Assembly (NCBI GenBank): GCA_034439655.1
Contig: JAWXAU010000004.1
Span: 1 to 39,228, forward strand
Direction: 5' to 3'
DNA from: Bacteroidota bacterium
GTDB taxonomy: Bacteria > Bacteroidota > Bacteroidia > UKL13-3
Length of the DNA: 39,228 nt
In this document: positions 1 through 39,228 of the stretch, in pieces
How positions within the stretch are numbered: position 1 is the stretch's first letter
How the letters are laid out: each line of letters begins with the position of its first letter
The notes under the pieces: model-generated
What the model was told of the DNA's origin: nothing
The model's database searches: none
The model's input: the letters and a program-made list of their open reading frames with translations, nothing else
Made by a program: the position numbers and the translations under genes

Positions 1-141
1 CCAAAAGAAAGGGACTAATTCCCCCGCATCCCGATAATTATCGGGATTAAGCGGGGCTTTCGGGATGTAGTTCGGCATTACCATTCTAAAAACTAAATCC
101 GCCACAGGCGGAGGACTATTTTAGTTTAAGAATTGGTATTA
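1..141. repeat. Dispersed palindromic element, copy A (left end cut by window)
   Basis: This copy shares long near-identical blocks with the copy at 32927. They include the inner hairpin around CCCGATAATTATCGGG, the CCCCGC...GCGGGG pair, the phrase GTAGTTCGGCATTACCATTCT, and the end palindrome with CCGCCACAGGCGG. It ends in GGTATT at 135-140. The left TATACC end lies outside the window. It is non-coding. Together with four other copies it forms a MITE/REP-like family. Confidence 0.75.
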
Positions 142-335
142 CTTTAGCTTTTGAAGGGGTACACCAAATTACATTTCTAGTTTGTGCTAATGTTTTGGAA
201 ATAGGAAATAGAAAAAAGAAAAATAGTAATATTACAATGCAAGGCTTTTCACTGACTTGTATAATAATTAGTAGTTCGCAAATCTAAGCAAAACAAATTA
301 ATTTCGGTATTTTTTACCACAGTACGCCGTTGGCG
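142..335. other. Gene-free AT-rich spacer
   Basis: No convincing reading frame, RNA gene or strong hairpin is visible here. The stretch lies between a dispersed repeat and the CACAGAG hairpin, downstream of the thioredoxin-like gene. Confidence 0.5.
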
Positions 336-435
336 AATCACAAAGTAAAAACACACAGAGTTACACTGAGTTTTTATATTGTTATAATATTAACCTCTGT
401 GAACCTCTGTGCCTAGCTCTGTGTTATACTTTGGT
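336..435. repeat. CACAGAG-type inverted repeat
   Basis: The left arm (336-370) carries CACAAAGT, CACACAGAG and TTACACTGAG. The right arm (394-435) carries CTCTGTG three times and then ATACTTTGGTT, which is the reverse complement of the left-arm theme. The arms form a long imperfect hairpin with an AT-rich loop. It lies 3' of the thioredoxin-like gene on the minus strand, so it may end that transcript. A second small hairpin, CTTCGT-tc-ACGAAG, lies at 449-462. Confidence 0.6.
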
Positions 436-493
436 TAAATAAAAGATTCTTCGTTCACGAAGCGTGATACTATGAAAGACGTTATAACGAAAA

Positions 494-937
494 TTAAAAA
501 CCTCTCTTATATTTCTTCATTGCTTTTTCTGCATCTTTTTGCAATTGGGCAGAGAACATAAATGTATTTGTTTGCCGTAATAATTTACCTTGCGGATTGA
601 AATAAAAATAACAAGGGTAACCTTCCACAGGGTATTCTGCTCTTAGCTTCCTAGCCTCCTTTGATTTTCCATCAGTTTTATAACATATAAAATTTTCGTT
701 CAAATAATTATATGCAGTATCGATGGTAAAAACCGAGTCTTCGGTAAATTCACAGAGTCCGCACCAAGTGGCAGTCATATATACCATTACAGGTTTGTTT
801 TCCGACTGAGCTTTTACAAATAAATCTTTCCAGGTTCCTGTAAAAAATTTAACTTCTTCACTGGAATTTAAAGTCTTAAAACTCATTCCTATTATAGAAA
901 TAAAAAATACGATACTGATTTTAATTCGGGCTTTCAT
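494..937 (-). CDS. Exported thioredoxin-like protein
   Basis: The protein has 147 residues. Residues 1-21 form a hydrophobic N-terminal export signal. A thioredoxin fold follows, with the redox motif C59-G-L-C62 in the context TATWCGLCEF and a later YPVEGYPCYFYF strand containing the cis-proline region. The pattern fits the thioredoxin_7/DUF255-like group of periplasmic thiol-disulphide proteins in Bacteroidota. The CGLC active site differs from the CGPC of classical thioredoxin, which suggests a different redox potential. The gene is 57 bases downstream of pfkA on the same strand and could be cotranscribed, though no functional link is evident. The substrate is unknown. Confidence 0.8.
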   Translation of the reverse strand: MKARIKISIVFFISIIGMSFKTLNSSEEVKFFTGTWKDLFVKAQSENKPVMVYMTATWCGLCEFTEDSVFTIDTAYNYLNENFICYKTDGKSKEARKLRAEYPVEGYPCYFYFNPQGKLLRQTNTFMFSAQLQKDAEKAMKKYKRGF

Positions 938-994
938 AATATTATATATTAAAATTGAAACGACTAACTATATAACGTAATTTGTTATATAATA

Positions 995-1963
995 TTATGC
1001 CAAGATGCTTGCCAACTTCAATAAACTTCTATCTACTTGCTTTCTTTTCCCAACAGCTTCGGCGAAAGGTGTGAGCAACAGCTCGTTGCTTACCAAACCC
1101 ACCATTTTATTTGTTTCGCCTTCCAGCAATTCCACCACGGCACCACTGCCCAATCGCGAGCCAAGAAGTCTGTCATACGCACTTGGTTTGCCGCCACGTT
1201 GTATATGCCCAAGGACCGAAACGCGAGGATCGAAACCGGGTATTGCGGCTTTCATTTTTTTTGCGATATCAAAGGCATTGCCTGCGTCATCACCTTCGGC
1301 AACCACTATAATAGAAAATGATTTTTGTTTGCGTTTTTCTTTTGAGAAAAAATTAATCAGATCATCTATTTTGGTTTTTTCTTCTGGAATTAAAATCGCT
1401 TCTGCACCACCGCCAATACCTACTTCCAAAGCTATAAATCCTGCATGGCGGCCCATTACTTCTACCAAAAAAACACGGTTATGCGAATCGGCGGTATCAC
1501 GGATTTTATCAATGGCGTCAATGGCTGTATTAATAGCAGTATCAAAACCTATCGTATAATCGGTGCCATATAAATCATTATCAATGGTGCCCGGCACACC
1601 CATAACGGTTATTCCCGATTCTCTACAAAATATTTCGGCACCTGTAAAAGTTCCATCGCCACCTATGGCAACCAATCCCTCTATTTGGTGCTGTTTCACC
1701 ATCTGTGCAGCTTTTGCCCTTCCCTCCGCCGTGCGGAACTCCTCGCTGCGACTAGTTTTGAGTATGGTCCCGCCTCGTTGTATAATATTAGCGACGGAAC
1801 GGGAGTTCATATCTATAATATCTCCATTAATCAATCCATCATAACCATTAACTATACCTTTTACTCCCACATTATAATATAATGCTGTGCGCACAACCGC
1901 ACGTATTGCGGCGTTCATGCCTGGGGCATCTCCCCCTGATGTAAATACGGCTATATTTTTCAT
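995..1963 (-). CDS. pfkA: ATP-dependent 6-phosphofructokinase
   Basis: This enzyme phosphorylates fructose 6-phosphate to fructose 1,6-bisphosphate, the committed step of glycolysis, in the cytoplasm. The 322-residue length is normal for bacterial PfkA. Visible motifs are TSGGDAPGMNAAIR (8-21, nucleotide site), GGDGT (101-105), PGTIDND (124-130, catalytic Asp), the EVMGRHAGF block, and LGHIQRGG near the C-terminus. A glycine follows GGD, as in ATP-dependent enzymes; PPi-dependent ones carry Asp there. A TAGATTTG promoter box lies 73 bases upstream on the minus strand. The thioredoxin-like gene follows after 57 bases. Confidence 0.96.
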   Translation of the reverse strand: MKNIAVFTSGGDAPGMNAAIRAVVRTALYYNVGVKGIVNGYDGLINGDIIDMNSRSVANIIQRGGTILKTSRSEEFRTAEGRAKAAQMVKQHQIEGLVAIGGDGTFTGAEIFCRESGITVMGVPGTIDNDLYGTDYTIGFDTAINTAIDAIDKIRDTADSHNRVFLVEVMGRHAGFIALEVGIGGGAEAILIPEEKTKIDDLINFFSKEKRKQKSFSIIVVAEGDDAGNAFDIAKKMKAAIPGFDPRVSVLGHIQRGGKPSAYDRLLGSRLGSGAVVELLEGETNKMVGLVSNELLLTPFAEAVGKRKQVDRSLLKLASILA

Positions 1964-2035
1964 AATTTTTTATCCCGAATTATTGTAATTACTTATGTTG
2001 GATTTAATGCTTTCGTTCCCGAACGCTTTCGGAAA

Positions 2036-2043
2036 CAAATCTA
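2036..2043 (-). promoter_or_regulatory. Candidate -7 box (TAGATTTG) for pfkA
   Basis: Read on the minus strand, the sequence is TAGATTTG, an exact match to the Bacteroidota -7 consensus TAnnTTTG. It implies a leader of roughly 65 nucleotides. A clear -33 TTG box was not found at the expected spacing. Confidence 0.4.
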
Positions 2044-2103
2044 AGCAAAATAAAATGAATTAACCGAATTTTAAAGAAATTTCAATTGCTTGATTTGAGT
2101 TCA

Positions 2104-2135
2104 AAAAAAACAGGCCGCCTTTTTGGGGCAGCCTG
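2104..2135 (-). terminator. Intrinsic terminator of the PKD-like lipoprotein gene
   Basis: The arms at 2111-2119 and 2127-2135 pair as CAGGCcGCC with GGCaGCCTG, one mismatch in nine. On the minus strand the stem is followed by seven T (2104-2110). It lies 23 bases after the stop of the 2158-3072 gene and before the pfkA promoter, so it separates the two units. Confidence 0.85.
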
Positions 2136-2157
2136 TTGAATATTACAAAATAATTTT

Positions 2158-3072
2158 TTATTTATCAGCTAATTTGATATCGAAGTTCAATTGACCAGCC
2201 ATTTTGGTGTCGTATGAACCACTAACTGTATTGATTTTAATCAATCCTTTTTTACCAGCTGCAGTAATGAAAGCTACCACTTGATTGGGCAGGGCAGTCT
2301 TGTATGAATCATTGTTTACACCAACTGCTGTTTGGGCAAGAATCATGGAGTCATTATTACATTGACCAAATTGCAACGGAGTTAAAGTAGTTAACTTGAA
2401 CAAGGTTTTATTCAATATGCTCCAGGTTGAAAGTTTGTATGCACCTGTATTGTCATATATTACTTTGGCATCAGCAGAATTTGGTGCAGCTAAGAAAGCA
2501 CCACCATTTGCAGCAGCTCTATGTCCAAAAACAAAATCTATTTTGCCAGCGTTTTGTTTGGCAGCAGCAATATCAACAGATGCCGTTGTTAAAGCCGTAC
2601 CCCAAAACTGTCCGTCAAGTGAAAATGCATTGTTCATAATAAAACCTGGGGTGGAAGTAATAGTTCCCCATGTGCTGGGAGTAGAAACGGTTATAGTGAA
2701 ATCTTTAGTGGCAGTTTTGCTTTTGTTATCAGTAACAGTGAAACTATACTTGATGGTAGCAATGCCAAAAGGAATGGTGTCAACAAATGCATAATTTTGA
2801 GAAGTGCCCGTTAAGCTTTCTGATTTGAAATTGGTGGCAGCAGTTGAGCCATATTGACGTGTTATGTCTAATTTGTCCAGTTTAGCGTCAGGGTCAGAGT
2901 TTAGAACAACAGTAAATGTAACGATTTCACCGGGGCCTTTGGTAGCTGCTGATGCATCAGGTAAAAAAGCAATTGTTGGTTCCACGGTGTCAGTTTTTTT
3001 GCAACCGCTGAACAATGCTGTGCCAATGAACGCAATGGCAGCAAACGATAAAATGTGTGTAATTTTTTTCAT
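2158..3072 (-). CDS. Secreted lipoprotein with PKD/Ig-like domain
   Basis: The protein has 304 residues. The N-terminus is a lipoprotein signal with lipobox FSGC and the lipidated Cys at about residue 24, followed by KKTD. Residues of about 33-130 alternate in short beta strands typical of a PKD or Ig-like module, with the phrases ATIKYSFTVTDNKS and TKDFTITV. The rest is a low-charge beta-rich domain with no catalytic motif that I recognise. It should be anchored in the outer or inner membrane facing the periplasm or surface. It is a single-gene unit with its own promoter box and a strong terminator. The function is unknown. Confidence 0.75.
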   Translation of the reverse strand: MKKITHILSFAAIAFIGTALFSGCKKTDTVEPTIAFLPDASAATKGPGEIVTFTVVLNSDPDAKLDKLDITRQYGSTAATNFKSESLTGTSQNYAFVDTIPFGIATIKYSFTVTDNKSKTATKDFTITVSTPSTWGTITSTPGFIMNNAFSLDGQFWGTALTTASVDIAAAKQNAGKIDFVFGHRAAANGGAFLAAPNSADAKVIYDNTGAYKLSTWSILNKTLFKLTTLTPLQFGQCNNDSMILAQTAVGVNNDSYKTALPNQVVAFITAAGKKGLIKINTVSGSYDTKMAGQLNFDIKLADK

Positions 3073-3100
3073 GTTTTTTAAATTTTAATTTTAGCCATTG

Positions 3101-3108
3101 CAAAGATA
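3101..3108 (-). promoter_or_regulatory. Candidate -7 box (TATCTTTG) for the lipoprotein gene
   Basis: On the minus strand this reads TATCTTTGC, an exact TAnnTTTG match 29 bases before the ATG at 3072. It sits in the 65-base gap between corA and the lipoprotein gene. Confidence 0.5.
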
Positions 3109-3137
3109 AGACCATATATCATTAGATAAAAAAAATA

Positions 3138-4247
3138 TTAAATCCATCTCTTGTACCTAAAGTAGATAAGCTCAGCCATAGCAAGTATGAACATGCCTAT
3201 CAAAACATATAAATACCCATGAGGATGATGCAACTCGGGCATATTGTCAGCCGCAAAATTTCCATTAGAGTCGGTCTGCGAAAAATTCATTCCATAAACC
3301 CCAGCAATAAAGGTAAGTGGGATAAAAATACTAGAGATTACCGTAAGCACTTTCATTACTTCGCTCATTTTATTGTTCTGCGAGCTTAAGTAAACATCGG
3401 CCAAGGAGTAAGAAATTTCCTTGTGGCTTTCTATAATATCAATTATCTGTACACAATGGTCGTAGGTATCACGTAAATATATTTTTAGTTTATCATCAAT
3501 ATAATGGTGTTCGAAACGAATGAGTTCATTTATTTTGTCACGCTCAGCCCAAATCGCTTTACGAAGGAAGAATACTTCACGTTTGGTATTTTGAATTTCT
3601 GATAGCAAAGATTTTTCGGGCGATTTCAGCAATTTTGATTCGAGGTCGTCCAAGCGGTCGCCTATTTCCTCCAACATCGGATAGTAATTATCAACGATAG
3701 CATCCATTAGGAAATAAGCCAATTGCATGGCATTGCCACTGCGTAAGCTTGTTTTGCTTTTGCGAAGTTTTTCCCTCACTGGTTCAAACGCATCTTCATC
3801 GTCTTCTTGAATAGTAAGCAATATGTTTTCATATACAAAAAAACTCACTTGTTCATTGGTCAAAGTTCTGGAAATTTTATTATAATATAACATGCGTGAC
3901 ACCAAGAATAAATGACTATGATATTCCTCCACCTTAGGTCTTTGGTAAAGGTTTATCATATCCTCCATTTCCAGTTCGTGTAGGTTGAAAATTTTACCCA
4001 GCTCGTCAGCAATATCTTTACTGCATTTGCCCTCAATATCTATCCACAGTATCTTGTTTTGTGATTTATTTTTTACTGCATCAGTTATCTGCTCTACAGT
4101 CTCAATGGATTGCTCGTCGTATAATTCGCTGTTGTATATATACATCGTTGCAGGTGGAAGTACTGCTGCATGGTAAGGCAAGCCAGATATGATATTCTCC
4201 TGTATGTCAATCGACTGTTTTTGTGTTCTTTTTTTTACAAAATTCAT
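3138..4247 (-). CDS. corA: CorA-type magnesium/divalent cation channel
   Basis: CorA forms pentameric inner-membrane channels for Mg2+ (or Co2+). The 369-residue protein has a large charged N-terminal cytoplasmic domain, including a long helix with the ILLTIQEDDEDAFEPVREKL region. Two C-terminal membrane helices follow. The family signature YGMNF is present (GMN about 319-321), and the periplasmic loop contains MPEL, which follows the usual MPEL variant. The chain ends with a basic tail, RYKRWI, facing the cytoplasm. The upstream region carries a dispersed repeat, not a recognisable Mg2+ riboswitch. Confidence 0.93.
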   Translation of the reverse strand: MNFVKKRTQKQSIDIQENIISGLPYHAAVLPPATMYIYNSELYDEQSIETVEQITDAVKNKSQNKILWIDIEGKCSKDIADELGKIFNLHELEMEDMINLYQRPKVEEYHSHLFLVSRMLYYNKISRTLTNEQVSFFVYENILLTIQEDDEDAFEPVREKLRKSKTSLRSGNAMQLAYFLMDAIVDNYYPMLEEIGDRLDDLESKLLKSPEKSLLSEIQNTKREVFFLRKAIWAERDKINELIRFEHHYIDDKLKIYLRDTYDHCVQIIDIIESHKEISYSLADVYLSSQNNKMSEVMKVLTVISSIFIPLTFIAGVYGMNFSQTDSNGNFAADNMPELHHPHGYLYVLIGMFILAMAELIYFRYKRWI

Positions 4248-4305
4248 AAGCTTAAAGTGGTCCTTTACTAAATAACCTTGACTGTTTTAATTGGTTTATT
4301 GATGT

Positions 4306-4442
4306 TATACCGAAACTCAATATATAATAGTCCAAAAAAAGGCGGACTAATCCCGAATGCTTTCGGGATGTAGTTCGGCATTACCATTCTAAAAACTAAT
4401 CCGCCACAGGCGAAGAACTATTATAGTTTTAGAAATGATATT
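4306..4442. repeat. Dispersed palindromic element, copy B
   Basis: It starts with TATACCGAAACTCAATATAT. It contains the AGTCC...GGACT hairpin, a short CCCGAATGCTTTCGGG stem-loop, GTAGTTCGGCATTACCATTCT, and the end palindrome around CCGCCACAGGCG. It finishes with ATGATATT, a slightly decayed form of the GGTATA end. It lies about 60 bases upstream of corA in the gap after the DUF2079 gene. Confidence 0.8.
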
Positions 4443-4635
4443 ATTTATCATTGTTATACTTTTATAATTATCTTTAGAAGGCAGAGGAGTTTACATACTC
4501 GCCACCTTCCTTTGATTTTTTTCCACTGCAAATATAATCCTTTTAAAATTGTGTCGGTGCTTTTCTCTTTAATTCTTTATATGGTTTTTCGTCATTATAG
4601 CGTCGCATTTCGGTCAACGTCTTATAAACCCCTAT
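4443..4635. other. Gene-free spacer with one hairpin
   Basis: A stem-loop with arms GAAGG (4477-4481) and CCTTC (4505-4509), and an inner GAGT/ACTC pair, is followed on the plus strand by TTTGATTTTTTT. It resembles an intrinsic terminator on a strand that has no gene here. A weak -7-like TATCTTTA lies just before it. No coding frame is supported. Confidence 0.35.
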
Positions 4636-4707
4636 TGCCTGTTGCCCACTGTCTACTGCCTACGCTCTACCACCCACTGTCTACTGTCTACTGTCTAATG
4701 TCTACTA
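4636..4707. repeat. Heptamer tract (CTGTCTA / TAGACAG)
   Basis: Repeated variants of CTGTCTA follow one another with about seven-base spacing, interleaved with TGCCTAC and CACCCA. Read on the minus strand it is TAGACAG-type and starts right after the stop codon of the DUF2079 gene. The same heptamer in the same orientation relative to its gene follows guaA. Confidence 0.65.
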
Positions 4708-4710
4708 TAT

Positions 4711-6195
4711 TCACTTCCTCTTTAGCAAAACCGCATTCCCTGTTTCAGATAACATAGTGAAATGATTGGTATAGTATTTCATCGTGTCAATATGCTGCTG
4801 CTCGTTAAGCGGGTAGGTACTGTAATATTTTTTGAAAGTGATGATATATTCTGCATCGCTAACAGAAGGAAACGCATAAAGTTTCTTTACTCCTGACAAA
4901 TGAGGCGTGATATTGGAGTGGGCACTCACGATAGCATCGGCAGGAACCTTGCGAAGCAAATCATAAGTTTCTTGTACCATGTGCAAACTATTGTTTTTAT
5001 TATTGACGAAAGTTGAAACCGAATCTTGAAAAACACCTAGTTCTCCCCGCAGAACTGCTACACTTACTGCAAGCGAACTCAAAATGAAAAACATATAAAA
5101 AATCAACCTGTAACGTACCCTTTTTAAAAGCATGCAAACTTCTAAAACCAATAACGACAATAACGGCACAAACTCAATGGAATAATGAAAATTGACACCC
5201 CATAAACTGCTATCGTAGCCCAACATTTTTTGCAAATAAATAGGCAAAAGCATCAATAAAAATACAGGTCTAACTAAAAATAATATACCTCCGCACGCCA
5301 TCACACAAAGGTGAAGCTGCATCTTTATCATGTCATTTAGTGGATCGAGACTGGTATTAGTAAATAGTAATTTTAGTATTTCAATGGGATGCAAAAAAAC
5401 ATATTGAGCCACCTCGCCTGTGGTATGCCCGAGTGCTTGAAAACGCATATAGTGTGCCTGTTGAACGGTATGATTTACAGCAGGTATAATATAACTGGTT
5501 ACTACAACAGAATATATAATAGGCAACATGATAATGATTGTGTGAAATAGGGGTCTGCTTTTGAGTATTACAAATTTATTTTTTATATGAAATCCTAACA
5601 AAAGAAAACACATCCAAAAGCCAATATTCTCGCGGCAGATAAGCATCAGCACAAAAAACAGAGCAAACTTTTTCCAGTTTTTTCTTTCAAATTGATATAA
5701 TAATGCAGGCACCATCAAAGCTGCCAAAACATTGGTGTGAAAGTCGAAAGAGATGGCTGAATATATACCCCAAATACTAAAGAAATGTAGAAGTGCCAAA
5801 TTCGCATACAATTGGTTTTGGGTTTTCAACAATACATACTTCCTTATATATACTGCAGCTATTGCCACAAACAGAATCTGTATAATTAATAAAGTATACG
5901 AACCAAATATATAATATAAGGGTGAGAGTAAAAATACAATTAATGAAAAATGGTCACCCAAAAAATTGACTACTTTGTCTTCGAGCAAAAGTGTGATATA
6001 GTTTTGCTGCAAATGGGCATAATCGTATAGTGCTTTATTGAACAAACCCAAATCGAGGGCCGCGGTTTTAAATAGGTAGTGGTTGCCCAATGACCATGCG
6101 GCCAAAAATAAAGAAACGAATATAATAAGAACGCTGCCAAATTTTTTGGAGCTGAAAACTTGCAGAAATATTAGTTTTAAATTTTCCACATCCAA
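4711..6195 (-). CDS. DUF2079 polytopic membrane protein
   Basis: The protein has 494 residues with roughly ten hydrophobic segments. The N-terminal half has the conserved DUF2079 phrases: DLGLFNKALYDYAH after the first helix, NFLGDHFSLIVFLLSPLYY, SAISFDFHTN and LICRENIGFW. The acidic and His residues in these loops, and the GT-C-like topology, suggest an inner-membrane glycosyltransferase-like enzyme acting on a lipid carrier, but no activity is established for the family. The C-terminal 90 residues form a soluble domain with ISAHSNITPHLSG. The gene overlaps the end of ilvE by 19 bases, so it is probably translated in coupling with it. Confidence 0.82.
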   Translation of the reverse strand: MDVENLKLIFLQVFSSKKFGSVLIIFVSLFLAAWSLGNHYLFKTAALDLGLFNKALYDYAHLQQNYITLLLEDKVVNFLGDHFSLIVFLLSPLYYIFGSYTLLIIQILFVAIAAVYIRKYVLLKTQNQLYANLALLHFFSIWGIYSAISFDFHTNVLAALMVPALLYQFERKNWKKFALFFVLMLICRENIGFWMCFLLLGFHIKNKFVILKSRPLFHTIIIMLPIIYSVVVTSYIIPAVNHTVQQAHYMRFQALGHTTGEVAQYVFLHPIEILKLLFTNTSLDPLNDMIKMQLHLCVMACGGILFLVRPVFLLMLLPIYLQKMLGYDSSLWGVNFHYSIEFVPLLSLLVLEVCMLLKRVRYRLIFYMFFILSSLAVSVAVLRGELGVFQDSVSTFVNNKNNSLHMVQETYDLLRKVPADAIVSAHSNITPHLSGVKKLYAFPSVSDAEYIITFKKYYSTYPLNEQQHIDTMKYYTNHFTMLSETGNAVLLKRK

Positions 6196-7229
6196 CCGTG
6201 TTTGTCGTCGGCCTTAAAGGATTTTATATCATTGAGTTCTTTGGCCAATTTGGTAGAGATCACACATTGGTCGATGGGCAATAATTGGTACTCTTTTTCA
6301 TTATAACTGAACGAACTAAAATGAGCTACTGTTGCTGCGGTACCGGTACCAAAACCTTCGGTAAGCTTCCCGCTATTAGCCCAATCCATCAATTCGTTTA
6401 TACTAATTCGGGCTTCCACCACTTCTATATTATTGTCTTTGGCCAATTGTATAATAGACGCACGCGTATAGCCATCTAAAATGGTTCCTTCTAGTTTGGG
6501 AGTATATAGTTTGCCGTCGGCTACAAAAAATAAATTCATTGTTCCCGATTCTTCCAAATATTTTTGTTCACGACCGTCTAACCATATAATTTGATCGAAG
6601 CCTTTATCATGTGCCAATTTGGTGGGCAACATACTTGCTCCATAATTTCCAGCAGCTTTTGCAAATCCCTCTCCGCCCTCTACGGCTCTCACATAATGCT
6701 GCTCGGCAACCACCCTCAAAGCCCTACTGTAAAAAGGATTAGCAGGACAACATATAATCATAAATTTATAATTGTTAGAGGGGCGAACACCTATACAATC
6801 GTCGGTGGCAAACATAAATGGACGTACATATAGTGCAGAACCTTTATGGGTTGGAATCCATTCTTTATCAATGTTTACAAGGGTTTGCAATGATTCAATA
6901 AATATCTCTTTGGGCAAGGTGGGCATACACAATCGCTCTGCCGACACATTCAAACGGTGCCAATTATCTAAAGGGCGAAATAAATATGCACTACCATCGG
7001 CATGCTTGTGTGCCTTCATCCCCTCAAACAAACTTTGTCCATAGTGTATAGCCGATAAAGCAGGACTAATACTAATATTTCCATAAGGTTCGATGCTGGG
7101 CCTAACCCACTGTCCGTCTTCAAAATCGACCGTAAACATGTGGTCGGTGAAAATCTTGCCAAATGGAATATTGTTAAAATCTAGGGAAGGTAAGCGTGAT
7201 TCTTTGCTAAGTATGATGTTAATTTGCAT
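6177..7229 (-). CDS. ilvE: Branched-chain amino acid aminotransferase
   Basis: This PLP enzyme transfers the amino group between glutamate and the branched-chain 2-oxo acids, the last step of Ile, Leu and Val synthesis. I place the start at the ATG at 7229 (MQINIILSKE), giving 350 residues. A longer open frame reaches 7472 but overlaps the divergent gene and lacks family features. Motifs of the type II (eukaryote-like) branch are YGQSLFEGMKAH (63-74), YVRPF (134-138), GFAKAAGNYGAS (188-199, with the PLP lysine at K191) and EESGTMN (226-232). The DUF2079 gene overlaps its 3' end. No promoter box matches exactly; CATATTTG lies upstream inside the divergent gene. Confidence 0.94.
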   Translation of the reverse strand: MQINIILSKESRLPSLDFNNIPFGKIFTDHMFTVDFEDGQWVRPSIEPYGNISISPALSAIHYGQSLFEGMKAHKHADGSAYLFRPLDNWHRLNVSAERLCMPTLPKEIFIESLQTLVNIDKEWIPTHKGSALYVRPFMFATDDCIGVRPSNNYKFMIICCPANPFYSRALRVVAEQHYVRAVEGGEGFAKAAGNYGASMLPTKLAHDKGFDQIIWLDGREQKYLEESGTMNLFFVADGKLYTPKLEGTILDGYTRASIIQLAKDNNIEVVEARISINELMDWANSGKLTEGFGTGTAATVAHFSSFSYNEKEYQLLPIDQCVISTKLAKELNDIKSFKADDKHGWMWKI

Positions 7230-7277
7230 CGGCTTTTTGAATGATTGAAGCCGCGAAATTGACCTTTTTTTTTCATT

Positions 7278-7751
7278 ATGCAACCTGATTTTGATACAAA
7301 TATGAAAACAACTGATTTGCAGACACTTACAAATTTGTTTGACGGCGAAATATATTTGCCCGTCGAACCTTTGGACCCTAATATGCCCCTGCAATATAGT
7401 GGCAGTATGGATAAAGGTATATTGATGCTGCTGCCGCAAAAGCTTGATACAGCAGACCTTGACCAATTGCAAAAAATATGTACCTTCCTCAAATTAGAAA
7501 TGAAGGAAGTGGCAATAGCCAATGTGAATGAGCAAACCATCACCAAGGAAAAAATTGCAGAACTAAAAACCTTGAAATTGATTTGTTGGGGCATCGACCC
7601 CTCAACTTATTTTAATTGTGGCTCCGATTTATACACACCAATGGAAATTGATGGGATTAAAATTATATACACAGCTACCTTGGCTCAAATAAGCATCGAC
7701 AGTGCTTCTAAAAAAGTATTGGCTTCTGCTTTATTAATAATGTTTAGCTAG
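7278..7751 (+). CDS. Conserved-looking hypothetical protein
   Basis: The protein has 157 residues; another in-frame ATG lies at 7302. It is soluble with no signal peptide. It has an alternating alpha/beta pattern: GILMLLPQKL, ICTFLKLEMKEVAIANV, TLKLICWGID and GIKIIYTATLAQI. This suggests a small Rossmann-like or P-loop-like fold without nucleotide-binding motifs. I do not recognise the family. It is divergent from ilvE with only 48 bases between the starts, so the two must share or overlap promoters. The clean length and codon use support a real gene. Confidence 0.7.
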   Translation: MQPDFDTNMKTTDLQTLTNLFDGEIYLPVEPLDPNMPLQYSGSMDKGILMLLPQKLDTADLDQLQKICTFLKLEMKEVAIANVNEQTITKEKIAELKTLKLICWGIDPSTYFNCGSDLYTPMEIDGIKIIYTATLAQISIDSASKKVLASALLIMFS

Positions 7752-7972
7752 CGGGGGGTTGGTTCGCCAGTGGCAATGGGGGCTAACGCAAACTAAATAT
7801 TTTCTTGTCGATGGTTATTCAAGTATTATATAGTAATAATTCAGGGTCTTAAATGTTCCAGAATCCATTTCAGCCGACTGGCCCTATCTCCTGAATCCCG
7901 TTCTTGACATTTATTTTTTGCCTTGTAATTTTCTTTGCCCTATTTTTGGCAACTCATTTAACCAATATTATT
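7752..7972. other. Intergenic region upstream of the DUF4836-like gene
   Basis: No gene is visible. The region holds the candidate -7 box at 7941-7948. A run of six G follows the stop of the previous gene, but no clear terminator hairpin was found. Confidence 0.4.
7941..7948 (+). promoter_or_regulatory. Candidate -7 box (TATTTTTG)
   Basis: This exact TAnnTTTG match lies 25 bases before the ATG at 7973. Its position inside the longer open frame (from 7904) argues for the 7973 start. Confidence 0.45.
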
Positions 7973-9688
7973 ATGAATAAGAAACTTGTATGGGTTGTAG
8001 CTGCTTTAGTTGTAGCAATCGGGGCTGGAGCAATTTACTATTTTTTTGTAAAAGACCGCAACCAACATCTTAAATATATACCTGCCGAAGTTACCATGGC
8101 CGTGCATTTCGACTTGAAAAGTCTAAGAGATAAATCGGATTTTGAAAAAGTGAAGAAAATGAAATTTTTTACTGAGCTCATGGACGAGCATTCCCATGAT
8201 GGCAGTAATCATGAATTCACAGATGTGCTTTTAAAGAAACCACTTACCGCAGGCATCGATGTACTTTCCGATCCTATATTTTTTATGAGTACCCGCAATG
8301 ATAAAATGTTTATGGGCCTTAGCATCAAACTCACTAGTAGTGGCGATTTTAACCGCCTGGTGAAAAAATATAAAACAGCAGCCGAACCAAAAAAGAGCGA
8401 CACCTATACAAGCCTCGAACTTGAAGAGGAAAAATTATTTGTGGCCTGGAATGATGAAGCAGCAGTGTTTCTTTCTTCACCTAATTTGATGAACCGAAGT
8501 AATAGTAAGGCCGAGATAGAAAAGGTGCTTGATATATATATGACCCAAGAAACCAAAGAATCACTTTCGGAAAACGAAGACTATCATAAATTTCGTAAAG
8601 AGAAACAGGACATTGGCATATTTATTACCTATGATAAACTTTTTGACTTTGTAGGCTCGGCACTAAACAGCCGCAGATATTATAGTCAGGAAATGATGGA
8701 TACCAAAGAGCAGATGGATAAAATGAAAGAAAAGTTTAAAGGCATAAAAGCTGGTCTCACGCTTTCATTTGAAAGCAATGCATTGATGGGCAAGATATTA
8801 ATGTATGGAGAAAACGCAACTAAACTAATGGAACAATCAGGGTATACGGGCAAAGCTTTGAGTGCCGATTTCATAAAAACCATCAGCAATGACAAAATAC
8901 TAGCTACTTTGTTCTTCAATTACAATATGGACAAATTAATCGACTACCAATTAGAAAATCCCAAATATAAAGAAGCTATAAATAAATTCGCTGAAGACTT
9001 AAATATGACAGTGAGCGATCTTAAAAGTATATTGGGCGGTGAGTTTGCTTTTTCATTGGTAGATGCTGAGGTATTAAAAGAAGAAAAAAAGTATATTGAT
9101 ATAGATCCTATAACCGAAGAACCAATAGATAAAACCCGCACCGTGGAAACACCCATGCCTTATTTTACAATATCATTAAGTGTGAAAAATGACGCCAACT
9201 TACAAAAACTAGTAGATAATATTAATAAAAAGATGACCCCAGATTTCGACACAGCCGATGCGGTTCATCATGCAATTGAAAAACGTGGAGCAAACCATTA
9301 TTTCAAAAAAAACAATGTTGAAATTAGTATGATAAAAACAGCAATAGGTTATACTATTACAAATAGCCCAAAGATAGCGGAAGCACTTAGCAAGAACAAA
9401 TCACTAAGTAGCGACCCAAAGCTTATTGGTAAAGAATATTTTAACAATAATTCATTCGGATTCAAAATAATATTGGATACTGAAAAATATCCTAAAACTT
9501 TTATCGATTACCTGAAAACTCAAACTAGAGGAGAAAAAACCCCGTGGGACATACTTAAAAACTTTAAAGAAATTTCAATGCAAATGCCAGTGGGCAGTAC
9601 TATTGAAGGCAAGTTCGAAGTTAAAATGACCGAGGGCAAAGGCAACAGTTTATATCGTTTGTTAGAAATGATAGATGAAGCGAAATAA
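7973..9688 (+). CDS. DUF4836-like membrane-anchored protein
   Basis: I chose the ATG at 7973 because it gives a clean signal anchor (KKLVWVVAALVVAIGAGAIYYFF, in pieces) directly after the Met, and because a promoter box lies inside the longer frame. The protein has 571 residues. After the anchor comes LKYIPAEVTMAVHFDLKSL, the opening typical of DUF4836. A long periplasmic region of repeated alpha/beta units follows. No enzymatic motif is visible. DUF4836 is known mainly from Bacteroidota and has no assigned function. The ABC ATPase gene begins 18 bases downstream, which suggests a shared transcript. Confidence 0.75.
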   Translation: MNKKLVWVVAALVVAIGAGAIYYFFVKDRNQHLKYIPAEVTMAVHFDLKSLRDKSDFEKVKKMKFFTELMDEHSHDGSNHEFTDVLLKKPLTAGIDVLSDPIFFMSTRNDKMFMGLSIKLTSSGDFNRLVKKYKTAAEPKKSDTYTSLELEEEKLFVAWNDEAAVFLSSPNLMNRSNSKAEIEKVLDIYMTQETKESLSENEDYHKFRKEKQDIGIFITYDKLFDFVGSALNSRRYYSQEMMDTKEQMDKMKEKFKGIKAGLTLSFESNALMGKILMYGENATKLMEQSGYTGKALSADFIKTISNDKILATLFFNYNMDKLIDYQLENPKYKEAINKFAEDLNMTVSDLKSILGGEFAFSLVDAEVLKEEKKYIDIDPITEEPIDKTRTVETPMPYFTISLSVKNDANLQKLVDNINKKMTPDFDTADAVHHAIEKRGANHYFKKNNVEISMIKTAIGYTITNSPKIAEALSKNKSLSSDPKLIGKEYFNNNSFGFKIILDTEKYPKTFIDYLKTQTRGEKTPWDILKNFKEISMQMPVGSTIEGKFEVKMTEGKGNSLYRLLEMIDEAK

Positions 9689-9706
9689 TGACTATTATAT
9701 AATATT

Positions 9707-10345
9707 TTGAACATTCAATTTGAAAACGTAATACCCATACCGCTTCAAGGTTTTGTGAGCCACAGCAAGGTTTGGAGTACAAATTATACTTTTAAAACGG
9801 GTACACATTATTTGGTGAATGCTGCATCGGGCAAAGGTAAGACTACGCTGCTTTCTGTAATATATGGTTTGCGAAAAGATTATAAGGGTAATATTATAAT
9901 AAACGAGAAAACAAACGACAAAAATTCCTATAATGATTGGGCATTACTCAGGCAAAACAAACTGTCGATGATGTTTCAAGATTTGCGTTTGTTCCCTACC
10001 CTCACTGCTCTCGAAAATATTATATTGAAAAATAATCTAACCCATTATTATACAAATGATATTATTATACAAATGGCCGAACAGCTTGATGTGACAAGTC
10101 TCATGGACCGCAGGTGTGAAACATTATCATTGGGACAACAACAAAGGATTGCTTTAATACGAAGCTTATGTCAACCTTTTGAATGGTTATTATTGGATGA
10201 ACCCTTTAGTCATTTGGATATGGGCAATGCAAACAAATGTATGGAATTGGTAATATCTGAATGTCGCAAACGCAAAGCTGGACTTATACTCACAAGTTTA
10301 GGTGAATATATACAAGAGGGATTTGACGAAAAAATAGAGATATGA
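9707..10345 (+). CDS. ABC transporter ATPase, LolD/FtsE-like, with degenerate motifs
   Basis: The protein has 212 residues and starts with TTG at 9707; there is no ATG before the conserved core. Walker A is AASGKGKTT (39-47), with Ala where the first Gly is expected. The Q-loop is MMFQDLRLFP (Q91), the signature LSLGQQQR (140-147) and Walker B WLLLDEP (160-166), with D-loop SHLD. The switch-His position reads ILTS (S197) where THD is usual. The ATPase probably serves the FtsX/MacB-type permease encoded next, possibly for lipoprotein or other envelope export. Loss of the H-loop His suggests slow or altered ATP turnover. Spacing from the DUF4836-like gene is 18 bases. Confidence 0.82.
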   Translation: MNIQFENVIPIPLQGFVSHSKVWSTNYTFKTGTHYLVNAASGKGKTTLLSVIYGLRKDYKGNIIINEKTNDKNSYNDWALLRQNKLSMMFQDLRLFPTLTALENIILKNNLTHYYTNDIIIQMAEQLDVTSLMDRRCETLSLGQQQRIALIRSLCQPFEWLLLDEPFSHLDMGNANKCMELVISECRKRKAGLILTSLGEYIQEGFDEKIEI

Positions 10346-10375
10346 TAAAAAGGAAAAACATTTGTAGGATGCCCT

Positions 10376-10420
10376 CCTCTCTTGATCCTCCCGCATGCTT
10401 GCGGGACTATCGGGAGGGGT
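10376..10420. repeat. GC-rich palindrome between ATPase and permease genes
   Basis: CCCGC (10390-10394) pairs with GCGGG (10401-10405). An outer CCTCCC/GGGAGG pair can extend or compete with it, and ATCGGGAGGGG follows. The same vocabulary (CCCGAT, ATCGGG, GCGGGG) occurs inside the dispersed elements. No T-run follows, so it is probably an inserted repeat, or an attenuator, rather than a full terminator. Confidence 0.45.
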
Positions 10421-10458
10421 GTGTCATCCCAAAAACATTATAATATAGTACAATCCCC

Positions 10459-11643
10459 ATGCTAAACAAACTCCTATTTTTTGACCGCGGAAAGCTACAA
10501 TTATCGATAGTGATTGGTGGAACTTTATTGGGTTTGATATTATTATTATTACCCCTGCAATTATTCCTCGACTTCAGGGAATTGCTCACGCAGAAAACTG
10601 ATTTGCTCAACCCACAATATATGGTGTTGAACAAAGAAGTTACTTTGATGGGCATGGTAGGTGATAAAAAACAAGGATTCTCGCAAAACGAAATTGAGAA
10701 ACTAAAAAAGCAGCAGAGTGTGGAAGAAATTGCACCATTTACAGCAAATAATTTTTACAGTTTTGGTATCTTGGGTTTCGGTGGTGGGGTACCCGATTTT
10801 CAAACAGATTTGTTTTTGGAAGCAGTGCCTACTAAGTTTTTGGATAACTTGCCACATAATTGGCAGTGGGAACCTGGCAAAGATATTCCTATCATACTAC
10901 CGACAGATTTTATCAATCTATATAATTTTAGCTTTGCTGCTACACATGGATTACCGCAGGTTTCAAAAACAGTAGTAAAAATGGCACCCTTTAAAATTGT
11001 GGTAGATTCCATGGGCAAAAAAGTTGAATTCAATGCACATATTTCTGGGTTTAGCGATCGAATAAATACTATAATAGTTCCTTTACAATTTTTGGAATAT
11101 GGAAATAAATCTTTTACCAAAGCGGATGGTTTAGAAACCAAACCCGGTAAAATCATTGTGAAAAGTAATGATCCTACCAATGCATCACTCAGCAATTATA
11201 TTGCACATTGCGGTTACGAAACCAATCAAGAACTATTACGCAATGCAAAGCTAACGGGGGTTCTACGAGTTGTAGCTTCGGTATTGTCGATATTAGGACT
11301 GCTCATTGTTGTATTGTCGGCAACTGGATTTTTTCAATTTGCACAACTGGTACTCAACAGAAAAGCCTATGAAGTAAAAACATTATTACAATTAGGTTTT
11401 AATCCAAAGACTATCTGGAAATATTATTTCAAAATATTCACTATGATACTTTCCTCAGTACTTGTTTTTTCATGTATTATTATATATATATTTAAACCTT
11501 GGTTTGCTGAGTTTGCTGCCAATTATGGATTTGAGCTGAACGCTGGAGTTTCTAGCATTACCATTTTTAGTGGTATTGTGGTGGTATGTATCTATTTATT
11601 TTCCACCATGGCTAATTTGTGGCGTGAGATATTGAGGAGTTAA
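10459..11643 (+). CDS. ABC transporter permease, FtsX/MacB/LolC type
   Basis: The protein has 394 residues. One membrane helix lies near the N-terminus (about 15-37: LSIVIGGTLLGLILLLLPLQ). A large extracytoplasmic domain of about 230 residues follows, then three C-terminal helices (about 268-290, 323-346 and 364-386). This 1+3 layout is typical of MacB/LolC/FtsX permeases, which act mechanically on periplasmic partners and do not form a channel. It follows the ATPase by 113 bases holding a palindrome. Its TAA stop overlaps the A of an upstream ATG frame of the OmpA gene. The substrate is unknown. Confidence 0.82.
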   Translation: MLNKLLFFDRGKLQLSIVIGGTLLGLILLLLPLQLFLDFRELLTQKTDLLNPQYMVLNKEVTLMGMVGDKKQGFSQNEIEKLKKQQSVEEIAPFTANNFYSFGILGFGGGVPDFQTDLFLEAVPTKFLDNLPHNWQWEPGKDIPIILPTDFINLYNFSFAATHGLPQVSKTVVKMAPFKIVVDSMGKKVEFNAHISGFSDRINTIIVPLQFLEYGNKSFTKADGLETKPGKIIVKSNDPTNASLSNYIAHCGYETNQELLRNAKLTGVLRVVASVLSILGLLIVVLSATGFFQFAQLVLNRKAYEVKTLLQLGFNPKTIWKYYFKIFTMILSSVLVFSCIIIYIFKPWFAEFAANYGFELNAGVSSITIFSGIVVVCIYLFSTMANLWREILRS

Positions 11644-11672
11644 TGGATATAGAAAACTATATTTGCCAATTC

Positions 11673-12506
11673 ATGAAAACTATTATACTATTTCTAGCTC
11701 TGCTATGTTGCCAATTATTATATGCACAAAAAGCAACGAGAAATATATATTTTGATTTTGCCAAGCATGACATAAATACAACTGCCTTGCGTATTTTAGA
11801 TAATTTATACGATTCTATACTAAGCAAAAATACGGTTCGCAGAATATACTTATATGGCTACTGCGATTCTGTGGGCAAATCGGGATTTAATGACACACTT
11901 TCACTGAAAAGAGTTGCCTCTGTTAAAAAATTCTTTATTCAAAAAGGAATTCACGACAGTGCATTTAAAATTATTAAAGGGTATGGTAAGCAAAAACCAC
12001 TTAACGCCAATGCTACTGAGAATGAACGTCAAGCCAATAGAAGGGTGGAGATGATTATAACTTATGATAAGAAGAAAACTGAACCGGCACAAAAGCCAAA
12101 ATATATACCAAACATTGATACGGCCAATGTAAAAGTGGGCAGCAAAATGATTCTTAAAAATATACAATTCCAAGGAGGTATGCACCGCTTTCTTCCAAGC
12201 TCTGCTGATGCTTTGAATGAACTATTACAGCTCATGCTCGACAACCCAAACCTAGAAATACAGATTATTGGTTATATATGTTGCCTCCCCGAAGAATATA
12301 GCGATGGACAAGATTTCGAAACCGGAATAACCAACTTATCCGAAGCAAGAGCTATTGCTGTGCTGGATTTCTTGGTAAGTAATGGGGTAAAAAGACAGCG
12401 GCTTAAATACAAAGGAATGGGGCCAAAAAATAAAATCACAAAAGAAATAAGCGAAGAAGACAAAGCTACAAATAGAAGGGTGGAGATTTTGATTTTGAGG
12501 AAGTAA
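11673..12506 (+). CDS. Periplasmic protein with two OmpA-like domains
   Basis: I chose the ATG at 11673 since it starts a clean signal peptide (KTIILFLALLCCQLLYAQ), giving 277 residues. An ATG at 11643 adds ten polar residues. The first OmpA-like domain (about 20-140) has IYFDFAKHDI, the YGYCDSVGKSGFNDTLSLKRA-type turn and NRRVEMII. The second (about 155-277) opens with LKNIQFQGG, contains NLSEARAIAVLDFLVSNGV and ends with NRRVEILIL. Such domains bind peptidoglycan through an Asp/Arg pair; both keep the Arg region. No beta barrel or lipid anchor is seen, so the protein may bridge peptidoglycan layers. It probably belongs to the permease operon. Confidence 0.82.
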   Translation: MKTIILFLALLCCQLLYAQKATRNIYFDFAKHDINTTALRILDNLYDSILSKNTVRRIYLYGYCDSVGKSGFNDTLSLKRVASVKKFFIQKGIHDSAFKIIKGYGKQKPLNANATENERQANRRVEMIITYDKKKTEPAQKPKYIPNIDTANVKVGSKMILKNIQFQGGMHRFLPSSADALNELLQLMLDNPNLEIQIIGYICCLPEEYSDGQDFETGITNLSEARAIAVLDFLVSNGVKRQRLKYKGMGPKNKITKEISEEDKATNRRVEILILRK

Positions 12507-12510
12507 ATCA

Positions 12511-12560
12511 AGGAGTAAGGAATAAGGCCATACGGCGTCAGAACTTTACTCCTTACTCCT
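12511..12560. terminator. GGAGTAAGG hairpin between convergent genes
   Basis: AGGAGTAAGGAATAAG (12511-12526) pairs almost completely with TTTACTCCTTACTCCT (12545-12560). The loop contains GGCGTCAGAA. It lies between the stops of two convergent genes (12506 and 12566), so it can act as a bidirectional terminator. A related hairpin with GCGTCAG in its loop lies at 13219-13277. Confidence 0.6.
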
Positions 12561-12565
12561 CTGCA

Positions 12566-13174
12566 CTAAACCACCTTTGCCACTTGATATGCATTCCATC
12601 CATATATCAAACCTATAGTCCCGAGTAATAGCATCATCAGAAAAAATGCCCATTTGAGTTTTCTGTTTTTCATTACCAACGCAACCGCACCCAGCACCAA
12701 ACATATCTGCAAAAACAATCCCGACAAATCAAATATATCTCCTGCACTACCTAGCTTATCTGCTTTTTCGGTCCACTCTTCTGCTCCTATTATTTCTCCT
12801 TTTTTTCCATTCTTTTCTTGCACCCATTCTGCCTCGGGAATTTTTGAAGAACCCTTTAATATTTCATTTTTTTCTTTGCGATATTTGTCGAGTTTCTTTT
12901 CCAATTTTGTCTCAAAAGTTTTCATATCTTCAACTTCTGCATTCTTCACCACTCCACCGTCCACCAATGTTTTCACCAAATCGTGTTGTGCCTCCACCGA
13001 AGTTTCTTTAATACTTTTACTTTGATACCACTGATACGCCGCAGACTTTTCGTTGATGGCAATAATTTCATCATCACCGTATTTTCCTGCACCCAAATCA
13101 ATCACCGACAATATGGTCGCCATGATAGCAAGTGTCAACCCACACATCATTTCAAATTTGTTGTTATTTTCCAT
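12566..13174 (-). CDS. DUF4337-like membrane protein
   Basis: The protein has 202 residues. There is one N-terminal membrane helix (about 9-28: MMCGLTLAIMATILSVIDL), a hydrophilic, probably helical middle with the phrase SAAYQWYQSKSIKET, and two C-terminal helices (about 146-166 and 174-195). Helix placement and the AxxQWxxYQxKSIK-type phrase resemble the DUF4337 family. That family has no known function. A TATTTTTG promoter box lies 24 bases upstream. It is convergent with the OmpA gene and shares its hairpin terminator. The family call is moderate. Confidence 0.65.
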   Translation of the reverse strand: MENNNKFEMMCGLTLAIMATILSVIDLGAGKYGDDEIIAINEKSAAYQWYQSKSIKETSVEAQHDLVKTLVDGGVVKNAEVEDMKTFETKLEKKLDKYRKEKNEILKGSSKIPEAEWVQEKNGKKGEIIGAEEWTEKADKLGSAGDIFDLSGLFLQICLVLGAVALVMKNRKLKWAFFLMMLLLGTIGLIYGWNAYQVAKVV

Positions 13175-13197
13175 TTATATATATTATAATAGTGGTG

Positions 13198-13205
13198 CAA
13201 AAATA
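13198..13205 (-). promoter_or_regulatory. Candidate -7 box (TATTTTTG) for the DUF4337-like gene
   Basis: This is an exact TAnnTTTG match on the minus strand, 24 bases before the ATG at 13174. Confidence 0.45.
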
Positions 13206-13218
13206 AGAAATAAGGAAC

Positions 13219-13277
13219 TAGGAGCAAGGGATAAGGAGTAAGGAAATTCTGCGTCAGTTCCTTACTCCTTGCTCCTA
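13219..13277. repeat. GGAGTAAGG-type inverted repeat upstream of guaA
   Basis: TAGGAGCAAGG plus ATAAGGAGTAAGGAA (13219-13245) pairs with TTCCTTACTCCTTGCTCCTA (13258-13277). The left arm carries one extra heptamer. The loop has GCGTCAG, as in the hairpin at 12511-12560, so both are copies of one repeat class. Here it sits between divergent starts, so it is not a simple terminator. Confidence 0.6.
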
Positions 13278-13322
13278 AATCCCATGTACAAAACTTTTCA
13301 TTATTAACTTTTCACTATTAAC

Positions 13323-13330
13323 TATTTTTG
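13323..13330 (+). promoter_or_regulatory. Candidate -7 box (TATTTTTG) abutting the guaA start
   Basis: This exact TAnnTTTG match ends four bases before the guaA ATG at 13335. If used, transcription begins at or next to the A of the ATG, giving a leaderless or nearly leaderless mRNA. A tract of TTAACTT/TTCACTA-like units (13289-13322) lies before it. Confidence 0.45.
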
Positions 13331-13334
13331 CCCC

Positions 13335-14861
13335 ATGCAACAAGCCATTCTCATTCTCGATTTCGGTTCTCAGTACACACAGCTTATAGCCCGCCGCTTG
13401 CGGGAGTTGAACATATATACCGAGATTCATCCGTATAATAAAATTCCAACTCATATAGAAAATTTGAAAGGATTGATATTATCCGGAAGTCCCTGCTCAG
13501 TAAATGACGAGACTTGCCCCTACCCCGACTTATCTGAATATCTCGGCAAAATTCCTGTGTTGGGAATTTGCTATGGAGCACAAATGCTTACTAAGCAAAT
13601 GGGCGGAATAGTTGGAGCCAGCCACACCCGAGAATTTGGCAGAGCACATATACACATCACACAAGACAATCCATTGCTTGCAAATATCCCCAACGGCACA
13701 CAAGTATGGATGAGTCATAGTGATACTGTGAAAGAAATTCCCTCAAACTTTACCTTGCTTGCTACTACAGATTCTATTCCTGTGGCTGCTTTCAAAATTG
13801 TGGACCAAGATACTTATGGTATACAATTTCATCCCGAAGTTTCTCACAGTACCGATGGTATGTTAATATTAAAAAACTTCGCACATAATATATGCGAATG
13901 CGCAGGCGATTGGACTCCCGAACATTTTGTGGATACTACTGTTGCATCACTTAAAGAACAATTGGGCAACGACCGTGTAGTATTAGGTTTATCAGGCGGT
14001 GTAGACTCATCTGTGGCTGCTGTATTACTGCAAAAAGCTATTGGCGATAACCTACATTGTATATTTATTGACAATGGATTATTACGCAAAAATGAATTTT
14101 CACAGGTGCTCGATTCCTATAAAAATATGGGATTAAATGTGAAAGGAGTTGATGCTTCTATATTGTTTATGGATGCATTAAAAGGTATTAGTGAACCTGA
14201 AGCAAAACGTAAAGCCATAGGTCGAGTATTTATAGAAGTATTCGATACAGAATCGCATAAAATTGAAAATGTAAAATGGCTCGCTCAAGGAACTATATAT
14301 CCCGATGTGATAGAATCGGTATCTGTGGGCGGCCCTTCAGTTACTATTAAAAGTCATCACAATGTGGGCGGTTTGCCCGATAAAATGAAATTGAAAATAG
14401 TAGAACCTTTGCGTATGCTTTTCAAAGATGAAGTGCGTCGTGTAGGGCATGCTTTGCAAATTGACAATAATATATTAAGTCGCCATCCATTCCCTGGCCC
14501 TGGGCTAGCCATACGCATACTTGGCGACATTACCGCTGAAAAAATAACAATACTTCAAGAGGCAGATGATATATTTATTAGTGAGTTAAAAGTAACAGGA
14601 CTATATGATAAAGTGTGGCAAGCTGGTGTGATGTTTTTGCCGGTACAATCAGTAGGTGTAATGGGCGATGAAAGAACCTATCAGCATGTAGTTTGTCTGC
14701 GAGCTGTAACTTCTGTTGATGGCATGACTGCCGATTGGAGCCACCTCCCCTATGACTTTTTGGCAAACGTTTCTAACAAAATAATCAACCGCGTAAAAGG
14801 AATTAATCGTGTGGTATATGATATAAGCAGTAAGCCTCCTGCTACTATTGAATGGGAGTAA
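13335..14861 (+). CDS. guaA: GMP synthase (glutamine-hydrolysing)
   Basis: This enzyme converts XMP to GMP using glutamine and ATP, the final step of guanine nucleotide synthesis. The 508-residue chain has an N-terminal class I glutaminase with Cys79 (LGICYGAQ), His166 and Glu168 (QFHPEVS). The ATP-pyrophosphatase follows with its PP-loop SGGVDSS (220-226). The dimerisation domain contains [14 protein letters not shown] and the terminus KPPATIEWE, which is diagnostic for GuaA. All key residues are present. It appears to be a single-gene unit, with a -7 box directly at the start and a TAGACAG heptamer tract after the stop. Confidence 0.97.
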
Positions 14862-14990
14862 GAGTAGATAGTAGACAGTAGATAGTAGGCAGCCCGCCGC
14901 GGCGGGTAGTAGACGGTAGATGGTTTGCAGTATACAGTTTGCAGTTTTATCCGCAACCAACTGCCAACTGCTAACTGTGAACTGTAAACT
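14862..14990. repeat. TAGACAG/TAGATAG heptamer tract and CAGTTTGC inverted repeat after guaA
   Basis: Right after the guaA stop come GTAGATAGTAGACAGTAGAT and similar units with seven-base periodicity, interrupted by the palindrome CCCGCCGCGGCGGG (14893-14906). The second half forms an imperfect hairpin of GCAGTATACAGTTTGCAGTT against AACTGCCAACTGCTAACTGT. It is non-coding and may double as a terminator. Confidence 0.65.
14893..14906. repeat. CCCGCCGCGGCGGG palindrome
   Basis: This perfect 14-base palindrome of only C and G lies within an AT-rich intergenic region. The same core occurs at 22191-22204 (last base T) and 38666-38679. Confidence 0.7.
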
Positions 14991-15154
14991 CGAAAAAAAA
15001 ATATTTTTCTGACATTCAATAATATATCTTTTTTTTCGTTAGCACTTGTAGCTTCTTGGCAAAAATTACGTTAGTATAGGTACAATTTTTGAAATGCGTA
15101 AAACATATCAAACAATCATTAACTATTCACTTTCAACTTTTAACTTATCATATC

Positions 15155-16618
15155 ATGGATTACAAAAAATTATTAACCCTATTTATCGTAGCAGCCTTTG
15201 GTGGTGCTGTTGCCTTGGGTCTCAACAAATTAATCGACAGCCCAAACAATGACATTTTGGGCGAAAAGCAACCAGCTTATTTTACAGCACTTAATGGAAG
15301 CAAGCTCAACGAACTTCCAGATTTTACAGCGACTGCATTAGCGGTAACCCCAACAGTAGTTCATATAAAAACTACGATTAATGTCACCTCACAACCTCAA
15401 GCTCAACAAATGCCTCAAAATCCGTTTGGTGATTTATTCGGCGACAAAAGTCCTTTCTTTCAAATGCCCCATGGCCCACAGCAGGCAAATGGTTCAGGGG
15501 TTATTATATCCGATAATGGTTATATAGTTACCAATAACCATGTGATAGAAGGAGCCGATAAAATTGAAGTGGTACTGCACGACAAACGGAGCTATACTGC
15601 GGAGGTAATTGGCAAAGACGCTAACACCGATATGGCATTGCTCAAAATTGAAGAAAAGAGTTTACCCTTTATCGCATTTGGTAATAGCGACGAAACCAAA
15701 GTGGGCGAATGGGTATTGGCAGTAGGCAATCCTTTCAACCTAACATCTACGGTAACAGCAGGCATCGTGAGTGCCAAAGGTCGTAATATTAGATTGATTG
15801 AAGGCGATGCACCCATCGAAGCATTTATACAAACTGATGCTGCGGTAAATCCAGGAAATTCAGGAGGTGCGTTGGTTAACCGACGTGGTGAACTTATAGG
15901 AATTAATACCGCTATTGCATCGCAAACTGGAAGCTATGCAGGTTATGCATTTGCTGTGCCTGTTGAGTTGGTGAAGAAAGCAGTAAATGATTTTAAAGAA
16001 TTTGGCGAAATACAACGTGGTTTCTTAGGTGTGCAAATTCGTGATATTGATGCGGAGCTTGCCAATAAAGAAGGATTAAAAGACAATAAAGGAATCTATG
16101 TGGCTGAAGTAACTGATGGTTCTGCGGCTGAAAAAGCGGGAATTCAAAAAGGAGATATTATAACTAAAATAAATGATGTAGTTGTAAATTCCGTTGCTGA
16201 ATTGCAAGAGCAAGTAAGTCGTCACCGCCCAGGAGAAAAATTAAATGTGGCAGCACTTCGTAAAGGCAAAGAACAACTATTTAGTGTAACGCTAAAAGGC
16301 AAAAATGGACAAACAACCATTCCGGATGCTACCGCTAAAACAGAAAAAGCAACCGTAAAAGGTTCTGAATTTTCATCAATTTCTCGTGAAGAAAAATCAA
16401 GTGCAAAAGTTGCCAATGGTGTTAAAGTTTTGAAAGCTGGTGAGGCACTTAAAAAAGTAAATTTACCTGCTGGCTTTATTATAACACATATTGATGGGAA
16501 ACAAATGTTCACTCCCGCCGATGTAAAAAAATCATTGATTGAAATGAAAGAAGTTGCAGTAATTAAAGGCGTGAATGCTGATGGAACCAAAGGTTATTAC
16601 GCAGTACCTTTGGAATAA
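15155..16618 (+). CDS. htrA: HtrA/DegP-type periplasmic serine protease
   Basis: I chose the ATG at 15155 (MDYKKLLTLF), giving 487 residues with a signal anchor at 5-22. The earlier ATG at 15089 only adds repeat-like sequence (a TTAACTT/CACTTTC tract). The trypsin-like domain has His129 (TNNHVIEGA), Asp159 (DANTDMALLKI) and Ser236 (NPGNSGGAL). PDZ1 covers about 285-380 (GFLGVQIRDID, AEKAGIQKGDIITKIND). A second, more divergent PDZ covers about 405-487. The 95-110 stretch is rich in Gln, Pro and Phe, as in the LA loop region. The enzyme degrades or refolds damaged envelope proteins. It is a single gene closed by a perfect palindrome. Confidence 0.93.
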   Translation: MDYKKLLTLFIVAAFGGAVALGLNKLIDSPNNDILGEKQPAYFTALNGSKLNELPDFTATALAVTPTVVHIKTTINVTSQPQAQQMPQNPFGDLFGDKSPFFQMPHGPQQANGSGVIISDNGYIVTNNHVIEGADKIEVVLHDKRSYTAEVIGKDANTDMALLKIEEKSLPFIAFGNSDETKVGEWVLAVGNPFNLTSTVTAGIVSAKGRNIRLIEGDAPIEAFIQTDAAVNPGNSGGALVNRRGELIGINTAIASQTGSYAGYAFAVPVELVKKAVNDFKEFGEIQRGFLGVQIRDIDAELANKEGLKDNKGIYVAEVTDGSAAEKAGIQKGDIITKINDVVVNSVAELQEQVSRHRPGEKLNVAALRKGKEQLFSVTLKGKNGQTTIPDATAKTEKATVKGSEFSSISREEKSSAKVANGVKVLKAGEALKKVNLPAGFIITHIDGKQMFTPADVKKSLIEMKEVAVIKGVNADGTKGYYAVPLE

Positions 16619-16626
16619 GTAATATA

Positions 16627-16746
16627 TAATACCATTCTAAAAACTACAATAGTCTAAAAGACTATTGTAGTTTTTAGAATGGTAATGCCGAACTACAATA
16701 CATTTAGTCCCTTTTTTATGACTATTATATAATGAGTCTTGGTATA
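16627..16746. repeat. Dispersed palindromic element, copy C (inverted), with a perfect 25-bp stem
   Basis: This copy runs opposite to the others. 16631-16655 and 16659-16683 are exact reverse complements with a three-base AAA loop. The rest repeats, in reverse, the TGCCGAACTACAA and AGTCCC...GACTATTATATAAT modules and ends with GGTATA. It lies between the convergent ends of htrA and the next gene and can act as a bidirectional terminator. Confidence 0.85.
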
Positions 16747-16755
16747 ATACATTTA

Positions 16756-17637
16756 TTATTTAGGTGCGATAGCATTGAAACCCATTGCGAATATTTTTAT
16801 AACGCCATAGTATCCCCCGTCTCCATTGACATTAAGATAAGTTGCATTGATATTAGGCTTGATACCTGCTTCAAGTCCAAAACCCAAAATTAATGAACCG
16901 CTAATAGAAGAGTAAGAATCAAAACCAACTCTCACACCTATTTTCCTAATATCTAAAGATGACACAGTGGCTGGAGGTGTATCATAAGAAAAACCAGGTG
17001 TTAGCAAGCAATGTATATACATATTATGAAAGTGTTCAAAACTTTTTGTTCTTCCCTTCGCATCTTCAAAATTTATTAAATTTCTAGATATGCGACTCAA
17101 GCCCACCGCAAGAATATTGGATGAGTAATTACTATAAATATGGTTTCTATTAGAATCATCTCCAGCATTAAAACTCCCTTTGCCAAATACATAACCTAAA
17201 TCTACGCCATATTGAACAAGTATATTTGCCTTATGCCCTATATTATAGGATACGTTAGGCCCTCCTCCATCAATTGAAATTCTTCCATCTTTCAATTTCT
17301 CATTTTCAAAAAAATAATAGGAGCCATTAAATCCCAACCAATTCGCAGGTAAACGCTTGTTTTCACTTATATCAAACAGGGCTGCTTTTCTGAAAACAAA
17401 TGAAGCTTTTTTGGTCGGAAAAAGATGTGCGTCAACCGACAATAACCTTTGCCAATCTTCAAAATAAACAGGTGATATGATTCCCACGCCAACCCAAAGT
17501 TTTTTCATGGATTCAGAATTATCATAATTCAAAGTCCACGTTTTTGTTTGTCCATCACTAAAAGTAGCGGTTTGCTTTTGTGCATTTGCTGTAATAGACA
17601 TTAGAATAATAAAAGTTAAAGTTAATTTACATTTCAT
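16756..17637 (-). CDS. Probable outer-membrane or exported protein, unknown function
   Basis: The protein has 293 residues with a signal peptide at 1-19 ending ITANAQ. The mature part has alternating hydrophobic and Gly/aromatic strands such as LWVGVGIISPVYF, NILVQYGVDLGYVFGKGSF and SGSLILGFGLEAGIKP. This pattern is consistent with a small outer-membrane beta barrel, although the final residue is Lys and not the usual Phe. I do not recognise a family. It is divergent from the endonuclease gene across a 307-base spacer and convergent with htrA. Confidence 0.65.
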   Translation of the reverse strand: MKCKLTLTFIILMSITANAQKQTATFSDGQTKTWTLNYDNSESMKKLWVGVGIISPVYFEDWQRLLSVDAHLFPTKKASFVFRKAALFDISENKRLPANWLGFNGSYYFFENEKLKDGRISIDGGGPNVSYNIGHKANILVQYGVDLGYVFGKGSFNAGDDSNRNHIYSNYSSNILAVGLSRISRNLINFEDAKGRTKSFEHFHNMYIHCLLTPGFSYDTPPATVSSLDIRKIGVRVGFDSYSSISGSLILGFGLEAGIKPNINATYLNVNGDGGYYGVIKIFAMGFNAIAPK

Positions 17638-17944
17638 GGTAAGGTTATTATAATTTAAGTTTAAGAATATCTAAACCGGAAACATAATCTATAATCTGAT
17701 TTTAAAAAAAAATATTTTTATAGCCTAAACATGGTTCGGATGTAGATTAATTACTCGCGAATATTGAAAAATAACTTTTAGCTAAATATAAATAATGCAC
17801 AAAATGTGCATATCCACAACACATTATTTTTACGTCATTATCATAATTAAATAACCTAATAAATACAAATTGGTGAAACTGCAACTGAAATTTTGCGGCA
17901 ATAAAATAATCAAGTAATTTATTAAACCATTTAATTAAAAACCC
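17638..17944. promoter_or_regulatory. Divergent intergenic region with an ATGCACA palindrome
   Basis: The region is strongly AT-rich with no gene. ATGCACA (17795-17801) and TGTGCAT (17805-17811) form a 7-3-7 inverted repeat, which could be an operator for one or both divergent genes. No exact TAnnTTTG box was found near either start. Confidence 0.35.
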
Positions 17945-19300
17945 ATGAAAAAATTTACCAAAATTGTATTTGCAGCTATGTTTGTAGTGTTTTCACTATT
18001 TGCAATTGATGGTTGCCAAAAAGAAGCAACACCAAAAAACCTTGCTACAAAAGTCACTGAAAAACCTACCGCATCCGTTAGTGGATTTCCCGAACAATTT
18101 GAGAGCGGAACCAAAACAGCTTATGCCGCCGCCAATGTTACTTTAGCCTCCGGATCTTGGAACTTAAGCAATGCACTTATTGGCACTTCCTCATCCGACC
18201 GCAAAAACGGAAGCCAAGCGGTTCGCATAACTTCAACTGGGATTGTGAGCATGAACTTTAATGTAACCGCTGGTGCAAGTCAAGTATTGGTAGCACATGC
18301 CAAATATGGCAGCGACGGAAGCAGCACTTGGCAACTCGATGCATCGACAGATGGTGGTAGCACTTGGGCTCAAGTTGGCAGCACACAAACAACCTCGTCC
18401 ACTACATTAAGTACCGCTAGTTTTAGCATGAGTTACACTGGTAATGTTCGTTTCAGAATTAAGAAATTAACAGGCACTAGTTACCGTATTAATATTGACG
18501 ATTTCGATATACAAGACAATGGCAGTGCCACCGCAACCCGCGACGACAATATGGGTATGGGCAACCCTAGTGGAGCTACCACAAGCACTTCTGATTCCAA
18601 TAACTATTTGATGAGCAAAACCCAATATACTTTGGCGTACAACAACAGTAAAGCCGGCCCTAAATGGGTATCATGGCATTTAAGTTCGGCATGGAAAGGA
18701 TCAGCTACGCGTTGCGATTGCTTTACTGGCGATGCCTCTTTACCCACAGGTTATTTTAAATCGACCACTGGTAATTATACAAACACAGGTTTCGATCGCG
18801 GCCACATGTGTCCTTCAGACGATCGTGATGGTAGTGCTGCCGACAATGCAGCTACATTTTTAATGACCAATATAATGCCACAAGCACCAGTACTTAACCA
18901 ACAAACATGGGCAAGCCTCGAAACATATTGCCGCACACTTCTTACCCAAGGTTACGAATGTTATATAATATCAGGAGCTTATGGACAGGGCGGAACAGGC
19001 AGTAATGGTGGCACTACAAATACGATTAACAACGGTAAAATAAATGTGGGTTCTCGCTACTGGAAAGTGATAGTAGTACTTCCCATAGGTAGCAACGATG
19101 CAAGCAGGGTTAGCACCGCAACACGAGTAATAGCAGTAGATATGCCCAATAACCAAAACGTGAATTCAAATTCTTGGGGTTACTACCGCACTACCGTAGA
19201 TGCTATAGAATCGGCAACGGGATATAATTTCCTTTCCAATATTTCTACCACTATACAAAGCACCATAGAATCTGCAGTTGACAGCGGACTTACACAATAA
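17945..19300 (+). CDS. Secreted DNA/RNA non-specific endonuclease with N-terminal beta-sandwich module
   Basis: The protein has 451 residues. The N-terminus has a signal with a lipobox-like FAIDGC (Cys24; Asp before the Gly is unusual). Residues of about 48-190 form a beta-sandwich module with ESGTKTAYA, SSDRKNGSQAVRI, and WQLDASTDGGSTW. The nuclease (about 225-430) has the beta-beta-alpha-metal signature DRGHM (284-288, general base His287) and the metal-ligand region TNIMPQ...NQQTW (N309 and nearby Asn). Family members cleave DNA and RNA using Mg2+. It is probably surface-anchored or released, for nutrient scavenging. A strong terminator follows. Confidence 0.88.
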   Translation: MKKFTKIVFAAMFVVFSLFAIDGCQKEATPKNLATKVTEKPTASVSGFPEQFESGTKTAYAAANVTLASGSWNLSNALIGTSSSDRKNGSQAVRITSTGIVSMNFNVTAGASQVLVAHAKYGSDGSSTWQLDASTDGGSTWAQVGSTQTTSSTTLSTASFSMSYTGNVRFRIKKLTGTSYRINIDDFDIQDNGSATATRDDNMGMGNPSGATTSTSDSNNYLMSKTQYTLAYNNSKAGPKWVSWHLSSAWKGSATRCDCFTGDASLPTGYFKSTTGNYTNTGFDRGHMCPSDDRDGSAADNAATFLMTNIMPQAPVLNQQTWASLETYCRTLLTQGYECYIISGAYGQGGTGSNGGTTNTINNGKINVGSRYWKVIVVLPIGSNDASRVSTATRVIAVDMPNNQNVNSNSWGYYRTTVDAIESATGYNFLSNISTTIQSTIESAVDSGLTQ

Positions 19301-19333
19301 TATAATAAAATATATACATTTGAATTAATGCAT

Positions 19334-19373
19334 AAATGCTGGCATCTTTACATTAGAGGCCAGCATTTTTGTT
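19334..19373 (+). terminator. Intrinsic terminator after the endonuclease gene
   Basis: AAATGCTGGC (19334-19343) pairs exactly with GCCAGCATTT (19359-19368), followed by TTGTTTA. With A-rich sequence on the other side it may work in both directions. It lies 33 bases past the endonuclease stop, before the convergent lipoprotein gene. Confidence 0.85.
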
Positions 19374-19440
19374 TAATATTATCAAAAAAAAAGTTCCTCT
19401 CATGAAGCACTTCCCCTAAATGAAAATATACTTAAAACTA

Positions 19441-19932
19441 TTATTGAATAGTATACTTGAATTTGAATGTAACACCGTTACTTGTAATTTCTATAACATT
19501 GCTAGTTGTACTTTGAAGAGGATTAAATGTTCCGCTTGCAATAACTTCGCTTCCCAAAACATCAACATCCACCAATTCGTATTTCCATGTTTCATTGGTA
19601 AACTTCACAGAAGTGTTTGCGGTAAGTGTTGCAGTTGTAGCATTATCGGCAGTATTGGTAGAGTAGTCAAAACCCGAGCTGCTGCTTTTTCCGAAATTTA
19701 TTTTCAAGTCTGGAGAATCGCCCGAACCATCCCATGGATTTCCATTAGCTTTGTTAGTAGACACATTGCTCACATCTATATTAGAAGCATTGCGGTATCT
19801 ACATTCAGTGTTTTTGTCGGCAGTCGCACTATAATTGTCCGCATTGGGATCAGTACAACCCGACTCTCTGCAACTTGTTAGCGAAAGAGAAAGCATGGCA
19901 AGCATGCCCATTGTTATTATTTTAATTTTCAT
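19441..19932 (-). CDS. Small secreted lipoprotein, unknown function
   Basis: The protein has 163 residues. The lipoprotein signal ends in LTSC (Cys about 21). Next comes GCTDPNADNYSATAD, a motif often seen as a short Cys-containing repeat in Bacteroidota surface proteins. The remainder has DGSGDSPDLKINFG and a beta-rich C-terminal half (WKYELVDVDVLGSEVIASG) resembling a C2-like or Ca-binding sandwich. Function is unknown; no catalytic residues stand out. A TAATTTTG box lies 25 bases upstream. It is divergent from the phosphorelay and convergent with the endonuclease. Confidence 0.7.
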   Translation of the reverse strand: MKIKIITMGMLAMLSLSLTSCRESGCTDPNADNYSATADKNTECRYRNASNIDVSNVSTNKANGNPWDGSGDSPDLKINFGKSSSSGFDYSTNTADNATTATLTANTSVKFTNETWKYELVDVDVLGSEVIASGTFNPLQSTTSNVIEITSNGVTFKFKYTIQ

Positions 19933-19956
19933 AATTTATATGTGTTTATTAGCGTA

Positions 19957-19964
19957 CAAAATTA
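19957..19964 (-). promoter_or_regulatory. Candidate -7 box (TAATTTTG) for the small lipoprotein gene
   Basis: This is an exact TAnnTTTG match on the minus strand, 25 bases before the ATG at 19932. Confidence 0.4.
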
Positions 19965-20150
19965 TCAGATGTCCTTATCCACGTTGTTACATAACTTCGC
20001 AAATATTTTACATCATTCCCACATCACTTATTGCTATATACTTCACACATTTGCTCAGGCTCTTTAGAAAAAAAAATTATTTTCTTTTTTATTCCCTTAT
20101 CCATCTGTAAAAAAAAATCGTTATTCTTGCACTCAAAATAACTGGATACA

Positions 20151-20531
20151 GTGAACATAACCAATGTAATGATTGTAGACGACGAAGAGGATGCTGGAAG
20201 CCTCTATCGGCAACAGTTTCGCAAAGAAGTGCGAAATGGGGAATTGAATCTACACATAGCCATGAGTGGTTTTGAAGCATTAGAGATGCTCGAAAAAATC
20301 AATAAAGAAAGACCACTAATTATTCTTAGCGATATAAATATGCCTGGAATGAGCGGTATTGAGTTGCTAAAAATAATAAAAGAACGGTGGCCCGACCTTC
20401 GGGTGATAATGGTAAGTGCCTATGCTGGAAACGATACTTACCAAAAAGAAGCTCACACTTACGGGGCCGATGATTTCCTGAGCAAACCCATAGATTTCGA
20501 TATCATAAAAAGCAAAATATTTGTAAGTTGA
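20151..20531 (+). CDS. Stand-alone receiver (REC) domain protein
   Basis: The 126-residue protein is a single receiver domain with no output domain. It starts with GTG at 20151. Key residues are the acidic pair in IVDDEE (D10, D11), phospho-acceptor D61 (ILSDINMPGMSG), S89 (MVSAYA) and K112 (SKPIDFD). It can take a phosphoryl group from a kinase or Hpt and act as a shuttle or sink. The segment FRKEVRNGELNLHIAMSG closely matches the N-terminal receiver of the next protein, so the two are probably tandem duplicates. The stop TGA overlaps the TTG start of the kinase gene. A near-consensus TATTCTTG lies at 20122-20129. Confidence 0.85.
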   Translation: MNITNVMIVDDEEDAGSLYRQQFRKEVRNGELNLHIAMSGFEALEMLEKINKERPLIILSDINMPGMSGIELLKIIKERWPDLRVIMVSAYAGNDTYQKEAHTYGADDFLSKPIDFDIIKSKIFVS

Positions 20532-22135
20532 GAACAACCCCGAAAATTTTATTTGTAGACGACGAGCCTGACTTGGAACTGATGATTAAGCAGAAGTTCC
20601 GCAAGCAAATTCGTGATGGCGAAATGACATTGGAGTTCGCATCAAATGGTACCGAAGCAATCGATAAACTGTTGAAGGACCCGAGTATTGACGTTGTTTT
20701 TACTGATATCAATATGCCCGTTATGGATGGACTAACCTTTCTAGCCAAGATTAAAGAACTAAAGATACCACATACCAAAGCCGTTATCGTTTCTGCCTAT
20801 GGCGATATTGACAAAATAAGGCTTGCAATGAATACCGGTGCTTTCGACTTTATAACCAAGCCCATCGACTTTGACGATTTGGAGGTAACACTTAATAAAG
20901 CCGTAGCCGAAGTATCGCTGCTGAAAGAAGCGGTTGAAGTAAAACTGCAACTGCAAGTTGCTGAAATTGAAAAAGACAAAGCCATACTAAGCGAGAAATT
21001 CAAGCAACAATTTTTGGCAAACATGAGTCACGAGATTCGTACACCTATGAATGCAATTATTGGTATGGCAAGATTGGCTATCAATACATCTCTTAACGAA
21101 ACCCAGCAAAAATATTTGGATGGCATAAGGCAGAGCGGTGAAAACCTGATGGTTATTATTAATGACATCTTAGACTTTTCTAAAATAGAAGCAGGCAAAC
21201 TAGAGTTTGAGGAAATAAACTTCAGCCCTAGACAAGTTTTGCAAACAGTGCACGATACCTTAAGATTCAAAGCCGAAGAGAAAAATCTTTTATTGCATAC
21301 CCATGCTAACGATGATGTTCCCCAGCACTTAATAGGCGACCCCGTTAGGCTTAACCAAGTTATATTAAACCTAGCTGGCAATGCAGTGAAATTTACCGCA
21401 AATGGTAGCGTCACCATCTCGCTGATACTTGCTGGCGATAAGGATGGTAAGGCAAATATTCGTGTTGAAATAAAAGATACAGGTATTGGTATTGCCGAAG
21501 ACAAAGTAGGTGCTGTATTCGATAGTTTTTCGCAGGCAAGCAGCGATACCACTCGCAAATTTGGGGGAACTGGTCTCGGGCTTTCCATCTCGAAAGAGTT
21601 GGTAGAAATGCAAGGAGGCACAATCGGTTTGACCAGCAAATTGGGAGAAGGCACCACTTTTTGGTTCGAAATTCCTTATAACGTTGGTGAAAATATTATA
21701 AAAACAAAACACGAAGAAAAAAAAATACGCAATATTGATAATATAAGAATTCTATTAGTTGAAGACAATGCCTTTAACCAGATGGTGGCAACAGACACTT
21801 TGCAAGAAATGATTCCGGGAGTTTATATCGATGTAGCTGAAAATGGCCAAGAAGCGTTGGACAAAGTATCTCAAACAGCTATACTAAGCCACATGAAATT
21901 TCCTTACCATATAGTATTGATGGATGTGCAAATGCCCATCATGGATGGTTTTGAAGCCACTAAAAAAATAAGAGAACTTGCGGGCACCCTATCACAAATT
22001 CCTATTATGGCACTTACCGCCAATGCCATAAAAGAAGAAGTAGAAAAATGTAAGGAGGCAGGCATGAATGACTTTGTAACAAAACCTTTTGACCCTGCTG
22101 TTTTATTGGAAAAAATAGCTATGCTTGTAAGTTAA
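20528..22135 (+). CDS. Soluble hybrid histidine kinase, REC-HisKA-HATPase-REC
   Basis: The protein has 535 residues and starts with TTG at 20528, overlapping the previous stop by four bases. Order: receiver 1 (about 5-122; D60 in FTDINMPVMDG, K111), a helical linker (about 123-165), HisKA with His168 (FLANMSHEIRTPMN), and HATPase with the N box (LNQVILNLAGNAVKFT), DTGIGI and GTGLGLS. Receiver 2 is at about 406-533 (D466 in LMDVQMPIMDG, K519). There is no membrane helix or PAS/GAF sensor, so input must come through receiver 1 or a partner. His168 would pass phosphate to D466 and then to the Hpt protein encoded next. Confidence 0.93.
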   Translation: MRTTPKILFVDDEPDLELMIKQKFRKQIRDGEMTLEFASNGTEAIDKLLKDPSIDVVFTDINMPVMDGLTFLAKIKELKIPHTKAVIVSAYGDIDKIRLAMNTGAFDFITKPIDFDDLEVTLNKAVAEVSLLKEAVEVKLQLQVAEIEKDKAILSEKFKQQFLANMSHEIRTPMNAIIGMARLAINTSLNETQQKYLDGIRQSGENLMVIINDILDFSKIEAGKLEFEEINFSPRQVLQTVHDTLRFKAEEKNLLLHTHANDDVPQHLIGDPVRLNQVILNLAGNAVKFTANGSVTISLILAGDKDGKANIRVEIKDTGIGIAEDKVGAVFDSFSQASSDTTRKFGGTGLGLSISKELVEMQGGTIGLTSKLGEGTTFWFEIPYNVGENIIKTKHEEKKIRNIDNIRILLVEDNAFNQMVATDTLQEMIPGVYIDVAENGQEALDKVSQTAILSHMKFPYHIVLMDVQMPIMDGFEATKKIRELAGTLSQIPIMALTANAIKEEVEKCKEAGMNDFVTKPFDPAVLLEKIAMLVS

Positions 22136-22165
22136 AAGCCCTTCAACAAGCAAAATGAAAAATAA

Positions 22166-22218
22166 TATCCCGATAGCCCTTCCCGATAGCCCCGCCGCGG
22201 CGGTGGGGAGCAGCGAGG
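22166..22218. repeat. GC-rich CCCGATAGC/CCGCCGCGGCGG repeat between kinase and Hpt genes
   Basis: Two CCCGATAGCCC-type units precede CCCGCCGCGGCGGT (22191-22204), then GGGGAGCAGCGAGGGG. The 12-base centre is a perfect palindrome. It may weaken read-through between the kinase and Hpt genes, but no T-run follows. Confidence 0.5.
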
Positions 22219-22242
22219 GGAATAAAATAAAAAATATATAAA

Positions 22243-22587
22243 ATGGCACTTACTGATTTATCCTTCATCCAACAGTTTACGGGCAACGATCCCGCAAAAG
22301 CAAAAAAGTACATTACCATGTTTCTTACATCAGCTCCGCTGCTGGTTCACAAAATGGAAGAATCACTGGCAAGTGGCGATTTTGATACCTTACGTATCAA
22401 TGCACATAGCCTGAAACCATTGATTAGTTATATGGGCATCGCCAGTCTCGAGCAACCTATAAAAGATATTGAAAGCTATGCCGCAAGCAAATCTGATACA
22501 AATGCTCTTCCACAGATGCTTGAATCATTCAAATTACAAATTGGAAAAGCCATAGAAGAATTAAAAGTAAAAGAAGCTTCGCTATAA
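22243..22587 (+). CDS. Hpt (histidine phosphotransfer) domain protein
   Basis: The 114-residue, all-helical protein has the phospho-acceptor motif INAHSLKPLISYMG with His55 in the Hpt consensus AHxLKG/P, followed by L and the helix ASLEQPIKDIE. It would move phosphate from D466 of the hybrid kinase to another receiver. The only other receivers nearby are the lone REC upstream and the membrane-tethered REC downstream. It is 107 bases after the kinase, with a GC-rich repeat between. Confidence 0.85.
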   Translation: MALTDLSFIQQFTGNDPAKAKKYITMFLTSAPLLVHKMEESLASGDFDTLRINAHSLKPLISYMGIASLEQPIKDIESYAASKSDTNALPQMLESFKLQIGKAIEELKVKEASL

Positions 22588-22611
22588 GCATTATATTTAT
22601 TATTAATGATA

Positions 22612-22619
22612 TAAATTTG
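22612..22619 (+). promoter_or_regulatory. Candidate -7 box (TAAATTTG) for the membrane-tethered receiver gene
   Basis: This exact TAnnTTTG match lies 34 bases before the ATG at 22653, in the 65-base gap after the Hpt gene. It suggests the last receiver may be made separately. Confidence 0.4.
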
Positions 22620-22652
22620 CTGCCTCATTCTGTATTTATAAAAAATTAGAAA

Positions 22653-23165
22653 ATGAAACCGATAAAAATATTTGTTGTTGACGACGACCCTATCCAATTG
22701 GAGATGATTACTGACCACTTGGGCAAATTCAAAAATTTTACTTTCCAAACTTTTGCTACCGGAGAAAAGTTACTGGATAAAATATCTGAGAAACCAGACA
22801 TCGTGATCCTAGATTACAACCTGGACAGTGTGGACAAAGATGCAATGGAGGGTATTGATGTATTGCAAGAAATAAAGAAACTTCATGAAAAGGCTGAAGT
22901 TATAATGTATAGTGGTCAAGACAGTATTGAAGTAGCTGTTGAAACCATGCGTTTCGGAGCTTTTGACTATGTGAGTAAAACCCCAAGTGCATTTTACCGA
23001 ATGGAGAATATCATACATCGCATAATCAAATTCCGTCAAATTCAGTCGGATGCGAAAAGATATAAGCTAATGGTACAAATGGCTGGATACGGAGTAGTAA
23101 TTGCCGTTGCCCTCACCATTATTCTTAAGTTGATGGGGATAAAAGTTTTTGGGTGGGTCAGTTAA
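22653..23165 (+). CDS. Receiver domain with C-terminal membrane anchor
   Basis: The 170-residue protein has an intact receiver: D10/D11 (VVDDDP), phospho-acceptor D54 (VILDYNLD), S87 (MYSGQD) and K109 (VSKTP). After the last receiver helix comes a basic, helical segment (HRIIKFRQIQSDAKRYK). A single hydrophobic helix then covers about 141-161 (VQMAGYGVVIAVALTIILKL), with a short tail IKVFGWVS. It is therefore a response regulator whose output region is replaced by a tail anchor. It is likely the end point of the relay formed by the three upstream proteins and may act on a membrane partner. The partner is unknown. Confidence 0.85.
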   Translation: MKPIKIFVVDDDPIQLEMITDHLGKFKNFTFQTFATGEKLLDKISEKPDIVILDYNLDSVDKDAMEGIDVLQEIKKLHEKAEVIMYSGQDSIEVAVETMRFGAFDYVSKTPSAFYRMENIIHRIIKFRQIQSDAKRYKLMVQMAGYGVVIAVALTIILKLMGIKVFGWVS

Positions 23166-23224
23166 TCTAGGTTTATTGGTCGTCTTATTCGTAGATTGTG
23201 TTTTTCATTGCGATTAACACAACT

Positions 23225-23232
23225 TATCTTTG
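23225..23232 (+). promoter_or_regulatory. Candidate -7 box (TATCTTTG) for mnmA
   Basis: This exact TAnnTTTG match ends eight bases before the ATG at 23240, so the predicted leader is only a few nucleotides. It supports 23240 over the upstream in-frame ATG at 23198. Confidence 0.5.
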
Positions 23233-23239
23233 TAAATAT

Positions 23240-24376
23240 ATGAGCAAACACGGCAAAATATTGGTAGCCATGAGTGGTGGATTAGATTCTACCGTTACCG
23301 CGGTGATGCTTCGCGAAGAAGGTTATGAAGTGGTGGGCATCACCATGAAAACGTGGGACTATGCCACATCCAATACCAGTGGTAAAGAAACAGGTTGTTG
23401 CTCGCTTGATAGTATTAATGACGCCAGAGCAATAGCGGTGCAACATGGCATTCACCACATGATTTTGGATATTAGAGACGAGTTTGGTGATTATGTAATT
23501 AATAATTTTGTGGGAGAATATATGGCCGGCCGCACCCCCAATCCTTGTGTGCTGTGCAATACGCATATAAAATGGGAAGCCTTGCTTAAGCGTGCCGACC
23601 AATTGGATTGTGAGCATATTGCTACAGGCCATTATGCAAAAACACGTTTTGAAAACGAAAGATATATAGTGTCAAAAGGATTGGACGCTGGCAAGGACCA
23701 ATCTTATGTTTTGTGGGGTTTAAGTCAGAAAAGCTTGGCAAGAACCATGTTCCCGATTGGCCATTTGCATAAAAGCCAAATTAGGGAAATGGCTTTGGAA
23801 CGTGGTTATCATGAAATGGTATCCAAGAGTGAAAGTTATGAAATTTGTTTTGTGCCCGACAATGATTACAGGGGGTTTCTTAAAAATCGCATCCCCGGAC
23901 TTGAAGCCCAAGTAGCTGGAGGGGATTTTGTTTTGAGAGATGGAACTATCGTGGGTAAACACAAAGGTTACCCGTTTTACACAGTTGGGCAAAGAAAAGG
24001 ATTGGAATTAGCTTTTGGCGAACCTTATTTTGTGCTCTCGATAGATTCAAAAACCAATACAGTGACCTTAGGCAAAAAAGAAGAATTGGAACAAAACGGT
24101 ATGTGGGTGGGTGACATCAATCTACAAAAATATAATACCATCCAAAAACCTCTGGAAACCATTACCAAGGTTCGTTATAAGGATCCTGGCACATTGGCCA
24201 CTATTAATCAAGTAGATGATTATATGGAAGTGAAATTCCACAGTAAAGTTAATGCCATAGCACCTGGTCAGTCAGCAGTGTTCTATGAAGGAGATGATGT
24301 AATAGGTGGTGGATGGATTAAATCTGCATTCGAAATAGAAAAAAATACAGCACAAAAACAAACTGAATGGGCATAA
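23240..24376 (+). CDS. mnmA: tRNA-specific 2-thiouridylase MnmA
   Basis: MnmA places sulphur on U34 of tRNA-Lys, -Glu and -Gln. With the start at 23240 (MSKHGKILVA) it has 378 residues, normal for the family. An upstream ATG at 23198 would precede the promoter box. Visible are the PP-loop SGGLDST (12-18), catalytic Cys103 in NPCVLCN and Cys203 in SYEICFVPD, plus GKDQSYVLWGLSQ and the HKGYPFYTVGQRKGL block of the tRNA-binding region. It is the first gene of an overlapping group: the lipoprotein start lies inside its last ten bases. Confidence 0.96.
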   Translation: MSKHGKILVAMSGGLDSTVTAVMLREEGYEVVGITMKTWDYATSNTSGKETGCCSLDSINDARAIAVQHGIHHMILDIRDEFGDYVINNFVGEYMAGRTPNPCVLCNTHIKWEALLKRADQLDCEHIATGHYAKTRFENERYIVSKGLDAGKDQSYVLWGLSQKSLARTMFPIGHLHKSQIREMALERGYHEMVSKSESYEICFVPDNDYRGFLKNRIPGLEAQVAGGDFVLRDGTIVGKHKGYPFYTVGQRKGLELAFGEPYFVLSIDSKTNTVTLGKKEELEQNGMWVGDINLQKYNTIQKPLETITKVRYKDPGTLATINQVDDYMEVKFHSKVNAIAPGQSAVFYEGDDVIGGGWIKSAFEIEKNTAQKQTEWA

Positions 24377-25041
24377 AGCAAAAGCATATTATATATATTG
24401 TTATTCTAATATTTGTATTTGCAGGTTGCCGTTCGAAAGATGAACCGCTTATAGAAACTGGCACCTCCCTTTATCCTGATGGTGTTGGACGAGAACTTAT
24501 ATATCAAGTGGACTCTATACGCATAGATCGATTTACTAGCAAGACCGACACTTTCAAGTTTTTTCTCCGTGAACTCATCGAATCAAAATATATAGACAAT
24601 ACTGGCAAGTCCACAAATAGAATTGTATTATATCAAAGTGTAGGAGATACAGGGCCATGGATTGTGCGTGCCGTTATTTCCAGTCAAAAAACGGCTTACG
24701 AATTATTTCGCACCGAGGATAATCAGAATATTATGAAATTGGTTTTCCCTGTTGTTTCCAATAGCCAATGGGATAGAAATAAATATAATACTATGGGGGT
24801 CGACTATGCCACCTATATCAATATTTATGAACCCCGAAAAGTAGGGAAATTTTCTTATGATTCTACTGTAACCGTTTTAATTCAAGACGATACCAATCAA
24901 ATAGAACGGCGGTATCGCAGCGAGATTTGGGGGAAAAACATAGGAATGCTTTATAAACAAACAGATACGGTCGATTATCAGCCAAGCCAGTATCCTTATG
25001 GTATTCTTTATCGCATGACCTTGATAAACCATAAGCCTTGA
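24367..25041 (+). CDS. Lipoprotein of unknown function
   Basis: The protein has 224 residues with a lipobox VFAGC (Cys about 21) after the hydrophobic stretch IIYIVILIFVFAG. The mature part contains SLYPDGVGRELIYQVDSI and a run of beta strands (NRIVLYQSVGDTG, ELFRTEDNQNIMKLVFP). No family is recognised. The start overlaps mnmA by ten bases and the subtilase begins 13 bases after its stop, so the three genes are probably cotranscribed. An envelope partner role for the subtilase is possible but unproven. Confidence 0.75.
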   Translation: MGIKQKHIIYIVILIFVFAGCRSKDEPLIETGTSLYPDGVGRELIYQVDSIRIDRFTSKTDTFKFFLRELIESKYIDNTGKSTNRIVLYQSVGDTGPWIVRAVISSQKTAYELFRTEDNQNIMKLVFPVVSNSQWDRNKYNTMGVDYATYINIYEPRKVGKFSYDSTVTVLIQDDTNQIERRYRSEIWGKNIGMLYKQTDTVDYQPSQYPYGILYRMTLINHKP

Positions 25042-25054
25042 TGAATTTGCAAGA

Positions 25055-26827
25055 GTGAAAAGCGGCTCCTTTATTAAATTTTATATCACGGCGTTTTTGC
25101 TTTTGGGTTTTTGTTTGGCAGAAGCTCAATCCGATAGGTATTTGGTTTTGTTTACCGACAGTTTAGAAATAATTGAGAAATACCCTATTAGTCAAGATTC
25201 TAATAAATTTATTATAACAGAAATCAGTTTCAATAGGAAGCCCACTTGGGCAAGTTATTCAAGAACCGCCAAACCTCAATTATCTAAATTGGCTACCGAT
25301 AGAAGAGAAAAACTGCATATTAAACTTGAAAGCTCGGATTATTTTGTTATGCCCGGTTTTATGGATAGTCTATCGAAATACCCTATCCACATAATTCGCC
25401 CCAGTCGTTGGCTAAACGGCGTGTTGGTGGTGATATCAGACACCGACGTTTTAAATAAAATTAGCAAACTTGAATTTGTAAAAAGTGCTTTATTCCTCGG
25501 CAAACTACCCGATGACTATACCCCTGCTAGTTTCGACCCCGGCAATATACAAACCAAGACAGAAGAGTCAAGCGATTTTCAACGTGCTTATTTTGATAAA
25601 GAACACATAAATCCACGTATACAAGGATTTGCTTATGAGCAACTGAAAATGATATTCGATTCATTGGTTGATGAAACGCCGTATCAAAAAGTCGATTTCC
25701 CCATTGCTGTTATTGATGCGGGTTTTAGGAATGTGAATCTAATACCCTGCTTCAAACATTTGTTTAGGAATAATCTTATACAGGGAACGTATGATTTCTC
25801 ATCGAACGATAGTATGGTTTTCGATGATGATGACCATGGCACCAAAGTACTTTCCTGTTTGGCGGGTTACGATCAAGGTAATTTTTCGGGTTCAGCTCCT
25901 AACTCAAAATTTTGGCTTTTGCGTAGTGAAGAAACCGCTTCAGAAACCTTGGCTGAAGAAGTTTTGTGGTGTCTTGCAGCAGAATATGCTGACAGTGTAG
26001 GATGTGGATTGATAACATCTTCATTGGGTTATAATTACTTCGACAATACGGAACATAATCACAGTTATGAGGAAATGGATGGCGAGCACACAATTATAGC
26101 CAAAGCCATTAAGATTGCCGCATCAAAAGGCATAACTGTAATAAGCAGCAGTGGCAATGAAGGTGATAAAACTTGGCATTATATCACAACGCCTGGCGAT
26201 TCAAAATATGCTCTTACTTTAGGTGCCTGCAACAAAAAAGGAGAATATGCATATTTTAGTTCGATAGGCCCTAGCAGCGATGGAAGAACAAAACCCGATG
26301 TGGTTACTTTGGGATATGAAACCGTGGTGTGCAGCCCTATGGGCAATTATACCCAAGCAAATGGGAGTTCATTTTCAACACCATTGATGGCAGGATTTGT
26401 GGCACATCTCAAACAAGACTTCCCTTTAATTGCTGACAGCATATTATTTGATGCGATAAGATTTTCGTCAAGCCAAGCAAGTCAACCAAATAATAAAATG
26501 GGGTATGGTATACCCAATTACATGGCTGCGAAAAAACTTTTATCTTTTTATCAAAGTTCCGATTACACTGGAATTATTTGGAGCATAAGCAAAACGAATA
26601 ACGACTTTGAGATTAGAAAACTGAATGATGGTAAAACAGTGCGAGTATTATTAAAATCAGGTACTAAAATTCTGAATCAATTTGATGTGCAAAACTCGTT
26701 TCACTTATTCAATACCTACAAATTGACCTTTTCCAAACGGTTGAAAAAAGGTAAAAAATATACCTTAGAATTCATTGATGAAAACAAAAAAACCTTACTA
26801 GTGAGCAATTTAATTGTTCACCAATAA
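25055..26827 (+). CDS. Secreted S8 family (subtilisin-like) serine protease
   Basis: The protein has 590 residues and starts with GTG at 25055, directly before a signal peptide (about 1-25, ending LAEAQ). A propeptide-like region of about 180 residues follows. The catalytic triad is Asp221 (IAVIDAGF), His261 (DDDHGTKV) and Ser439 (NGSSFSTP), with oxyanion Asn368 (SSGNEGD). The active-site Ser lies in GSS where GTS is usual, a common Bacteroidota variant. About 90 C-terminal residues form a beta-rich tail. No clear type IX sorting domain is visible. It should act in the periplasm or outside. It is 13 bases downstream of the lipoprotein gene. Confidence 0.92.
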   Translation: MKSGSFIKFYITAFLLLGFCLAEAQSDRYLVLFTDSLEIIEKYPISQDSNKFIITEISFNRKPTWASYSRTAKPQLSKLATDRREKLHIKLESSDYFVMPGFMDSLSKYPIHIIRPSRWLNGVLVVISDTDVLNKISKLEFVKSALFLGKLPDDYTPASFDPGNIQTKTEESSDFQRAYFDKEHINPRIQGFAYEQLKMIFDSLVDETPYQKVDFPIAVIDAGFRNVNLIPCFKHLFRNNLIQGTYDFSSNDSMVFDDDDHGTKVLSCLAGYDQGNFSGSAPNSKFWLLRSEETASETLAEEVLWCLAAEYADSVGCGLITSSLGYNYFDNTEHNHSYEEMDGEHTIIAKAIKIAASKGITVISSSGNEGDKTWHYITTPGDSKYALTLGACNKKGEYAYFSSIGPSSDGRTKPDVVTLGYETVVCSPMGNYTQANGSSFSTPLMAGFVAHLKQDFPLIADSILFDAIRFSSSQASQPNNKMGYGIPNYMAAKKLLSFYQSSDYTGIIWSISKTNNDFEIRKLNDGKTVRVLLKSGTKILNQFDVQNSFHLFNTYKLTFSKRLKKGKKYTLEFIDENKKTLLVSNLIVHQ

Positions 26828-26856
26828 GGTTCTATATATTCTTGTTTTAGCAGAGA

Positions 26857-27069
26857 CTATGCGTCTTCGCCAAACTCGTGATGCTTTTTTGCCCAAACAA
26901 ATACTCCTACGATTATCAGGAATAAACATCCAACAGTGATTAATGCGATCTGCATTCCGTCAGCTCCTACAGCTTGCACTTGCAAAGCAATAAAAAGCAT
27001 GAGTAATCCAACTGTTTTGGCTTTGGCCACATCCTTAACGCGTAAGGCTTTGTTGATGAGTTTTTTCAT
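26857..27069 (-). CDS. Small membrane protein
   Basis: The protein has 70 residues with a basic N-terminus (KKLINKALRVKDVAKAK) and one or two hydrophobic segments (about 20-36 and 40-61), then WAKKHHEFGEDA. No family is recognised. A TACATTTG box lies 50 bases upstream, and the Met-led frame with a clean topology supports a real gene. It is convergent with the subtilase. Confidence 0.6.
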   Translation of the reverse strand: MKKLINKALRVKDVAKAKTVGLLMLFIALQVQAVGADGMQIALITVGCLFLIIVGVFVWAKKHHEFGEDA

Positions 27070-27376
27070 GGTTGAAAATTAATTAAATTGTTTTTTATTC
27101 TGCTTATAAGAACAACATCAAATGTAAAAAGGTTGCTTTGTTTAATCTTTTAAACTTAATTCAAAAGAAAACTATAATACAGAAAGGAACAAACACGAAC
27201 TTACACAAAAGCTTGTAAATAAGAGATGTAAGTTTGGCTAACCCTTGCAAACAATGGGTCTAAAGCAATTAAATCGTACAAATCGACAAATTAATTATTT
27301 TTTTATGACATTAAAATGACACAAAATATAGACTCTAAACCTTAAGTAAAGAATTCAAAACAATAATTATGCGGGA
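27070..27376. other. Gene-free spacer between the small membrane protein gene and rplI
   Basis: It holds the -7 box at 27119-27126. An AACTTACA (27198-27205) / TGTAAGTT (27227-27234) inverted repeat has a 21-base loop that itself contains ACAA...TTGT. This may close the ribosomal-protein transcript, although no T-run is attached. Nothing else is seen. Confidence 0.4.
27119..27126 (-). promoter_or_regulatory. Candidate -7 box (TACATTTG) for the small membrane protein gene
   Basis: This is an exact TAnnTTTG match on the minus strand, 50 bases before the ATG at 27069. Confidence 0.4.
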
Positions 27377-27820
27377 TTATTCTCCAACAACCTCAACACC
27401 AATCTGAACACTGATGCCTTTAAATAAATTAACAGTAGCAGTAAAGCTTCCGGTTGATTTGATATCCGAGTCCAAAACGATTTTGCGACGGTCTATTTCA
27501 TGTCCCTTGGCTTTAAGGGCCTGAGAAATAAGTAGCGGAGTGACAGAACCAAATATTTTATCATTGCTACCCACTTTAGCTCCCACAGTAACTGAGAAAT
27601 CTTTAAGTGTTTCGGCAAGTTGATTGGCTTGGTTTCTTATTTTATCCAGTTTGAATGACGCTTGTTTGATATCTTCAGCAAGGTCTTTCAACTTGGATTC
27701 AGTGGCCATTGCGGCCATACCGCGTGGAATCAAAAAATTATTTGCATATCCGTTTTTCACAGAAACAACATCATCTTTATAACCCAGGGATTTTATATCT
27801 TCTCTTAAAATAATTTTCAT
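27377..27820 (-). CDS. rplI: 50S ribosomal protein L9
   Basis: L9 binds 23S rRNA domain V and projects from the L1 side of the 50S subunit. The 147-residue protein has the N-terminal motif IILREDIKSLGYKDDVVSVKN-GYANNFLIPRGMA, the long connecting helix, and the C-terminal GSVTPLLISQALKAKG...VVLDSDIK-type domain. An AAGGAG sequence lies nine bases before the ATG (27830-27835), a true Shine-Dalgarno motif, unusual for this genome. It is the last gene of the rpsF-rpsR-rplI operon. Confidence 0.96.
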   Translation of the reverse strand: MKIILREDIKSLGYKDDVVSVKNGYANNFLIPRGMAAMATESKLKDLAEDIKQASFKLDKIRNQANQLAETLKDFSVTVGAKVGSNDKIFGSVTPLLISQALKAKGHEIDRRKIVLDSDIKSTGSFTATVNLFKGISVQIGVEVVGE

Positions 27821-27829
27821 AATATATTT

Positions 27830-27835
27830 CTCCTT
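27830..27835 (-). promoter_or_regulatory. Shine-Dalgarno AAGGAG of rplI
   Basis: On the minus strand it reads AAGGAG, nine bases before the rplI ATG. It is directly downstream of the rpsR stop. Confidence 0.6.
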
Positions 27836-27840
27836 AATAA

Positions 27841-28116
27841 TTATTTCAAGCCATCGGCAACATAAGGCAACAAACCAATATGTCTTGCACGTTTGATAGC
27901 TTGGGCTACTTTTCGTTGATACTTAAGTGATGTGCCGGTAATACGGCGTGGAAGGATTTTACCTTGCTCGTTTACAAATTTCATTAAAAAATTGGCATCT
28001 TTATAGTCAATATATTTAATGCCATTCTTTTTGAAGCGGCAATATTTCTTTTTTTGCGGTTCAGCATTTTGATTGCTAAAGGCAAACTGATTTTTGTTGT
28101 ATTTTGGAGCACTCAT
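27841..28116 (-). CDS. rpsR: 30S ribosomal protein S18
   Basis: S18 pairs with S6 on the platform of the 30S subunit. The 91-residue protein has the family phrases [40 protein letters not shown] and [14 protein letters not shown], here in split form. It has the basic N-terminal extension expected in Bacteroidota. It lies 11 bases after rpsF and 20 before rplI. Confidence 0.96.
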
Positions 28117-28127
28117 ACTTTAAAATG

Positions 28128-28502
28128 TTATGCGGTTTGGGATTCAGCTTCTGCTTTTTTAGCCTTTTGAGAATTAAGTTCACCATTGCGGCGGCGTTGA
28201 TTGTAAGCCATTGAATGCTTATCTAAAGCTATAGTCATGTAGCGTAAAACTCGTTCCTCACGTTTGAGAGTTAGCTCCCATTTGGAAACAAAATCGTCTT
28301 TTGCTGTAAACTCGAAAAGATGGTAAAATCCTGAATTCTTTTTGTCGATTGAGTAGGCCATTTTGGTTAGCCCCCAAGCTTCTTCATGTAGCACCTTTCC
28401 TCCTTCGCTTGTAATCAACTGCCTAAACTTGGCAATGGAATCTTTCACCTGCTCCTCACTGAGGACTGGTGTGATGATGATTACTGATTCGTATTGTGTC
28501 AT
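28128..28502 (-). CDS. rpsF: 30S ribosomal protein S6
   Basis: The 124-residue protein opens with TQYESVIIITPVLSEEQV and continues with the ferredoxin-like S6 core: EEAWGLTKMAYSI, NSGFYHLFEFTA and LKREERVLRYM. It ends in a charged, low-complexity tail (SQKAKKAEAESQTA). It is the first gene of rpsF-rpsR-rplI, with a TACCTTTG promoter box 36 bases before the ATG. No priB or ssb lies between rpsF and rpsR, unlike Proteobacteria and Firmicutes. No S6:S18 leader-binding hairpin was recognised. Confidence 0.96.
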   Translation of the reverse strand: MTQYESVIIITPVLSEEQVKDSIAKFRQLITSEGGKVLHEEAWGLTKMAYSIDKKNSGFYHLFEFTAKDDFVSKWELTLKREERVLRYMTIALDKHSMAYNQRRRNGELNSQKAKKAEAESQTA

Positions 28503-28537
28503 TTGTTTTTTTAATTTCTTTTAAAAATTTTGGGCTG

Positions 28538-28545
28538 CAAAGGTA
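28538..28545 (-). promoter_or_regulatory. Candidate -7 box (TACCTTTG) for rpsF-rpsR-rplI
   Basis: This exact TAnnTTTG match on the minus strand reads TTACCTTTGC in context. It implies a leader of about 30 nucleotides for rpsF. Confidence 0.55.
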
Positions 28546-28650
28546 AGCGACCTACTCAAAACAAACAATCGTTTACGAAAATATTTTTTGCTCAATGGCT
28601 TTTGCACATTCGATGTATAAAAAAAATCGAAGCGAAGCCCGGATAATTTA

Positions 28651-28658
28651 TATTTTTG
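28651..28658 (+). promoter_or_regulatory. Candidate -7 box (TATTTTTG) for ftsX
   Basis: This exact TAnnTTTG match, TATTTTTGCAC in context, lies downstream of the first in-frame ATGs (28595 and 28613) of the ftsX frame. It suggests the real start is the TTG at 28682. Confidence 0.5.
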
Positions 28659-28681
28659 CACACGATATAAAATCTAAAATT

Positions 28682-29554
28682 TTGTCATCTTCTAAACGTA
28701 CACATTTTATTACTTCAGTTGTAAGCACTACCACCGTGCTGTACATGTTTTCCCTTTTTGGGTTATTCATATATGTAGGCAATAATTTGGAAAAACACCT
28801 GAAAGAGAATATTGTGCTGCATGTTTACCTAAAAGCCAATTACCCTGAAAACGAGCTAAAACAGTTTGAAAAAGAATACCTTTTCAAAGATTTCATCAAG
28901 TCATTCGATTTCAAGTCGCCTGAAACCTCGCTGAGAGAAGCCAAGGAAAGTATTGGTGAGGACCTGGTTTCAGAATTAGATTCTAATCCTTTTAACCCAA
29001 ATTATGAGGTGTATTTAAATGCTAACTCTTCGTCGCAAGATAGAATTGCCCATGCTGAGACTTCCATAAAGGCAAGTAATATGGTTGAAGAAATAAGCTT
29101 CCCAAAAAACATAGCCGACCTCATAGAGGAACGTTTTGCTACCATTGCCCCTATCCTACTATTCCTTTGTATTATATTGGCTATCGTTGCCATTACCTTA
29201 ATAAACCATAATGTTAAACTCAATATTTTCTCACAACGGTTTTTAATAAAAAGCATGCAAATGGTTGGGGCTACAAAAGCATTTATCATCAAACCATTCT
29301 TAAAAAGAGCTGTGATCAATGGCGTTTTAGCCGGGGTGTTTTCATCGTTGCTTATATTTAACACAGCATACTTCGCTCTTTATTACGTACCCGATTTAAG
29401 AGCTGTTTTGCCCGACTTCAGGACCGATATTAACATTACCCTATTGCTCATATTGTTTGTTGTCTTATCTTTGTGCGGTGTTTTGGTTTCCACAATTTGT
29501 ACTTGGACTGCAACACGCCGTTACCTAAAAACTCAAATAGACGAATTATATTAA
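28682..29554 (+). CDS. ftsX: FtsX cell-division permease
   Basis: FtsX is the membrane half of FtsEX, which transmits signals from the division ring to peptidoglycan hydrolases. The frame is open from 28595, but a promoter box lies at 28651-28658. I therefore favour the TTG at 28682 (then SSSKRTHFITS), giving 290 residues, the usual size. Helix 1 follows at once. An extracytoplasmic domain of about 110 residues (ENIVLHVYLKANYPENEL) is next, then three C-terminal helices: PILLFLCIILAIVAITL, the FSSLLIFNTAYFALYY region and ITLLLILFVVLSLCGVLVS. FtsE is not adjacent, as is usual in Bacteroidota. It leads a six-gene operon. Confidence 0.88.
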   Translation: MSSSKRTHFITSVVSTTTVLYMFSLFGLFIYVGNNLEKHLKENIVLHVYLKANYPENELKQFEKEYLFKDFIKSFDFKSPETSLREAKESIGEDLVSELDSNPFNPNYEVYLNANSSSQDRIAHAETSIKASNMVEEISFPKNIADLIEERFATIAPILLFLCIILAIVAITLINHNVKLNIFSQRFLIKSMQMVGATKAFIIKPFLKRAVINGVLAGVFSSLLIFNTAYFALYYVPDLRAVLPDFRTDINITLLLILFVVLSLCGVLVSTICTWTATRRYLKTQIDELY

Positions 29555-29558
29555 TTAT

Positions 29559-29798
29559 ATGCAAAAGACTACTCATAAAACAGCTCCAAAGCACCCTGAT
29601 TATCCAAACTCATTTGCTTTTGGCAAAGCGAATTACCGCTGGATGTTTATTGGCCTTGCTGTAATTGTACTTGGTTTTATACTGATGTACGGCAAAGAAG
29701 ATATATACGATACCCGTAAAATTATTGTTGCCCCAGTAGTTGTGTTAATTGGTTTTGCCATACAGGCATACGCCATTATGAAAAAATCTGCCGAATAA
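29559..29798 (+). CDS. DUF3098 small membrane protein
   Basis: The 79-residue protein has two helices (about 30-46 and 54-74) and the family phrases FAFGKANYRWMFIGLAVI, LGFILMYGKEDIYDTRK and APVVVLIGFAIQAYAI. DUF3098 is restricted to Bacteroidota and regularly sits between ftsX and uppP; its function is unknown. It lies four bases after ftsX and six before uppP, which points to an envelope or division role. Confidence 0.88.
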   Translation: MQKTTHKTAPKHPDYPNSFAFGKANYRWMFIGLAVIVLGFILMYGKEDIYDTRKIIVAPVVVLIGFAIQAYAIMKKSAE

Positions 29799-29804
29799 AA
29801 TCTC

Positions 29805-30593
29805 ATGAGTATTATTGAAAAAATTATTTTAGCCATCATTGAAGGCTTAACAGAGTTTATACCTGTGTCGTCTACAGCCCACATGAAAATGGCTTCAATG
29901 CTGCTAAAAACTGACACCACAGTAGAATTGGAAACATTTTTAGTAGCGGTACAATTTGGAGGAATACTTGCCGTAGTTGTAGTATATTGGAAAAAGTTTT
30001 TCCAAAGTTTTGATTTATATATAAAATTAGCCATTGGCGTGCTCCCTTTTGGATTATTAGGACTACTCCTAGAAAAATATATTGATAAATTACTGGTAGG
30101 TAATGGCACTTTACCCGCAGTAGTTATTTCGCTTTCACTCATTATAGTTGGTTTTGTATTATTGTATATCGATAGTTGGTATCATAAGAATAAAAAATTC
30201 AACCGTACGAATATCACCTATATGCAATCGTTGAGGATTGGCCTCTTCCAATGCTTTGCATTGATACCAGGTGTTAGTCGCAGTGCCGCCACCATATTTG
30301 GGGGACTAGCCCAAAAGCTTAGCTGGAAGCAAGCTACAGAGTTTTCATTTTTCTTAGCTGTACCTACAATTTTTGCCGCATCAATATATAAACTTCATAA
30401 AAACTGGGATCAGGTTTCTGAAATACCTGATTTTGTTAGAGACCTCGCCATTTGTAATGTTGTATCATTTATAATTGCCTTAATTACTATTTCTGCCTTT
30501 ATTAATTTTATCAATAAAATTGGCTTCAGGGCATTTGGTATTTATAGAATCGCAGTTGGTTTATTGTTTTTGATTTTCGCTCTTAAAAGTTGA
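29805..30593 (+). CDS. uppP: Undecaprenyl-diphosphatase
   Basis: UppP (BacA) dephosphorylates undecaprenyl pyrophosphate to recycle the lipid carrier for peptidoglycan and surface polysaccharides. The 262-residue protein has the two signature motifs EGLTEFIPVSSTAH (13-26) and PGVSRSAATIFGGL (about 155-168). Both contain the catalytic Glu, Ser, His and Arg. About eight membrane segments are seen. Its last four bases overlap the TTG start of truB. Confidence 0.96.
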   Translation: MSIIEKIILAIIEGLTEFIPVSSTAHMKMASMLLKTDTTVELETFLVAVQFGGILAVVVVYWKKFFQSFDLYIKLAIGVLPFGLLGLLLEKYIDKLLVGNGTLPAVVISLSLIIVGFVLLYIDSWYHKNKKFNRTNITYMQSLRIGLFQCFALIPGVSRSAATIFGGLAQKLSWKQATEFSFFLAVPTIFAASIYKLHKNWDQVSEIPDFVRDLAICNVVSFIIALITISAFINFINKIGFRAFGIYRIAVGLLFLIFALKS

Positions 30594-31333
30594 ACAAAGC
30601 AGAAAATCCTGGCGAAATCATATTGGTTGATAAACCTTTATTTTGGACCTCATTCGCCGTAGTTGGCTATTATAAACATTTGTTAAAACCTATCAAAGTT
30701 GGCCATGCCGGCACACTTGATCCATTAGCCACTGGTTTGCTATTGCTGTGTACTGGCAAAAAAACCAAAGAAATTTCCACCATTCAGCAAATGCCCAAGG
30801 TATATACTGGAAGATTTATTTTGGGATACACTTCTGCATCTTACGATTTGGAAACTGAAACTATTCCATCATTTGTTACTGATATTGATGAAGAAAAAAT
30901 TTCTGAAGCAGTAAAAACATTTGAAGGTGATATTATACAAATCCCTCCTGCCCACTCAGCCATAAAAGTAGATGGTGTTCGCAGTTATGAAATGATTAGG
31001 CTAGGTGTAGAACTGGAAATAAAACCTCGATGGACCACTGTATATAAATTTGAAGTGCAGAAATCGGGTGAGAATATATATAATTTTGAAGTTTGTTGCA
31101 GCAAAGGAACCTATATCAGAACTTTAATAAACGACTTGGGAACAAAACTAGGCTGCGGTGCGTTATTAATAGAATTAAGACGCACCATGATAGGAGATTA
31201 TAATGTTGATAATGCAAATAAAATTGACACTTTAAATGTACATCGGGGTGGAAAAATAAAAGATAAAGTCTATCATATTCAAGATAGTATATTTTTGCAG
31301 AAAATAAATTTTAACAGTGAAGGTCTATTATAA
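30590..31333 (+). CDS. truB: tRNA pseudouridine-55 synthase
   Basis: TruB makes pseudouridine 55 in the T-loop of tRNAs. The 247-residue protein starts with TTG at 30590, overlapping the uppP stop (TTGA). The catalytic Asp44 is in GHAGTLDPLATG. PPAHSAIKVDGVRSYE and CSKGTYIRTLINDLG are also present. A C-terminal PUA domain is not evident, as in many short bacterial TruB proteins. Its end overlaps ribF by 17 bases, and its last bases contain a promoter-like TATTTTTG (31290-31297). Confidence 0.95.
   Translation: MNKAENPGEIILVDKPLFWTSFAVVGYYKHLLKPIKVGHAGTLDPLATGLLLLCTGKKTKEISTIQQMPKVYTGRFILGYTSASYDLETETIPSFVTDIDEEKISEAVKTFEGDIIQIPPAHSAIKVDGVRSYEMIRLGVELEIKPRWTTVYKFEVQKSGENIYNFEVCCSKGTYIRTLINDLGTKLGCGALLIELRRTMIGDYNVDNANKIDTLNVHRGGKIKDKVYHIQDSIFLQKINFNSEGLL
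31290..31297 (+). promoter_or_regulatory. Candidate internal -7 box (TATTTTTG) for ribF
   Basis: This exact TAnnTTTG match lies within the end of truB, 20 bases before the GTG start of ribF. It could provide separate expression of ribF-coaE. Confidence 0.4.
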
Positions 31334-32255
31334 TATACCAGACGTACCACTTATCAATAACCCAGTGGTAACTATTGGCACCTTCGATGGTGTACACACA
31401 GGGCATGTTGAAATTCTTGAATTACTTAAAAAAATCGGTCACCAAATAAACGGAGAAACTGTTATCATAACTTTTCACCGCCACCCTCGCAAAGTATTGT
31501 ATCCTGACGATGACTCGCTAAAAATGCTCACCTCCCTTGAAGAGAAACTACAATTATTTGAGCAAAGAGGAATAGACCATGTTTTAATTTTAACATTTGG
31601 AAAGGATATATCGCAACTGGAACCTGAAGATTTTGTAAAAGATATATTGGTGAATGGCATGGGGGCCAAGCATTTGGTGATAGGCCACGACCACCGGTTT
31701 GGCAAAAACCGTAAAGGCGACTTTAATACCATGCTACAATTGGCCAAAGTATATAATTTTGAGGTGCGAGAAATACCTCCTTTTTTGGTTGAAGGTATTA
31801 CCGTGAGCTCTACCAAAATTAGAAATGCATTAACCATTGATAATAATTTACAGAAAGCCAATCATTTACTCGGACGTAAATACTCCCTAAGTGGTAAAGT
31901 GGTTATAGGTAATCAAAACGGACATAAGTTGGGATTTCCAACCTGTAATTTATTTATAAAAGATAACAGCAAACTTATCCCTGCAAATGGCGTTTATGCA
32001 GCAATAGCAAGTGTGGCGGGTAAGCAAATGCAAGCAGTTGTAAATATTGGAAACCGTCCCACATTCAATTTAACAGGTACCGTGGTGGAAGCACATTTAT
32101 TAAATTTTGAAGGCGATTTATATGGTGAAGAATTGACCTTACAATTTATAGAGCGATTGCGTGACGAACAAAAATTTGAAAGTTTGGACGCACTAAAAAT
32201 ACAAATAGGAAAAGATATAGCAATTGCAGAAAAAATATTTGCGAACACTATATGA
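31317..32255 (+). CDS. ribF: Bifunctional riboflavin kinase / FAD synthetase
   Basis: RibF phosphorylates riboflavin to FMN and adenylates FMN to FAD. The 312-residue protein starts with GTG at 31317. The N-terminal nucleotidyltransferase domain has TIGTFDGVHTGH (19-30) and GHDHRFGKNRKG, then VSSTKIRNAL. The C-terminal flavokinase domain has NGHKLGFPTCNLF, NGVYAA, VVNIGNRPTF and VEAHLLNF. The gene overlaps truB by 17 bases and coaE by four. It may also use an internal promoter at 31290. Confidence 0.96.
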   Translation: MKVYYNIPDVPLINNPVVTIGTFDGVHTGHVEILELLKKIGHQINGETVIITFHRHPRKVLYPDDDSLKMLTSLEEKLQLFEQRGIDHVLILTFGKDISQLEPEDFVKDILVNGMGAKHLVIGHDHRFGKNRKGDFNTMLQLAKVYNFEVREIPPFLVEGITVSSTKIRNALTIDNNLQKANHLLGRKYSLSGKVVIGNQNGHKLGFPTCNLFIKDNSKLIPANGVYAAIASVAGKQMQAVVNIGNRPTFNLTGTVVEAHLLNFEGDLYGEELTLQFIERLRDEQKFESLDALKIQIGKDIAIAEKIFANTI

Positions 32256-32839
32256 TAAAAGTAGGATTAACTGGTAATATCGGAAGTGGTAAATCTACCG
32301 TGGCCCGCATTTTTAAATCGATGGATGTGCCTGTTTTTGTGGCCGATGAAGAATCAAAAAAATTGATGGTAAGCAATCCCGAACTTATCTTAAAAATAAA
32401 AGAACTATTGGGCGAAAAAGCCTATTTGTCAAGTGGTGGACTTGATCGTTCTTATATAGCAAATATAGTATTTAACGATGCATTGATGCTGGAAAAACTA
32501 AATCAAATAGTACACCCCGCCATCGAAAATTATTATATAGAATGGTGCAAACAATATACGACAGAAAAATATACTATTAAGGAAGCTGCTATATTATTTG
32601 AAAGTGGAACCTATAAAACTTGCGATAAAATAATTACCGTTGCTTGCGACACAGAAACTGCGATAAAACGAGCAGTTGCAAGAGATGGAAAAAATACAGC
32701 AAGTATAAAAGCCCGATTAAATAATCAAATGCCGCAAGAAAAAAAAATATCGCTAAGCCATTATGTTATATGGAATAATGAGGGTGATGAAGTATTACCT
32801 AAAGTGATGGAAATACACAAGGCCTTGAGCGTGCAATAA
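32252..32839 (+). CDS. coaE: Dephospho-CoA kinase
   Basis: CoaE adds the 3' phosphate in the last step of coenzyme A synthesis. The 195-residue protein has the P-loop GNIGSGKST (8-16), VFVADEESKKL, VHPAIENYY and LFESGTYKTCDKIITV, all typical of the family. Its ATG overlaps the ribF stop (ATGA). It ends the six-gene operon that begins with ftsX. A tRNA on the opposite strand lies 11 bases past its stop. Confidence 0.95.
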   Translation: MIKVGLTGNIGSGKSTVARIFKSMDVPVFVADEESKKLMVSNPELILKIKELLGEKAYLSSGGLDRSYIANIVFNDALMLEKLNQIVHPAIENYYIEWCKQYTTEKYTIKEAAILFESGTYKTCDKIITVACDTETAIKRAVARDGKNTASIKARLNNQMPQEKKISLSHYVIWNNEGDEVLPKVMEIHKALSVQ

Positions 32840-32849
32840 TTGAAAGAAG

Positions 32850-32923
32850 TGGGATGTACCAGATTCGAACTGGTGACCTTTACCATGTCAAGGTAACACT
32901 CTAACCAACTGAGCTAACATCCC
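32850..32923 (-). tRNA. tRNA-Val (anticodon GAC)
   Basis: The minus strand folds to a complete cloverleaf of 74 bases. The acceptor stem is GGGATGT/ACATCCC, the D arm GCTC-AGTTGGTTA-GAGT, the anticodon stem TTACC/GGTAA with loop TTGACAT (anticodon GAC), the variable loop AGGTC, and the T arm ACCAG-TTCGAAT-CTGGT, with discriminator A. CCA is not encoded. A dispersed repeat begins four bases upstream of its 5' end. Confidence 0.95.
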
Positions 32924-32926
32924 GTT

Positions 32927-33152
32927 TATACCGAAACTAAATATATAATAGTCCAAAAGAAAGGGACTAATCCCCCCGCATCCTGATAATTATCGGGATT
33001 AAGCGGGGCTTTCGGGATGTAGCTCGGCATTGCCATTCTACAAACCAATCCGCCACAGGCGGAGAACTATTATAGTTTAAGAATTGGTATAACATTCTAC
33101 AAACTAAATCTGCCACAGGCGGAGAACTATTTTAGTTTAAGAATTGGTATTA
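32927..33152. repeat. Dispersed palindromic element, copy D, with duplicated 3' module
   Basis: The core (32927-33091) starts TATACCGAAACT and ends GGTATA. It carries the AGTCC...GGGACT hairpin, the CCCGC...GCGGGG nested hairpin and the CCGCCACAGGCGG end module. The end module is repeated once more at 33088-33151, with CTGCC in place of CCGCC. It fills most of the gap between the tRNA and the M3 peptidase gene. Confidence 0.85.
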
Positions 33153-33203
33153 TTTGTGCAAAGATATTCTCTTTTTTTCGATACCAATTAATCTATCATC
33201 ATA

Positions 33204-33211
33204 TATTTTTG
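33204..33211 (+). promoter_or_regulatory. Candidate -7 box (TATTTTTG) for the M3 peptidase-queA unit
   Basis: This exact TAnnTTTG match, TATATTTTTGCA in context, lies 19 bases before the ATG at 33231. Confidence 0.55.
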
Positions 33212-33230
33212 CAGCACATAAAATCAGAAA

Positions 33231-34937
33231 ATGGAAAACCAAAAATCACCAATATTTATATCGACTGATATGGCCATCAATTCGTGGGAAGATGTAAAAC
33301 CATATTTTGAAAATTTAGCTGAAAGGGCACTAAATAACAGTCACGACTTGCACCAATGGCTGCTTGATAGAAGCATGCTAGAAGCAATGTTGGAAGAAGA
33401 TATGGGCTGGCGTTATATACGCATGACCTGCGATACTACCGACAAAGAACGTGAACAAAGATACCTCACCTTTGTAAGTGAAATAGAACCGCAAATTGCT
33501 CCTTATCATGATTTGCTTAACCGCAAGATGGCTGAATCAGCATACTTGTCAATATTAGAGAAACCCGAATATCACAATTATATAAGGTCTGTAAAAGAAG
33601 AAATAAAAATTTTCAGGGAAGAGAATATTCCGCTACAGACAGAAATACAAACTGAGCAGCAAAAATATGCAGCCATTAGCGGTGCCATGACTGTGACAGT
33701 GGATGACAAGGAACAAACTTTACAACAAGCTGCAAACTATTATAAGAGTAATGACCGTGCCAAACGCCAACAAGTGTATGAGCAGATAACAAAGCGTCGT
33801 TATCAAGATGCGGAAGATTTAGAAGATTTATTTGATGTACTTTTAAAATTGCGACACCAAGTAGCCGTAAATGCGGGCTTTGCAAATTTCAGGGATTATA
33901 TGTTTGTGGCCATGGGCAGGTTCGATTATACCGTGAACGATTGTGAAATGTTTCACCAATCGGTAAAGAATAAAGTAGTACCTATGGTGCGTGAATTGTT
34001 ATTGCACCGAAAAGAAAGATTGGGATTGGATAAACTTCGACCTTGGGATACAGAAGTGGATTTAGACGGCCACCAACCTTTGAAACCTTTTGCTGATGGG
34101 AAGGATTTATTGAATAAAACTATACAATGTTTCGATCATATAGATCCATTTTTCAAGCAAGTAATCAATACTATGATAGCCCAAGGTCATTTCGATGTGG
34201 AATCGAGAATAGGAAAAGCTCCAGGCGGATATAATTATCCTTTGCCAGTGAATGGTTATCCGTTTATATTTATGAATGCGGCAAGCAATACCCGCGATGT
34301 GGAAACAATGGTACACGAAGCAGGCCATGCATTTCATTCTGTATTAACTAAAGACTTAGAATTAAATGCTCAAAAAGCATTGACAAGTGAAATAGCTGAA
34401 CTGGCCAGCATGAGTATGGAATTAATTTCATCGCATTCTCAAAATGTTTTTTATACAAATCCTGATGACCATAAAAGAGCTAGACTTGAACATTTGGAAG
34501 GTATTATAGAGGTATTGCCTTGGGTTGCTACGGTTGACAAATTCCAACATTGGTTATATACAAATCCCGGCCATACCCGTGCTGAAAGAGGAGATGCTTG
34601 GTTACGCATTAGTCAAGAATTTTCGGGCAATGTGGTTGATTGGGAAGGCTATGAAAAATTCCGCCCTTATAGTTGGCATAAACAATTACATATATTTGAA
34701 GTGCCATTTTATTATATAGAATATGGTTTTGCACAGCTTGGTGCAGTGGGCGTTTGGCGTAATTATCTACAAAACCCAACACAAACATTACAACAATATA
34801 AAGAAGCATTGTCATTGGGATATACCCAATCAATTCCTGATATATATAAAACCGCAGGCGTGAAATTTGATTTCAGCGAAAACTATATAGGAGAACTTGT
34901 TGCTTTTGTTAGCGAACAAATGAAAAGCCTTTCCTAG
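33231..34937 (+). CDS. M3 family oligoendopeptidase
   Basis: This cytoplasmic zinc metallopeptidase degrades short peptides. The 568-residue protein has the HEXXH motif HEAGH (362-366) in MVHEAGHAFHS and the downstream third-ligand region SEIAELASMSMEL (about 386-398). The phrase FEVPFYYIEYGFAQLG near the C-terminus lines the substrate cleft in this family. There is no signal peptide. Length is normal for the PepF-like branch. It is followed 16 bases later by queA, likely on one transcript. Confidence 0.92.
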   Translation: MENQKSPIFISTDMAINSWEDVKPYFENLAERALNNSHDLHQWLLDRSMLEAMLEEDMGWRYIRMTCDTTDKEREQRYLTFVSEIEPQIAPYHDLLNRKMAESAYLSILEKPEYHNYIRSVKEEIKIFREENIPLQTEIQTEQQKYAAISGAMTVTVDDKEQTLQQAANYYKSNDRAKRQQVYEQITKRRYQDAEDLEDLFDVLLKLRHQVAVNAGFANFRDYMFVAMGRFDYTVNDCEMFHQSVKNKVVPMVRELLLHRKERLGLDKLRPWDTEVDLDGHQPLKPFADGKDLLNKTIQCFDHIDPFFKQVINTMIAQGHFDVESRIGKAPGGYNYPLPVNGYPFIFMNAASNTRDVETMVHEAGHAFHSVLTKDLELNAQKALTSEIAELASMSMELISSHSQNVFYTNPDDHKRARLEHLEGIIEVLPWVATVDKFQHWLYTNPGHTRAERGDAWLRISQEFSGNVVDWEGYEKFRPYSWHKQLHIFEVPFYYIEYGFAQLGAVGVWRNYLQNPTQTLQQYKEALSLGYTQSIPDIYKTAGVKFDFSENYIGELVAFVSEQMKSLS

Positions 34938-34953
34938 GCGAAAGTATATATAT

Positions 34954-36162
34954 ATGCTTTTACCCGAAATTCAAGTAGCAGATTTCGACTACCTATTACC
35001 CGATAGCAGAATAGCCATGCATCCCTTGCCCAAAAGGGAGGAGTCGAAGTTATTGGTATATAAAGATGGTGCTATATTACACGAGCATTTTTATGATATC
35101 GCAAACTATTTACCTTCCCAAACTTTGGTATTGTTTAATAATAGCAAAGTGATAAATGCTAGACTCTATTTCAGAAGAAAGACAGGTACTGAAATAGAAG
35201 TATTTTGTTTAACTAAAGCTGTGGAATATGAAACCAAATTCAACGAAAGTTATTGGTATTGTTTGGTAGGAAATGTGAAACGATGGAAAAAGGATGAGAC
35301 CTTACTTAGGGAAACTTCATTATATAATGCCACAATAAAACTGCAAGCTAATTTTATAGAAAAATCCGACAACCAATTCATCATTAAATTTACTTGGAAT
35401 TCCAATCATAGTTTTTATGAACTATTGGAAATGTTTGGCCAAGTTCCCTTACCACCTTATATAAAAAGACATACCGACATTACCGACCGCAAACGCTACC
35501 AAACGGTGTATGCACGACATAATGGGTCAGTAGCTGCTCCTACTGCTGGACTTCACTTTACAGATGAAATTCTGAAAAAGTTAACAGCGAAAAAATGTAT
35601 TATAGATGAACTTACTTTACATGTAGGTGCAGGTACATTTTTACCTATGAAATCGGATACGGCCAATGAGCATATAATGCATCCCGAAAAAATTATTGTT
35701 ACGCAAAAAAACATAGACAATATAATACATCAATTAGATTATCAATATCCCATTGCAACCACAGGAACCACTGCTTGCCGCACTTTGGAAAGTTTGTATT
35801 GGATAGGTGTAAAAATATTGACAACACAATTTGAAAACAAAGGACTATTATTAGACCAATGGGAACCCTATCAGTTAGATGATACAATTGAACCCATAAA
35901 ATCATTGGAAGCATTATTAGATTATATGCAAAAAAATGATTTGCAAACCATAGAGGGTTATACCAAAATGATGATAGTGCCCGGTTATAAATTTAAATTA
36001 AGCAATATATTAATTACGAATTTCCACCAGCCGCAAAGCACACTGCTCATGCTTGTCTCAGCCTTTACAGACGGGCATTGGGAGGATATATATAAGGCTG
36101 CTTTGGCAAATGATTATCGTTTTCTGAGCTATGGAGATGGGAGTATACTTTTTAGGAGCTGA
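34954..36162 (+). CDS. queA: S-adenosylmethionine:tRNA ribosyltransferase-isomerase QueA
   Basis: QueA transfers the ribosyl part of SAM to preQ1-modified tRNA to form epoxyqueuosine. The 402-residue protein has DFDYLLPDSRIAMHPL near the start, LVLFNNSKVINARL, GSVAAPTAGLHFT, LHVGAGTFLPMKSD and TTACRTLESL. These are the expected family blocks. Several small insertions make it somewhat longer than the E. coli enzyme (about 356), as in many Bacteroidota. No other queuosine gene is in the window. Confidence 0.94.
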   Translation: MLLPEIQVADFDYLLPDSRIAMHPLPKREESKLLVYKDGAILHEHFYDIANYLPSQTLVLFNNSKVINARLYFRRKTGTEIEVFCLTKAVEYETKFNESYWYCLVGNVKRWKKDETLLRETSLYNATIKLQANFIEKSDNQFIIKFTWNSNHSFYELLEMFGQVPLPPYIKRHTDITDRKRYQTVYARHNGSVAAPTAGLHFTDEILKKLTAKKCIIDELTLHVGAGTFLPMKSDTANEHIMHPEKIIVTQKNIDNIIHQLDYQYPIATTGTTACRTLESLYWIGVKILTTQFENKGLLLDQWEPYQLDDTIEPIKSLEALLDYMQKNDLQTIEGYTKMMIVPGYKFKLSNILITNFHQPQSTLLMLVSAFTDGHWEDIYKAALANDYRFLSYGDGSILFRS

Positions 36163-36208
36163 ATAATATAAATCACCAGATGGAAATACCAATACAGTCG
36201 CCATATTT

Positions 36209-37498
36209 TTACAATTTTTTCTTACCTACCCATCGAGGCACCATCATGGTAAGCATATCATTACTTACATCTCTGACTCTAAGCCATCTTCCTAATTCAA
36301 CAACTGTTGGTATTCTGTCAATCGGTATATCATGATTGATTTCCTTTTTGGAATAACCTACGGTAAATAATCCTTTCGTATTAAAAGCGAAATTCTTCAC
36401 CCTTTGCGGATTTTTGCCATAATATAAACAAACAACTTTATAATGTTTCTCTCTTACCAATTTTGCAAGTATTGTTGTATCTGCAATAAATTGTGCTGTG
36501 TTTTCAAAATTAAAAAAATATACAATACTCTTCTTTCTCCATCTCAGTTTTTTGCTATGGTGGGTCTTTTGATCAACTGTTTTGTATTTGAATTTTTTAA
36601 GTTTTTGACCTGTTTTTAAAGAGTTCTCATTTCCTGTTGTACTATTATATGTTAACTCCATACTTGTGCCAGATGCAGCAATTTTGGAAATTGCATAACG
36701 TATTCCACTATGTATAATACTATTCTCTCCATTGCCTATCTCTATTGCCCCAGCTTCGTCTTCGGTACTTATATAACCCGATTTATATTCACCCATTACA
36801 ATCATATCTTCTTCCGGTTCATTATATATACCATTCAAATTTCCATCGTACAATCCTATGCAAAAACTATCTTTTTCCCATTTAAAATCAATTGTTCTGG
36901 CTTTATATATTTGCAACCTAAACCCAATATCAGCCCACATTAAGGGTCGTTCGGGAAAAGCATGATCATAATATTCACGAAGCAATAAACGGTATTTGGC
37001 ATTGTTGCTAAAATCAAACCTACTTAAATGATATACAAGCACTCCAGACGTGTCTTTTTCATTCACAAAAGTTAACTCTAAATATTTAAAATATTGGTCT
37101 ATGGTAACAGGACTTCCATCATCTGTAAAATCCAAATTCTTATTATAGTCCACCCAAATTTTCGTAGGAGCACGCATATATACATTACCCATAACTACTG
37201 CCACATAACTTTTGTTGTAGCTGCCTACAACGCCATTGAAATCGAGCAAAGTATAACCACTGTCCAAGCAATCTTTCATATCTGGTAATTTGATACTTAC
37301 ATTTTCGGTACTCGGTTTTTCGCCTACCGCCTCTTTATCAACATTGATAAAACTCCCTTTCAATCTCCATACAGGTGCCGCAACCAAACTCTTGTCAAAT
37401 TTTTGGTCTTTTGAAAAATTATCTAGCGAGAGCTTGGTCTGACCCCATGTATAATTGGGTATGAACAGTAAAAATAGGATGAATAGGCGATTATACAT
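36209..37498 (-). CDS. Exported protein with Ca-binding-like loops and a thioredoxin-like fold lacking CXXC
   Basis: The protein has 429 residues with a signal peptide (1-19, ending TWGQ). Two acidic loops resemble EF-hand or GEVED-type calcium sites: VDYNKNLDFTDDG and DGNLNGIYNEPEED. The C-terminal 110 residues look like a thioredoxin fold: strand SIVYFFNFENT, a helix, VVCLYYGKN, and IPTVVEL, where Pro397 could be the cis-proline. No CXXC or CXXS motif is present at the usual place, so it is probably not a redox enzyme. I do not know the function. It is divergent from the glycosyltransferase gene, with a near-consensus TGCATCTTTG box about 20 bases upstream. Confidence 0.65.
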   Translation of the reverse strand: MYNRLFILFLLFIPNYTWGQTKLSLDNFSKDQKFDKSLVAAPVWRLKGSFINVDKEAVGEKPSTENVSIKLPDMKDCLDSGYTLLDFNGVVGSYNKSYVAVVMGNVYMRAPTKIWVDYNKNLDFTDDGSPVTIDQYFKYLELTFVNEKDTSGVLVYHLSRFDFSNNAKYRLLLREYYDHAFPERPLMWADIGFRLQIYKARTIDFKWEKDSFCIGLYDGNLNGIYNEPEEDMIVMGEYKSGYISTEDEAGAIEIGNGENSIIHSGIRYAISKIAASGTSMELTYNSTTGNENSLKTGQKLKKFKYKTVDQKTHHSKKLRWRKKSIVYFFNFENTAQFIADTTILAKLVREKHYKVVCLYYGKNPQRVKNFAFNTKGLFTVGYSKKEINHDIPIDRIPTVVELGRWLRVRDVSNDMLTMMVPRWVGKKKL

Positions 37499-37552
37499 GA
37501 AGGCAATTAAATCTTTTGCAAAGATGCATAGAAAAACTAAATACTGTATCTA

Positions 37553-37560
37553 TATATTTG
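37553..37560 (+). promoter_or_regulatory. Candidate -7 box (TATATTTG) for the glycosyltransferase
   Basis: This exact TAnnTTTG match ends eight bases before the ATG at 37568. The predicted leader is therefore only a few nucleotides. Confidence 0.5.
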
Positions 37561-37567
37561 CACACTG

Positions 37568-38650
37568 ATGAATATTGTTTTACTGGCCAATTACGCTCCT
37601 ACATCGCTATCTGGCTATGTATACAGGGCTTTGCAGCAAATGGGCCATGCCATTACGTTTGTGAGTCCACAAGAGGGGTTAGAAGATTCTATTGGTTGTA
37701 AACCCTTTTTAGATGTGCCGCTGTTTCTGAACAAACAAAATTTGAAACCTGACTTATTGATTGTGGTTGAATCGAGTGTTCATCCTTTGCTTGTTCCATT
37801 GAATCTAGAAAAGTTAAATTGCGTTACAGCTTGGTGGGCTATCGACAACCATATTAATTATCGTTGGCATAAAGAGTTTGCCGTATTTTTTGATTATGTG
37901 TTTTTTGCCCAAAAAGATTTTACACAACAAGCATCCAAATACGCAGGCAAAAATGTAGCGTGGCTGCCTTTGGCCTGCGACCCAAGCATACATCAAAACA
38001 AACACTTAGAGCGAACCGTAGCTTGCGGATTTGTGGGAAATATGAACAAACATCGCCAACATTATTTTGACCAATTAAAAACAAAAACCCATATACAAAT
38101 TGTAAATGGTTTGAACCCATACCAAATGGCCGATTATTATAATACCTGCAAATCGGTATTTAATATTTCTATGCGTGGCGATTTGAATATGCGAACCTTT
38201 GAAGCTATGGCTTGTGGCAGTTTGCTTATTACGCAAGATATACAAAATGGAATAAATGATTTGTTCGAACCTGGTAAAAATATAATTACGCATAACTTAA
38301 ATAATGCTGCTGAGGTAATCAATTATTACGAAAAAAATTCCGAACTCATTGCACCCATAGCACAAGCTGGTTACGAACTTGTAATTCGCGAACACACATA
38401 CAGCAATCGCATGCAAACATTGATTACCCTAGCAGGTGGCGGCAAAAAGCAATTATTTGAAACAGATGTATACGCCATCAGAAAACATTATATGTTTAAC
38501 CACCGCCATTTTAAATCAAACCATTTGGATTCCTATAATACTTTGTATAACCATGTTTCGTTCTTCAAAAAAATCAAATATAAAGTATTATACTTTTTTG
38601 CATTTTTGTGGCATAAGAAATATTTGTGGGGAGTGAGGAAATTTGGGTAG
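37568..38650 (+). CDS. CgeB-like / GT-B family glycosyltransferase
   Basis: The 360-residue cytoplasmic protein begins with a Rossmann-type strand (MNIVLLANYAPTSLSGYVYRALQQMGH). The N-terminal half (to about 150) includes PDLLIVVESS and CVTAWWAIDNHIN. The C-terminal half has CGFVGNMNKHR and then NISMRGDLNMRTFEAMACGSLLITQD, the nucleotide-sugar site of glycosyl transferase group 1 proteins, with its conserved Glu. The layout matches the CgeB/Glyco_trans_1_2 group. Donor and acceptor are unknown. It stands alone, divergent from an exported protein, and is followed by a perfect GC-rich palindrome. Confidence 0.82.
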   Translation: MNIVLLANYAPTSLSGYVYRALQQMGHAITFVSPQEGLEDSIGCKPFLDVPLFLNKQNLKPDLLIVVESSVHPLLVPLNLEKLNCVTAWWAIDNHINYRWHKEFAVFFDYVFFAQKDFTQQASKYAGKNVAWLPLACDPSIHQNKHLERTVACGFVGNMNKHRQHYFDQLKTKTHIQIVNGLNPYQMADYYNTCKSVFNISMRGDLNMRTFEAMACGSLLITQDIQNGINDLFEPGKNIITHNLNNAAEVINYYEKNSELIAPIAQAGYELVIREHTYSNRMQTLITLAGGGKKQLFETDVYAIRKHYMFNHRHFKSNHLDSYNTLYNHVSFFKKIKYKVLYFFAFLWHKKYLWGVRKFG

Positions 38651-38658
38651 ACCAAATA

Positions 38659-38686
38659 AATGTTTCCCGCCGCGGCGGGAAACATT
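38659..38686. repeat. Perfect 28-bp palindrome with CCCGCCGCGGCGGG core
   Basis: The palindrome is symmetric over 14 bases each side around CCGCGG (AATGTTTCCC and its complement flank the core). It lies nine bases after the glycosyltransferase stop. As a stem with essentially no loop it would be a cruciform or a strong RNA hairpin; no T-run follows. Confidence 0.7.
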
Positions 38687-38763
38687 ATAGCAAGTTCTTC
38701 AAGTTTGAAATTCTCGACAAAATCTTGTGTATCGTTATACAATATTCCAAGCCAATTTTTATT

Positions 38764-38887
38764 TATACCGAAACTCAATATATAATAGTCCAAAAGAAAG
38801 GGACTAAACATATTGTAGTTCGGTATTACCATTCTGAAAACTAATCCGCCACAGGCGGAGAACTATTATAGTTTAAGAAATGGTATA
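38764..38887. repeat. Dispersed palindromic element, copy E (short form)
   Basis: This copy starts TATACCGAAACTCAATATAT and ends GGTATA. It keeps the AGTCC...GGGACT hairpin, GTAGTTCGGTATTACCATTCT and the CCGCCACAGGCGG end module. It lacks the CCCGATAATTATCGGG middle found in copies A and D. At 124 bases it looks like the minimal form. Confidence 0.85.
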
Positions 38888-38894
38888 ACCTTGC

Positions 38895-39077
38895 TCAATC
38901 ATCAAGAATTATATCAAAATAGTTTTCAAAATCAAGAAAATTATTTGGTCGTATTTTCTCATTCAAAGGTGGCAATAACCACTCATAAGGTTTGGTATCA
39001 TTAAACAAAACAGGTGGTACAGTTGAAACCGAAATGGTGGTACAGTTGGAACCGAAATATTCACGCAGACCTTGCAA
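38895..39077 (-). pseudogene. Possible 3' remnant of a gene interrupted by a repeat
   Basis: The open frame is 60 codons. Its C-terminal part (VLFNDTKPYEWLLPPLNEKI and on to DFENYFDIILDD) looks protein-like. Its N-terminal part (REYFGSNCTTISVSTVPP) is translated from the 23-base tandem repeat at 39013-39058. It may be the tail of a gene cut by an inserted element. It could also be chance; no family is recognised. Confidence 0.3.
39013..39058. repeat. 23-bp tandem repeat, possible IS end
   Basis: There are two copies of GGTGGTACAGTTGAAACCGAAAT differing at one base (GAAACC versus GGAACC), at 39013-39035 and 39036-39058. Short direct repeats of this style occur at the ends of IS21-family elements. 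The rest of such an element would lie outside the window, so the assignment is only suggestive. Confidence 0.45.
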
Positions 39078-39084
39078 TGATAAT

Positions 39085-39113
39085 GTAGTTGCCGTTCGCA
39101 GAACGGCGACTAC
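39085..39113. repeat. Inverted repeat GTAGTTGCCGTTC / GAACGGCGACTAC
   Basis: The 13-base arms (39085-39097 and 39101-39113) match except for one G-T pair, with a GCA loop. No gene is nearby to assign it to as a terminator. The remaining sequence to 39228 shows no gene. Confidence 0.55.
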
Positions 39114-39228
39114 GGGTTAAGCAGTGGTATGAATAGACCTCTTTCATAATTCAAATAAGAAAAGCCAAATTATAACGGACACTTTATTTTATTGTAGTAT
39201 CGCTCGCCGCGAACTCCGATAACTATCG

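Follow-up and report, generated by a model that had tools for sequence, protein, structure and literature searches.

We analysed a 39,228-nt stretch of DNA (hereafter the window) from a Bacteroidota bacterium (assembly GCA_034439655.1, contig JAWXAU010000004.1, positions 1–39,228). A signalling module lies on its forward strand in the order REC / REC-HisKA-HATPase-REC / Hpt / REC-TM, with mnmA downstream. The last gene of the module, REC-TM, encodes an NtrC-like receiver with a predicted C-terminal transmembrane (TM) helix, recognised from Pfam, hydropathy, AlphaFold2 and a clade of 17 distinct proteins. The features are as follows.

19441–19932, − strand: small lipoprotein-like ORF in the window, no Pfam match
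20151–20531, + strand: stand-alone REC (Pfam), first gene of the module, overlapping the hybrid gene by 4 bp
20528–22135, + strand: hybrid kinase, REC-HisKA-HATPase_c-REC (Pfam), in which no sensor domain or TM segment was recognised
22243–22587, + strand: stand-alone Hpt (H55; Pfam Hpt, E 9.2e-08), 65 bp upstream of REC-TM and its predicted phosphodonor
22653–23165, + strand: REC-TM, 170 aa
22653–23018, + strand: receiver domain of REC-TM, residues 1–122 (D11, D54, S87, K109; Pfam, alignment)
23019–23069, + strand: basic linker helix, residues 123–139, running on from α5 (alignment, AlphaFold2)
23070–23135, + strand: predicted TM helix, residues 140–161 (hydropathy, clade alignment)
23136–23162, + strand: C-terminal tail, residues 162–170, GIKVFGWVS, with conserved G162 and W168 (predicted to be periplasmic)
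24367–25041, + strand: small lipoprotein-like ORF, no Pfam match, conserved beside mnmA and a subtilase gene in the same-genus genomes G001 and G002

The REC-TM open reading frame starts with ATG, and Pfam recognises Response_reg alone within it (residues 6–110, E 5.7e-19). The match to PF00072 scores 68.8 bits against a curated cut-off of 30.2, and D11/D12, D54, S87 and K109 are present, the last three being exactly where a previous reading of the sequence alone had placed them. D54, S87 and K109 are unchanged across a close alignment of five rows. Among the aligned TM-tailed receivers, D54 is found in 93/94, S or T at position 87 in 94/94 and K109 in 93/94, with the D11/D54/S87/K109 set retained in at least 92 of the 94. 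Since the active site is preserved across the TM-tailed family, these proteins are expected to be phosphorylatable receivers and not pseudo-receivers.

The C-terminus of REC-TM contains a single hydrophobic segment. Its best Kyte–Doolittle 19-mer (mean 2.4) spans residues 148–166, while on the Hessa-2005 scale the best 19-mer spans residues 140–158. No second hydrophobic segment occurs in residues 1–125 (maximum 0.44), and the 20 residues preceding the segment carry a net charge of +4. Hydropathy thus agrees with the sequence-only reading, which had described a basic stretch, a lone hydrophobic segment at about 141–161 and nine further residues, and GIKVFGWVS does follow residue 161. We compared this C-terminus with those of control ORFs from the same loci (≥150 aa with a non-hydrophobic body), of which 4/369 had a comparable end; with membrane-protein bodies allowed, the count was 37/622. 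A hydrophobic tail arising by chance was considered and rejected, given the 4/369 controls and the conservation of the tail among relatives.

Conservation of the helix along with the receiver was assessed in several searches. The first, of 58 related genomes, returned both full-length and tail-less homologues. Our survey set comprised 100 fetched stretches and the window, which together held 201 receiver-only ORFs of ≤235 aa. Of these, 95 are TM-tailed (tail 19-mer ≥1.9) and 106 are not. A few tails just short of this threshold thereby count as TM-less (L252, 1.84; L257, 1.84; L293, 1.88), and the helix of the REC-TM in L176, from the cultivable, non-pathogenic relative Chitinophaga ginsengisoli DSM 18107, is only marginal at 1.94. 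The split is no measure of prevalence, as the profile used to select the loci contained the tail. Any 19-residue tail is absent from 82 of the 106. In a tree of 196 receivers calculated without their tails, the window protein falls in a clade of 18 (SH-aLRT 93), all 18 of which (17/17 distinct proteins) carry the hydrophobic tail; no soluble receiver was found within this clade.

As these loci had been found with a tail-containing profile, the search was repeated with the receiver alone. Across 395 genomes of the class at E ≤ 1e-44, scoring up to 11 candidates per genome (so that misses are possible), 18 genomes matched and all 18 proteins were TM-tailed; 16 are clade members, and those from G073 and G458 lie outside the clade. 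In a phylum-wide sample at E ≤ 1e-40, matches came from 6/395 genomes. Two of these are G073 and the genome of the window; in the other four the open frames are 148–152 aa long. None of the latter four proteins has a TM tail, which means that soluble receivers are among the closest relatives beyond the clade. Beyond the class, two further genomes of the phylum also have TM-tailed receivers (L084, tail 2.22; L085, 2.04). The window's own genome gave 37 receiver matches; the loci of 30 of them contain 15 single-receiver ORFs of ≤235 aa, and only that of the window has a TM-like tail.

The question raised beforehand, of whether a family search would find the helix kept along with the receiver or find it absent or hydrophilic in close orthologues, can therefore be answered for the intact orthologues, in which the helix is retained throughout (17/17 distinct clade proteins and 18/18 receiver-only matches). 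The sole exception is a broken REC-TM gene in G002. Between the window and G001, dN is 0.058 for the receiver, 0.121 for linker, TM segment and tail together and 0.073 for TM segment and tail; the corresponding dN/dS ratios are only rough, since dS is near saturation (2.1–3.1).

The anatomy of REC-TM matches that of bacterial tail-anchored proteins, with one TM segment in the last 31 residues, a short C-terminal tail and no N-terminal signal-like segment. The positive charge on the receiver side of the predicted helix fits a cytoplasmic N-terminal domain. We conclude that REC-TM is very probably a membrane-anchored protein, with its insertion and topology as predicted above. The tail anchoring proposed by the sequence-only reading is accordingly borne out as regards anatomy, a conserved helix followed by a short tail, while insertion remains a prediction and the window helix is marginal on the Hessa-2005 scale. 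Its sum of +1.03 is the weakest of the 17 clade proteins (G001, +0.11; the other 15, −1.59 to −5.41), and the segment contains K159.

This marginal score and the lysine leave room for an association that is reversible or absent, in which the helix would pack within a soluble dimer or make peripheral contact with the membrane, perhaps under the control of phosphorylation; the short basic-aromatic, peripheral-looking tails of other single-domain sister receivers point the same way. Against such an arrangement, 16/17 clade proteins are more insertion-prone on the Hessa scale than the window copy, and 15/17 fall below zero. We regard it as very improbable.

Among the TM-less single-domain sister receivers, those of L095, L096, L097, L098, L102, L149, L156, L171, L172 and L189 end in short basic-aromatic stretches, for example KFKIFRKFFLFLF and GFIKRLLSIF. 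These ends resemble amphipathic membrane-binding tails and may be a peripheral counterpart of the TM-tailed design.

We examined the linker, for which the sequence-only reading had proposed a structure model, using AlphaFold2. The prediction for REC-TM (22 sequences, single chain, no membrane) has a mean pLDDT of 95.5 and shows one unbroken helix, residues 113–160, that comprises α5, the linker and the membrane segment. The orthologue in L111 (20 sequences, single chain) was predicted with a mean pLDDT of 94.2 and a corresponding helix at residues 114–161, so that α5, linker and TM segment are continuous in both models.

The nearest solved structure by sequence is the NtrC1 receiver (PDB ID: 1zy2, E 1.3e-10), which also ranked first by fold, and the sequence match to DctD covers query residues 5–154, reaching into the linker helix. 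NtrC-family receivers with an α5 linker helix (NtrC1 of Aquifex, 1zy2/1ny5; DctD, 1l5y/1qkk; NtrX) are thus the nearest solved relatives of REC-TM. In a FastTree phylogeny, one clade (support 0.90) holds 94/94 TM-tailed receivers, 27/27 that we take to be NtrC-type from a sequence motif, 48 TM-less single-domain ORFs and 4 others, and contains 0/24 hybrid-kinase receivers. Because 48/102 TM-less ORFs also belong to this clade, tails have been gained or lost repeatedly, and parsimony on the tree of 196 receivers requires at least 14 such changes. Where the NtrC family carries a Sigma-54 activation AAA+ domain and an HTH domain after the receiver, REC-TM has a membrane helix, and Pfam gives Response_reg only, which places it outside that family proper. 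Among the 25 of 63 NCBIfam matches listed, REC-TM reached no curated cut-off, the best being 57.1 bits against 600 for NtrX. We describe REC-TM as an NtrC-receiver-type response regulator with a membrane helix replacing the usual output.

We also examined how specific the sequences of the linker and tail are. Across the 17 distinct clade proteins, mean pairwise identity is 0.593 for the receiver, 0.457 for the linker, 0.316 for the membrane segment and 0.394 for the tail. A134, Y137 and G162 are invariant in 17/17, residue 138 is lysine or arginine in 17/17, and residue 145 is glycine or alanine. The linker motif A..Y[KR] is present in 17/17 clade proteins and in 7/77 other TM-tailed receivers, and [GAS]W occurs within the last five residues of 15/17 (the members in L033 and L223 lack the C-terminal tryptophan) and of 1/77, respectively. 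Conservation across residues 130–160 follows a helical periodicity (permutation p ≈ 0.003, uncorrected for the 16 combinations of region, angle and measure tried), while periodicity within the membrane part alone (residues 140–160) is not significant. Outside the window clade, tail sequences are very diverse.

These data bear on whether the helix carries a signal or only holds the receiver in place. Simple tethering of the receiver close to its target competes closely with transmission along the helix. Under that alternative, REC-TM would be a membrane-tethered counterpart of CheY, kept beside a membrane machine by an anchor, with its phosphorylated surface doing the binding and the helix and tail free of signal. 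Many receivers act through a surface, as is established for CheY, and the poorly conserved TM residues (0.316) and the diversity of tails outside the clade are what a mere anchor would produce. Set against this, the invariant A134, Y137 and G162 and the [GAS]W of 15/17 proteins are more specific than an anchor needs, and the predicted helix is unbroken from α5. We consider simple tethering unlikely. Transmission along the helix to a membrane partner is favoured on the ground that an anchor would not need linker and tail to be this conserved, and we hold it tentatively, at slightly less than an even chance, that the signal goes through the linker and TM segment and not only via a receiver surface held near the membrane.

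The genes upstream of REC-TM suggest how it may be phosphorylated. H55 is present in 13/13 aligned Hpts, and an Hpt gene lies directly upstream of REC-TM, 15 to 116 bp away, in 13/17 clade members. REC-TM is therefore encoded together with a hybrid kinase and an Hpt whose histidine is conserved, the genomic setting of a terminal receiver in an Hpt phosphorelay. The sequence-only reading had not linked the receiver to these directly upstream genes, to the unbroken helix from α5 into the membrane or to the C-terminal GW motif. It is quite likely that REC-TM receives phosphate from the adjacent Hpt. The same-genus genome G001 keeps the entire block, mnmA included. Of the four clade members without an adjacent Hpt, three are from genomes that carry a close Hpt and hybrid elsewhere, together on one contig in G652 and G733 and on different contigs in G463; the fourth, G005, has an intact REC-TM, but neither a close Hpt nor a close hybrid turned up at the level used for the other members. 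In the same-genus genome G002 (L032:8048–8806), a stop codon breaks the REC-TM frame, only 82 aa of the first REC are left, and a search for a close Hpt or hybrid orthologue found none; the module there has decayed together and is a relic.

Of the two measures of proximity to Hpt, immediate adjacency alone separates TM-tailed from TM-less receivers. An Hpt gene lies immediately upstream of 30/95 TM-tailed and 6/79 tail-less receivers of ≤160 aa (Fisher p 1.2e-4), and of 16/77 and 6/79 when the window clade is removed (p 0.022), p-values that are indicative only because the sequences are related. An Hpt within three same-strand genes was tried as a mark of the TM class and rejected, the counts being equal (59/95 TM-tailed, 64/106 TM-less).

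A large kinase gene lies ahead of REC, hybrid, Hpt and REC-TM in L230, L231 and L241. Sensor kinases in the cluster are of propeller type in L230 and L231, with Reg_prop and Y_Y_Y domains, and of NIT type in L035, on a separate branch, with NIT and HAMP domains. Two genes upstream of the module in L035 encode putative GldM- and GldN-like proteins, on which no argument here rests. Across the loci compared, no gene on the downstream side of the module appears repeatedly as a candidate partner, and for this reason the gene neighbourhood does not show what REC-TM controls.

In four loci (L036:8077–9261, L042:9235–10948, L277:8340–9403 and L281:7877–8967), two or three TM-tailed receivers follow one another in tandem, some of them with two hydrophobic segments, next to hybrid kinases or other receivers. 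The proteins of a soluble sister class, about 144 aa long, almost always end in ..KMEKELNWYMERM (L045, L083, L086–L090, L250, L254, L264, L267, L268 and others) and, in many of the stretches, adjoin a kinase fused to REC and Hpt.

REC-TM could instead serve to drain phosphate from Hpt, tuning or resetting a relay that acts in the end through a different response regulator. Receivers that work as phosphate sinks have precedents elsewhere, REC-TM has no output domain besides its helix, and related clusters often carry several receivers, both TM-tailed and soluble. The module in the window contains no DNA-binding or enzymatic response regulator, however, and a sink would have no need of the conserved tail motif or the conserved stripe along the linker. 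We judge this role improbable.

We therefore favour, with a probability of roughly 0.6, REC-TM as the last receiver in a multi-step His-Asp phosphorelay, constitutively membrane-anchored and acting on a membrane partner; the marginal score of the window helix and the lack of a recurring partner gene weigh against it. The C-terminal tail anchor would hold REC-TM permanently in the inner membrane with the receiver facing the cytoplasm. The REC and the REC-HK-REC hybrid would be fed by a sensor kinase, whose gene belongs to the cluster in several relatives and possibly lies elsewhere in the genome of the window, giving the predicted order sensor kinase, REC, hybrid, Hpt and finally D54 of REC-TM. 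Phosphorylation of D54 would change the α4-β5-α5 face, and the changed face would alter how REC-TM packs against a second REC-TM molecule or against a membrane partner, which would be the output. Such a change in packing would reach the membrane because α5 runs unbroken through the linker into it. In receiver dimers of NtrC1 and DctD, the linker helices form a coiled coil, and the dimer mechanism proposed here, with residues 130, 134, 137, 141 and 145 as the putative dimer face, builds on that arrangement. We infer the order of phosphotransfer, the dimerisation and the membrane partner, and everything downstream of REC-TM phosphorylation is likewise a prediction.

The sequence-only reading had suggested that phosphorylation governs docking to the membrane. 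This is unlikely for REC-TM itself, as an integral helix would be a constitutive anchor that phosphorylation cannot plausibly switch on and off; what should be switched is what the receiver or helix binds. Phosphorylation more likely controls binding by the anchored receiver, or the packing of two anchored receivers. A bolder form of the proposal, which is possible though we doubt that all of it will hold, has the signal of a periplasm-sensing kinase relayed through the cytoplasmic REC, hybrid and Hpt to the anchored NtrC-type receiver, where phosphorylation would pass along the 48-residue helix, change helix packing and present the conserved periplasmic GW tail to a partner. The signal would then run inside-out, from membrane to membrane, and the proteins would form a Bacteroidota class with a TM helix as output.

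Like REC-TM, single-domain phosphorelay receivers of the Spo0F/CheY type have no enzymatic or DNA-binding output domain, and REC-TM lies beside an Hpt gene. Spo0F and CheY are soluble proteins, whereas REC-TM carries a TM helix at its C-terminus, followed by a specific tail. In the open-licence PubMed Central full text searched (including PMC5847659, PMC1183210 and PMC10924467), we found no description of a TM-tailed receiver class and no example of a receiver-type tail-anchored protein; a prior description elsewhere is possible. Passages of PMC10924467, a paper on tail anchors, mention response regulators only as neighbours. No Pfam model covers the REC-TM architecture, nor does any NCBIfam model among the matches listed.

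Response regulators are normally classified by their soluble output domain. A recurrent class of tail-anchored receivers would extend the two-component repertoire of Bacteroidota by a membrane output and would offer a way into what the many hybrid-kinase/Hpt clusters in this phylum control. The linker stripe and the C-terminal GW motif point to residues worth mutating. Taken together, our analysis suggests that some bacteria may return a sensory signal to the cell membrane instead of to DNA.
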